From Prevotella sp. (GTDB lineage: Bacteria > Bacteroidota > Bacteroidia > Bacteroidales > Bacteroidaceae), in the NCBI GenBank assembly GCA_017645905.1, contig JAGCNO010000079.1:1-39535 (forward strand): a stretch of 39,535 nucleotides of DNA, given 5' to 3'. Shown here one piece after another: positions 1 to 39,535 of this stretch. Made by a program: the position numbers and the translations under genes. The notes beneath the pieces are model-generated. The model saw nothing but the letters and a program-made list of their open reading frames with translations. It was not told the origin of the DNA and made no database searches. How positions within the stretch are numbered: the first letter of the stretch is position 1; each line of letters opens with the position of its first letter.

Positions 1-1221
1 GAAGTAGAAGTAGTACTCTGTGCTGTCGCTCAGCATGTTAAGTGTAGCACTGGGCAGCAGCTGCACCTCCTCCACGTAGGGACCGCTGAGCTCGCTGACG
101 CTGCTGCCGCTGGTGGCCAGCTCCTCGTTGGTGGCATAGTAGTTGAAGCCGAAGATGAGGGGCAGCTGTGTGATGGTGCCGTTCTGGCGGTTCACGGCCA
201 TGGGGATGTAGCTGATGATGTCAGAGGCGCTGTTGTTGTCAAAGATGTTGTCCCATGACGTGCCGAAGTTCTCCTGAGTGCTGAGCAGGCCACGGTCGGG
301 CAGGTCGCTGTCGGTCATGCCGCCGATACGTCCGTTGCTGATGCTCTTGGAACTCATGGGGGCGACATAGTCGCTTGACATGAACATGCTGCGGAGTGAT
401 GTGAAGCTGGAGGCCACCTGTGTCAGATAGGTGATGTAGTGGCGGGCAGCCTGTTCGAACTGTCCTGTCTCGAGATAAAGTTCGCCGAGGATGACGTCGA
501 CGGGGATGAAGCAGCGCATAGGGCTGAAGCTCTTGGTCTCGCTGGCCCAGTTGGGTGAACCGATGGTGCGGAAACCATTGTAGCTCAGACCGTAGGAGGG
601 TGGTGTAAAGCCTGTGTACTGTTCCAGGTCGGGAGCCAGCTGTGACACCAGCCCCTTAAGGTCAAGCTCGGGATAGTTGCCTCCGTCAATCTGCGAAATC
701 TGCGTCAGCGGCTCGGTGAAGAAAGGCACGCGTTCGTAGTTGCGTCCTAACTGCAGATAGGCCCAGGCACGGATGGCCTTCACGGCGGCATACTCAGGCA
801 AGACGACGTTGCGCGAGCCGGTGAGCAGCGTGGTGTCACGGTGGGCGATGTAGTAGTTGCAGTTGTTGATGACGCGGTAATATACGTAGGCCGAGTCATA
901 CTGGTTAGCCGTGGTGGCCGAGAAGTTGGCCAGCTGGCGAAGATTATTGTCGGTGTATTTGGTGGTGCTCACCAGTTCGCCGCGCAACTCGCCCTGCAGC
1001 ACATACTGGTCGGCCAGTTGCTGCATGGCCTGGAGGATGCCAAAGCCGTAGAACAGGGAGTCGGTCTTTGCCGTCAGTTCAGGCTCAATGTTCTGGCGCG
1101 TGCTCTCCGTCTCGAGCATGTCGGAGCAGGAGACCCCCACCCAGCCTCCCCCAAGGGGGAGGAGTATGTAGACAATAAAATGGAACAACTCCTTTGTCTT
1201 ACTTAAAATATGTCTTTTCAT
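1..1221 (-). CDS. SusD/RagB-family outer-membrane lipoprotein, partial (C-terminus outside window)
   Basis: This is a surface glycan-binding lipoprotein expected to cap the SusC-type transporter encoded just upstream at 1291-4611. I read 407 codons from ATG at 1221 with no stop before the window edge. The N-terminus has a basic start (MKRH), a hydrophobic stretch and a lipobox-like GVSC with Cys32 as the likely lipidated residue. The body has SusD-like helical text, including an AVKAIRAWAYLQLGRNYERVPFFTEP segment (shown here in part as AYLQLGRNYERVPFF), which corresponds to the usual SusD 'RAlayf.L.r.yG.vP' helix. The gene follows SusC, the normal susC-susD order. Oddly, the codons for LLPLGGGWVGVSC lie inside a GC-rich repeat (1131-1166) also found in the signal peptide of the protein at 6454-8619. 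The family call is firm; the glycan is not known. Confidence 0.88.
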   Translation of the reverse strand, partial: MKRHILSKTKELFHFIVYILLPLGGGWVGVSCSDMLETESTRQNIEPELTAKTDSLFYGFGILQAMQQLADQYVLQGELRGELVSTTKYTDNNLRQLANFSATTANQYDSAYVYYRVINNCNYYIAHRDTTLLTGSRNVVLPEYAAVKAIRAWAYLQLGRNYERVPFFTEPLTQISQIDGGNYPELDLKGLVSQLAPDLEQYTGFTPPSYGLSYNGFRTIGSPNWASETKSFSPMRCFIPVDVILGELYLETGQFEQAARHYITYLTQVASSFTSLRSMFMSSDYVAPMSSKSISNGRIGGMTDSDLPDRGLLSTQENFGTSWDNIFDNNSASDIISYIPMAVNRQNGTITQLPLIFGFNYYATNEELATSGSSVSELSGPYVEEVQLLPSATLNMLSDSTEYYFYF

Positions 1222-1293
1222 AATCGATTGTTTTTATATTATAGAATCTAACTACTCCCCTCCCTCGAGGGAGGGGCAGGGGGAGGGTCTTTA
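1131..1293. repeat. Inverted pair of GC-rich elements around the start of the SusD gene
   Basis: One copy (1131-1166) begins AGACCCCCACCCAGCC on the plus strand and contains the hairpin CTCCCCC/GGGGGAG. The second copy (1253-1293) is the same family in inverse orientation, with the hairpin CCCCTCCC/GGGAGGGG and ending GGGTCTTTA, whose last three bases are the complement of the SusC stop codon. About 85 bp of AT-rich DNA with the SusD start codon lies between them. In the transcript each copy can fold locally, or the two can pair with each other (13 of 16 positions over the AGACCC end) and close a loop around the start codon. Confidence 0.85.
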
Positions 1294-4200
1294 CAGGTTA
1301 ATCTTCAGACCTCCGAAGAAGGAGCGGCTATGAGCGAGGTTTCCGTTATCAATACCCTGACAGAGCACGCTGGTGCCAGCCGAGAATTCCGGGTCGCTAC
1401 CGAGATACTTCGTGATGGTGAAGAGGTTCTGTGCCTCAGCCCAGATGGTGAGTCCCTGTAGCCATGTCCACGAGCCGGGGATGGGAACGCGGTAGGAGAG
1501 GTTGAGGGTCTTTAAGCGGAGGTAGGAACCGTCCTCTATCCAGCGGTCGCTGAAGCGGTTGTTGCCCATGGGGTCGCCAAAGGTGGCACGTGGCAGTTCA
1601 GCCTGCTGACCCTCGTAGCGCCAGCGGCCTACCTCGGCCACCTGCTGGTTGTAGAAGTTCGAGCCGGCATTGAGGATGCTGCGCTGATAGTTGTAAACAT
1701 CGTTGCCTAATGAATAGTTGAAACCGACGTTGAGCGTCAGGTTCTTGTAGTTGACCATGGCGAAGATGTTACCATAGATGTCGGGGTTGGGGTCACCGAT
1801 GATAACCTTGTCGGCATCGCTGATCTTGCCATCACCGTTCTGGTCGATGAACCGCATGTCACCGGCACGGAAGTCATGCCTAATACCGGCATTGTCCTCC
1901 ATGTAGAGGTACTTGCCGCCACCGGCTGCCAATGCTGCGACATCGTCGGCAAGCACGCCAGCGGTCTTATAGCCGTAGAAAAGAGCTACGGGACTGCCCA
2001 CGGAGGTGAGGATATTGTTGTCGCCATAGACCGACGAGGTGTAGTCTCCGTCGGGAAGGGCCTTCACCTTATTCTTATAATGGCCAACGCTGGCACCCAG
2101 CTCCACGCTCCAGTCCTTTGCCACGACAGGCTTCACGGCGAACGTTGCCTCAAAACCCGTGTTCCTCAGCTTACCGCCGTTGCTCCAATAGCGGTTGATG
2201 CCGCCGATAGGGTTGGAGAAGGTCTTCAGGGTGAGCAGGTCGTCGGTGTCGTGGATAAAGTAATCGAACTTCACACTCAGGAGGTTATTGAGCAGATGCG
2301 TCTCCAAGCCGACGTTGATTTTCTTAGTAGTCTCCCATTTAATCTTGTCGTTGCCGACGTTGGTGAGCTGCGTACCGATGGCATCGCCGTTGAATCGCAC
2401 GGTGGTGTAGCTGGTACGGGCGGCGTAGTTGGAGATACCGTCGTTGCCACTCATGTCGAAACCGGCATTGAGCTTTAAATAGTTGAAACCTATATTCTTC
2501 GGGAACCAGCTTTCGTTGGTCATCACCCATCCGAGCTGCACGCTGGGGAAGAGTGCCCACTTGGTGCCGAAGAGGCTGAGTCCGTCGGCGTTCTTACCGA
2601 AGCGGCTGTTGGCCTCGCCGAGCAGCGAGAGGGTGGCGAAGTAGCGGTTCATGTAGTTATAGTCGACATTGCCGTACCACTGAATCTGGCGCCACTCATC
2701 GTTGGCACCGTTGATACTACGGAATCCGCTCCATCCCAGGTTGGGGTTCTTGTCGCTGGTCTCTCCGTTGGCCTGCACGCTGACGTCGCTGCAGTCGAAG
2801 GAGAACGTGTTATACTTTGCACCGGCAAAGGCGGCCACGGTGTGCTCTGCCCACTGGTGATTCCAGTCAAGCTGCAGACGGCCCAAGAAGTTGTTCTCCT
2901 TGGCAAACATTGATTGCGTCTTGGCATAGACTCGGCCCAGTCCGGCGATGTTGAACGACGGGACGTTGGTGTAGGGACGGAAGTAGCGCTGTGCGTTACG
3001 GTCGAGCGTGTAGCTGAACAATGCCGAAAGACTCAGGTCGGGGCTGAACATGTAGGTGGGAGCCACATGCACGTTAAAATATGTGTTCTCAGCCTTGTTC
3101 TTGCTGTCTCCGTTACCGTAGTCGAGAATGGAGACCGGGTTGGCAAGGTCGTAGGCATGGGTGTTGTAGAGCTGGTAGAACAGGTCGTCGGCTCCGCTGT
3201 AGAGGTTGGTGAAAGCTCCTTGTCCGCCGTTCAACAGCTGGTTGTACTGATAGGGAGCAACCAGTGGCGACTTGATGAGAGCCAGAGCTGTTGGCGATAC
3301 CACCGTGCCGGAAGAGAAGTCCTCGGGCATACTGTTGTCGAACACCTCGTTGTTGGTGCGCGAGATGCTGATGTCGAACTTCGTCTCCAGGTTGTAGAGA
3401 ATCTTGATGTCGGTGTTGAAGCGCACGTTCATGCGGTCGAAGGAGTTCTCCTTGGCTGAATACTGAGCATCGACGTAACCCACGGAGAGGTTGTACATAC
3501 CGATGTCATCGCCACCCTGCACGTTGATGCTGTAGTTCTGGGTCATGGCATTGCGGTAGATATATTCCTTCCAGTCTGTGTCGTTGTGGTAGGTATGGTA
3601 GTAGTAGCCGTTGGGGTCATCGTTGAGGAACCGGAAATCGATGGCCCGCTCCTGCACACCTTCGATGGTGCCTATGAGTTCTGTGGCATAGTTGCGATAC
3701 TGTGCTGCGTTCATCATTGTGGGCAGAGTGGGCTTCAGCATGACTCCGGCTGATACGTTTGCATCGATTCGTGTGGCCATACTGTGTCCGCGCTTGGTCT
3801 CGATGAGCACCACACCGTTAGCACCACGTGCGCCGTAAAGGGCGGTAGCGTTCTTCAGAACGGTAACCTTCTCGATATCGTCAGGGGCGATGTTGGCCAG
3901 CATGTTGTTGTACTGCCCGTCGTGGAGCGAGTAGCGGTCGCGCTGCATGTCAAGCTCTATGCCGTCGACCACGATGAGTGGTTGTGCATCTGTGTTGATG
4001 CTACCCAGTCCGCGTATGAACATCGTGGCTCCTCCGTCGATGGCTGCTGAGCGCATGACGGTTCGCATGTCGCCACCCAGACGTGCTGAGACTTCATTGT
4101 CGACGGTGACGCCGAACCTGTCAATCTGTGCCTCGCCTTTGGCGGTATATTCTGTTCCGCGGCCATACATGGTGCGGAACTTGTCCTTGAGCATACGCAC

Positions 4201-4611
4201 TTTGACCGTCTGCGTGGAGTCGCCGGCAATGACTGCCACCTGCTGGGGCAGATACTCAGGCGAGTGGACGTAAAGCGCCGTACAGAAGTCGGGCACAATG
4301 ATTTCAAACGTGCCGTCCTCCTCGGTCATGGCTGTGTAGCGGATGTAGCCGAGTGCCTGCAGCTGAATGCCAGAGAGGGGCTTGGCCGTGGCCTGGTCGG
4401 TGACGACGCCGCGAAGCTTTATCGTGGGGTAGTTAGTCTGAGACTGCTTGCGCTGTGGCTGTTTAATGGCGGTCTCAATCTCTTCTTCCTCTTCGTCGTC
4501 TTCAGTCTGTGCGGCGATGGGAGTGGCACTGAAGGAGAGTGCCAGAGTGCAGAACAGCATCCTTCGTGTTGCCGTCTGCCAGTGGTTAAATATGTTGGTC
4601 TTCATATTCAT
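1291..4611 (-). CDS. SusC/RagA-family TonB-dependent transporter
   Basis: This 1106-residue outer-membrane transporter should import oligosaccharides with TonB-ExbBD energy. After a signal peptide (cleavage likely near ATPIAAQ) there is an acidic run (EDDEEEEE, about residues 37-45), then a carboxypeptidase-regulatory-like domain (about 65-140, starting IKLRGVVTD) and the plug with FIRGLGSINTDAQPLIVVDG and YGARGANGVVLIETKRG, both hallmarks of SusC proteins. The rest is beta barrel ending in a hydrophobic strand (FFGGLKINL). The start ATG at 4611 overlaps the stop of the FAS1 gene as ATGA; a second Met at codon 3 is possible. Its stop codon is the first triplet of a GC-rich repeat at 1253-1293. 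It pairs with the SusD downstream. Substrate specificity cannot be read from the sequence. Confidence 0.95.
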   Translation of the reverse strand: MNMKTNIFNHWQTATRRMLFCTLALSFSATPIAAQTEDDEEEEEIETAIKQPQRKQSQTNYPTIKLRGVVTDQATAKPLSGIQLQALGYIRYTAMTEEDGTFEIIVPDFCTALYVHSPEYLPQQVAVIAGDSTQTVKVRMLKDKFRTMYGRGTEYTAKGEAQIDRFGVTVDNEVSARLGGDMRTVMRSAAIDGGATMFIRGLGSINTDAQPLIVVDGIELDMQRDRYSLHDGQYNNMLANIAPDDIEKVTVLKNATALYGARGANGVVLIETKRGHSMATRIDANVSAGVMLKPTLPTMMNAAQYRNYATELIGTIEGVQERAIDFRFLNDDPNGYYYHTYHNDTDWKEYIYRNAMTQNYSINVQGGDDIGMYNLSVGYVDAQYSAKENSFDRMNVRFNTDIKILYNLETKFDISISRTNNEVFDNSMPEDFSSGTVVSPTALALIKSPLVAPYQYNQLLNGGQGAFTNLYSGADDLFYQLYNTHAYDLANPVSILDYGNGDSKNKAENTYFNVHVAPTYMFSPDLSLSALFSYTLDRNAQRYFRPYTNVPSFNIAGLGRVYAKTQSMFAKENNFLGRLQLDWNHQWAEHTVAAFAGAKYNTFSFDCSDVSVQANGETSDKNPNLGWSGFRSINGANDEWRQIQWYGNVDYNYMNRYFATLSLLGEANSRFGKNADGLSLFGTKWALFPSVQLGWVMTNESWFPKNIGFNYLKLNAGFDMSGNDGISNYAARTSYTTVRFNGDAIGTQLTNVGNDKIKWETTKKINVGLETHLLNNLLSVKFDYFIHDTDDLLTLKTFSNPIGGINRYWSNGGKLRNTGFEATFAVKPVVAKDWSVELGASVGHYKNKVKALPDGDYTSSVYGDNNILTSVGSPVALFYGYKTAGVLADDVAALAAGGGKYLYMEDNAGIRHDFRAGDMRFIDQNGDGKISDADKVIIGDPNPDIYGNIFAMVNYKNLTLNVGFNYSLGNDVYNYQRSILNAGSNFYNQQVAEVGRWRYEGQQAELPRATFGDPMGNNRFSDRWIEDGSYLRLKTLNLSYRVPIPGSWTWLQGLTIWAEAQNLFTITKYLGSDPEFSAGTSVLCQGIDNGNLAHSRSFFGGLKINL

Positions 4612-6350
4612 TCCTCGTTTTTATTGTTTTCTTCAAATTCTGCCAGTTCCACGGGTTTCATGATGATAGCGGCGATGCGCACGTCGCGGGTGTAGGCAGC
4701 CATGTCGGCTTTGTTGAACACGCTGATGGGGCAGGTGATGTGCAGGTTGGGAGCATATTCGCCCAGTCCGTTGTATGCTATCGGGAAGGTGAACTGTCCC
4801 AGGTAGACGGTGTCAGCTTTCAGCGGGTCGTTGGTGAAGGCTGTGGTCTTGTTGACGGTCTTGGGGTTATCGTCGGCAGCCTTTCCGCTCTCCAGGAACT
4901 TGCTGCTGAAGTTATACGATGCCGTATTTCCCTTTTCGTTGCAGTAGTTCAGCTTGAAGTTCAGGAGGTTGGGCTGGTCTGCTGCGGGCATGAACACGCA
5001 ATAGAACTTATAGGTGGCGGCCATGACGCCAGGCAGGTTGATGAACACCTGCGGCAGCACGTACTCGCCGGTGGGATAGATCCACAGGTAGCGCATTTCC
5101 GTCACGTCGGGGCCAAAGAAAGTTCCTGTCGGGTCGATGAAATTGACCGTGCGTGTGGCGAAGTTGAAGCGTGTGCGGCTGTTTTCAGTATAGGCTTCCA
5201 TGAGAGGCGAAATCTCCAGCTCGGGCAGATAGGTCTCCCAGGGATAGAAGGCCAGGCTGTCGACGATGTGTGCCGTTCCGTTGCTCATGGTCTCCTTCTT
5301 AACGGTGTGCGAGAGAATCTCCTGGGGGTTGGAGAACTTTGTGCGGTTGGTGCTTCGCATGGTGTCGGTGAACTCTCCGCGCTCTGTTATCCACTTGTTA
5401 TATTCGTCGTTGTTGCTGAAGGCCAGATTGCGAACGATGGCGCGACGGGTGAGCGAGTCGCTGAGGTATTCCGCATTGACCGTCACCTCCTTGGTGGTCG
5501 TTCCCTTGTAGTCGGCAAACTTATCCACGTCGTAGACCTTTGTGGTGTTGACGAAGGTGAAGTAGGGCTTTACCTTGTCGTACATGGCCTGATAGGCCTG
5601 GTCGTTGGGCAGGAGGAAGGTGTAGGTGCTGTCCTCGTTGGTGAGGCTGGCACCCACGGTGCGCAGCAAAGAGTTGCTGGTCACGAGCACGGAGTCGATG
5701 TAGGTCTGTATACCGCCTACGACGGGACCCTTCACGGAGTTCTTCGTGTCGAGCTCCGTAAGCTCATATTGCTTGAAGAACTGCTGGAGCAGCGTGTCCT
5801 GCTGGTTGGCCATGATGTATTCATAGAGGTTGGGGTAGAAGGGCGCCGCCCCGTTGAGAACGTGCATCACGCCGTTGTTGCCCGGCAGGTTGACTGCGTT
5901 CACGGGCAGGCTGCCGAAGGTGTAGGCACCCTGTCCTGCAAATGAGAATGACTTACCGTTGAGCATGTGTACGCGCTCATCCATCATTCCCGATGCCACA
6001 TGCTCGTACTCTGCGACGTGCCCCTTGACGAACTGCTGGAGCAGCGTGGAGTCGTTGAGGGCCTGATAGTCGGAGGCCAGGAACGTTCCGTTGAGTGGTG
6101 CCCACACGGTGTATGCCCTTGTGCTGGCCAGCTGTGCGTCAAAGCCCGTACGCTTCACCAATGCAGCGAAGTCGCTAAGCTGCGGGTTCTGCTGAATGTT
6201 CTCCCACAACGTCTGGTTGCCGGAGGCAAGGGGGTCGGACGGCGTAGTGTTGTAGTCATCGAAGTCAGAGCAGGAGGTGATTGCCCCGACTGCCAGCAGG
6301 CTCAACGCCAAGCCCTGTATTTTCCTTACGATTGTTTTCATATTTATCAT
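4608..6350 (-). CDS. FAS1 (fasciclin) domain lipoprotein
   Basis: This 580-residue protein has a lipoprotein signal ending in AITSC (Cys27). It then has a clear FAS1 domain (about 45-180) with the H1 motif YTVWAPLNGTF at 80-90 and the H2 motif NNGVMHVLNG at 158-167. A second, more diverged FAS1-like unit follows (about 200-385, STYTFLLPNDQAY and NGTAHIVDS), then an unassigned C-terminal region rich in beta-type sequence. FAS1 domains are adhesion folds; in Bacteroidetes they occur as lipoproteins in polysaccharide-utilisation loci, with roles that I do not know to be settled. The stop overlaps the SusC start (ATGA), so the two are probably translationally coupled. The start may be codon 4 (MKTIVRK) instead of codon 1. 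Surface exposure and a role in glycan capture are inferred from context. Confidence 0.9.
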   Translation of the reverse strand: MINMKTIVRKIQGLALSLLAVGAITSCSDFDDYNTTPSDPLASGNQTLWENIQQNPQLSDFAALVKRTGFDAQLASTRAYTVWAPLNGTFLASDYQALNDSTLLQQFVKGHVAEYEHVASGMMDERVHMLNGKSFSFAGQGAYTFGSLPVNAVNLPGNNGVMHVLNGAAPFYPNLYEYIMANQQDTLLQQFFKQYELTELDTKNSVKGPVVGGIQTYIDSVLVTSNSLLRTVGASLTNEDSTYTFLLPNDQAYQAMYDKVKPYFTFVNTTKVYDVDKFADYKGTTTKEVTVNAEYLSDSLTRRAIVRNLAFSNNDEYNKWITERGEFTDTMRSTNRTKFSNPQEILSHTVKKETMSNGTAHIVDSLAFYPWETYLPELEISPLMEAYTENSRTRFNFATRTVNFIDPTGTFFGPDVTEMRYLWIYPTGEYVLPQVFINLPGVMAATYKFYCVFMPAADQPNLLNFKLNYCNEKGNTASYNFSSKFLESGKAADDNPKTVNKTTAFTNDPLKADTVYLGQFTFPIAYNGLGEYAPNLHITCPISVFNKADMAAYTRDVRIAAIIMKPVELAEFEENNKNEE

Positions 6351-6391
6351 TGTGTTTTGTTATTCGGAATCATTGTGGTTTCTCCGTCTGG

Positions 6392-6435
6392 TAGAAAAAG
6401 CCGTTCTTTCTATGGGAAAAAGCCGTTCTTTCTCA
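6392..6435. repeat. 22-bp tandem repeat array, two units
   Basis: Two units of exactly 22 bp share the core AGAAAAAGCCGTTCTTTCT or a one-base variant. They fill the gap between two FAS1 genes inside the operon. The same unit recurs at 17090-17199, 25297-25384 and 37198-37307. The core is an imperfect palindrome (AGAAA...TTTCT), so the transcript could form a short stem. Confidence 0.85.
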
Positions 6436-6453
6436 GAGGCGGATTTTTCCCTG

Positions 6454-8619
6454 TTAATACCAGTCTTCGGAATAGGTGTCGTTGTCTACCACATCTACGG
6501 GAACGAACTCGATGTAGTCGAACTGCCACTTCAGGTCGGTCTCGTCCTGTATGACGTTCTTGATGCGGAACCAGTAGTCCTGACTCTGCTTGAACTGCTG
6601 GCGTGAAAGAATCTTTCGGAGCGATGCGTTTCGCTTGTCGCTGCGCTGGTTGACGGTGGGTCCCCAGTCGGAATACTCCGGGTGGTCGCGGTAGCTGAAC
6701 AGTCCGCGCATGTAGCCACGGTTGCGCATAGCAGCGTCGGTGGCTACGCCCATGTCGTCTTCCTCAAAGTAGGTGGTGGAACCGATGCGCGGGTCTTCGA
6801 TGCCGATACGCACATCGAGCGGGATGTCGAGTGCCATCATCGACGAGAGGCTGGGCGAAGTGCCGAGGTAGAACTGCATCATGCCGCCGTGGGCCATAGG
6901 TGTGTAGAAGATGCGGAACTCGTATGTTCCAGTCGGCACGTGAGGCAGCTTGATGGCCAGGTCGTAGTTGCCCCAACCTTGGAAGGTGTCGCTCTGCCAG
7001 GCGTTGTAGGCTCCCTTGACGTTGTAGCGGAAACGGTTCTCGGGCGAGTAGCTCACTACGTTGTCGAAGTAGTTGAGCGGGAAGGCTACACGGGCACCGC
7101 TGCCACCGCCGTTCTTGGCACTCATGAGCGACATGGTGCTCATACGGATGTGGTTGTTGATGAACTCCACGAGGAACGTGGTGCTGTCGAAGCGCATACG
7201 CTCGTGGAGCACACCCTTGGGAACCAGCTCGTCGTAGACCAGCATGGAGCGCAGACCGTGGATGTAGCCGTTGTAGGTCTGGATGTTGGTTTCGAAAGGC
7301 AGGTTATCGGTCGTTCGGGCAATGCGCACACCCTCACGGACGAGGCGGTGGATGCCGTAGTCGTTGACCAAAGCGCCTGCGACTTCAGCGGTCTCGCTGC
7401 CCAGCTCGTCGGTGAGCGTATTGAACGTGCGGTAGCGGTTGATGTAGAGCTGAGTGCCTGTGGGCTCCCAAATCTTCAGGATGGTGCCGGGCAGCATGGT
7501 CTCGTAGTAGTCGAAGGGCTGGCAGCCGTTGGTGTAGTTCCAGGTCGAGGGGTTGCTGTTCTTCTCATAGACCAGCTCGTTCTGCGGCATGCCGGCATAG
7601 AGGATGTGGTAGGAGACGAACATGTTGAGCGCATTGTTGCGGCTGGTATAGTCGGTGCCGGTGCTGACGGTTTTGACGTATTCCTGCTTCTCGTTGTTCC
7701 AGAGACCCTTCTCGGTCAGCACGTCGTACCAAGCGTCTGCTGAGGCATATTGCTCGTTGGCATAGCGGACGAGGTCGTCGAAGCTGTTGATGCCGTTCTC
7801 GGCGAGTACTACGTCGGGCTCAGCAAAGATGGTGTAGGCGATGAGACACTCCTCAGGAGTGTACAGGCGGGAACCGTCTGTGTCGTTGCGGTCCGTGATG
7901 GTATATTTTTCGTTCTTCTTCGTCTTTGTCAGCGAGTCGACCAGTCCTGTGGCCTTGAGGGCTTCCATGAAGATGCTGTAATCCTCATGTCGGTCCAGCT
8001 CGTCGGCTATGAGGCGTGTGCTGCGCGGTATAACGCGGTTGAGCACATGCACAATGCCGTTGGTGACCAGGCTGTCGGGCTCGATGATGACGGCCAGTTT
8101 CTCGATGGTGACGCGACCTAAAGAGTCAATGGCTCCGCTGGTCTGCACGGGCCGGCCCAGCATGGTGGCAACGGAGCCTCCGGCACCGCCCATCTCGATG
8201 GTGTTATGTACGCCAGCTGCGAGGTGATACATGGCTATGTCGTTGCAAAGACTGTCGCTAAGCCCTTCCAGCGAGTTGGCCTCCATGCCGTTGTGGGGAA
8301 TGACGGCCTCGGGGTCGTTCCACAGACTGTCGAGGTAGAACTGGATGGCCTCGTTCGTGGGAGCGAAGCAGGTGTATTCACCATAACTGGAGAGGTTGCG
8401 GTCCAGTCGGACGCGGCTCAGAATATAGTCGAACGACGTGAGCTCGGCCTTACGCTTGATGTAGTCGGCAGCCGTCTCGCCGGTGGCGGTGAAGAGGTCG
8501 CTCTCGTCGGGTTCGGGATTACAGGAGACCCCCACCCATCCTCCCCCTGCGAGGGGGAGGAGTATATAGATTACGAAGCGGAACAGCCTCATCATCTTTT
8601 CTTTAACATATTGTGTCAT
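6454..8619 (-). CDS. FAS1 (fasciclin) domain lipoprotein with C-terminal beta-rich region
   Basis: A 721-residue predicted surface lipoprotein. The hydrophobic leader YILLPLAGGGWVGVSC gives Cys33 as the lipidated residue when counted from the ATG at 8619; starts at codons 9 or 10 (8595, 8592, giving MMRLFRF) would make a more usual short n-region. The first FAS1 domain has H1 YTCFAPTNEA (82-91) and H2 TNGIVHVLNRVI (186-197). A second FAS1-like domain spans about 205-450 and a C-terminal beta-rich region about 480-721 (a segment reads GWGNYDLAIKLPHVPTGTYE, like a ligand-binding sandwich). It lies 75 bp after the SusD gene, and that gap plus its own signal-peptide codons carry the GC-rich inverted repeat pair (8526-8697). 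FAS1 identity is firm; the ligand is unknown. Confidence 0.9.
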   Translation of the reverse strand: MTQYVKEKMMRLFRFVIYILLPLAGGGWVGVSCNPEPDESDLFTATGETAADYIKRKAELTSFDYILSRVRLDRNLSSYGEYTCFAPTNEAIQFYLDSLWNDPEAVIPHNGMEANSLEGLSDSLCNDIAMYHLAAGVHNTIEMGGAGGSVATMLGRPVQTSGAIDSLGRVTIEKLAVIIEPDSLVTNGIVHVLNRVIPRSTRLIADELDRHEDYSIFMEALKATGLVDSLTKTKKNEKYTITDRNDTDGSRLYTPEECLIAYTIFAEPDVVLAENGINSFDDLVRYANEQYASADAWYDVLTEKGLWNNEKQEYVKTVSTGTDYTSRNNALNMFVSYHILYAGMPQNELVYEKNSNPSTWNYTNGCQPFDYYETMLPGTILKIWEPTGTQLYINRYRTFNTLTDELGSETAEVAGALVNDYGIHRLVREGVRIARTTDNLPFETNIQTYNGYIHGLRSMLVYDELVPKGVLHERMRFDSTTFLVEFINNHIRMSTMSLMSAKNGGGSGARVAFPLNYFDNVVSYSPENRFRYNVKGAYNAWQSDTFQGWGNYDLAIKLPHVPTGTYEFRIFYTPMAHGGMMQFYLGTSPSLSSMMALDIPLDVRIGIEDPRIGSTTYFEEDDMGVATDAAMRNRGYMRGLFSYRDHPEYSDWGPTVNQRSDKRNASLRKILSRQQFKQSQDYWFRIKNVIQDETDLKWQFDYIEFVPVDVVDNDTYSEDWY

Positions 8620-8697
8620 AACTATTCTGTTGTTTTGTTATTTTTGCTAAACTAACTTCTCCCCTCCCTCTGGGGAGGGGCTGGGGTAGGGTCTTTA
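8526..8697. repeat. Second inverted pair of GC-rich elements, around the start of a FAS1 gene
   Basis: This pair has the same design as the one at 1131-1293. The copy at 8526-8565 lies in the coding region for the signal peptide (hairpin CTCCCCCTGCGAGGGGGAG). The inverse copy at 8656-8697 ends GGGTCTTTA, again covering the complement of the stop codon TAA of the upstream gene (SusD here, SusC in the other pair). The spacer of about 90 bp holds the start codon of the FAS1 gene. The spacer sequences of the two pairs are not alike, so the shared part is the elements and their layout. Confidence 0.85.
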
Positions 8698-10506
8698 GTA
8701 GGTCTTCTCGTAAGTGTTGGTCTCCTTATATGCCGGGTTCTGTTTCAGCAGCGGACAGACATTGGTGTCGCTGTTGGGGATGGGCAGGTAGAGATAGGCC
8801 TCGTTCTGCATCTTGGCACGTATGGCCGAAGCGTCGGTGCCGCGGCTGCGTGTGGCAAGCATGAGCATGTCTTCGAAGATGTCGGGCAGTCCTGCACCGT
8901 CTTCACCGGCGAGGTCAGCCAGGATAGAGTTGTACTGCACACCGTCTATGTGGCGGTAGTTGTAGCGAAGCAGGTCGTACCAGCGCTTGCCCTCGAAGCA
9001 GAGCTCACGAAGGCGTTCACGCATGACGAAGGTCTCCATCTGCTGACGGCCGAAACCGCTGTAGGTGGTGTATTTCAGACCCACCGAAGACAGGTCGGCC
9101 TGGTTGATGCTTCGGCTGTTGACCGCCTCCACGATGTTGTATACATCCTGACGCAGCGAGTCGTTCCACTGGGTGACAGCCTCGTCGGCAATGGCGTTAC
9201 CGTCAGCATCGGTGGGCAGGTCACGCATGAGCTGAACCTCGGCCTCGGCCTTCATCAGCATGACGTCGGTGAGGCGATAGATGATGTAGTTCTGGTTAAA
9301 GTTGGCGAAGGTACGGCCTTCGGTACGGGTCTCAAGGTCAGAAGGCTTGTTGGAAATGCCCGACTGGGCAACCATCTTGCGCACATGAGTATAGTCGTCG
9401 CTGGTGGTCTTGGGCTTATAGACAGCATTATAGTAGCGCAGGTCCTGCTGGGCAAACACGCTCTGGCTACTGGTGACGAGTGATGTCTGGGTACTCAGAG
9501 CCGTGAGGAAGATGTTGGATGCCTTGAGGAATCCTTCCGTCGAGGTATTGGTGCCGTACTTGAAATAATACTTGCAGAGTCCGCTGTTTGCCGTTGACTG
9601 CAGTTCAAAGATACTCTCTTCGGCATTCTGGGCTGAGAAGATGTCATAGTATGACTGGTTGCCGTCGGCCAGCGGATATGCCTTCAGCTCCACCTCGTTG
9701 CGTCCCCGGACGTGCTGCTCGCGCTTCGACTCAATAATCTTGTCGCAGTAGCTGACGCACTTCTGGTAGTCGCTTTCGCTGTGCATGACCGATGCACGCC
9801 AGAGGTAGATGTCGGCAAGGAGCGACATCACACCGTCGCGGGTGAACCATCCCACGCGGCGCCACTCGTTGACGGTGAAGCTGTTGGAACGCAAGCAGTT
9901 GCCGTTGGCGGCCACTTCCTCGAGGGTCTCAATGAGCTGGTCGATGATGTAGGCCGGCGTCGACTGTTCCAACTGCGTGTTCTGACTGCTGTTCATGTAG
10001 GCCTCGGTGATGTAGGGCACGTCGCGGTAGTTACGTACGAGGTAGAAGTAACAGAGCGAGCGCAGGGCCAGCATCTGGCAACGGTCACTCTCGTAGTCCG
10101 ACTGAGTGTAGTTGGGGTCTTCGAGCATGACGGCCTCGGCTCTGTCGAGCACGATGTTGCAGCGGTTGATGACATTGTAGATGGAACCCCATTGTGCAAA
10201 CGTGTTGGTGGTCTGCATGTTGACGGCTCCCATCTCTTCCAAAGCGTCGGGAATGGTTCCTGTGGGTGTTGAGGTCTGCACCAGCTCATCGCTGCGGAAA
10301 CCGCTCCACACAACGAGGCGTGTCATCACGTCCTCGGCGGTCATGGCAGCGTAGGCAGCATTGACCATCGACGACACGTCGCCCTTCGTCTTCCAGAAGT
10401 CTTCGTCTACCGTCTTATCCTCAGGAAGGATGATGGTGTCGAGACAGCTGCTCATCATACAGACGGCAGCTGCCGCACACATTATATTATAAATATATGT
10501 TTTCAT
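8695..10506 (-). CDS. SusD/RagB-family outer-membrane lipoprotein
   Basis: A complete 603-residue SusD-type glycan-binding lipoprotein. The signal peptide ends MMSSC with Cys21 as the lipidated residue. The N-terminal SusD-like region includes VNAAYAAMTAEDV and the TPR-type helix ALRSLCYFYLVRNYRDVPYI near residue 155. The C-terminal RagB region includes FVMRERLRELCFEGKRWYDL near 510, the usual 'l.ERr.El.fEG.RwfDL' family signature, and ends with YLPIPNSDTNVCPLLKQNPAY, shown in part as YLPIPNSDTN. The gene starts 14 bp after the SusC stop, which fits a co-transcribed SusC-SusD pair. Its own stop codon touches the GC-rich repeat at 8656-8697. Family assignment is near certain; the bound glycan is not determined by sequence. 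Confidence 0.95.
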   Translation of the reverse strand: MKTYIYNIMCAAAAVCMMSSCLDTIILPEDKTVDEDFWKTKGDVSSMVNAAYAAMTAEDVMTRLVVWSGFRSDELVQTSTPTGTIPDALEEMGAVNMQTTNTFAQWGSIYNVINRCNIVLDRAEAVMLEDPNYTQSDYESDRCQMLALRSLCYFYLVRNYRDVPYITEAYMNSSQNTQLEQSTPAYIIDQLIETLEEVAANGNCLRSNSFTVNEWRRVGWFTRDGVMSLLADIYLWRASVMHSESDYQKCVSYCDKIIESKREQHVRGRNEVELKAYPLADGNQSYYDIFSAQNAEESIFELQSTANSGLCKYYFKYGTNTSTEGFLKASNIFLTALSTQTSLVTSSQSVFAQQDLRYYNAVYKPKTTSDDYTHVRKMVAQSGISNKPSDLETRTEGRTFANFNQNYIIYRLTDVMLMKAEAEVQLMRDLPTDADGNAIADEAVTQWNDSLRQDVYNIVEAVNSRSINQADLSSVGLKYTTYSGFGRQQMETFVMRERLRELCFEGKRWYDLLRYNYRHIDGVQYNSILADLAGEDGAGLPDIFEDMLMLATRSRGTDASAIRAKMQNEAYLYLPIPNSDTNVCPLLKQNPAYKETNTYEKTY

Positions 10507-10520
10507 AAATATGCAATTGA

Positions 10521-13500
10521 TTAGAATCCGACATTAAGGGTGAGCGTGAACTGTTTCGAGCGCGGTGTGCGGGCAGTGTCGAAGGCGGGAGAGTAACCGC
10601 GTGCCGATACCTCGGGGTCGGTTCCGCTATACTTGGTCCACACGTACAGGTTGTTGATGGAAGCATAGGCCTGCAGGTTGCTCAGTCCCCACTTCTTAAT
10701 CATCTTGCGGTCGAAGTTGTAGGCTATCTGCAGGTTCTGGAAGCGTACGAAGCCACCGTCCTCAACGTAACGGTCAGAACTCTGGAAGTTCCATCCTGCA
10801 TTGTACATGGCGCGTGGCATGGGTGTTACGTCACCGTCCTTACGCCAACGGTAGTTCACCGTCGCGCTCTGGTTGTTGGTGCCGTACATGCTTTCCAGAT
10901 TCATGCGAGCCAGGTTCACCACCTTGTTGCCAAAGCGATACATGAAGCGTGCCTTGACGCTCCAAGCGCCGTAGCGCAGGGTGAAATTGAAACCACCGTT
11001 GACCTTTGGCAGCGAGTTGCCGAGGTACACCACGTCGAGGGCATTGATCTGTCCGTCGTGGTTGATGTCCTCATACTTGGCATCACCGCCCTGGAAGCTG
11101 TAACGTGCGGAGCCGTCGCTGTAGTCATAGACCATGCGTTGTGGTTCGCCTGTGGTGTTGTCCATGAGCACCTTGCCGTCGCTGCCAACGGCAACGGGAG
11201 CGGTGTAGGGCTGCTTGGTGAGGTTACGCTGGGCATACCATTCATCGGGCAGCGTTCCCTGCAGGAAACCGTTAATCCAGTTCTCATATTCAGCTGTGCT
11301 CAGTTCGTTCTCCGTGCGGTAGTTCTGGAGGTAGTCGTAGGTCATGTTATACACGCCCTGATAGCGGAAACCGTAGATGGAGCCGAGCGAGTTGTTCAGC
11401 TGTACGCGGATGGGATAGCCGCTGGGGCTGGTGCTGGTGCCGCGGATGGTGGCGTCCCAAGTGGTGCCGTTAATGCTCTGCAGCACGCTCTCGTCCATCT
11501 CCTTGAGCAGGTTGGTGTTTTGGGCAATGTTGGCGCTAAAGTCTGCCGAGAACTTGCCCCACTTCACAAACTTCTTCGCGGTGAAGTTCAGTTCCCATCC
11601 CTCGTTGGTCATGCGGCCAACGTTGCTGTAGGCAATCTGAGAATAGCCGGTGAAGGACGGGATATTGACGTTTGGCATCAGCAGGTCCTTAGTGTCCTTG
11701 AAGTAATAGTCGAAGTCCACCTCAATCTTGTCGTCCCACAGTCCCAGGTTGGCACCGAAGTTATAGCTGTTAGTCTTTTCCCAGCGCAGGTCGTCGAGCT
11801 TCAGTCCGTCAAGCGTGGCGTAGTTGGCCCGGTCGTTACCCTTTCCGTAGTTGCCTGCTGAGGTGTTATACATATTATAAAAGAGGTAGTCCTTGTCAGG
11901 GGCTTTACCGTTGATACCCCATGATGCACGAACGCCGAGCATGGAGACAGACTTCTCCTTGGCCCACTTCATGAAGGGCTCGTCGATGATGTTCCATCGG
12001 GCCGACACGCCGGGGAAGTAAGCCCACTTGTTCTTGGGACCGAACTTTGAGTCGCCGTCGGCACGGAGTGAGAAGCCTAATGAGTAGCGTCCGTCAAGAT
12101 AAGAAGCATGACCGTTGTAGAGAATGTTCTGCGAGTTACTGCGTCCGGAACCGCTGCTGGGGTCAGAACTGACATAAGCATCTACGGTAGGCGAGGTGAT
12201 GTCGTTGGGCAGGTGGCTCATGTTGGTCTGCTGGCGGTTGTTCTTCGAGGTGGACATCTCGTAGCGCAGCAGCATGGTGGCTGTCCAGTCGCGGTTCTTG
12301 AAGTAGGGAGTGAACACCAGCTCTGTGCGTCCGCCAATCTTCATGCTGTTGAACTCGTAGTTACTGGTGGCGTTGTAGTTAGTGCTTGTCCAGGTGTCGG
12401 TGGAGAGCGATGCCGGCCAGTAGGTGGGCTTACTCTCAGCGAAGATATCGAAGTCCACACGGCCGTTGAACGTCAGTCGGCTCTTCTCGGCCTCTGTGCC
12501 TAAGATTTCGTACTTAATGGTGAAGTCAGGGGTCAGACGGTAGGTCTGGTCTTTAATCCATGCCTCGTGGGCAATAGCCACGGGGTTGCCTAAGTTGCGG
12601 ATCGACGAGAGGTCGTAGCTGGAGTAGTCGCCGTCGTAGGGCGAAGTATCGCGGTTAGGTGCCGACGGGTTCATCAGGTAGTATTCGCCGGTGTCGTTAC
12701 CGTTGGCATCCTGACGGTAGATGGCCATGTTGGGTGCAATGTTCTGGGCTATGCTCAGGATGGAACCCTTGGCCTCGTTGTTCTTATAGTTATTAGTGTA
12801 GGTGAGGGCGAAGTTCGTGATGAATCGTATGCGGTCTGACACGTTATAGTCGAGCGCCATGCGAGTGGTGAACTGCTGGAACTTTTGCTGAATGATGGAG
12901 CCCGTCTGGTGCTTATAACCGGCTGAGATACGGAACGTTGCCTTCTGTCCGCCACCAGTGAGGTTGACGTTCCAGTCGTGCATGGCACCGAACTGCTTGA
13001 CGGCGTCTACCCAGTCGGTGTTGTTGTTCCAGTTCTCAAACTCTGCCCACGACTTGTCGTAGTTGATTTCGGCAATGTTCGTGGTGCGGTCGCTGCGCTG
13101 AGTGGGGTTGTAGAACTCCTCCTTCATCAGCATGGTGTAGTCGTCACCATTGAGCAGCTTGTAGCCCTCAGGCTGCCAAGTACCTGTGAATTTGTAGGAG
13201 AAGTTCACTTTGGGTTTTCCACGTGAGCCTCGCTTGGTGGTAATCTTGATGACACCGTTGGAGCCTCTGGAGCCCCATACTGCCGTGGCGGCAGCGTCCT
13301 TGAGCACCTCGATACTGGCGATGTCCTCCACGTTCACCGAGAGCAGCGATGAATACTGTTCCTCGTCGGCATTGAGGAAGTCGAAGTCCTCGTCGGGGTT
13401 GTCGAAGATTTTGTCATCGACGACAATGAGCGGGTTGGCGTTGGCCGACAGCGTGGTGACACCACGGAGTCGCATCTGCGTTCCGGAACCGAGGTTACCT

Positions 13501-13991
13501 GAGTTAGACACAATGTCGAGACCGGCGATTTCACCCTGCAGGGCCTCGTCGGCCGAGGTGAAGGCGAGACCTTCCACCTGCTCCATGTTCATGGTCTGTG
13601 AGGCTACGGTCATCTCCTTCTTCTGGATGGTCAGACCACCGCTGTTCGTGCGTCGTCCCGTCACCCTTACCTCCTTGAGCTGGGTGTTGGCAGGTTCGAG
13701 CCTTACCTTGAAGTTAGTCTGGTTGCCGATAGTGATGACTTTCTCCTTGTCGCCTACGTATGAGAACACGAGCTTGTTCTTCGTGCTCTTCACCTGCATA
13801 GAGAAGTTACCGTTGAAGTCGGTCTGTGTTGCCGACACGATACGGTTGTTGGCATCACGCTCCACGACGTTACCCATCATGATAGGGCCGTCGGCATCGC
13901 TGAGCGTACCCGATATGCGTATGCCCTGTGCCACGACTATCTGCGCGGCAATGCACAGCAGGGCAGTAGTAAATGCTTTCTTAGTATTCAT
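10521..13991 (-). CDS. SusC/RagA-family TonB-dependent transporter
   Basis: A 1156-residue outer-membrane importer. It has a signal peptide ending near VVAQG, a carboxypeptidase-regulatory-like domain (about 24-105, ISGTLSDADGP), then the plug with QMRLRGVTTLSANANPLIVV and WGSRGSNGVIKITTKRG. Where most SusC proteins read VDGV after PLIVV, this one reads VDDKIF. The barrel ends with KQFTLTLNVGF, a typical aromatic C-terminal strand. It pairs with the SusD gene 14 bp downstream. Its start ATG at 13991 lies 11 bp inside the preceding FAS1 gene, pointing to translational coupling. It is the first of two SusC genes in the operon; the two differ enough in length and plug sequence that recent duplication is unlikely. 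Confidence 0.95.
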   Translation of the reverse strand: MNTKKAFTTALLCIAAQIVVAQGIRISGTLSDADGPIMMGNVVERDANNRIVSATQTDFNGNFSMQVKSTKNKLVFSYVGDKEKVITIGNQTNFKVRLEPANTQLKEVRVTGRRTNSGGLTIQKKEMTVASQTMNMEQVEGLAFTSADEALQGEIAGLDIVSNSGNLGSGTQMRLRGVTTLSANANPLIVVDDKIFDNPDEDFDFLNADEEQYSSLLSVNVEDIASIEVLKDAAATAVWGSRGSNGVIKITTKRGSRGKPKVNFSYKFTGTWQPEGYKLLNGDDYTMLMKEEFYNPTQRSDRTTNIAEINYDKSWAEFENWNNNTDWVDAVKQFGAMHDWNVNLTGGGQKATFRISAGYKHQTGSIIQQKFQQFTTRMALDYNVSDRIRFITNFALTYTNNYKNNEAKGSILSIAQNIAPNMAIYRQDANGNDTGEYYLMNPSAPNRDTSPYDGDYSSYDLSSIRNLGNPVAIAHEAWIKDQTYRLTPDFTIKYEILGTEAEKSRLTFNGRVDFDIFAESKPTYWPASLSTDTWTSTNYNATSNYEFNSMKIGGRTELVFTPYFKNRDWTATMLLRYEMSTSKNNRQQTNMSHLPNDITSPTVDAYVSSDPSSGSGRSNSQNILYNGHASYLDGRYSLGFSLRADGDSKFGPKNKWAYFPGVSARWNIIDEPFMKWAKEKSVSMLGVRASWGINGKAPDKDYLFYNMYNTSAGNYGKGNDRANYATLDGLKLDDLRWEKTNSYNFGANLGLWDDKIEVDFDYYFKDTKDLLMPNVNIPSFTGYSQIAYSNVGRMTNEGWELNFTAKKFVKWGKFSADFSANIAQNTNLLKEMDESVLQSINGTTWDATIRGTSTSPSGYPIRVQLNNSLGSIYGFRYQGVYNMTYDYLQNYRTENELSTAEYENWINGFLQGTLPDEWYAQRNLTKQPYTAPVAVGSDGKVLMDNTTGEPQRMVYDYSDGSARYSFQGGDAKYEDINHDGQINALDVVYLGNSLPKVNGGFNFTLRYGAWSVKARFMYRFGNKVVNLARMNLESMYGTNNQSATVNYRWRKDGDVTPMPRAMYNAGWNFQSSDRYVEDGGFVRFQNLQIAYNFDRKMIKKWGLSNLQAYASINNLYVWTKYSGTDPEVSARGYSPAFDTARTPRSKQFTLTLNVGF

Positions 13992-16917
13992 TGTTTGCTT
14001 TCAGTTGTTGGTATATCTTCCTGGCCTCGTTGAAGGCGGCACGGCTGGCCCAGTCGCCGTCAAAGCGTCCGGTCTTCGTGCCGTAGAGGGGTTCTGAAAT
14101 CTGATGTACGGAGCAGAACGACGATGTCTCAATGGCCGATGCCTGTGTCTTCTCGGCATTGAACCAGTAGTCGCGTGCCATCTTGTTGACGAGCTTGCTG
14201 CCGTTGCCGGCCGTGACGCTCACTTCGTGGCCGCTCTTCAGGTCTCTGACGGTGAGCGTGCCGTTGCCGCCGCCTAAGATGACCTCCTTGGCCACGCCGG
14301 TGGCATCGCTGGACAGCGTCTGGTAGCGTCCGCCCTCGATGCTGTTGTCGGCATAGACAGAGCCGGTGATGAAGTGGAAGCGTACAAAGTCGCGCATGGC
14401 ACGTATCTTCATGTAGGCCATGTCCTTGGCCGTCTGCATGCGCTCAAAGTCATCGGCGGTCATCTCGGTGGTGTCCACCTCTGCCCATTCGTTGAAAAGA
14501 TCCTGCACCTCCGTCCAGGTGGGCAGACCGTTGCTGAAGGCCTGCTGCATAGCAGTATTGTCGGGAGCGAAGAGCGTGTAGTTATAGGTGTTGAACATCT
14601 TCACGTTGTAGTCGAGGCAAGCCTCGGCGGTACTCTTTGAGCCGAGCTTGTAGTCGCGGGTGAAGATGGTGTAGGCATCCTGTGGCGACGGCAGGCTCTC
14701 GTTCTTCGGGTTCACCTTGGGTATACCGGCCCACTCCAGCATCGGCTCGGCGCTGAAGCCGTTGCACATTTCTAAGAACTCGGAGAACTGGTCGTTCTCG
14801 CTGACGAAGCTGTAGACGCTCTTCAGCGGCGGTACTATGACACGGTCCAGACGGAAGGCGTCGCCGTTCTTCTGGTTGTAGATGGTCTTGATGACCGAGG
14901 CGGGGAAGTGGTCGGGGTCGTCAATCTGGGCACCCGACATCACGCGGCCTCCCTCACGGTTCTCCTCGAAGTAGATTTCGCCGCCGTGTTTCGTCTTATA
15001 ATAGTGGTTGCTTCCCATCTTCTCACCCTCGTTGAGCACCACGGTGTGGTAGTTCAGGATGTCGATGAGCTGGCTCTTGACGCTGGCAATGCTTACCGAG
15101 CGGGCGTTTGTGGTGGTGTCCACTTCTCCCGTCTCCATGTCGTAGTAGTAGCGGTCGCACTTCAGCAACGGCTGGGTCTTCGACGTGGGGTCATAGTAGA
15201 AATGGAGCACGTCGGGGCGCTGGGTGCCCACCTGGTTGTTGTCCAGATGGCCCAGCGAAGTGGGGTCGAGATAATAGAGGTCGAAAGCTCCGTCCTCAGG
15301 GATGAAGAGACCGTAGTTGGCGCGCATGGCCAGGAGGTAGAACTTGAAGTCCACGCCCAGATAAGCACGGTCCTGAATAGCCCAGTTCATCACTCTCAGG
15401 TCAGGATAGACGCTGGCTGGTGCAAGCACGGCCTGATACTCATCGGGGGCAATCAGCTCGTTGAGCACATACAGGGCACCGTTGTTGGCGATGGTGATGT
15501 CTCGCTTGCCGTCGGCGGTACGTACGATGTTGTCCTTCGTCACACCCAGCAGCTCGGAGGCGTCGTTGGTGACGGTCTCAAACTTCGAGGGCACGGTGCC
15601 GGCAAAGGTGGCACGCATCAGGTTCTTGGCAAAGGCGGTAAGCACCTGCGGGTTCTTCGAGTGCAGCGAGTCAAGGTTCTCGGCCAGATGGGCCTCGTTG
15701 TTCTCGCCAAACTTGTAGTTGCCGTAGATGTCGATAAGGTAGGCGCCATTGCCTCCCGGCAGGAAATACTTCTTCACAGCCTCGTCGGAAGGCACGAAGA
15801 TGGTGGCCATGTCCATGATGCTGATGTCTCGCTGTCCGGCATTGGCCACGGCGGGGTGGTATTGGTTCCATCCCGGGTCGAATCCCAGGATGACGTCGGA
15901 CGACTTTATCTGACGGTTGGGGTCGCGGTTAAGGGCTTCTCCCTGTGAGCGTGTGCTGAGATAGCGCACCTGGAAGATACTGTCAATCAGCGGCTTATTG
16001 TTCAGCTGTGCCCAGTCGTTATAGTTCTTGGTGGTCGACTCGTCGTAGTAGGGCACAGCGAAATAGTCCAGGATACGGCTGAAGTACTTGGTGTTGTCCT
16101 TACGGCGCAGCACCTGCGTCATGTTGCCCGGCGGCACGATGACGTTCTCCATCTGGTGAATGTAACCGTTCTGGCAGGTGATGTCGCCCTTTACCACACG
16201 GTCGTTGAACACGTAGGCTGTTCCCTCCACGTAAGGCTCGCCGGTGATAATGGCAAAGTCGCTCTCCTCACCGCCGGTCACCTTGATGTCGTTGGCCAGC
16301 ATGTACTCACGGGTGAGGTGTACCATCATCGGACGGGTGGCGTCGCTGACCACGTGGATACCCTTGTCGTAGTACTTCTGCCAGTAGCCATTGTTGGCGG
16401 GCATCCCTGAGGGACGTATGTCCTCGCTCCCCGACCCTGTAATGAACTGCACGGAGTCGATGATGCTCACGTTGGTGGCGTGCTTCAGGGCCTGCCCCTT
16501 GAGCACGTCGCTGTTACCGTTGCTGGCGTTGGGCAGCAGACCCAGCAGCAGGGCGTTGTCGAGCATGGAGCTGTAGAGCAGCAGTTTCTTCTGCGACTCG
16601 GTCAGCTGTTCATAGCTGGTCACGCCCCAGTCGTTACTTTTGAAGAACCTGTCGAAGGCTTCGTCGTTAGCCGGGAACACGGTCTTGGAGCCTGTCCTTG
16701 CCAGCACCTCATCGTAGCCCAGGTCGTCGATGAGGCGCAGGTAGTTGTTGAAGGTGCCCGTTAGCAACCCGTGGCCTGCAGGATTCTTCAATTCCGCATA
16801 GATGCTCTCACCAAGCCAAGACGGCTTGCTGTCGGCATCCACCTCCTCGTACTTATCGATACAGGAGGTTGTCAATCCCGCAAGTACGAGAGAGACACAG
16901 AATAAGAATTTCTTCAT
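13981..16917 (-). CDS. Large multi-FAS1 lipoprotein, first gene of the operon
   Basis: A 978-residue predicted lipoprotein with signal MKKFLFCVSLVLAGLTTSC (Cys19). I see several FAS1-like units: H1-type motifs at KTVFPANDEAF (near 78), ATIFVPSDEAV (near 375) and YTLFAPDNTAM (near 800), and H2-type motifs at QNGYIHQMENVIVP (near 255), NNGALYVLNELIAP (near 495) and NGSKLVNKMA (near 920). So about four FAS1 repeats are likely, some diverged. The promoter is 44 bp upstream, which makes this the operon leader. Its 3' end overlaps the SusC start by 11 bp. The length is well above single-domain FAS1 proteins, compatible with a long surface stalk. The function is inferred from the SusC-SusD context only. 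Confidence 0.88.
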   Translation of the reverse strand: MKKFLFCVSLVLAGLTTSCIDKYEEVDADSKPSWLGESIYAELKNPAGHGLLTGTFNNYLRLIDDLGYDEVLARTGSKTVFPANDEAFDRFFKSNDWGVTSYEQLTESQKKLLLYSSMLDNALLLGLLPNASNGNSDVLKGQALKHATNVSIIDSVQFITGSGSEDIRPSGMPANNGYWQKYYDKGIHVVSDATRPMMVHLTREYMLANDIKVTGGEESDFAIITGEPYVEGTAYVFNDRVVKGDITCQNGYIHQMENVIVPPGNMTQVLRRKDNTKYFSRILDYFAVPYYDESTTKNYNDWAQLNNKPLIDSIFQVRYLSTRSQGEALNRDPNRQIKSSDVILGFDPGWNQYHPAVANAGQRDISIMDMATIFVPSDEAVKKYFLPGGNGAYLIDIYGNYKFGENNEAHLAENLDSLHSKNPQVLTAFAKNLMRATFAGTVPSKFETVTNDASELLGVTKDNIVRTADGKRDITIANNGALYVLNELIAPDEYQAVLAPASVYPDLRVMNWAIQDRAYLGVDFKFYLLAMRANYGLFIPEDGAFDLYYLDPTSLGHLDNNQVGTQRPDVLHFYYDPTSKTQPLLKCDRYYYDMETGEVDTTTNARSVSIASVKSQLIDILNYHTVVLNEGEKMGSNHYYKTKHGGEIYFEENREGGRVMSGAQIDDPDHFPASVIKTIYNQKNGDAFRLDRVIVPPLKSVYSFVSENDQFSEFLEMCNGFSAEPMLEWAGIPKVNPKNESLPSPQDAYTIFTRDYKLGSKSTAEACLDYNVKMFNTYNYTLFAPDNTAMQQAFSNGLPTWTEVQDLFNEWAEVDTTEMTADDFERMQTAKDMAYMKIRAMRDFVRFHFITGSVYADNSIEGGRYQTLSSDATGVAKEVILGGGNGTLTVRDLKSGHEVSVTAGNGSKLVNKMARDYWFNAEKTQASAIETSSFCSVHQISEPLYGTKTGRFDGDWASRAAFNEARKIYQQLKANNEY

Positions 16918-16960
16918 GTTATTATTAGTAAATAGTTTTTAGTATTTTCTTTTGAATGTG

Positions 16961-16992
16961 CAAAATTACCAAAAATATATGAATTGGCCAAA
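16961..16992 (-). promoter_or_regulatory. Bacteroidetes-type promoter for the FAS1-SusC-SusD operon
   Basis: Read on the minus strand: TTTG (16989-16992), a 20-bp spacer, then TAATTTTG (16961-16968). This matches the TTTG / TAnnTTTG pattern of the Bacteroidetes primary sigma factor at every fixed base. It is 44 bp from the start codon. Confidence 0.8.
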
Positions 16993-16998
16993 TAAAAA

Positions 16999-17034
16999 GT
17001 CTACTTTTCTTGCGCTATGTCAAAAAAAGTAGAC
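16999..17034. promoter_or_regulatory. Inverted repeat upstream of the operon promoter, candidate operator
   Basis: The arms GTCTACTTTT (16999-17008) and AAAAGTAGAC (17025-17034) are perfect 10-bp complements separated by 16 bp. The site ends 6 bp upstream of the -33 element on the minus strand, where an activator dimer (for example a hybrid two-component or AraC-type regulator) could bind. No regulator gene is in the window. Confidence 0.6.
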
Positions 17035-17089
17035 GATGGGCATTTATTGGGGTGTAGTACCGCCTTTTGGGGGACCTTACACCCTCTCG

Positions 17090-17199
17090 GAGAAAAAGCC
17101 GTTCTTTCTATGAGAAAAGATAGTTCTTTCTATGAGAAAAAGCCGTTCTTTCTATGAGAAAAGATAGTTCTTTCTATAAGAAAGGATAGTCTTTTCTCC
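17090..17199. repeat. 22-bp tandem repeat array, five units
   Basis: Five units of exactly 22 bp with no spacers. Units 1 and 3 have the core AGAAAAAGCCGTTCTTTCT. Units 2 and 4 have AGAAAAGATAGTTCTTTCT and unit 5 is a degenerate version of that form. The two forms alternate, so the higher-order period is 44 bp. The array sits upstream of the operon promoter and downstream of the neighbouring terminator. Confidence 0.9.
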
Positions 17200-17278
17200 C
17201 TAAGGACTAATAAATCGTAAATCGATAATTAGTTAATCGTAAATGGCAAATGAATAGACTCAAGGACAACATATTTCC

Positions 17279-17322
17279 AGAAAAAGAACGGGGAGGGGCA
17301 GACATTGCTGCGGCCCCTCCCC
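17279..17322 (-). terminator. Rho-independent terminator of the 983-residue protein gene
   Basis: Read on the minus strand: a perfect 10-bp stem GGGGAGGGGC / GCCCCTCCCC (17313-17322 and 17290-17299), a 13-nt loop, then a T-rich tail (GTTCTTTTTC). It begins 31 bp after the stop codon. Confidence 0.8.
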
Positions 17323-17352
17323 ATTGGGTGTTAGTCTTTTTTTAGAGAATGA

Positions 17353-20304
17353 TTACATGGTAGCCATGATGGTGATGATAGCTGAGATGTCAGCCACGTC
17401 AACAGAACCGTCACCGTTCACATCGGCTGCAGGATTGTTAGAACCTTCTGCCATGACAGTGATGACTGCCGAGATGTCGGCCACGTCGACAGAACCGTCA
17501 CCACCAACGTCACCTACGAGACGAGCTTTAGTGGGATAGTGGTATGCCTGGAGGTTGTCGAACCAGCAGCGGCGGCCAGGATAGGTCTTATAGTCTGAGC
17601 CGAGCACGAATGAAACGATCTTGGTGTCCTCGATGGCAGCACCATCGTCATCAGCTGTGCGGAAGGGCACTTCTGCACCGGCGTATGTTGCCTTAGAATT
17701 GGCAACGATACCTTGCAGGGTCTTTGCACCGTAGTTGATAATCAGCGAGAAGGATGACTTGTTTCCGTCTACGCATGAGCCGGCATCACCTGTCTTGTTC
17801 GATACGCAGCTTGAGCTGTTCATCGGCATACCAGTGCCTTCCTCGTTGTTGAAGTCATTGTAGATCTGAGCTGAGTTGTAGGCAAGGTACTTGAATCCAG
17901 CTACACGCTGACCGGCTTCGTTGAGCAGGTTCACCCAGAGATTACCATTGCTGAGCTGTACGAACCAAACGTCAAAGTTAAAGCGCAGCACATCTTTTGC
18001 TGCATCGTATTCATCGGGAACTGCTACAATACCTTCACCGTTGCCTACGCGGAGCACATCGAGCAGCTCTTCGTTGATGCCCTGTCCGTAATACATGGAA
18101 CCAATGCCTTTGTCAGGATCCGACCAAGGTGCTCCAGTATTATCTTCACTATAAACACCATCTGCGAAGGCCATCTCACCCTGGGCACCCTTGATAATAA
18201 TTCCACCTTCGGGACCTGCCTGTGCGGCGTTGGCGAAGTCGATGTCGATGAACGGTGTGAGGTTAACAGTAGACTTGAATTCCTCTACGGCAGCTGCGAG
18301 CACTTCAAGCTGGGCAGCGAGTTCAGCCTCGTCGGCCTCACGGCTCTCATCAGTAGCAGCGGAAAGCACCTGATACAGCTTTTCTTTTGTCAGGCTGATG
18401 ACGTTCTGCAGTGCACCTCTGTTGCCGGTTGCGTTCATCACGTCGTTGAGGACGAGCTCGGCAGCTGCAACTGCAGCCCTGTAGTTAGCGATAGCGTTGT
18501 TGGCATTCTTGAAGGCGTTGCGGGCCGAATTCAAGGCCTGAACAGCAGCCAGAAGGTCAGCACTGTAGAGAGTAGCTGTCTCGTCCTCTGCATGGGCAGC
18601 CAGCTTCTCGCGGATGAAGCTTTCGTTGAGCACGTTACCACCCTCGTCAATGACAGTCATCGACTCGTCATATATGGGCTGGTAGGTGTCGATGGCCTCC
18701 TGCAGGGCGGCGTGTCCCCAAGGACGGTCGTCGGCAGCGGTCAGCTGCATGTCGTCTTTAGCCCAGTCCAGACGCTCCTTCAGCGGGCCCTGCTGAGCGA
18801 TGATGGCAGCCACCTCGTTCTTGTAGTCAATCTCTTCCTGTGTTTCGCCAACGAGGATAATTTGTGGGTATGCAACATTGACATTGCTGCCCACCTTACC
18901 ACCCTGACGCTCTGGGTCGGGAATATAGGTGATACCGAAATAGATTGGTGTGCCTGCATCAACGTCTTCCTGACTGACCTCGTAGAATACGACGTAGCGC
19001 TTTTGAGTCGGCGGGCAGTTGCTGATGATGCCACACTCCACCTTTTGGCCTTCCTGTTCCACGTTCATGGTGGCATTAGCCTCAGCGTCGCTGCCCATGA
19101 GCTCCTTACCGGCAAACATGGTCACGCCCTTGAAGTCGCGGTTCCAGTCGTACATATAGTTTCTTGTATTGTTAACGATGGGGCACTTATCCTTACCGTC
19201 GTTACCAGCCATATAGTGACCTACGATGTCCATAGAGAACATGTAAGTACCAGCGCTCTTTGGAACGAGGGGATAGTACAGCGAAGCAAACTTAGCCTCC
19301 TGGCCACCCTGATAGCGATAGCCAATCTCGTCGCCATTGTTGGTAATGACACTGCTACCGCCGTTGTTGATGTGGAACCAACGGCTGTCGCCTTGGCCGT
19401 CCCAGCCACCGAAGTCGGCATCACTAAATGCCTTACGGGTGTCGCCGTATGCTGACCAGCGCTTCTCATCCTTGAGAATGTCACCACCATTGACGTTGAG
19501 CCATGCGGTCAGTTCCTCTTCATAGCTCTCCATCATTCCTTCGATGCTTGACTTGTCGTCAAGTGCACCGTCAGCCTCCAGCATGCCGCGCAGTGTTTCG
19601 ACAATATTGCTGATGAACTCGTTGTCGGTATCTTTGGTGAACTTGCCGCTGGCAATGAGCCTGTCAACATATTCCAGCTTGTTTTTGATGATGATGTCAT
19701 TATAGACTTCTTCAGCAGGATAAATCTGGATGTTGGTAATCTGTGTCTCAGCTGTCAGCTTCTCCATGTGCATGACGAGACTCTGTCCGGCGCCAATCTC
19801 AAAATAGTAGGAATTGGTCTTCCAGTTCTCCTTGAAACCATCAACTGTAGCCACGCTGACTGTTCCGTCATCAGCACTGCGGGTGAAAACAGGAGCGTCT
19901 GTTGAGGTAAGGAAGAAATCAATGTTATTACTCCACTTGGAGTTAAGGAAGGTAGCATTGGTGGCAGCACCCTTGATGTCGTACATCACGATGTATGTAC
20001 CGGCATCCAGGTCCCATTTCTGGCAGAGGGCAGCGTCTTCAGTAGAGCCGCTCATACTTTGGAGCACATTCTCACCGTTAGGTCCGGCACCTTCCACAAA
20101 TGACCAAACCTCGGCATTGACAGCCTCACCGGCAGCGTCTATCCAGCCGTCGGTGCCTGCGGCAAAGTCGCCGTTCGTCACCAGGTTTTCACCTGCAATC
20201 TTGACTCTCTGCGTATTCGTATAGACATAATCGCCTATTTCGTAGGCGAAGGAGCCCATAGCGCAGACCATTGCTAATGCAGCAAAAAGTAGTCTTTTCT
20301 TCAT
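17353..20304 (-). CDS. Secreted multidomain protein with C-terminal dockerin-type repeats
   Basis: A 983-residue protein with a cleavable signal peptide (MKKRLLFAALAMVCAMGSFA). The N-terminal region (about 35-210) reads like a galactose-binding or carbohydrate-binding sandwich (LVTNGDFAAGTDGWIDA and VMHMEKLTAETQITNIQIYP). The middle (about 490-700) is alanine-rich and helical (NSARNAFKNANNAIANYRAA), like FIVAR-type spacer helices. A second beta-rich domain spans about 710-925. The last 55 residues carry two EF-hand loops, DVGGDGSVDVAD and DVNGDGSVDVAD, each followed by a short helix, the pattern of a type I dockerin; the first loop has Gly where Asn is usual at position 3. No catalytic motif is recognised. 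It has its own promoter and terminator and sits beside the PL11 lyase, so a role in binding or degrading the same glycan is inferred. Confidence 0.75.
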   Translation of the reverse strand: MKKRLLFAALAMVCAMGSFAYEIGDYVYTNTQRVKIAGENLVTNGDFAAGTDGWIDAAGEAVNAEVWSFVEGAGPNGENVLQSMSGSTEDAALCQKWDLDAGTYIVMYDIKGAATNATFLNSKWSNNIDFFLTSTDAPVFTRSADDGTVSVATVDGFKENWKTNSYYFEIGAGQSLVMHMEKLTAETQITNIQIYPAEEVYNDIIIKNKLEYVDRLIASGKFTKDTDNEFISNIVETLRGMLEADGALDDKSSIEGMMESYEEELTAWLNVNGGDILKDEKRWSAYGDTRKAFSDADFGGWDGQGDSRWFHINNGGSSVITNNGDEIGYRYQGGQEAKFASLYYPLVPKSAGTYMFSMDIVGHYMAGNDGKDKCPIVNNTRNYMYDWNRDFKGVTMFAGKELMGSDAEANATMNVEQEGQKVECGIISNCPPTQKRYVVFYEVSQEDVDAGTPIYFGITYIPDPERQGGKVGSNVNVAYPQIILVGETQEEIDYKNEVAAIIAQQGPLKERLDWAKDDMQLTAADDRPWGHAALQEAIDTYQPIYDESMTVIDEGGNVLNESFIREKLAAHAEDETATLYSADLLAAVQALNSARNAFKNANNAIANYRAAVAAAELVLNDVMNATGNRGALQNVISLTKEKLYQVLSAATDESREADEAELAAQLEVLAAAVEEFKSTVNLTPFIDIDFANAAQAGPEGGIIIKGAQGEMAFADGVYSEDNTGAPWSDPDKGIGSMYYGQGINEELLDVLRVGNGEGIVAVPDEYDAAKDVLRFNFDVWFVQLSNGNLWVNLLNEAGQRVAGFKYLAYNSAQIYNDFNNEEGTGMPMNSSSCVSNKTGDAGSCVDGNKSSFSLIINYGAKTLQGIVANSKATYAGAEVPFRTADDDGAAIEDTKIVSFVLGSDYKTYPGRRCWFDNLQAYHYPTKARLVGDVGGDGSVDVADISAVITVMAEGSNNPAADVNGDGSVDVADISAIITIMATM

Positions 20305-20347
20305 AGTTGTACGTTAGTTTTAGTTAATATAAAAGAAATTATGGGTG

Positions 20348-20379
20348 CAAAGGTAATACTTTTCTTGATTTGGAACAAG
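20348..20379 (-). promoter_or_regulatory. Bacteroidetes-type promoter for the secreted dockerin protein
   Basis: Minus strand: CTTG (20376-20379, one mismatch to TTTG), a 20-bp spacer, then TACCTTTG (20348-20355). The -7 box and the following GCACCC equal those in front of the tRNA genes in this window, which may mean strong constitutive expression. Confidence 0.7.
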
Positions 20380-20442
20380 AAATGCAAGCAAAATTTTTGC
20401 TTTTTGTCTATATTTTTTGATTATACGTTTCAAAACAGGCCT

Positions 20443-23400
20443 TTATTCGGCTATTTTTGTCCTTCTGGCACGTGCTGCCATCTCTGAGATGACGGCAGCA
20501 ATGTCTGCTACGTCGACCGCTCCGTCGCCGTTTACGTCGGCAGATGAGTATTCAGAATTACCAGCCATGACATCAATGATGGCAGAGATATCAGCCACGT
20601 CTACTGTGCCGTCTTCGTTCACGTCGTAGGGGTCGCTGGTTCCTTCCACGATGCGCAGGATGCCTGTCTTATTGGCCAGACCTTCGGTGTCCCATGCCAT
20701 GCCAGCGGACAGCTTGGGAAGGTCGAAGACAGGTGTGCCACGGAAGGTGCTGCTGGCTGTCCAGAGGGTGAACTCATCACCGATGGCAGGTGTGTAGCCG
20801 TCAAGGAGCGTCAGGCGAACGATACCGTTCATGGTCAGTGAGGCAGCCTCGAGCTTAGAGTACTTGGCATTGTCCTGCACAATGAAGTTGACCACGGCAT
20901 CGCTGTTGACGATAAACGACACGGTGCTCTTGATGGTTCCCGGCGTGGTCTCGTTGACGAGTGAGCCACAGGGCTTCAGTTCTGCTCCCTTCTGCAGGGT
21001 CAGCTGGGTGAATTTTCCCTGTCCCACGATGCGTCCACCGTCTTTTACCGTCGTGGCGTTGGAGCCGTTGACGAAGGTGGAGAGTGCTGCCTGGTTGAAG
21101 GCTACGGTGCCTCCCTCTACGGTGAGCGTGGCGTTAATCTTGCCCAGGGTCATCAGCTTCATGGTTCCCGTGCCGCGCTTGGTGAGCTTCGATGCCGACT
21201 TGGGTATGGTGGTGCCGTAGGGGTCTGTGCGCTCACTGGTGACGCCTATCTCGGTGGAGAGGATGAAGTCCTTGTCGTTGCCGCCCAGAATCCATTGTCC
21301 CGAGCCGATGAGGGTGCCGCTACCGGAGAGCGTACCTATCTCGATGTCCTTGCCTTCGTTGCTCACACGGACGTCGGCCTGCACGTTGAGCGTGGCGTTG
21401 GGCAGGCCGTAAGTGTTGCGGAAAGCCCAGATGGGGTCGTAGGACTTCTTGTTCTGACGGTTCTCCTTGTAGGCCTTGATGGTTCCTGCAAACTCGCTCC
21501 AGTTGCCATCGAAGTAGCAGCGCACGCCGCCGGTGTAGACATTGAATGTGCCCTCTCCGGTAAGGCGTCCTGTGTAGGTAGAGCGGAAGCCGCACTTGAT
21601 GGTTCCCGTCTTTGACTTGGGCACCACGTAGTTAGAAGAGTTGGTGATGTTCGAACTCTCGTTGTTGGCAGCGTTGAGCGTTCCGCCCTGGAACTCCACA
21701 GTCTTCGGAAGCTGCTCGACACCATTGTTTTCATTGGAGGTGACTGTTCCGCCCTTGATGACGAGCTGTGCGAAGGTGTTGCCTGAAAGCATTTCCATAG
21801 AGCCGGCACCTGTCTTGGTAACGATGGCTCCGGTGCCCTTGATGCCCTTGTTGAATATGACGCTCTTGGAAGAAGGCACGTCGATGGTGGTCTGTCCGCT
21901 AACGTTGAGCACCTGGTCGGTGATGATAGTACCGTTCAGCTGCAGCGTGGCGCCGTCGTTGAGCTTGATGGCCGACTTGGCATTGCCTAATGAGCCCCAG
22001 TCCTGACCGGCGTTGTTAGCCAGCATCGTGACGCTCATCGTTCCGCCGTTGATGGTGGTGGTGCCGGTGTGGTTCCAGTTGTTGAGCGTCACCTTTCCGG
22101 CACCGTTCTTCGTGATGGGGCCTCCGCCCACGATGCTGTCGCCGTTGAGGGTGTAGCTCTTCTTCTCGTTCTCGAAGGTCACCGAGGCAGGGCTGACGGC
22201 TCCCTTTATATTAATAGTTGTGTAAGCGGCGGAGTCGTTGAACACTACGTCGTCACCATTGGCCGAGTAAACACTCTCGCCGTCGGCGGTGAGGAAGTTA
22301 GTGCTGGCGGCCTGCTCCCAGGTGTTGTTGCCAAAGGCTCCGTTCCACACGATGTTGCTGGCGGCACGCATCTCCTCGACGACGAGCAGCAGTTTGCCAT
22401 CCTCGTGCTTCAGCGTGGTCTTGATGTCGTTGGCCAGGCCCTCAATGATGATGTCGGCTACGTTGCCGGTGACCTTCTCCACGTTGCCGAGGATGTAGGT
22501 GCCGGGAGGAAGGGTGCCGCTGCTGGAGTCGAACTCCAGCACAGGTGCCTTGTACTTCGGGCCAAAGCTCCAGTCGCGGGTGTCGATGACGAGGGTCTGG
22601 GCGTTGAACTGGTTGAGGGCGTAGTCAGTAAGACCGTCCTCGCTATATGCCTTGAGGACGATACGTGAACCGAAGCCCAGGGTGAGTGTCGAGACGGTGA
22701 TGTCTCCAGGAATATGCTTGTAGCCGGGATAGATGGTGGCATTGTAGTCGGCACGCAGACCGCCGAGGAACTTGCCGCCGTTGCTTAGGAGCGTGGTGTG
22801 ACGGTTGAGCCAGACGGGGCTCTTCTCCATCGTACCGTCGAACTGGAGCGTGCCGTTCCACACGTTGGTCTCGCCCGTGTGCTTGTTCACGACGTTGGGC
22901 AGCATGAGCGTGCCTTCACCCTGTTTCACTATACGGGTGCTGCCGCCGAAGGCTCCGCCGTAGAGTATTGTTGTGAAGGTGACGTCATCTAGAATGGGCT
23001 GCTTCGGCGTGCTGCTGGTAGCCTGCTGGGAGCCGGTACCCCGTACATGTGAGGGCGTGTTGATGGTGAGGATATAAGGCGAGGCTCCGTCCTCTACGGG
23101 AAATACCTGGTCCTCGTAGCCGCAGATGAGCAGGTGGTCGTCGGTAGTCCCAATGGGTGAACCATCGGGCACGAGCGTGCGGCCGCGGAGCATGAGTGGT
23201 GGTGGGGCCTGGGTGATGCCTTCCAGTTCGCCGAGGAAGTAGGAGACGTGTGGCGGTTGGTTGTAGCCCACGCATTGCCAGGCCATCGCGTTGCGATACT
23301 GGTGGTCGTGCCAGAGGGTATAGATGCCGTAATCCGACTCGTAGTTTGTGGTGTAGACGTGGAGGGCATCGTTGTGGCTTGTGCGCAGTACCAGTTCCTC

Positions 23401-25122
23401 ACGCCAGTCGCCGAGGATGTCGCCCTGTGCCGAGGGGTTGTTCTTCGACGAGTTGTTGAGTATTCCTGTTGGGGTGTATTGTCCGCCGCTGTTGTAGAAG
23501 TTCAGACGACCATTTCCCCACTTGGTGATTTTTACAGCACGCTGTACGCCGGGCGAGTTCATGATCTCGTCGCAGAGGTCGCCGTCCCAGTAGATACGCA
23601 TGTTCAGGTCGCCGCCGGCAATGTAGCTGTCGGCCGATGTGGAGTAGCTGCGGTCGGCAGAGAGGGCGTAGATATCGCCGCCGATGGCACGACCCTGCGA
23701 GCCAGGAATGTCGTTGGTGAAGTTTCCGGCCATGCAGCGCCCGTTGTCGCCGCCGGTACCTGTCTGGATATAAACCTGCGACGTGGTGGCATTGGTGTAA
23801 GCCAATCCGGGCTTGTCGCTGCCCTCGAGACAGACGAACTGCTCCTGTCCCCATCTGTAGGGGTCGAGGTCGCCGCAGTGCTGGGCGTCGCCGTGACCGT
23901 AGCCGGTAGTGGAGAGGCCGTAGCCGGTATCGTCAATCATCATCGAGCCGAAGACAATCTCGTCTCGGCCGTCCCAGTCTACGTCGGCGATGGCATAGTT
24001 ATGGAAGCCGTTGCCAAACCAAGGTGAGCTCTTGTCGTAGCAGTTCCAGCGCCAGCGTTGGGTCAGCTCGTGGGTCTGTGGGTTCACGTCGAGGGCACAG
24101 AACTTATGGCGGGTGTAGCATCCGCGACCGAGGAAGATGCTGGGGTGCTCGCCGTCCAAGTAAGGTGCTCCGAAGTAGTGCTTGCAGGAACGGTGGCCAG
24201 TATCATTGCTGCCCCAAATGGTGGCATAGTCACTCTCGCCAGCTTCAAAGCGGGGTAGGGGGTAATCCATTGGCGTCCAGCTGCTTGAGCCATCCCATCC
24301 AAGGTAAGGTTCTGCCGTTGCACCATTAAGGTAGAGCAGGTATTCTGCGCCGTTGCGGGTGTATTCATCACGTGGGGCGTAGTAGTTCATGTTGCCCACG
24401 TTGATGGTCTTTCCCGTTGCGGTGTGGATAATCATGTTGTCGGCACCACGCATGAGCACCTCGGCCTTGCCGTCCTGGTCCCAGTCGTAGCCTATGAGGT
24501 CCCACTGCTCGTCGGGACCGGCCATGAGGTTCGGGCCGAGGTCTATCCACCACAGGCGCGTGCCGTCCATCTTGTAGCACTCATAGAGGTTGAAGTCGGT
24601 CTTGTTGGCACTGTCATAGCGGTTGCCCTTGTCGTTGTTTCGCTTGACGATAAACTCTGTGACACCATCGCCATCCACATCGGCAAGGCTCACATCGTTG
24701 AGCGTATAGCCGGCAGGGTCATTGGTAGTGCCATTGGTGGCGGCGTTGGTCTGTGTCACGCCAGCACGGTTCACCACAGGCTGCACCTTTACCTCCCAGT
24801 ACTGGTTAGCCCAGGCCTGTACGGACTTGGACTTATCCTGTACCACGCCGCGGACTATCGGCTCCACCTGATAAGTGGCAGAGGCCGAGCCGCTGGCGTC
24901 GAGAAAGTTAGACTTGGTGAGGTTGGAGGCAATCTTCGTGCCGTCGCGGTAAAGGTTGAACTTCGTGTCGTAGTACTCCTCGCCCATGATACGCCATGAG
25001 ACGAGAAAACCGCTGCCTGAAGGTACGGCCACGATTCCGCGGTCCACAATGTCAGTAAAACGCTGGGCTTGCAGACCGCAGGAAAGGGCTGCAAACATGG
25101 TTAGTAGTATTAGTTTCCTCAT
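20443..25122 (-). CDS. PL11-type rhamnogalacturonan lyase fused to a repeat-rich beta region and dockerin
   Basis: A 1559-residue secreted protein. After a signal peptide (MRKLILLTMFAALSCGLQAQ) the first 600 or so residues follow family PL11 (YesW/YesX-like): VDRGIVAVPSGSGFLVSWR, LADVDGDGVTEFIVKRN, WWIDLGPNLMAG, the AIADVDWDGRDEIVFG strand and VLRTSHNDALHVYTTNY. PL11 enzymes cleave the rhamnose-galacturonate backbone of rhamnogalacturonan I by beta-elimination, using a beta-propeller with Ca. A long region follows (about 690-1480) with repeated 'G.TTINGGTM'-like strands resembling autotransporter-associated beta-helix repeats. The C-terminus has two dockerin-type loops (DVNEDGTVDVAD, DVNGDGAVDVAD) and a basic tail RARRTKIAE. 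Usual PL11 enzymes are about 600 residues, so the extra 900 are unusual. Endo versus exo action is not decided. Confidence 0.85.
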   Translation of the reverse strand: MRKLILLTMFAALSCGLQAQRFTDIVDRGIVAVPSGSGFLVSWRIMGEEYYDTKFNLYRDGTKIASNLTKSNFLDASGSASATYQVEPIVRGVVQDKSKSVQAWANQYWEVKVQPVVNRAGVTQTNAATNGTTNDPAGYTLNDVSLADVDGDGVTEFIVKRNNDKGNRYDSANKTDFNLYECYKMDGTRLWWIDLGPNLMAGPDEQWDLIGYDWDQDGKAEVLMRGADNMIIHTATGKTINVGNMNYYAPRDEYTRNGAEYLLYLNGATAEPYLGWDGSSSWTPMDYPLPRFEAGESDYATIWGSNDTGHRSCKHYFGAPYLDGEHPSIFLGRGCYTRHKFCALDVNPQTHELTQRWRWNCYDKSSPWFGNGFHNYAIADVDWDGRDEIVFGSMMIDDTGYGLSTTGYGHGDAQHCGDLDPYRWGQEQFVCLEGSDKPGLAYTNATTSQVYIQTGTGGDNGRCMAGNFTNDIPGSQGRAIGGDIYALSADRSYSTSADSYIAGGDLNMRIYWDGDLCDEIMNSPGVQRAVKITKWGNGRLNFYNSGGQYTPTGILNNSSKNNPSAQGDILGDWREELVLRTSHNDALHVYTTNYESDYGIYTLWHDHQYRNAMAWQCVGYNQPPHVSYFLGELEGITQAPPPLMLRGRTLVPDGSPIGTTDDHLLICGYEDQVFPVEDGASPYILTINTPSHVRGTGSQQATSSTPKQPILDDVTFTTILYGGAFGGSTRIVKQGEGTLMLPNVVNKHTGETNVWNGTLQFDGTMEKSPVWLNRHTTLLSNGGKFLGGLRADYNATIYPGYKHIPGDITVSTLTLGFGSRIVLKAYSEDGLTDYALNQFNAQTLVIDTRDWSFGPKYKAPVLEFDSSSGTLPPGTYILGNVEKVTGNVADIIIEGLANDIKTTLKHEDGKLLLVVEEMRAASNIVWNGAFGNNTWEQAASTNFLTADGESVYSANGDDVVFNDSAAYTTINIKGAVSPASVTFENEKKSYTLNGDSIVGGGPITKNGAGKVTLNNWNHTGTTTINGGTMSVTMLANNAGQDWGSLGNAKSAIKLNDGATLQLNGTIITDQVLNVSGQTTIDVPSSKSVIFNKGIKGTGAIVTKTGAGSMEMLSGNTFAQLVIKGGTVTSNENNGVEQLPKTVEFQGGTLNAANNESSNITNSSNYVVPKSKTGTIKCGFRSTYTGRLTGEGTFNVYTGGVRCYFDGNWSEFAGTIKAYKENRQNKKSYDPIWAFRNTYGLPNATLNVQADVRVSNEGKDIEIGTLSGSGTLIGSGQWILGGNDKDFILSTEIGVTSERTDPYGTTIPKSASKLTKRGTGTMKLMTLGKINATLTVEGGTVAFNQAALSTFVNGSNATTVKDGGRIVGQGKFTQLTLQKGAELKPCGSLVNETTPGTIKSTVSFIVNSDAVVNFIVQDNAKYSKLEAASLTMNGIVRLTLLDGYTPAIGDEFTLWTASSTFRGTPVFDLPKLSAGMAWDTEGLANKTGILRIVEGTSDPYDVNEDGTVDVADISAIIDVMAGNSEYSSADVNGDGAVDVADIAAVISEMAARARRTKIAE

Positions 25123-25144
25123 AACTGTGATGTCGATTTGCGTG

Positions 25145-25176
25145 CAAAATTACAGTTTTTGTTTCAAACGGGAAAA
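25145..25176 (-). promoter_or_regulatory. Probable promoter of the PL11 gene
   Basis: The minus strand has TAATTTTG (25145-25152), a full match to the -7 box. The tetramer 20 bp upstream is TTTT, not TTTG; a TTTG also occurs only 12 bp upstream. The start codon is 23 bp downstream of the box, so the leader would be short. Confidence 0.55.
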
Positions 25177-25296
25177 AATATTGCCAAAAATCAAAGGAAA
25201 AAAGGCAGTTTAGAAATAGTTTTTACCTGCGTTTGGATTTAGCGCCCGGCAAAGGGGGCTTGTAGGGAATCTCGCTTTTCTAATTCCGCCTTCCGG

Positions 25297-25384
25297 AGAA
25301 AGAACGGCTTTTTCCCATCGAAAGAACGGCTTATTCGAATCGAAAGAACGGCTTTTTCCCATCGAAAGAACGGCTTTTTCTTTC
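25297..25384. repeat. 22-bp tandem repeat array, four units, inverse orientation
   Basis: Four exact 22-bp units carrying the complement of the family core (AAAGAACGGCTTTTTC with small changes; the second unit has TTATTC). The orientation is opposite to the other three arrays on the plus strand. It lies between two divergent promoters. Confidence 0.88.
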
Positions 25385-25432
25385 AGCCCGAAAAAGAAAA
25401 AAGCGGCGGAAGAGCAAAAAAAGGAGGAAAAA

Positions 25433-25464
25433 TTTGGTGGAATGGAAAAATAGTACTACCTTTG
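25433..25464 (+). promoter_or_regulatory. Promoter of tRNA-Cys
   Basis: TTTG (25433-25436), a 20-bp spacer, TACCTTTG (25457-25464). It is followed by GCACGCGCAA, nearly the same initial sequence as at the other tRNA promoters here. Confidence 0.8.
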
Positions 25465-25482
25465 CACGCGCAAATCGCAAAT

Positions 25483-25554
25483 GGTGCGTTGGATGAGTGG
25501 CTTAGTCAACGGTCTGCAAAACCGTCTACGGCGGTTCGAATCCGCCACGCACCT
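25483..25554 (+). tRNA. tRNA-Cys (GCA)
   Basis: The acceptor stem GGTGCGT pairs with ACGCACC. The anticodon stem ACGGT/ACCGT closes the loop CTGCAAA with anticodon GCA. The T arm GGCGG-TTCGAAT-CCGCC is intact. The discriminator base is T and CCA is not encoded. A promoter is upstream and a strong terminator follows. Confidence 0.97.
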
Positions 25555-25561
25555 CAAAGGA

Positions 25562-25611
25562 AACTCCCGGAAGCCTAATGAATAAAGGGTTCCGGGAGTT
25601 TTGTTTTTGAA
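25562..25611 (+). terminator. Rho-independent terminator after tRNA-Cys
   Basis: The stem AACTCCCGGAA pairs with TTCCGGGAGTT (11 bp), followed by TTGTTTTT. Confidence 0.85.
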
Positions 25612-25714
25612 GGAACTTTCAGATTTGCCTCACCATTCGGTTTTGTTTCATTGGAATTTGAATGGTTTTAATAATATTTAAGTTTGTACCTGCTGTTTTT
25701 TGGAGAGTTTTATC

Positions 25715-25722
25715 TACTTTTG
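25715..25722 (+). promoter_or_regulatory. -7 box of the toxin-antitoxin operon
   Basis: TACTTTTG fits TAnnTTTG; no good TTTG lies at 19-20 bp upstream. A small dyad ATAAT (25731-25735) / ATTAT (25741-25745) spans the start codon and could be the site where the RHH antitoxin represses its own operon; this is inference. Confidence 0.5.
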
Positions 25723-25737
25723 CAACACAAATAATGT

Positions 25738-26007
25738 ATGATTATGGAAAGGACAACAAGACGCAAAAGATTGACTGTGAGTCTGCCGGACTATGCTATG
25801 GCCGACATTAGGAAAGAAGCTGCACGTACAGGATGGAGCATGAGCGCTCTTGGTGGTGAGTATCTCCTTGACGGGATGTACAGCAAGCCGAACGCAGAAA
25901 CGCTGGCCGCGATAGAGGAGGCACGGTCGGGCGTGGAGATGGAAGACTTTGACCCGGACGAACTTGACAAATACATCTATGCAGCTGAAGAAATCGACGC
26001 AGTTTAA
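25738..26007 (+). CDS. Ribbon-helix-helix antitoxin (RelB/DinJ-like)
   Basis: An 89-residue protein. The N-terminal part, RKRLTVSLPDYAMADIRKEA, shown as RLTVSLPDYAMADIRKEA, has the beta strand and two-helix pattern of a ribbon-helix-helix DNA-binding domain. The C-terminal half is acidic (MEDFDPDELDKYIYAAEEI), as in antitoxins that wrap their toxin. The toxin start lies inside the last codons of this gene. The start may be ATG at 25738 or at 25744 (MERTTRRK). The expected role is neutralisation of the downstream toxin and autorepression. The pair sits between two housekeeping units with a separate promoter, which fits acquisition as a small module. Confidence 0.8.
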   Translation: MIMERTTRRKRLTVSLPDYAMADIRKEAARTGWSMSALGGEYLLDGMYSKPNAETLAAIEEARSGVEMEDFDPDELDKYIYAAEEIDAV

Positions 26008-26251
26008 GAAGGACTTAAAGAAGTACCTGCACAGCCGAGATAAGCTCATTGCCCTAAAGAGAGTGACAAAGAGTCTTGAGACCACCGGGCACGTTCCATT
26101 AGAGTATGGTCCCCACAAGCTGCACGGCATCTACGAGGGCTGTATGGAATGTCACGTCGGGAACAACTTCCTTCTTATATGGGTTGACGAGGAGCGGAAT
26201 GTCATTAAGTTGCTGAGACTGGGCACCCACCATGAGCTGTTTGGGCTATGA
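25979..26251 (+). CDS. YafQ/RelE-family mRNA interferase toxin
   Basis: From ATG at 25979 this is a 90-residue basic protein (MQLKKSTQFKKDLKKYL). The frame is open upstream to 25949, but the internal start gives the usual family N-terminus and a 29-bp overlap with the antitoxin. The C-terminal half follows YafQ: PHKLHGIYEGCMECHV then LLRLGTHHELFG. By my recall of E. coli YafQ, His50, His63 and His87 are conserved, whereas the position of Asp67 (EPDW) reads GNNF here, so the catalytic Asp appears to be Asn. YafQ-type toxins cleave mRNA on the ribosome. Activity with this change is uncertain; the fold and pairing are not. Confidence 0.85.
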   Translation: MQLKKSTQFKKDLKKYLHSRDKLIALKRVTKSLETTGHVPLEYGPHKLHGIYEGCMECHVGNNFLLIWVDEERNVIKLLRLGTHHELFGL

Positions 26252-26296
26252 ACACAAGGTAAGTTGAGGTTTTATAGCAGAAAATCGGCAAAAAGT

Positions 26297-26327
26297 TTTG
26301 TCATGTCGCCAAAAATGTATAATTTTG
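26297..26327 (+). promoter_or_regulatory. Promoter of the manC-gmd operon
   Basis: TTTG (26297-26300), a 19-bp spacer, TAATTTTG (26320-26327); every fixed base matches. It lies 28 bp before the manC start. Confidence 0.78.
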
Positions 26328-26355
26328 CCGAATATTATCAAAAAAGGCTAAGGAT

Positions 26356-27447
26356 ATGGGCAGACAAAGTAATCATCTCGTTATCATGGCGGGCGGCGTG
26401 GGAAGCCGTTTCTGGCCCATGAGCACAGTGGAAAAGCCCAAGCAGTTCATCGACGTGCTGGGTACGGGCAAGACCCTGCTGCAGCTTACCGTAGAGCGCT
26501 TTGGCAAGCTGATAGACCCCGAAAACATCTGGGTAGTGACCAACCGTGCGTACTTCGACATCGTGCATGAGCAGTTGCCCGACATGCCCGTAGGCAACAT
26601 CCTGTGTGAGCCGTGCCGGAGGAACACGGCACCTTGTATTGCCTATGTCTCGTGGCGCATCAAGGCAGATGACCCGAAGGCCAATATCGTGGTGACTCCC
26701 AGCGACCACATAGTGATGAACGAACAGGAGTTCCAGCGTGTCATTAATGATGCCCTTGACTTTACATCCGACAGTGATGCTATCATCACCCTTGGCATGA
26801 AGCCCACACGTCCGGAGACAGGCTACGGATATATACAGGCAGACCTCTCTGTGTCGTCGTTGCGCAACAAGAGCATTTACCGAGTGGACAGCTTCCGCGA
26901 GAAGCCCGACCTGCAGACCGCCCAGCAGTATATTAAGAAGAACTACTACTTCTGGAACGCTGGCATCTTCGTGTGGAACGTGAACACCATCGTCAATGCC
27001 TTCCGTATCTACCAGCCTAAGATGAGCAAGATATTCGAGTCTATGCTGCCCGTCTACGGAACGCCGCAGGAGCGTGAGGCCATCGACGAGAAGTTCCCCG
27101 CTTGTGAGAACATCTCCGTGGACTATGCCATCATGGAGAAGGCCGAGGAAATCTTTGTCTATCCTGCTGACTTCGGATGGAGCGATCTGGGCACCTGGGG
27201 TTCGTTGCAGACACATGTGCATCGCGACCTCTATGGCAATGCCTGTATCGGCGAGAACATCAGCCTCTTCGAGAGTCACGACTGCATCATCCACACCACG
27301 CAGGAGCGTAAGGTTGTAGTCCAAGGCCTCGACGGGTATATCGTGGCAGAGAATAATGACACATTATTAATATGTAAGCTGTCGGAGGAGCAGCGGATAA
27401 AGCAGTTTTCATCTTCAGGGAGTGAAAGTGAAGTGAAAGTGAAGTGA
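26356..27447 (+). CDS. manC: Mannose-1-phosphate guanylyltransferase (GDP-mannose pyrophosphorylase)
   Basis: Converts mannose-1-phosphate and GTP to GDP-mannose and pyrophosphate in the cytoplasm. The 363-residue protein has the nucleotidyltransferase signature near the N-terminus (MAGGVGSRFWPMS and KPKQF, about residues 11-31), then VTPSDHIV near 115 and FREKPDL near 182, as in ManC/GMP proteins. It lacks the phosphomannose isomerase domain of the longer bifunctional enzymes, so it is single-function. It precedes gmd, the next step in the pathway. Its last residues (SESEVKVK) are encoded by GTGAAA-type repeats that continue past the stop codon into a strong hairpin, so the C-terminal tail is probably repeat-derived. 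Confidence 0.95.
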   Translation: MGRQSNHLVIMAGGVGSRFWPMSTVEKPKQFIDVLGTGKTLLQLTVERFGKLIDPENIWVVTNRAYFDIVHEQLPDMPVGNILCEPCRRNTAPCIAYVSWRIKADDPKANIVVTPSDHIVMNEQEFQRVINDALDFTSDSDAIITLGMKPTRPETGYGYIQADLSVSSLRNKSIYRVDSFREKPDLQTAQQYIKKNYYFWNAGIFVWNVNTIVNAFRIYQPKMSKIFESMLPVYGTPQEREAIDEKFPACENISVDYAIMEKAEEIFVYPADFGWSDLGTWGSLQTHVHRDLYGNACIGENISLFESHDCIIHTTQERKVVVQGLDGYIVAENNDTLLICKLSEEQRIKQFSSSGSESEVKVK

Positions 27448-27516
27448 AAGGGGAGTGAAGGGGACGAATGTCTTGCCATCAGAAAGTAGTATCGTCCCTT
27501 TCACTTCTCTTTCACT
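27443..27516 (+). repeat. 25-bp stem hairpin between manC and gmd
   Basis: The arms at 27443-27467 and 27492-27516 are equal in length and, as RNA, pair over all 25 positions with three G-U wobbles; the loop is 24 nt. The left arm contains the manC stop codon. There is no T-run right after it, so it looks more like an mRNA processing or stability element than a terminator. Confidence 0.8.
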
Positions 27517-27555
27517 CCTTCCTCACCCCTCTTTCACTCCCCTTAAATAATAAAT

Positions 27556-28623
27556 ATGAACAAGATAGCACTTATTACTGGTATCACCGGTCAGGACGGC
27601 TCGTTCCTGGCAGAGTTTCTCATAGAGAAGGGTTACGAGGTGCACGGCCTGATGCGTCGCTCCTCGTCGTTCAACACTGGTCGTATAGAGCACCTCTACC
27701 TTGACGAGTGGGTGCGCGACATGAAGAAGAAACGCCTCGTGGAGCTGCATTGGAGCGATATGACAGACTCCTCGTCGCTCATACGCATCATTGCTGAGGT
27801 TCGCCCCACAGAGATCTACAACCTTGCTGCACAGAGCCATGTGAAGGTATCGTTCGACGTGCCTGAGTACACAGCCGAGACCGATGCTGTAGGCGTGCTC
27901 CGCCTGTTAGAGGCTGTGCGTATCTGCGGATTAGAGAAGACTTGTCGTATCTACCAGGCATCGACTTCCGAGCTTTATGGTCTTGTTCAGGAGGTGCCCC
28001 AGAGCGAGACGACACCCTTCTATCCCCGTTCGCCCTACGGCGTGGCCAAGCTCTACGGCTTCTGGATAATGAAGAACTACCGCGAGGCCTACAACATGTT
28101 CTGCTGCAACGGCATCCTCTTCAACCATGAGAGTGAGCGTCGTGGTGAGACCTTTGTCACCAGAAAGATCACCCTTGCTGCCGCCCGCATTGCTCAGGGA
28201 CATCAGGACAAGCTCTACTTAGGCAATCTCAACGCCTTGCGCGACTGGGGCTATGCCCGTGACTACGTGGAGTGCATGTGGCTCATCCTCCAGCAGCCAG
28301 AGCCTGATGACTTCGTCATTGCTACCGGCGAGTATCACACCGTTCGTGAGTTTGCTACCGTAGCCTTCCGTGAGGTAGGCATCGAACTGGAGTGGCAAGG
28401 CGAGGGCGTCGACGAGAAGGGCATTGAGAAGGGCACCGGGCGCGTCATCGTCGAGGTAGACCCGAAGTATTTCCGTCCTGCCGAGGTGGAACAGCTGCTG
28501 GGTAATCCTGCCAAGGCAAAGGCTAAGCTGGGATGGAACCCCCGCAAGACCAGCTTCGACCAGCTCGTTAAAATCATGGTGGAGCACGACATGCAGAAAG
28601 TGCGCAAGCTCTTTGCACGTTAA
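27556..28623 (+). CDS. gmd: GDP-mannose 4,6-dehydratase
   Basis: Converts GDP-mannose to GDP-4-keto-6-deoxymannose, the precursor of GDP-fucose and related sugars. The 355-residue protein is a short-chain dehydrogenase with the NADP-binding loop TGITGQDGS (residues 8-16), LMRRSSSFN, the NLAAQSHV strand, and the catalytic set in [10 protein letters not shown] and SPYGVAKLY (Tyr-x3-Lys). [20 protein letters not shown], seen here as [15 protein letters not shown], is typical of Gmd. Length and order match the family. The gene lies 108 bp after manC, with a hairpin between them. The next enzyme, GDP-fucose synthase (fcl), is not in the window. Confidence 0.97.
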
Positions 28624-28637
28624 TTACCACTTATTCT

Positions 28638-28831
28638 TTTTACCACGAATTAGACGAATATTATTTTACCACTAATTTGACGAATTACACGAATTGGCAC
28701 GAATTTTAATTTAATTGCACGAAATAATTTACACTACGCGCAGCCAATTCGTGTAATTCGTGGTTAAATAATACGATTATTAATAAACTACGCGCAGCCC
28801 ATTCGTGTTAATTCGTTTAATTCGTGGTAGG
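28638..28831. repeat. ATTCGT/ACGAAT repeat cluster with long stems
   Basis: ACGAATTACACGAATTGGC (28680-28698) is perfectly complementary to 28743-28761. An outer pair, TACCACGAATTAGACGAAT and ATTCGTTTAATTCGTGGTA, brackets the cluster. CTACGCGCAGCC occurs twice (28734-28745, 28788-28799), 54 bp apart. Related text occurs at 35547-35575. Similar AATTCGTG motifs are widespread in bacterial intergenic regions. Confidence 0.85.
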
Positions 28832-28879
28832 AAGAAAGCGACTCGTGGTAGATTTTTTTGCAAAAAAGTGTTTAAAAAT

Positions 28880-28910
28880 TTTGTGGGTTCTGTGAAAAGC
28901 ATTACCTTTG
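28880..28910 (+). promoter_or_regulatory. Promoter of the tRNA Gly-Leu-Leu-Gly cluster
   Basis: TTTG (28880-28883), a 19-bp spacer, TACCTTTG (28903-28910), followed by CACCCGCAA. Confidence 0.82.
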
Positions 28911-28953
28911 CACCCGCAATCGAGAGAGATGGTCCTCGCAAGAGGTTTTTCAG

Positions 28954-29026
<73 letters not shown>

Positions 29027-29076
29027 CCACACATTGAACAAAAGAGCGGCTTGAGGGTGGCCTCAGCTGTTAAATT

Positions 29077-29158
29077 GCCCAGGTGGCGGAATTGGTAGAC
29101 GCGCACGTTTCAGGTGCGTGTGCCGAAAGGTGTGCAGGTTCGAGTCCTGTTCTGGGCA
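29077..29158 (+). tRNA. tRNA-Leu (CAG)
   Basis: A class II tRNA of 82 nt. The acceptor GCCCAGG pairs with TCTGGGC. The anticodon stem CACGT/GCGTG holds anticodon CAG. There is a long variable arm (TGCCGAAAGGTGT) and the T loop is TTCGAGT. The discriminator is A and CCA is absent. Confidence 0.95.
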
Positions 29159-29189
29159 CTCTTTTTTCTTGCGTGTTTGAAATATTGTT

Positions 29190-29273
29190 GGAGAGGTGGC
29201 GGAATTGGTAGACGCGCTACTTTGAGGGGGTAGTGTCAAGTGCGACGTGGGAGTTCGAGTCTCCTCCTCTTCA
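29190..29273 (+). tRNA. tRNA-Leu (GAG)
   Basis: A class II tRNA of 84 nt. The acceptor GGAGAGG pairs with CCTCTTC (one G-T). The anticodon stem CTACT/GGTAG holds anticodon GAG. There is a long variable arm (TGTCAAGTGCGACG) and the T loop is TTCGAGT. Confidence 0.95.
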
Positions 29274-29309
29274 CAAAGGAAAGCGAGTACCTCTCGAAGA
29301 TTGAAAGTT

Positions 29310-29382
<73 letters not shown>

Positions 29383-29427
29383 CTTTTTTTTGTGCTTTTA
29401 GGAAAACATACACACATCACATTTTAG

Positions 29428-29979
29428 ATGAATTTATATCTCAGGTATTTTGACGACGAGACACTCGTAACAAGTGTCGACGCCGCTCTTGACTTTTTAA
29501 GGAGCATTGACGAGATTGACGTGGACCCTGCCCTTGAGGCCGACATCCGCGAATATGCTGCCAGCAACGTGCTCTACCCCAAGCGCTATAAGATACGTTC
29601 CCGCGTGTACTTTATTATTATAAAGACCGTAGCCTCCACCATGCAGGAGTTTAAGGAGCACCGCAACGTGAAGAAGGACGCCCAGCCAAACGTTGAAGGC
29701 AAGGGACGTGCCATGTCGGCAGAAGTGCTGAAGCTCAACGAGGAACATGAGGGCTGGTACGAGGGCAGCATACTTTTCAAACGCGTGAACTACGACCCCG
29801 CCAAGGGCAAGTTCCGTTATCTCGACACACCCTTCGTGGCACAGGTGAAGGCCTCCTCGGGCATGGACTGCTACAACCGCATTATCAGCCATCTCCAGGA
29901 GCGTGTAGACCCACGCAGCCAGTTCCCCTCGCCCAAGGGCAAGAACTTCCACTTCCGTTTCCTCGGATTAGCCAAGTAG
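29428..29979 (+). CDS. Hypothetical protein upstream of ssb
   Basis: A 183-residue protein that I do not recognise. It has no signal peptide or membrane segment, and is mixed helix/strand with many charged residues (KEHRNVKKDAQ, EEHEGWYEGSILFKRVNY). Its C-terminus is basic and aromatic (PKGKNFHFRFLGLAK). It stops 3 bp before the ssb start, so the two are probably one transcript and may be translationally coupled, which hints at a DNA- or RNA-related role; that is inference from position only. Codon use resembles its neighbours and the frame is intact, so it is a real gene. No promoter box was seen between it and the tRNA cluster, so readthrough from there is possible. Confidence 0.75.
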   Translation: MNLYLRYFDDETLVTSVDAALDFLRSIDEIDVDPALEADIREYAASNVLYPKRYKIRSRVYFIIIKTVASTMQEFKEHRNVKKDAQPNVEGKGRAMSAEVLKLNEEHEGWYEGSILFKRVNYDPAKGKFRYLDTPFVAQVKASSGMDCYNRIISHLQERVDPRSQFPSPKGKNFHFRFLGLAK

Positions 29980-29982
29980 CCA

Positions 29983-30321
29983 ATGAACAAGGTGATGCTG
30001 ATAGGCAATGTGGGCACGGAGCCCGAGGTGCGCTATGTAGATCAGGGCGTGGCTGTGGCCCGTTTCCGTTTTGCTACCACCGAGAAAGGCTACACCCTGC
30101 AGAACGGTACCCAGGTGCCCGACCACACCGACTGGCACAATATTATTTTATGGCGACGGCTGGCAGAAATCGTGGAGCGCTACGTCCACAAGGGCGACAA
30201 GCTCTACATCGAGGGACGCTTGCGCTACACCGCCTACGACGACAAGAAAGGCCAGCGGCAGTATGTCACCGAGATTTGGGCAGACAATATGGAGATGCTG
30301 ACACCAAAGGCCAATTCATAA
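29983..30321 (+). CDS. ssb: Single-stranded DNA-binding protein, short form
   Basis: An OB-fold protein of 112 residues that coats single-stranded DNA in replication and repair. It opens with MNKVMLIGNVGTEPEVRY and has WHNIILWRRLAEIVERYV, KGDKLYIEGRLRYTAYDD and QYVTEIWADNMEML, the standard SSB order. It ends at LTPKANS, right after the OB fold. The flexible linker and acidic tip (usually DDDIPF-like) that recruit partner proteins are absent. Bacteroidetes often carry several SSB paralogues, so this may be an accessory one. It sits between the unknown gene at 29428 and gldE. Confidence 0.93.
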   Translation: MNKVMLIGNVGTEPEVRYVDQGVAVARFRFATTEKGYTLQNGTQVPDHTDWHNIILWRRLAEIVERYVHKGDKLYIEGRLRYTAYDDKKGQRQYVTEIWADNMEMLTPKANS

Positions 30322-30350
30322 CTCCTAACTCCTAATTCCTAACTCCCTAA

Positions 30351-31673
30351 TTGGACTATCTTCAACAACTTTTCAGCGAGGTGCAACTGAATCCCTTAGG
30401 GTTCGGTCCGCTCTTTGCTGCCCTCTTGGCCTGTCTGTTGCTCTTTGCCTCAGCCTTTGCCTCAGGCTCAGAGATAGCCTTCTTCTCGCTCACCCCCACC
30501 GACCTCAACGACCTTGACGAAGAGAAGAACCCTGCCGACCACAAAATCATACGCCTCCGAAAGGACAGTGAGCGGACACTGGCCACCATACTCATCACCA
30601 ACAACCTCGTCAACGTCACCATCATCATGCTGGCCAACTACTTCTTTGCCAGCTGGATAGACTTCGGACGAGCAATGTGGCTCGAGTTCATCGTCATCAC
30701 CATACTCCTCACCTTCCTACTCCTCCTCTTCGGCGAAATCATCCCCAAAGTCTACTGCAAGCAGCATGCACTCAACGTGTGCCGACACTTCGCCTCACCC
30801 ATCATGGCCCTCAGCAAGCTCTTCCGACCCCTCTCAGCCATCCTCATCAGCACAGGAACACTGGCCGAACGAGTAGTACAGACAGAGAACCGGGTGCTCA
30901 GCGTAGACGACCTGGAGCAGGCACTCGAACTCACTGACAAAGAGGAACTTAAAGACGAGCAGAACATGCTCGAGGGCATCGTACGCTTTGGCGATGAGAC
31001 CACCAAGGAAGTCATGGCCAGCCGACAGGACATCGTGGCACTCGACTTCCACACACCCTTCCCCGACGTCATCAAGTGCATCGTAGAGAACAACTACTCA
31101 CGCATACCCGTCTATCAAGACTCCATCGACAACATACGCGGCATACTCTACATCAAGGACCTCCTGCCACACCTCAGCAAGCCCTCCTCCTTCCGCTGGC
31201 AGAGCCTCATACGTCCACCCTACTTCGTGCCAGAGACCAAGAAGATAGACGACCTCCTGCGCGACTTCCAGGAGAACAAGGTCCACATAGCCATCGTCGT
31301 CGACGAGTTTGGAGGCACCAGCGGACTCATCACCCTCGAGGACATCCTCGAAGAGATAGTCGGAGAAATCAACGACGAGTATGATGAGGAGCAGAAGACC
31401 TACGTCCGCGTCAATGCCAACACCTACATCTTCGAGGGCAAGACCCTCCTGGCCGACTTCTACAAGATCCTCCACCTCGACGATGAAATCTTTGATGATG
31501 CAGAAGGAGATGCCGACACCCTTGCCGGACTCATCCTCGAGCTCAAGGAAGACTTCCCCCGTCTCCATGAGCGCATAGACTTCAAGGGTTTCCGCTTTGA
31601 AATCATAGGCATCGACGGCCACCGTATCTCACGCATCAAAGTAATGCTCGAGAACACAGATAAAACGGCTTAA
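30351..31673 (+). CDS. gldE: GldE-like CNNM/CBS-domain membrane protein (HlyC/CorC family)
   Basis: A 440-residue inner-membrane protein. The N-terminal CNNM (DUF21) domain has hydrophobic segments at about 15-38 (FGPLFAALLACLLLFASAFA), 80-103 and 110-135. A CBS pair follows (about 205-330, including TKEVMASRQDIVALD and YSRIPVYQDSIDNIRG), with the highly conserved DEFGGTSGLITLEDILEEIV, and a C-terminal CorC/HlyC domain (about 350-435). The start is TTG at 30351, giving MDYLQQLF; no ATG is available downstream that keeps the first membrane segment, and the leader upstream is a run of CTAACTCC/CTAATTCC repeats. In gliding Bacteroidetes GldE is needed for motility; in others the family is linked to metal transport. 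The role here is not decided. Confidence 0.88.
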   Translation: MDYLQQLFSEVQLNPLGFGPLFAALLACLLLFASAFASGSEIAFFSLTPTDLNDLDEEKNPADHKIIRLRKDSERTLATILITNNLVNVTIIMLANYFFASWIDFGRAMWLEFIVITILLTFLLLLFGEIIPKVYCKQHALNVCRHFASPIMALSKLFRPLSAILISTGTLAERVVQTENRVLSVDDLEQALELTDKEELKDEQNMLEGIVRFGDETTKEVMASRQDIVALDFHTPFPDVIKCIVENNYSRIPVYQDSIDNIRGILYIKDLLPHLSKPSSFRWQSLIRPPYFVPETKKIDDLLRDFQENKVHIAIVVDEFGGTSGLITLEDILEEIVGEINDEYDEEQKTYVRVNANTYIFEGKTLLADFYKILHLDDEIFDDAEGDADTLAGLILELKEDFPRLHERIDFKGFRFEIIGIDGHRISRIKVMLENTDKTA

Positions 31674-32294
31674 TCCCGCGCTCGCTCGATTTCATTCCCG
31701 TTCGGAAGAACTCCAAGTCCTAAGGATTATCGTGATTCTCTGACGCTGAAGGCGTCAACGCTCGGTAACCGAGGGTACGAGCGTAGCGAGCACCCCCGGA
31801 GTTGAGGAGCAGCCAGAACATTCACTCTGAAAGAGTACCCCGACAGGACTGAGGGCCGACTCCTTCAGAGGTGATGTCTTCATCACACAGCTTCTCCGGA
31901 GGTGCTCCGCACACCCCGGTTACTGAGCGTAGACACTTTCAGCGTCTTTTAACAAGTAATTCCAAGGGTGGGAAACTTCAATCTCAACGATATCAATTTA
32001 TGAATAAAAGTGGAGCAAAATTGGTACGGATTACGGCAAATTCTTTCCAAAACGACTTCCTTTTCCCTCTGAAACGTCTGTTTGTCTCAGAAAATTATGT
32101 CGTTAAAATTTTACAAAATGAGGTTTCATTTTCATTGTGACATTATTTTCTAACTGAGACTGAGACTTGAGACTGCCTTCGCAGATGATCATTTCCCTAT
32201 AAGGCCTTTGGAGTGAAAATATATATAAAAAAATATAAGTAGGAATAATAATTAACGAAAAACGTGGTTTTATAATATAATCATTTCGAATTCA
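31674..32294. other. 621-bp intergenic region with a large palindromic element
   Basis: No supportable gene. The first 280 bp are GC-rich and full of short hairpins within a palindromic element (31742-31946). The remaining 340 bp are AT-rich with no recognised gene; a small direct repeat of GAGACT lies near 32156-32175. The region just before the TonB receptor (32220-32290) is very AT-rich and probably holds its promoter, but no clean TTTG/TAnnTTTG pair was found. Confidence 0.7.
31742..31946. repeat. About 205-bp imperfect palindrome made of small hairpins (MITE-like)
   Basis: The outer arm 31742-31776 (GACGCTGAAGGCGTC then ACGCTCGGTAACCGAGGGT) is repeated in inverse form at 31913-31946 with a few changes, and the similarity continues inward (GAGCACC..CCGGAG on both sides). 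Small stems inside include TGACGC/GCGTCA, CTCGG/CCGAG, ACTCT/AGAGT, GTGATG/CATCAC and CGGAG/CTCCG. No transposase or clear target-site duplication is seen. Confidence 0.75.
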
Positions 32295-34727
32295 ATGGCT
32301 GTCTTGAGATATAAAAGACTGTTCGGGATTGTAGCGCTGCTGCTGACGGTGATGACCGTGAGCGGCCAAACGTTCACGCTGAAGGGTCTTGTGACCGATG
32401 ATGAGGGAAATGCCCTGGAGCTGGCTACGGTGAGCGTGGCGTCGCAGGGAAAGCTGACCATGACGAACCTGAAGGGCGAGTACAGCATGACGCTGCAGAG
32501 TGCCGACTCGGTGGTGGTTCGCTTCTCCATGATTGGTTACAAGGCGCGCACCAGGACGCTCTACAAGCCACAGGGCACGCAGACGCTGCGTATTCTGCTC
32601 AGGGCTAACCAGGAGCTGGGCGAGGTGGTCATCACGGAGAAGAAACGTCAGACGGACCAGATGGAGCAGCTTGACCTTACGGAGCTGAAGGGGACGCCTA
32701 CGACGTCGGGTAATGCCGTTGAGGAGCTGGTGCAGCAGCAGGCGGGTGTCTCGACGCACAACGAGTTGAGCAGCCAGTATAATGTGCGTGGCGGCTCTTT
32801 CGACGAGAACTCTGTCTACATCAACAATGTGGAGGTGTATCGTCCCTTGCTCATCCGTAGCGGGCAGCAGGAGGGCCTGTCGGTCATCAATGCGGACATG
32901 GTGGAGCGCGTGGCTTTCTCTTCTGGTGGCTTCTCGGCGAAGTATGGCGACAAGATGTCGTCGGCGCTGGACATCACCTACAAGACGCCGAAGAAGTTTG
33001 AGGCCTCGGCGATGGGAAGCCTGCTCGGAGGAAGTGCCTACGTGGGCATGAGTACCTGGGGGAAGAACAAGTCTCAGAACTCAGCTCTACGCCCTGTCTT
33101 CAGCATGAGTCACGGCCTGCGCTACAAGACCAATCGTTACCTGCTGGGTTCGCTACAAACTACTGGAGAATACAGACCTAATCAGCTTGACTATCAGACG
33201 TATATGATCTTCTCGCCTAACCGCAGATGGACGATTGACGTGCTGGGCAATATCTCGGAGAACCACTATAACTTCAAGCCCAAGGACCGTGAGACATCGT
33301 TTGGCACGATGGAGGACGTGAAGTCATTCCGCGTCTACTTTGATGGTCAGGAGAAGGATATCTTCCGCACGCTCTTTGGAACAGCCTCTATCACCCGCCA
33401 CCTTACTGACTCCATGCACGTGAAGCTGTTGTGGTCGGCCTTCCATACCAAGGAGCAGGAACGCTATGACATTCAGGGACAGTACTGGCTTGACGATACG
33501 CAAAGCTCGGAGCAGCTGGGTGTGGGCACCTATGCCGAACATGCCCGCAACTATCTGACGGCAAACGTTCAGAGCCTTAAGCTGATGTTCAACCGTATGC
33601 TTCGCAAGCATGACATTGAGGCAGGCTTGACCGTGAAGTGGGAGCATATCAAGGAGCAGAGCCGGGAGTATGAGATGCGCGACAGTAGCGGCTATTCTGT
33701 GCCTCATACCGGCGACCGCCTGGACCTTATCTATACGCTCTCCTCGCGGCAGGACATGAAGAGCACTCGACTGGAGGGGTATATACAAGATACGTATAAA
33801 TGGACGTCCTCACGTGGGAGTGAAGAGAGTCATGGGACATTCTACTCGCTGAACTATGGTGTCCGCTTTGCCAACTGGTCGTACAACAAGGAGACCATTG
33901 TCTCTCCGCGTGTGTCACTGGCCATCGTGCCTGGCAGGAATCCCAACCTGACCTATCGCTTTGCCACAGGACTCTACTATCAGGCACCCTTCTACAAGGA
34001 GCTGCGCGACACCATCACCAAGGCTGGAGTAACGGTGGTGAAGCTCAACAACAACATCAAGAGCCAGCGCTCCCTCCAGTTCATTGCTGCTGTTGACTAT
34101 CGCTTCAAGATGATGAACCGCCCCTTCAAGTTCACTGCTGAGGCCTATTTCAAGTCGATGGCCAATCTCATCCCGTATAATGTTCAGAATGTGAAGATTA
34201 CATACTACGGTGAGAACCTCTGCTCAGGCTATGCCGCAGGTCTTGACCTGAAGCTCTTCGGCGAGTTTGTGCCTGGTACAGACTCTTGGGTGACCTTCTC
34301 ACTCATGCGTACTCAGCAGAAGAAGGACGGCGTGTGGCTTCCCATGCCTACTGACCAGCGCTTTGGCCTGAACCTGCACTTCACAGATTATTTCCCTGGC
34401 TCTGACCGCTTTAAGATGACCCTCCGACTGGCCTATGCCGATGGACTGCCCTTTGGTGCTCCCCATCGTGGTATTGACGAGCAGAACTTCCGTGCCCCTG
34501 CCTATAAGCGTGCTGACATTGGTATGAGCTTCCTGGCCTACAAGGGAGTCCGTACTACAGGTGTCAATATCAAGAACGTCTGGCTTGGCCTTGACTGCCT
34601 GAACCTCTTCGGCATCTCAAATGTCAACAGCTACTACTGGGTCACCGATGTGAGCAACCGCCAGTGGGCTGTCCCTAACTATCTCACTGGCAGACAGATA
34701 AACGGAAAGGTCATCGTGGAACTGTAA
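32295..34727 (+). CDS. TonB-dependent receptor with carboxypeptidase-regulatory-like N-domain
   Basis: An 810-residue outer-membrane receptor. The signal peptide ends near VSGQT. A regulatory-like beta domain (about 27-108, FTLKGLVTDDEGNALELATV) is followed by a plug (about 125-240, SSQYNVRGGSFDENSVYINN and FSAKYGDKMSSALDITY) and a barrel with an aromatic-poor but strand-like end (GRQINGKVIVEL). It is shorter than SusC proteins, lacks their signature motifs, and has no SusD partner, so it probably takes up a metal complex, vitamin or other small ligand; the ligand is unknown. The start ATG at 32295 gives a normal signal peptide (MAVLRYKRLFGIVALLLTV). The gene 21 bp downstream (TerB-DnaJ) is likely in the same transcript. 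Confidence 0.92.
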   Translation: MAVLRYKRLFGIVALLLTVMTVSGQTFTLKGLVTDDEGNALELATVSVASQGKLTMTNLKGEYSMTLQSADSVVVRFSMIGYKARTRTLYKPQGTQTLRILLRANQELGEVVITEKKRQTDQMEQLDLTELKGTPTTSGNAVEELVQQQAGVSTHNELSSQYNVRGGSFDENSVYINNVEVYRPLLIRSGQQEGLSVINADMVERVAFSSGGFSAKYGDKMSSALDITYKTPKKFEASAMGSLLGGSAYVGMSTWGKNKSQNSALRPVFSMSHGLRYKTNRYLLGSLQTTGEYRPNQLDYQTYMIFSPNRRWTIDVLGNISENHYNFKPKDRETSFGTMEDVKSFRVYFDGQEKDIFRTLFGTASITRHLTDSMHVKLLWSAFHTKEQERYDIQGQYWLDDTQSSEQLGVGTYAEHARNYLTANVQSLKLMFNRMLRKHDIEAGLTVKWEHIKEQSREYEMRDSSGYSVPHTGDRLDLIYTLSSRQDMKSTRLEGYIQDTYKWTSSRGSEESHGTFYSLNYGVRFANWSYNKETIVSPRVSLAIVPGRNPNLTYRFATGLYYQAPFYKELRDTITKAGVTVVKLNNNIKSQRSLQFIAAVDYRFKMMNRPFKFTAEAYFKSMANLIPYNVQNVKITYYGENLCSGYAAGLDLKLFGEFVPGTDSWVTFSLMRTQQKKDGVWLPMPTDQRFGLNLHFTDYFPGSDRFKMTLRLAYADGLPFGAPHRGIDEQNFRAPAYKRADIGMSFLAYKGVRTTGVNIKNVWLGLDCLNLFGISNVNSYYWVTDVSNRQWAVPNYLTGRQINGKVIVEL

Positions 34728-34748
34728 CTCCTTTAATTCCTTTAGTCT

Positions 34749-35546
34749 ATGGCATTCGGAAAGTGGATTGGTGGCTACCTGGGATGGAGCGCTTTTGGCC
34801 CAATAGGGGCACTCATAGGATTCATTGTCGGCACGATATTTGATGCTGCTACCGAGGGTAATGGCACCCAACGGCTGGAGGGCAGCAGTGGCACTTATAC
34901 AGGTAGTACGAGGACCAGCAGCTCACGCACCAGAGAGGGCAACCGTAACAGTTTCCTCATCTCCATGCTGGTGTTGGCAGCTTATATCATCCGTGCTGAT
35001 GGTCGGGTGATGCACAGTGAGATGGAGGTGGTGCGAAACATGCTCAGGCAGAACTTCGGCGAGAGTGGGGCACAGCAGGGAGAGGAGATTCTTCGTCAGC
35101 TCTTTGAGGAGGAGAAACGTATGGGCCGTCAGCAGTTCCGTCAGAAGATTCAGGCCAGCTGTCAGCAGATAGTAGCCCACATGGACTACAGCGGTCGTCT
35201 GCAGTTGCTCAACTTCCTGGTGATGATTGCCCAGGCCGATGGCTACCTGCCTCAGTCGGAGGTAAATGCCCTCAAGGAGGTGGCCCAGTGGCTTCAGATG
35301 CCTGCCTCAGAGATTGACTCCATGCTCCACCTGCAGGGCGACTCTTTAGAGGATGCCTATAAGGTCCTTGGACTCACTCCCCAAGCCACTGACGAGGAGG
35401 TTAAGAAGGCCTATCGCAAACTGGCTCTGGAACACCATCCTGACCGTGTGGCCAAGCTTGGTGAGGATGTCCGTAAGGCAGCCGAAAAGAAGTTCCAGGA
35501 AATCAACGCCGCCAAGGAAAGGATTTACAAGGCAAGAGGCCTGTAA
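34749..35546 (+). CDS. TerB-DnaJ domain protein (DjlA-like co-chaperone)
   Basis: A 265-residue protein. The N-terminus has a glycine-rich hydrophobic stretch (about 5-33, [20 protein letters not shown]) that may anchor it in the membrane. A Ser/Thr/Arg-rich linker follows, then a TerB-like helical domain (about 67-185, two repeats of the type [14 protein letters not shown] and [14 protein letters not shown] with their conserved Asp-Gly). The C-terminus is a J-domain (about 199-262) with the HPD motif in [12 protein letters not shown]. This order matches DjlA-type co-chaperones, which stimulate DnaK ATPase. It follows the TonB receptor closely and converges with the FGGY kinase, with only 6 bp between stops. 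Confidence 0.9.
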
Positions 35547-35576
35547 ATTCGTTTAATTCGTCAAATTCGTGGTTAG
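35547..35576. repeat. ATTCGT-type repeat between convergent gene ends
   Basis: Three spaced ATTCGT motifs with the text AATTCGTCAAATTCGTGG, related to the cluster at 28638-28831. It begins next to the TerB-DnaJ stop, and on the minus strand it encodes the last residues (TNLTN) and stop codon of the FGGY kinase. Confidence 0.8.
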
Positions 35577-37070
35577 TTGTTGTACGGCCCTCAGCCATCC
35601 GGCATAGAGGGCTTCGTGGTTGTCGTTTCCAGGAGCAAATACTTGTGTGACCTTGCGCAGGGGGTTTACTTCCTCGAAAGATTTCCAAAGGCCGGTAGCG
35701 AAGCCGCACATGATAGCTGCGCCAAGGGCAGAAGCATCCTCCACCTCGGTACATACGACGGGCGTCTGCAGGAGGTCGGCCTGTAGTTGCATGAGCAGCT
35801 GATTCTTCGTAGGGCCACCGTCGGCAGCAATCTCTTTTAGTGTCGTTCCTGTGGCGTGGGTCATCGCGTCTACCAAGTCTTTTATCTGCAAGGCTATCGA
35901 CTCAAGGGCGGCACGAAGGAAGTGGGCACGCGTCGTAGCGAAGGTAAGGCCAAAGACAGCTCCCCGAACATCGCTTTTCCACCAAGGGGCACCTAAGCCG
36001 CTAAAGGCAGGCACGATATAAACCCCTCCCGAAGACTCCACGCTTCGGGCCTCGGCCTCCATATCGCGAGGATGAGCCACCATCTTCATCTGGTCGGCAA
36101 GCCACTTCAAGGTTGCTCCCGTGCTGTAGATATTTCCTTCGTAACCATAATAGTGATTGCCCATAGCCGAGAAGGCCACGCTGGTAACAAGACCCTTGGG
36201 AGCGGGTAGGGGAGTCGTGCCGATGTTCACCATCACGCTGGAGCCTGTGCCGTAGGTCACCTTTCCCATGCCCTCGGCGAAGCACATCTGTCCCACGAGG
36301 GCACCGTGACTGTCGCCCAGTACGCCCGCAATCTTGATGGGCTCAGGGAAGAGTCCCTCGACGGTTGTCTCACCATAGACGGCATCGCAGGGCAGCACCT
36401 GGGGCATCATTGTGCGAGGTATGCGGAAGAGGCGCAGCAGGTCGTCGTCCCACTCCATCGTATGGATGTTGAAGAGCATGGTGCGCGAGGCGTTCGTCGT
36501 GTCTGTAGCATGCACTTTTCCATTGGTGAGTTTCCAGATGAGCCAGGTGTCAATGGTTCCCATCAGCAGGTCGCCACGCTCAGCAGCCTCACGAGCATCA
36601 GGAATATTGTCAAGCAGCCAAGTCACGCCCGAAGCCGAGAAATTGGGGTCGATGAGCAGACCGGCACGCTCCATAACTAACGGACCGTAGCCCTCAGCTT
36701 GCAGACGGGTGCAGAGGTCTCGCCCTCGGGTGTCCTGCCACACTACAGCCTTCGCAATAGGACGCCCCGTATGGCGGTTCCACACTACAGCCGTCTCCCG
36801 CTGGTTGGTGATGGAGATTGAGAGTTGAAGATTGGAGATTGGAGATTCTTGCTCCGCATGGCTATGCAAGCGTCTTATGACCTCCACCGTATTCTGATAG
36901 ATTTCCTCTGCGTCGTGCTCCACCCATCCTTCCTGGGGGTAATACTGCCGGTGCTCCTTGTCTGCGCGGGCCAGCAACTGGAACGGGCTGACACCAGCGT
37001 CTGCCCCTACGCCGAAGAGCATGGCCTTCGTGGCGCTCGTGCTCTGGTCAATGGCAATGATGTATCTCAT
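35553..37070 (-). CDS. FGGY-family carbohydrate kinase, glycerol-kinase-like with altered pocket
   Basis: A 505-residue cytoplasmic kinase. Overall it follows GlpK closely: IAIDQSTSATKAML, the ITNQRETAVVWNRHTGRP motif with the substrate-binding Arg-Glu, VVWQDTR, GTIDTWLIWKLTNGKVHATD, NASRTMLFNIHT, and VPAFSGLGAPWWKSDVRGAV. ATP-site text IAADGGPTKNQLLMQ is present. Against E. coli GlpK (from memory), the catalytic Asp is kept but GDQQAA reads GDSHGA, the glycerol contact Tyr135 (IDPYFS) is Asn (IDPNFS), and Phe270 (TGCFMLMN) is Ser (TGSSVMVN). A phosphorylated polyol or sugar other than glycerol is therefore possible. Residues around PISNLQLSISITN before the NQRE motif are encoded by a simple repeat. 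It has its own promoter. Confidence 0.85.
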   Translation of the reverse strand: MRYIIAIDQSTSATKAMLFGVGADAGVSPFQLLARADKEHRQYYPQEGWVEHDAEEIYQNTVEVIRRLHSHAEQESPISNLQLSISITNQRETAVVWNRHTGRPIAKAVVWQDTRGRDLCTRLQAEGYGPLVMERAGLLIDPNFSASGVTWLLDNIPDAREAAERGDLLMGTIDTWLIWKLTNGKVHATDTTNASRTMLFNIHTMEWDDDLLRLFRIPRTMMPQVLPCDAVYGETTVEGLFPEPIKIAGVLGDSHGALVGQMCFAEGMGKVTYGTGSSVMVNIGTTPLPAPKGLVTSVAFSAMGNHYYGYEGNIYSTGATLKWLADQMKMVAHPRDMEAEARSVESSGGVYIVPAFSGLGAPWWKSDVRGAVFGLTFATTRAHFLRAALESIALQIKDLVDAMTHATGTTLKEIAADGGPTKNQLLMQLQADLLQTPVVCTEVEDASALGAAIMCGFATGLWKSFEEVNPLRKVTQVFAPGNDNHEALYAGWLRAVQQLTTNLTN

Positions 37071-37092
37071 GTGCTTTCTGTTTTAGGTGGTG

Positions 37093-37124
37093 CAAAGATA
37101 AGCCTTTTCCGTCAGTTACACAAA
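37093..37124 (-). promoter_or_regulatory. Promoter of the FGGY kinase gene
   Basis: Minus strand: TTTG (37121-37124), a 20-bp spacer, TATCTTTG (37093-37100). All fixed bases match. The leader is about 15 nt. Confidence 0.78.
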
Positions 37125-37197
37125 CTATTTATGAATATTTTTGTTTGTTCGAGGAAAGGAGTCGGTCTACCCACAAATGAAGCCCTATCTTCTCTCT

Positions 37198-37307
37198 GAG
37201 AAAAAGCCGTTCTTTCTACCAGAAAAAGCCGTTTATTCTCATAGAAAAAGCCGTTTATTCTCATAGAAAAAGCCGTTCTTTCTACCAGAGAAAGCCGTTC
37301 TTTCTAA
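37198..37307. repeat. 22-bp tandem repeat array, five units
   Basis: Five exact 22-bp units with core AGAAAAAGCCGTTCTTTCT; two internal units have TTTATTCT in place of TTCTTTCT. The orientation is the same as at 6392 and 17090. Confidence 0.9.
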
Positions 37308-37353
37308 ATCATGGCAGCATGAGCCTGTATAGGAGGAATGCTGAATGGAGGGC

Positions 37354-37389
37354 ACAACAAAAGAGAGGGCGTTTCGTAACGTCCTCTCT
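37354..37389 (-). terminator. Rho-independent terminator of tRNA-Arg
   Basis: Minus strand: AGAGAGG and CCTCTCT (7 bp), one mismatch, then CGTT/AACG, closing the loop ACGA, followed by TTTTGTTGT. Confidence 0.78.
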
Positions 37390-37395
37390 TCTTCG

Positions 37396-37469
37396 TGACT
37401 CCCGCGGGATTCAAACCCACAACCTTCTGATCCGTAGTCAGATGCTCTATTCAGTTGAGCTAGGGAGCC
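37396..37469 (-). tRNA. tRNA-Arg (ACG)
   Basis: On the minus strand the acceptor GGCTCCC pairs with GGGAGTC. The anticodon stem TCTGA/TCAGA holds the loop CTACGGA with anticodon ACG. The T arm is GTGGG-TTTGAAT-CCCGC. The discriminator is A and CCA is absent. Confidence 0.96.
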
Positions 37470-37490
37470 TCCGTTCTTGTTTTGCGGGTG

Positions 37491-37522
37491 CAAAGGTACG
37501 GAGTTTTTCCGAACCCACCAAA
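37491..37522 (-). promoter_or_regulatory. Promoter of tRNA-Arg
   Basis: Minus strand: TTTG (37519-37522), a 20-bp spacer starting GTGGGTTC, then TACCTTTG (37491-37498) and CACCCGCAAAA. Confidence 0.82.
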
Positions 37523-37608
37523 TTTTTTAGCTATTTTTTAATAAAGGAATATAAACGAATGGAGAACAGTTAAAGGATGTTATTAACGAAAACTTTTTCC
37601 CCGAAATA

Positions 37609-37640
37609 TTTCTCCAGTTCAAAAAAAGTATTTACCTTTG
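37609..37640 (+). promoter_or_regulatory. Promoter of tRNA-Asp
   Basis: TTTC (37609-37612), a 20-bp spacer, TACCTTTG (37633-37640), then CACCCGCAAAA, the same start-site sequence as at tRNA-Arg. Confidence 0.75.
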
Positions 37641-37667
37641 CACCCGCAAAACAGAAAAGAGGTCTTT

Positions 37668-37741
37668 GGTGCGTTAGTTCAGTAGGTTAGAATGCCTGCC
37701 TGTCACGCAGGAGGTCACGAGTTCGAATCTCGTACGCACCG
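37668..37741 (+). tRNA. tRNA-Asp (GTC)
   Basis: The acceptor GGTGCGT pairs with ACGCACC. The anticodon stem CCTGC/GCAGG holds the loop CTGTCAC with anticodon GTC. The T arm is ACGAG-TTCGAAT-CTCGT. The discriminator is G, as expected for Asp. Confidence 0.97.
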
Positions 37742-37753
37742 CTTCTTAAGCGA

Positions 37754-37791
37754 ATCACGGAAACAGCTGAAAAGTGTTTCCGTGATTTTTT
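37754..37791 (+). terminator. Rho-independent terminator after tRNA-Asp
   Basis: An 11-bp stem ATCACGGAAAC / GTTTCCGTGAT with an 11-nt loop and a run of T. On the minus strand the same stem follows the mutS2 stop codon but lacks a good T-run, so it serves mainly tRNA-Asp. Confidence 0.85.
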
Positions 37792-37796
37792 GTATA

Positions 37797-39535
37797 TTAG
37801 CCAATATCGACAACGGTGATGCCTGCCCCGCCAAACTGTACGTGCTCGTCTCGACAGGAGATGACGGCAGGATTGGTACGCAGGTACTGGCGGATGAGCT
37901 GTCGCAGGATGCCGCTGCCCGTTCCGTGAAGGATGCGCACGCGACTCATGCCCACGAGAATCGCATCGTCTATGAAGTACATCACGGCATTGACGGCCTC
38001 ATCGCCACGCATGCCTCGCACATCAAGGTCTTGGCGGAAACTGTACTTGCGTTCGTCGATGGCCTCACGGGTACTGCGCGAGAACTGATGAGCGTTCAGG
38101 CTGGAGTGGTCATTAGCGATGGTTTGGGAATTGGCATTTGAGGATGGCGAATTGTTGTTTGAGGCTTCAGGCTCGGCAGCTTCCAAACGCTCCAGACGCA
38201 TCTTTGTACGCATGTCGCCAAAGATGACCGTAGCCATCTTGCCCTCAATCTTCTCGATGGTGCCAATGCTCGTCAGACCCTTTATGCGCACAGAATCTCC
38301 TGTGTTGAGTGGTAATGACTGAGTTGTCGCAGGGGTGCCTCGTGTCTTAAGGTTATCTCTCACCTCTCCGCCCTCACTTCTCACCTCTCCCTTCTCCTTC
38401 TTCCTCTCCGCCTTCCTCTTCTTGCGCTCTTCTATCTGGCGCATCTTCCGCTCTATCTTTTCGTCGGTGGCTTTCTGGTCTATGTCGCTTATTTCCTGAC
38501 GGAAGGCCTCCATTTCCTCACGTATACGACGCGTGGCTTCACGTTCGGCCTGCTGCTCACGTATTTCACGAATAGCGTTCTCTATCTTCTTGTTGGCTTC
38601 GTTTAGCAGCTCGTCGGCCTGTTCCTTGGCCTTCTGAAGAATGGCCTTGCGCTCACGCTCCAGCTCCTCGATGTCAGCCTCCAGTCGCTCGCCGCTGGCT
38701 GCAAGGCGTTTCTCGTGCTGGTGGATGGTCTGGCGTTTACCTTCCCAGTAACGCTTGTCTCGAACAATGTCCTGCAGGTACTTATCGCTCTGTATGTAGT
38801 CGCGGCCTACGATGTCGCTTGCGTCCTGAATGACTTCCTCGGGAAGGCCCGTCTTGCGGGCAATCTCGATGGCGAAGCTGCTGCCCGGCTGTCCGATGCT
38901 GAGTTGGAAGAGGGCTCGCATTTCGTTGCGGTCGTAGAGCATGGCTCCGTTCACTACGCCTTCATGATCGTCGGCAAAGTGCTTCAGGTTCTGATAGTGG
39001 GTGGTGATGACGCCGAAGGTCTTCTTCTTCCAGAACTGCTTCAGCACGGCCTCGGCAATGGCACCGCCGATGGTGGGCTCCGTACCGCCGCCAAACTCAT
39101 CGATGAGCAGCAGCGTGTGCTCGTCGCAGTTTCGCATCATCTGCTTCATGTTCATCAGGTGGCTCGAGTAGGTCGAGAGGTCGTCCTCGATGCTCTGCTC
39201 GTCGCCGATGTCAATCATGATGTTGCGGAACAGGCCGCAGGTGCTCCGCTCTCCCATAGGAATGGGCAATCCGCATTGGAGCATGTACTGCAGCAGTCCC
39301 ACGGTCTTCAGGCACACCGACTTGCCGCCAGCATTAGGGCCGGAGATGATGAGGAGTTGAGAAAGCTCGATGTCCAGCGGTACGACTTGCTTCCCCTGCT
39401 TCTCCAGCGATTTGGCCAGCAATGGGTGCACGGCGCGTATCCAGTCAATATGCGGCTTGTCGATGATGGTCGGCACAATAGCTTTCATCGTCTCTGCCAG
39501 GCGAGCCTTAGCCTGTATGAGGTCTATGGAGCCCA
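37797..39535 (-). CDS. mutS2: MutS2-family ATPase with Smr domain, partial (N-terminus outside window)
   Basis: A MutS-like ATPase acting on branched DNA or on collided ribosomes in the species studied. The frame is open through the right edge (upstream residues read GSIDLIQAKARLAET), so the start is outside; about 579 residues are visible. The Walker A is SGPNAGGKS and the Walker B LLLIDEFGGGTEP, followed by TTHYQNLKHFA. A long charged coiled coil comes next (about 270-375 of the visible part), then a KOW-like segment (SVRIKGLTSIGTIEKIEGKM, shown up to 20 residues). The C-terminus is an Smr domain with LDVRGMRGDEAV and ILHGTGSGILR. Two low-complexity segments (GEVRSEGGEVR and NNNSPSSNANSQT) look like repeat insertions at domain borders. 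The family call is certain. Confidence 0.95.
   Translation of the reverse strand, partial: GSIDLIQAKARLAETMKAIVPTIIDKPHIDWIRAVHPLLAKSLEKQGKQVVPLDIELSQLLIISGPNAGGKSVCLKTVGLLQYMLQCGLPIPMGERSTCGLFRNIMIDIGDEQSIEDDLSTYSSHLMNMKQMMRNCDEHTLLLIDEFGGGTEPTIGGAIAEAVLKQFWKKKTFGVITTHYQNLKHFADDHEGVVNGAMLYDRNEMRALFQLSIGQPGSSFAIEIARKTGLPEEVIQDASDIVGRDYIQSDKYLQDIVRDKRYWEGKRQTIHQHEKRLAASGERLEADIEELERERKAILQKAKEQADELLNEANKKIENAIREIREQQAEREATRRIREEMEAFRQEISDIDQKATDEKIERKMRQIEERKKRKAERKKEKGEVRSEGGEVRDNLKTRGTPATTQSLPLNTGDSVRIKGLTSIGTIEKIEGKMATVIFGDMRTKMRLERLEAAEPEASNNNSPSSNANSQTIANDHSSLNAHQFSRSTREAIDERKYSFRQDLDVRGMRGDEAVNAVMYFIDDAILVGMSRVRILHGTGSGILRQLIRQYLRTNPAVISCRDEHVQFGGAGITVVDIG

Follow-up and report, generated by a model that had tools for sequence, protein, structure and literature searches.

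Between the SusC-like and SusD-like genes at one end of a Prevotella sp. contig (JAGCNO010000079.1, assembly GCA_017645905.1), two inverted GC-rich elements stand on either side of the SusD start codon, raising the question of what such a pair does at a gene start and how it came to lie there. A preliminary description of this locus, made from the letters alone, took the pair for a REPIN-like mobile unit whose arms could fold in two ways and might act as a translation switch. The window referred to below is the whole stretch of 39,535 nucleotides that was analysed.

Organisation of the repeat pairs in the window

The genes and repeat arms concerned all lie on the minus strand and are listed in the direction of transcription.

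10506-8695, minus: SusD-like gene (Pfam), its TAA stop directly before the second unit
8694-8653, minus: upstream arm (arm 1) in the second unit, abutting the stop codon TAA of the SusD-like gene
8619-6454, minus: fasciclin-domain lipoprotein gene (Pfam Fasciclin, E 9.7e-16), with the second unit as its signal peptide
8568-8526, minus: downstream arm (arm 2) in the second unit, read as YILLPLAGGGWVGVS within MTQYVKEKMMRLFRFVIYILLPLAGGGWVGVS before a cysteine
6350-4608, minus: further ORF (ORF list)
4611-1294, minus, with TAA at 1293-1291: SusC-like TonB-dependent receptor (Pfam Plug and TonB_dep_Rec_b-barrel)
1290-1249, minus: arm 1 of the SusC/SusD unit, the upstream REP-like arm with tail TAGTTA (nhmmer, family A, 48.7 bits)
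1248-1172, minus: spacer of the SusC/SusD unit, with the SusD start codon (1221-1219) and n-region codons
about 1171-1131, minus: arm 2 (inverse copy) of the SusC/SusD unit, SusD codons 17-31
1221-1, minus, cut at the contig start: SusD-like lipoprotein, ATG at 1221-1219, mature start CSDMLETES

A repeat search placed the arms of the SusC/SusD unit at 1131-1162 and 1259-1290, with 75% complementarity and a separation of 96 nt, and together with direct sequence comparison it establishes the inverted pair as real, with arms at 1131-1171 and 1249-1290. The same comparison bore out the pairing claimed for the AGACCC side, at 13 of 16 positions. Arm 1 opens at 1290 and abuts the SusC stop codon, and the downstream protein is 56% identical to a SusD query from a related locus (L050) that Pfam assigns to SusD_RagB.

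The main point, which the preliminary description overlooked, is that the downstream arm is translated. It had placed the inverse copy within the SusD signal-peptide codons, and the position is correct, but the arm is not merely inside them: it is the signal-peptide core, which, read as part of VYILLPLGGGWVGVS, forms the hydrophobic region and the lipobox, with the codon of Cys+1 at 1128-1126. The SusD protein begins with MKRHILSKTKELFHFIVYILLPLGGGWVGVS, the whole predicted lipoprotein signal peptide, followed by CSDMLE. The REPIN-like unit thus very probably fills the entire stretch from the SusC stop to the lipobox cysteine of SusD and encodes the start, n-region, core and lipobox of a type II signal peptide. 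The spacer would supply the start codon and the charged n-region, the second arm, read in one frame, would supply the hydrophobic core and lipobox of the predicted type II signal peptide, and cleavage would presumably be performed by signal peptidase II. The basis for this reading is at the level of sequence, namely the reading frame, the recurrence in five protein families, the absence of the native signal peptide by comparison with orthologues, and intermediates that keep a native-type remnant.

A second pair in the window (8526-8694) shows the same layout between a SusD-like gene and the fasciclin gene, whose protein begins with MTQYVKEKMMRLFRFVIYILLPLAGGGWVGVS followed by CNPEPDE. The mature parts of the SusD and fasciclin proteins belong to different families according to BLAST clusters and Pfam, and the C-terminal halves of their signal peptides, which are the second arm, are nearly identical.

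The repeat family in the genome

In the 3.40-Mb genome, the pattern CTCCCN{2,12}GGGAGGGGAG has 88 matches and its reversed control none, so the repeat family is not due to chance. In the regions around these 88 strict matches, 79 family-A arms and 36 family-B arms were recognised, and 62 of the 79 family-A arms are paired. Among adjacent family-A pairs within 250 bp, 31 of 32 are convergent, one is on the same strand and none is divergent; this census was seeded from the strict matches and therefore misses decayed pairs, and one window arm, below the profile cut-off, was entered by hand, so that its pair counts among the 31. The REPIN-like layout is borne out by these convergent doublets. The inner tails of the 31 pairs combine a TAGTTA-type with a TATATA-type tail in 17 cases and two TAGTTA-type tails in seven, while two TATATA-type tails never occur and seven pairs are unclassified. 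Many arms carry GTAG at the inner end (first arms only); none of the TATATA-tailed arms does. The earlier expectation of inverted pairs spaced 80-100 bp apart held for the inversion but not for wide spacing as a general rule, the inner spacer having a median of 37 nt over the 31 pairs, with wide spacing found mainly in gene-start units.

By site, 22 of the 31 pairs lie within open frames of more than 250 codons, and in eight the unit includes a Met and an ORF of more than 100 codons runs through it, the products being lipoprotein-like in seven cases and apparently cytosolic in one. The one other pair, on contig C50, is neither in a long open frame nor Met-bearing. At G000:C42:10362-10467 (G000 being the genome of the window), an apparently cytosolic protein takes its start codon and its N-terminal residues (METDVNSNQSPLPLGGVGGGL) from the unit.

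The 36 family-B arms (GACCCC...GGCTGC) were considered as the same unit as family A and rejected, as their sequence differs and their pairs run mostly in the opposite direction. They form a second repeat family (GACCCCACCCCTGCCCCTCCCC..GGGGAGTGGCTGC) with many divergent pairs, for example C23:68374-68538, C50:11284-11399 and C146:7132-7246.

Units in frame within core genes

Family-A units read in frame inside core genes such as IleS, UvrA, Lon and RNase R encode proline- and glycine-rich peptides of about 39 residues. Examples are the following.

G000:C176:27592-27708: in-frame family-A unit
G000:C176:12806-12922: in-frame family-A unit
G000:C169:15470-15586: in-frame family-A unit
G000:C81:16813-16923: in-frame family-A unit

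Twenty of the 22 host ORFs were submitted to NCBIfam, and 16 of the 20 gave family matches at E<=1e-10, many of them being partial ORFs below the curated cut-off. The host genes include IleS, UvrA, Lon, RNase R, MetH, ThrC, RimO, RecG, Dcp, DsbD and Mfd, the last with two hits; two in-frame units (G000:C54:24637-24765 and C54:27309-27408) lie in what is apparently one mfd gene, in an open frame of 1222 codons. Alignments to PDB chains break at the unit in all three proteins tried: in IleS between query positions 256 and 294 against 211 and 217 of the chain, in Lon between 294 and 336 against 319 and 333, and in UvrA between 293 and 332 against 598 and 607. The IleS unit stands in place of a short loop and is carried by two of the 30 loci fetched (G000 and G072). 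At this same loop, the ileS gene of another genome (L246, in G051) has a single short palindrome (CCCCTCCTTTGGAGGGG).

A profile of the inserts matched 40 of 100 genomes of the genus at E<=0.001, eight of which had from 19 to at least 75 matches with both strands counted, and gave no match at E<=1e-7 among the best 25 candidates per genome in 295 other genomes of the phylum sample. The lengths of protein-profile matches were set aside as evidence, such matches always being multiples of three.

Signal-peptide cassettes and their host proteins

A profile built from the two peptides of the window recovered another three genes of this kind from the genome, giving five genes with the same peptide (nine matches listed at E<=10, five of them at E<=1.4e-11). 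The DNA variant GGGGAGGNTGGGTGGGGGTCTCCTG, searched with up to three mismatches, occurs five times in this genome, each time in one of these signal-peptide genes. When genome contigs were scanned with the five peptides, 35 loci were obtained, of which 31 (L046-L076) are in Prevotella-group records, including the named strains Prevotella communis E15-14 (L053) and Xylanibacter brevis ATCC 19188 (L058); the other four (L077-L080) come from other phyla and hold only a short stray motif. A scan of the genus matched 11 of 100 genomes, the window's own included, with up to seven matches per genome. In total, 38 distinct cassettes bear the motif G-G/A-W-x-G-V-S/T-C, or 36 after near-identity removal, and all 36 are from the own genome or Prevotella-group relatives. 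This set leaves out the four stray-motif loci and two (L073 and L074) near-identical to L072, and also six genus loci that lack the motif (L084, L087, L089, L090, L091 and L095), which are variants such as LLPLAGGGWMGVAC and LLPLIGGGWVGVAC, four of the six with alanine before the cysteine. The conservation of GGWVGVSC is partly a matter of ascertainment, since the contig scan selected on GGW[VM]GVSC.

The mature parts fall into eight BLAST clusters, which Pfam searches with representatives reduced to five families: SusD (three clusters, distantly related among themselves), fasciclin (two clusters, likewise distant), FKBP-type isomerase, DUF4973/BT_3044-like proteins and Peptidase_Mx1, a zinc metallopeptidase. 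With families as unlike as SusD, fasciclin and FKBP among them, the cassette is shared across unrelated proteins. By sequence and hydropathy, the cassettes have the features of lipoprotein signals, namely a charged n-region, a hydrophobic core and a cysteine at the mature start, and this cysteine occupies the position of the cysteine in orthologues. Their peak hydrophobicity is slightly lower than that of native signal peptides (median 2.02 versus 2.30), the reference being 22 native sequences copied by hand from the fasciclin and SusD comparisons, with starts chosen by the analyst.

In all 36 cassettes, a CCC run comes no more than 12 nt after the TAA or TAG that closes the preceding ORF; in one (L034), the element proper begins 10 nt past the stop. 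In seven cassettes, TAG runs directly into ACCC or GCCC, so that the first bases of the element seem to complete the stop codon. A site close behind a stop is typical of REPs (PMC3733652, in the part drawn on here), which would suit an element acting on the transcript, with hairpins behind SusC that attenuate or stabilise the mRNA and a coding function that is incidental. Such a reading leaves the replacement of the native signal peptide without explanation, as it does the restriction of the exact coding-arm variant to signal-peptide frames (15 of 15 in 100 genomes), and it is given only a slim chance.

Orthologous loci and intermediate forms

The loci with and without the pair were compared, as the preliminary description had proposed, and orthologues were found to keep the mature start behind ordinary signal peptides. 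For the fasciclin gene, 38 of 100 genomes had matches and 30 loci were fetched; the 320 nt that precede the mature part gave no arm at E<=0.001 in 27 of the 30, whose signal peptides look ordinary, and the mature start CNPEPDES is present in 16 of the 30. In one example (L134), RILAIVALVVGMATLAG precedes CNPEPDESDLYT, where the window has GGGWVGVS before CNPEPDESDLFT. The three fasciclin loci with a unit are that of the window (L133), L146 and L156. Both L146 and L156 have a generic arm followed by a native-type hydrophobic stretch, which in L156 reads LLCLSLFSS before the cysteine; extra codons interrupt the arm of L146. Three further intermediates, in which a hydrophobic stretch of native type likewise comes after an arm, occur in the own genome (on contigs C17, C39 and C107), where C34 carries a complete but different variant, LLPLGGVGGGLVS before the cysteine.

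For SusD, 30 loci were fetched and the full cassette was present in one, the query itself. The rest look ordinary except for L177, with one arm before the start, which may be a decayed unit; L186, with a weak match (E 0.028); and L164, which is unreadable in frame. Upstream of another SusD gene (L172, in G059) stands a different repeat (GAATGAAGAATGAAG...), the inverse of which (TTCATTCTTCACTCTTCATT) codes for part of the signal peptide FFILHSSFFIS before the cysteine; perhaps this is a second repeat type captured likewise.

Two SusD-type loci on one contig, L046 and L052, share 90% identity over the 40 nt upstream and the n-region against 22% over 120 residues of their mature parts, a similarity best read as a cassette copied between genes. 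The cassette common to L035 and L061, whose near-identical proteins (mature identity 0.94) come from two genomes, looks inherited. Although this last case is what would be expected from ordinary vertical inheritance of an old, GC-rich and by chance palindromic signal peptide of one lipoprotein family, such an origin is scarcely credible for the cassette at large, given that five protein families share it, that the same arms and tails occur in units within unrelated core genes, and that orthologues exist without it.

The coding arm and its constraints

In comparison with the generic arm, the coding arm has positions exchanged on both sides of the palindrome, with the stem kept, so that ILPSLxGRGWGWVS corresponds to ILLPLxGGGWVGVS. 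A frame-blind DNA search of 100 genomes for the coding-arm variant gave 53 matches, comprising 15 exact, five with one mismatch and 33 with two, and those at known signal-peptide places numbered 15 of 15, three of five and two of 33, respectively. With all 15 exact matches in signal peptides, the exact variant looks specialised for this role. Nineteen of the 33 matches at other places are in two genomes, G003 and G026. These two genomes together hold 19 copies of a related repeat ending in GGGTGGGGTTNN, none of them at a known signal-peptide place.

The loop codon of the coding arm is present in 35 of the 36 cassettes, and its residue is always one of A, T, I, V, M and L. Within the arm, pS is 0.20 (34 sequences, uncorrected); the ten codons that lead up to it, which the scan motif does not cover, have a pN of 0.35 and a pS of 0.67 (36 sequences, uncorrected). 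The low pS of the arm suggests, besides constraint on the peptide, that the palindrome is constrained or that the arms are homogenised.

These observations bear on whether the units are passive debris, inserted wherever they are tolerated, with signal peptides among the most tolerant sites and neither benefit nor specialisation. A unit that also replaces a loop of IleS, and the 22 of 31 pairs in long open frames, are what debris would leave behind; the confinement of the exact coding-arm variant to signal peptides, the limited set of residues at the loop codon and an n-region pN below pS run against it, making this explanation unlikely.

Predicted folds and the start codon

The preliminary description had proposed that each arm forms its own hairpin or that the two pair and enclose the SusD start codon, as a switch setting SusD output relative to SusC. 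Folding was predicted for 33 of the 36 cassettes, three being dropped for which the pattern found no first arm. Expected pairs between the arms exceed the local pairs of arm 1 in 31 of the 33, and a local arm-1 hairpin with at least five expected pairs coexists in 13. When 32 cassettes were aligned, double-change cells numbered 45 for the inter-arm fold, compared with 27.7 for shuffles, none of the 500 reaching 45; its covariation score was 0.091, and the six slid versions scored no higher than 0.075. The structure was derived from the window's own sequence, itself in the alignment, which favours it, and the shuffles ignore relatedness. Double changes occur in the spacer and in the inner helix, made up of arm stem and tails, with none in outer helices 1 and 2, and the clearest covarying pair within arms and tails is that of columns 62 and 157 (G-C in 18, C-G in five, unpaired in nine). 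For the local hairpins, no covariation was found in the 32 aligned cassettes: they had one double-change cell, a count matched or exceeded in 226 of 500 shuffles. Of the predicted two-way fold, the inter-arm form thus gains some covariation and the local hairpins none. This gives modest support to a large hairpin, whether of RNA or of single-stranded DNA, but not to a conserved switch at the start codon.

Pairing between the arms, with its covariation, is what a switch at the SusD start would need. However, the predicted opening of the start codon spans 0.01 to 0.99 among cassettes, so that the start is not consistently sequestered, and local hairpins coexist in the 13 cassettes mentioned. Doublets of the same family also stand mid-ORF with no start codon involved, complementarity of the arms is equally expected from a common origin or from a single-strand DNA fold in transposition, and the shuffle control is blind to relatedness. 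The switch was dropped as the main function and is considered distinctly unlikely. Signal-peptide coding accounts for the position of the arm more simply, and the pair may in addition have some effect on translation.

A candidate transposase

The own genome has one RAYT-like ORF (L230, G000:C40, 987-1724, minus strand), below the Pfam cut-off. It is divergent, with motifs DHLH and YLQDNP (in YLQDNPRR) matched by eye to motifs in an excerpt of PMC6006769, and represents the best candidate for a cognate enzyme in this assembly. No family-A arm was found on the small contig that bears it. At E<=0.01, Y1_Tnp matches were obtained in all eight insert-rich genomes and in seven of the 12 insert-poor genomes tested; co-occurrence with a RAYT was rejected as an explanation on these counts.

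Proposed origin of the cassette

Units of this family may insert or recombine into weakly constrained stretches, including loops, intergenic gaps and signal peptides, and those landing at gene starts in the right frame would become signal peptides. Later changes in the arm would have removed an arginine (ILPSLxGRGWGWVS to ILLPLxGGGWVGVS) with the palindrome kept, and the finished cassette may then have been copied among genes for surface lipoproteins, perhaps by recombination through the arms. Whether the whole unit acts as a portable module of stop, start and signal peptide, moving or recombining between operons, making the next gene a surface lipoprotein and giving such proteins a shared, homogenised signal, is a more tentative proposal, conceivable but somewhat doubtful.

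Relation to known repeats and significance

The papers compared here are represented by excerpts. REPINs are REP doublets linked to RAYT transposases and located in extragenic space (Bertels and Rainey 2011, PMC3116915). The Prevotella units resemble them in their two palindromic arms, arranged as an inverted doublet with a spacer, in their many genomic copies and in the predicted large hairpin. They differ in location, 22 of 31 doublets being in long open frames and eight being gene-start units that are read through, and in that the cognate RAYT is here a candidate below the cut-off. The Rickettsia palindromic elements (Ogata 2000, as described in PMC2229807 and PMC3733652) are found in frame in unrelated core genes and elsewhere, and the present units are likewise palindromic and in frame in unrelated, partly essential genes; they belong to another phylum, encode another peptide (as judged from descriptions of the Rickettsia elements) and include a subset that forms lipoprotein signal peptides. 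Dimers of GTAG/CGTC REPs occur within uvrA, tRNA synthetase and repair genes, REP ends provide TAG stops, and REPs are present at ORF N-termini, where those of P. putida, C. koseri and S. maltophilia may mostly be non-coding (PMC3733652). In Prevotella, by contrast, the arm is read as a signal peptide, and GTAG is confined to first arms, many of which have it at the inner end.

Closer to a targeting function, a Yersinia RU-2 MITE forms part of the signal peptide of YPO1552 (Delihas 2007, PMC2759123, PMC2229807), a case that concerns one gene in detail with a few weaker or partial predictions, and in which neither a lipoprotein signal nor a cassette across families is described in the excerpts. 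Stem-loops of IS605 are linked to Borrelia lipoprotein genes (PMC2775950), so that transposase-type stem-loops adjoin lipoprotein genes as they do here, but these are at 3' ends, are described as RNA structures and do not form signal peptides. Intragenic REPs and one MITE-derived signal peptide are therefore already known. No report of a recurrent, repeat-encoded lipoprotein signal peptide was found in the open-licence literature, and the excerpt of PMC5771137 held no closer precedent.

In gut Prevotella, the repeat pair seems to have taken the place of the start codon and export signal in unrelated surface lipoproteins, so that a selfish-looking repeat would now label proteins for export. If true, this would be a recurrent case, in bacteria, of protein targeting by an exapted palindromic repeat of selfish type, with intermediates visible in one genome. 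Annotation and homology searches would be affected, since in some Prevotella-group genomes repeats may be the source of signal peptides and of loops read in frame. The origin and spread of signal peptides, and the shuffling of targeting information among genes by REPIN-like units, would thereby become testable.
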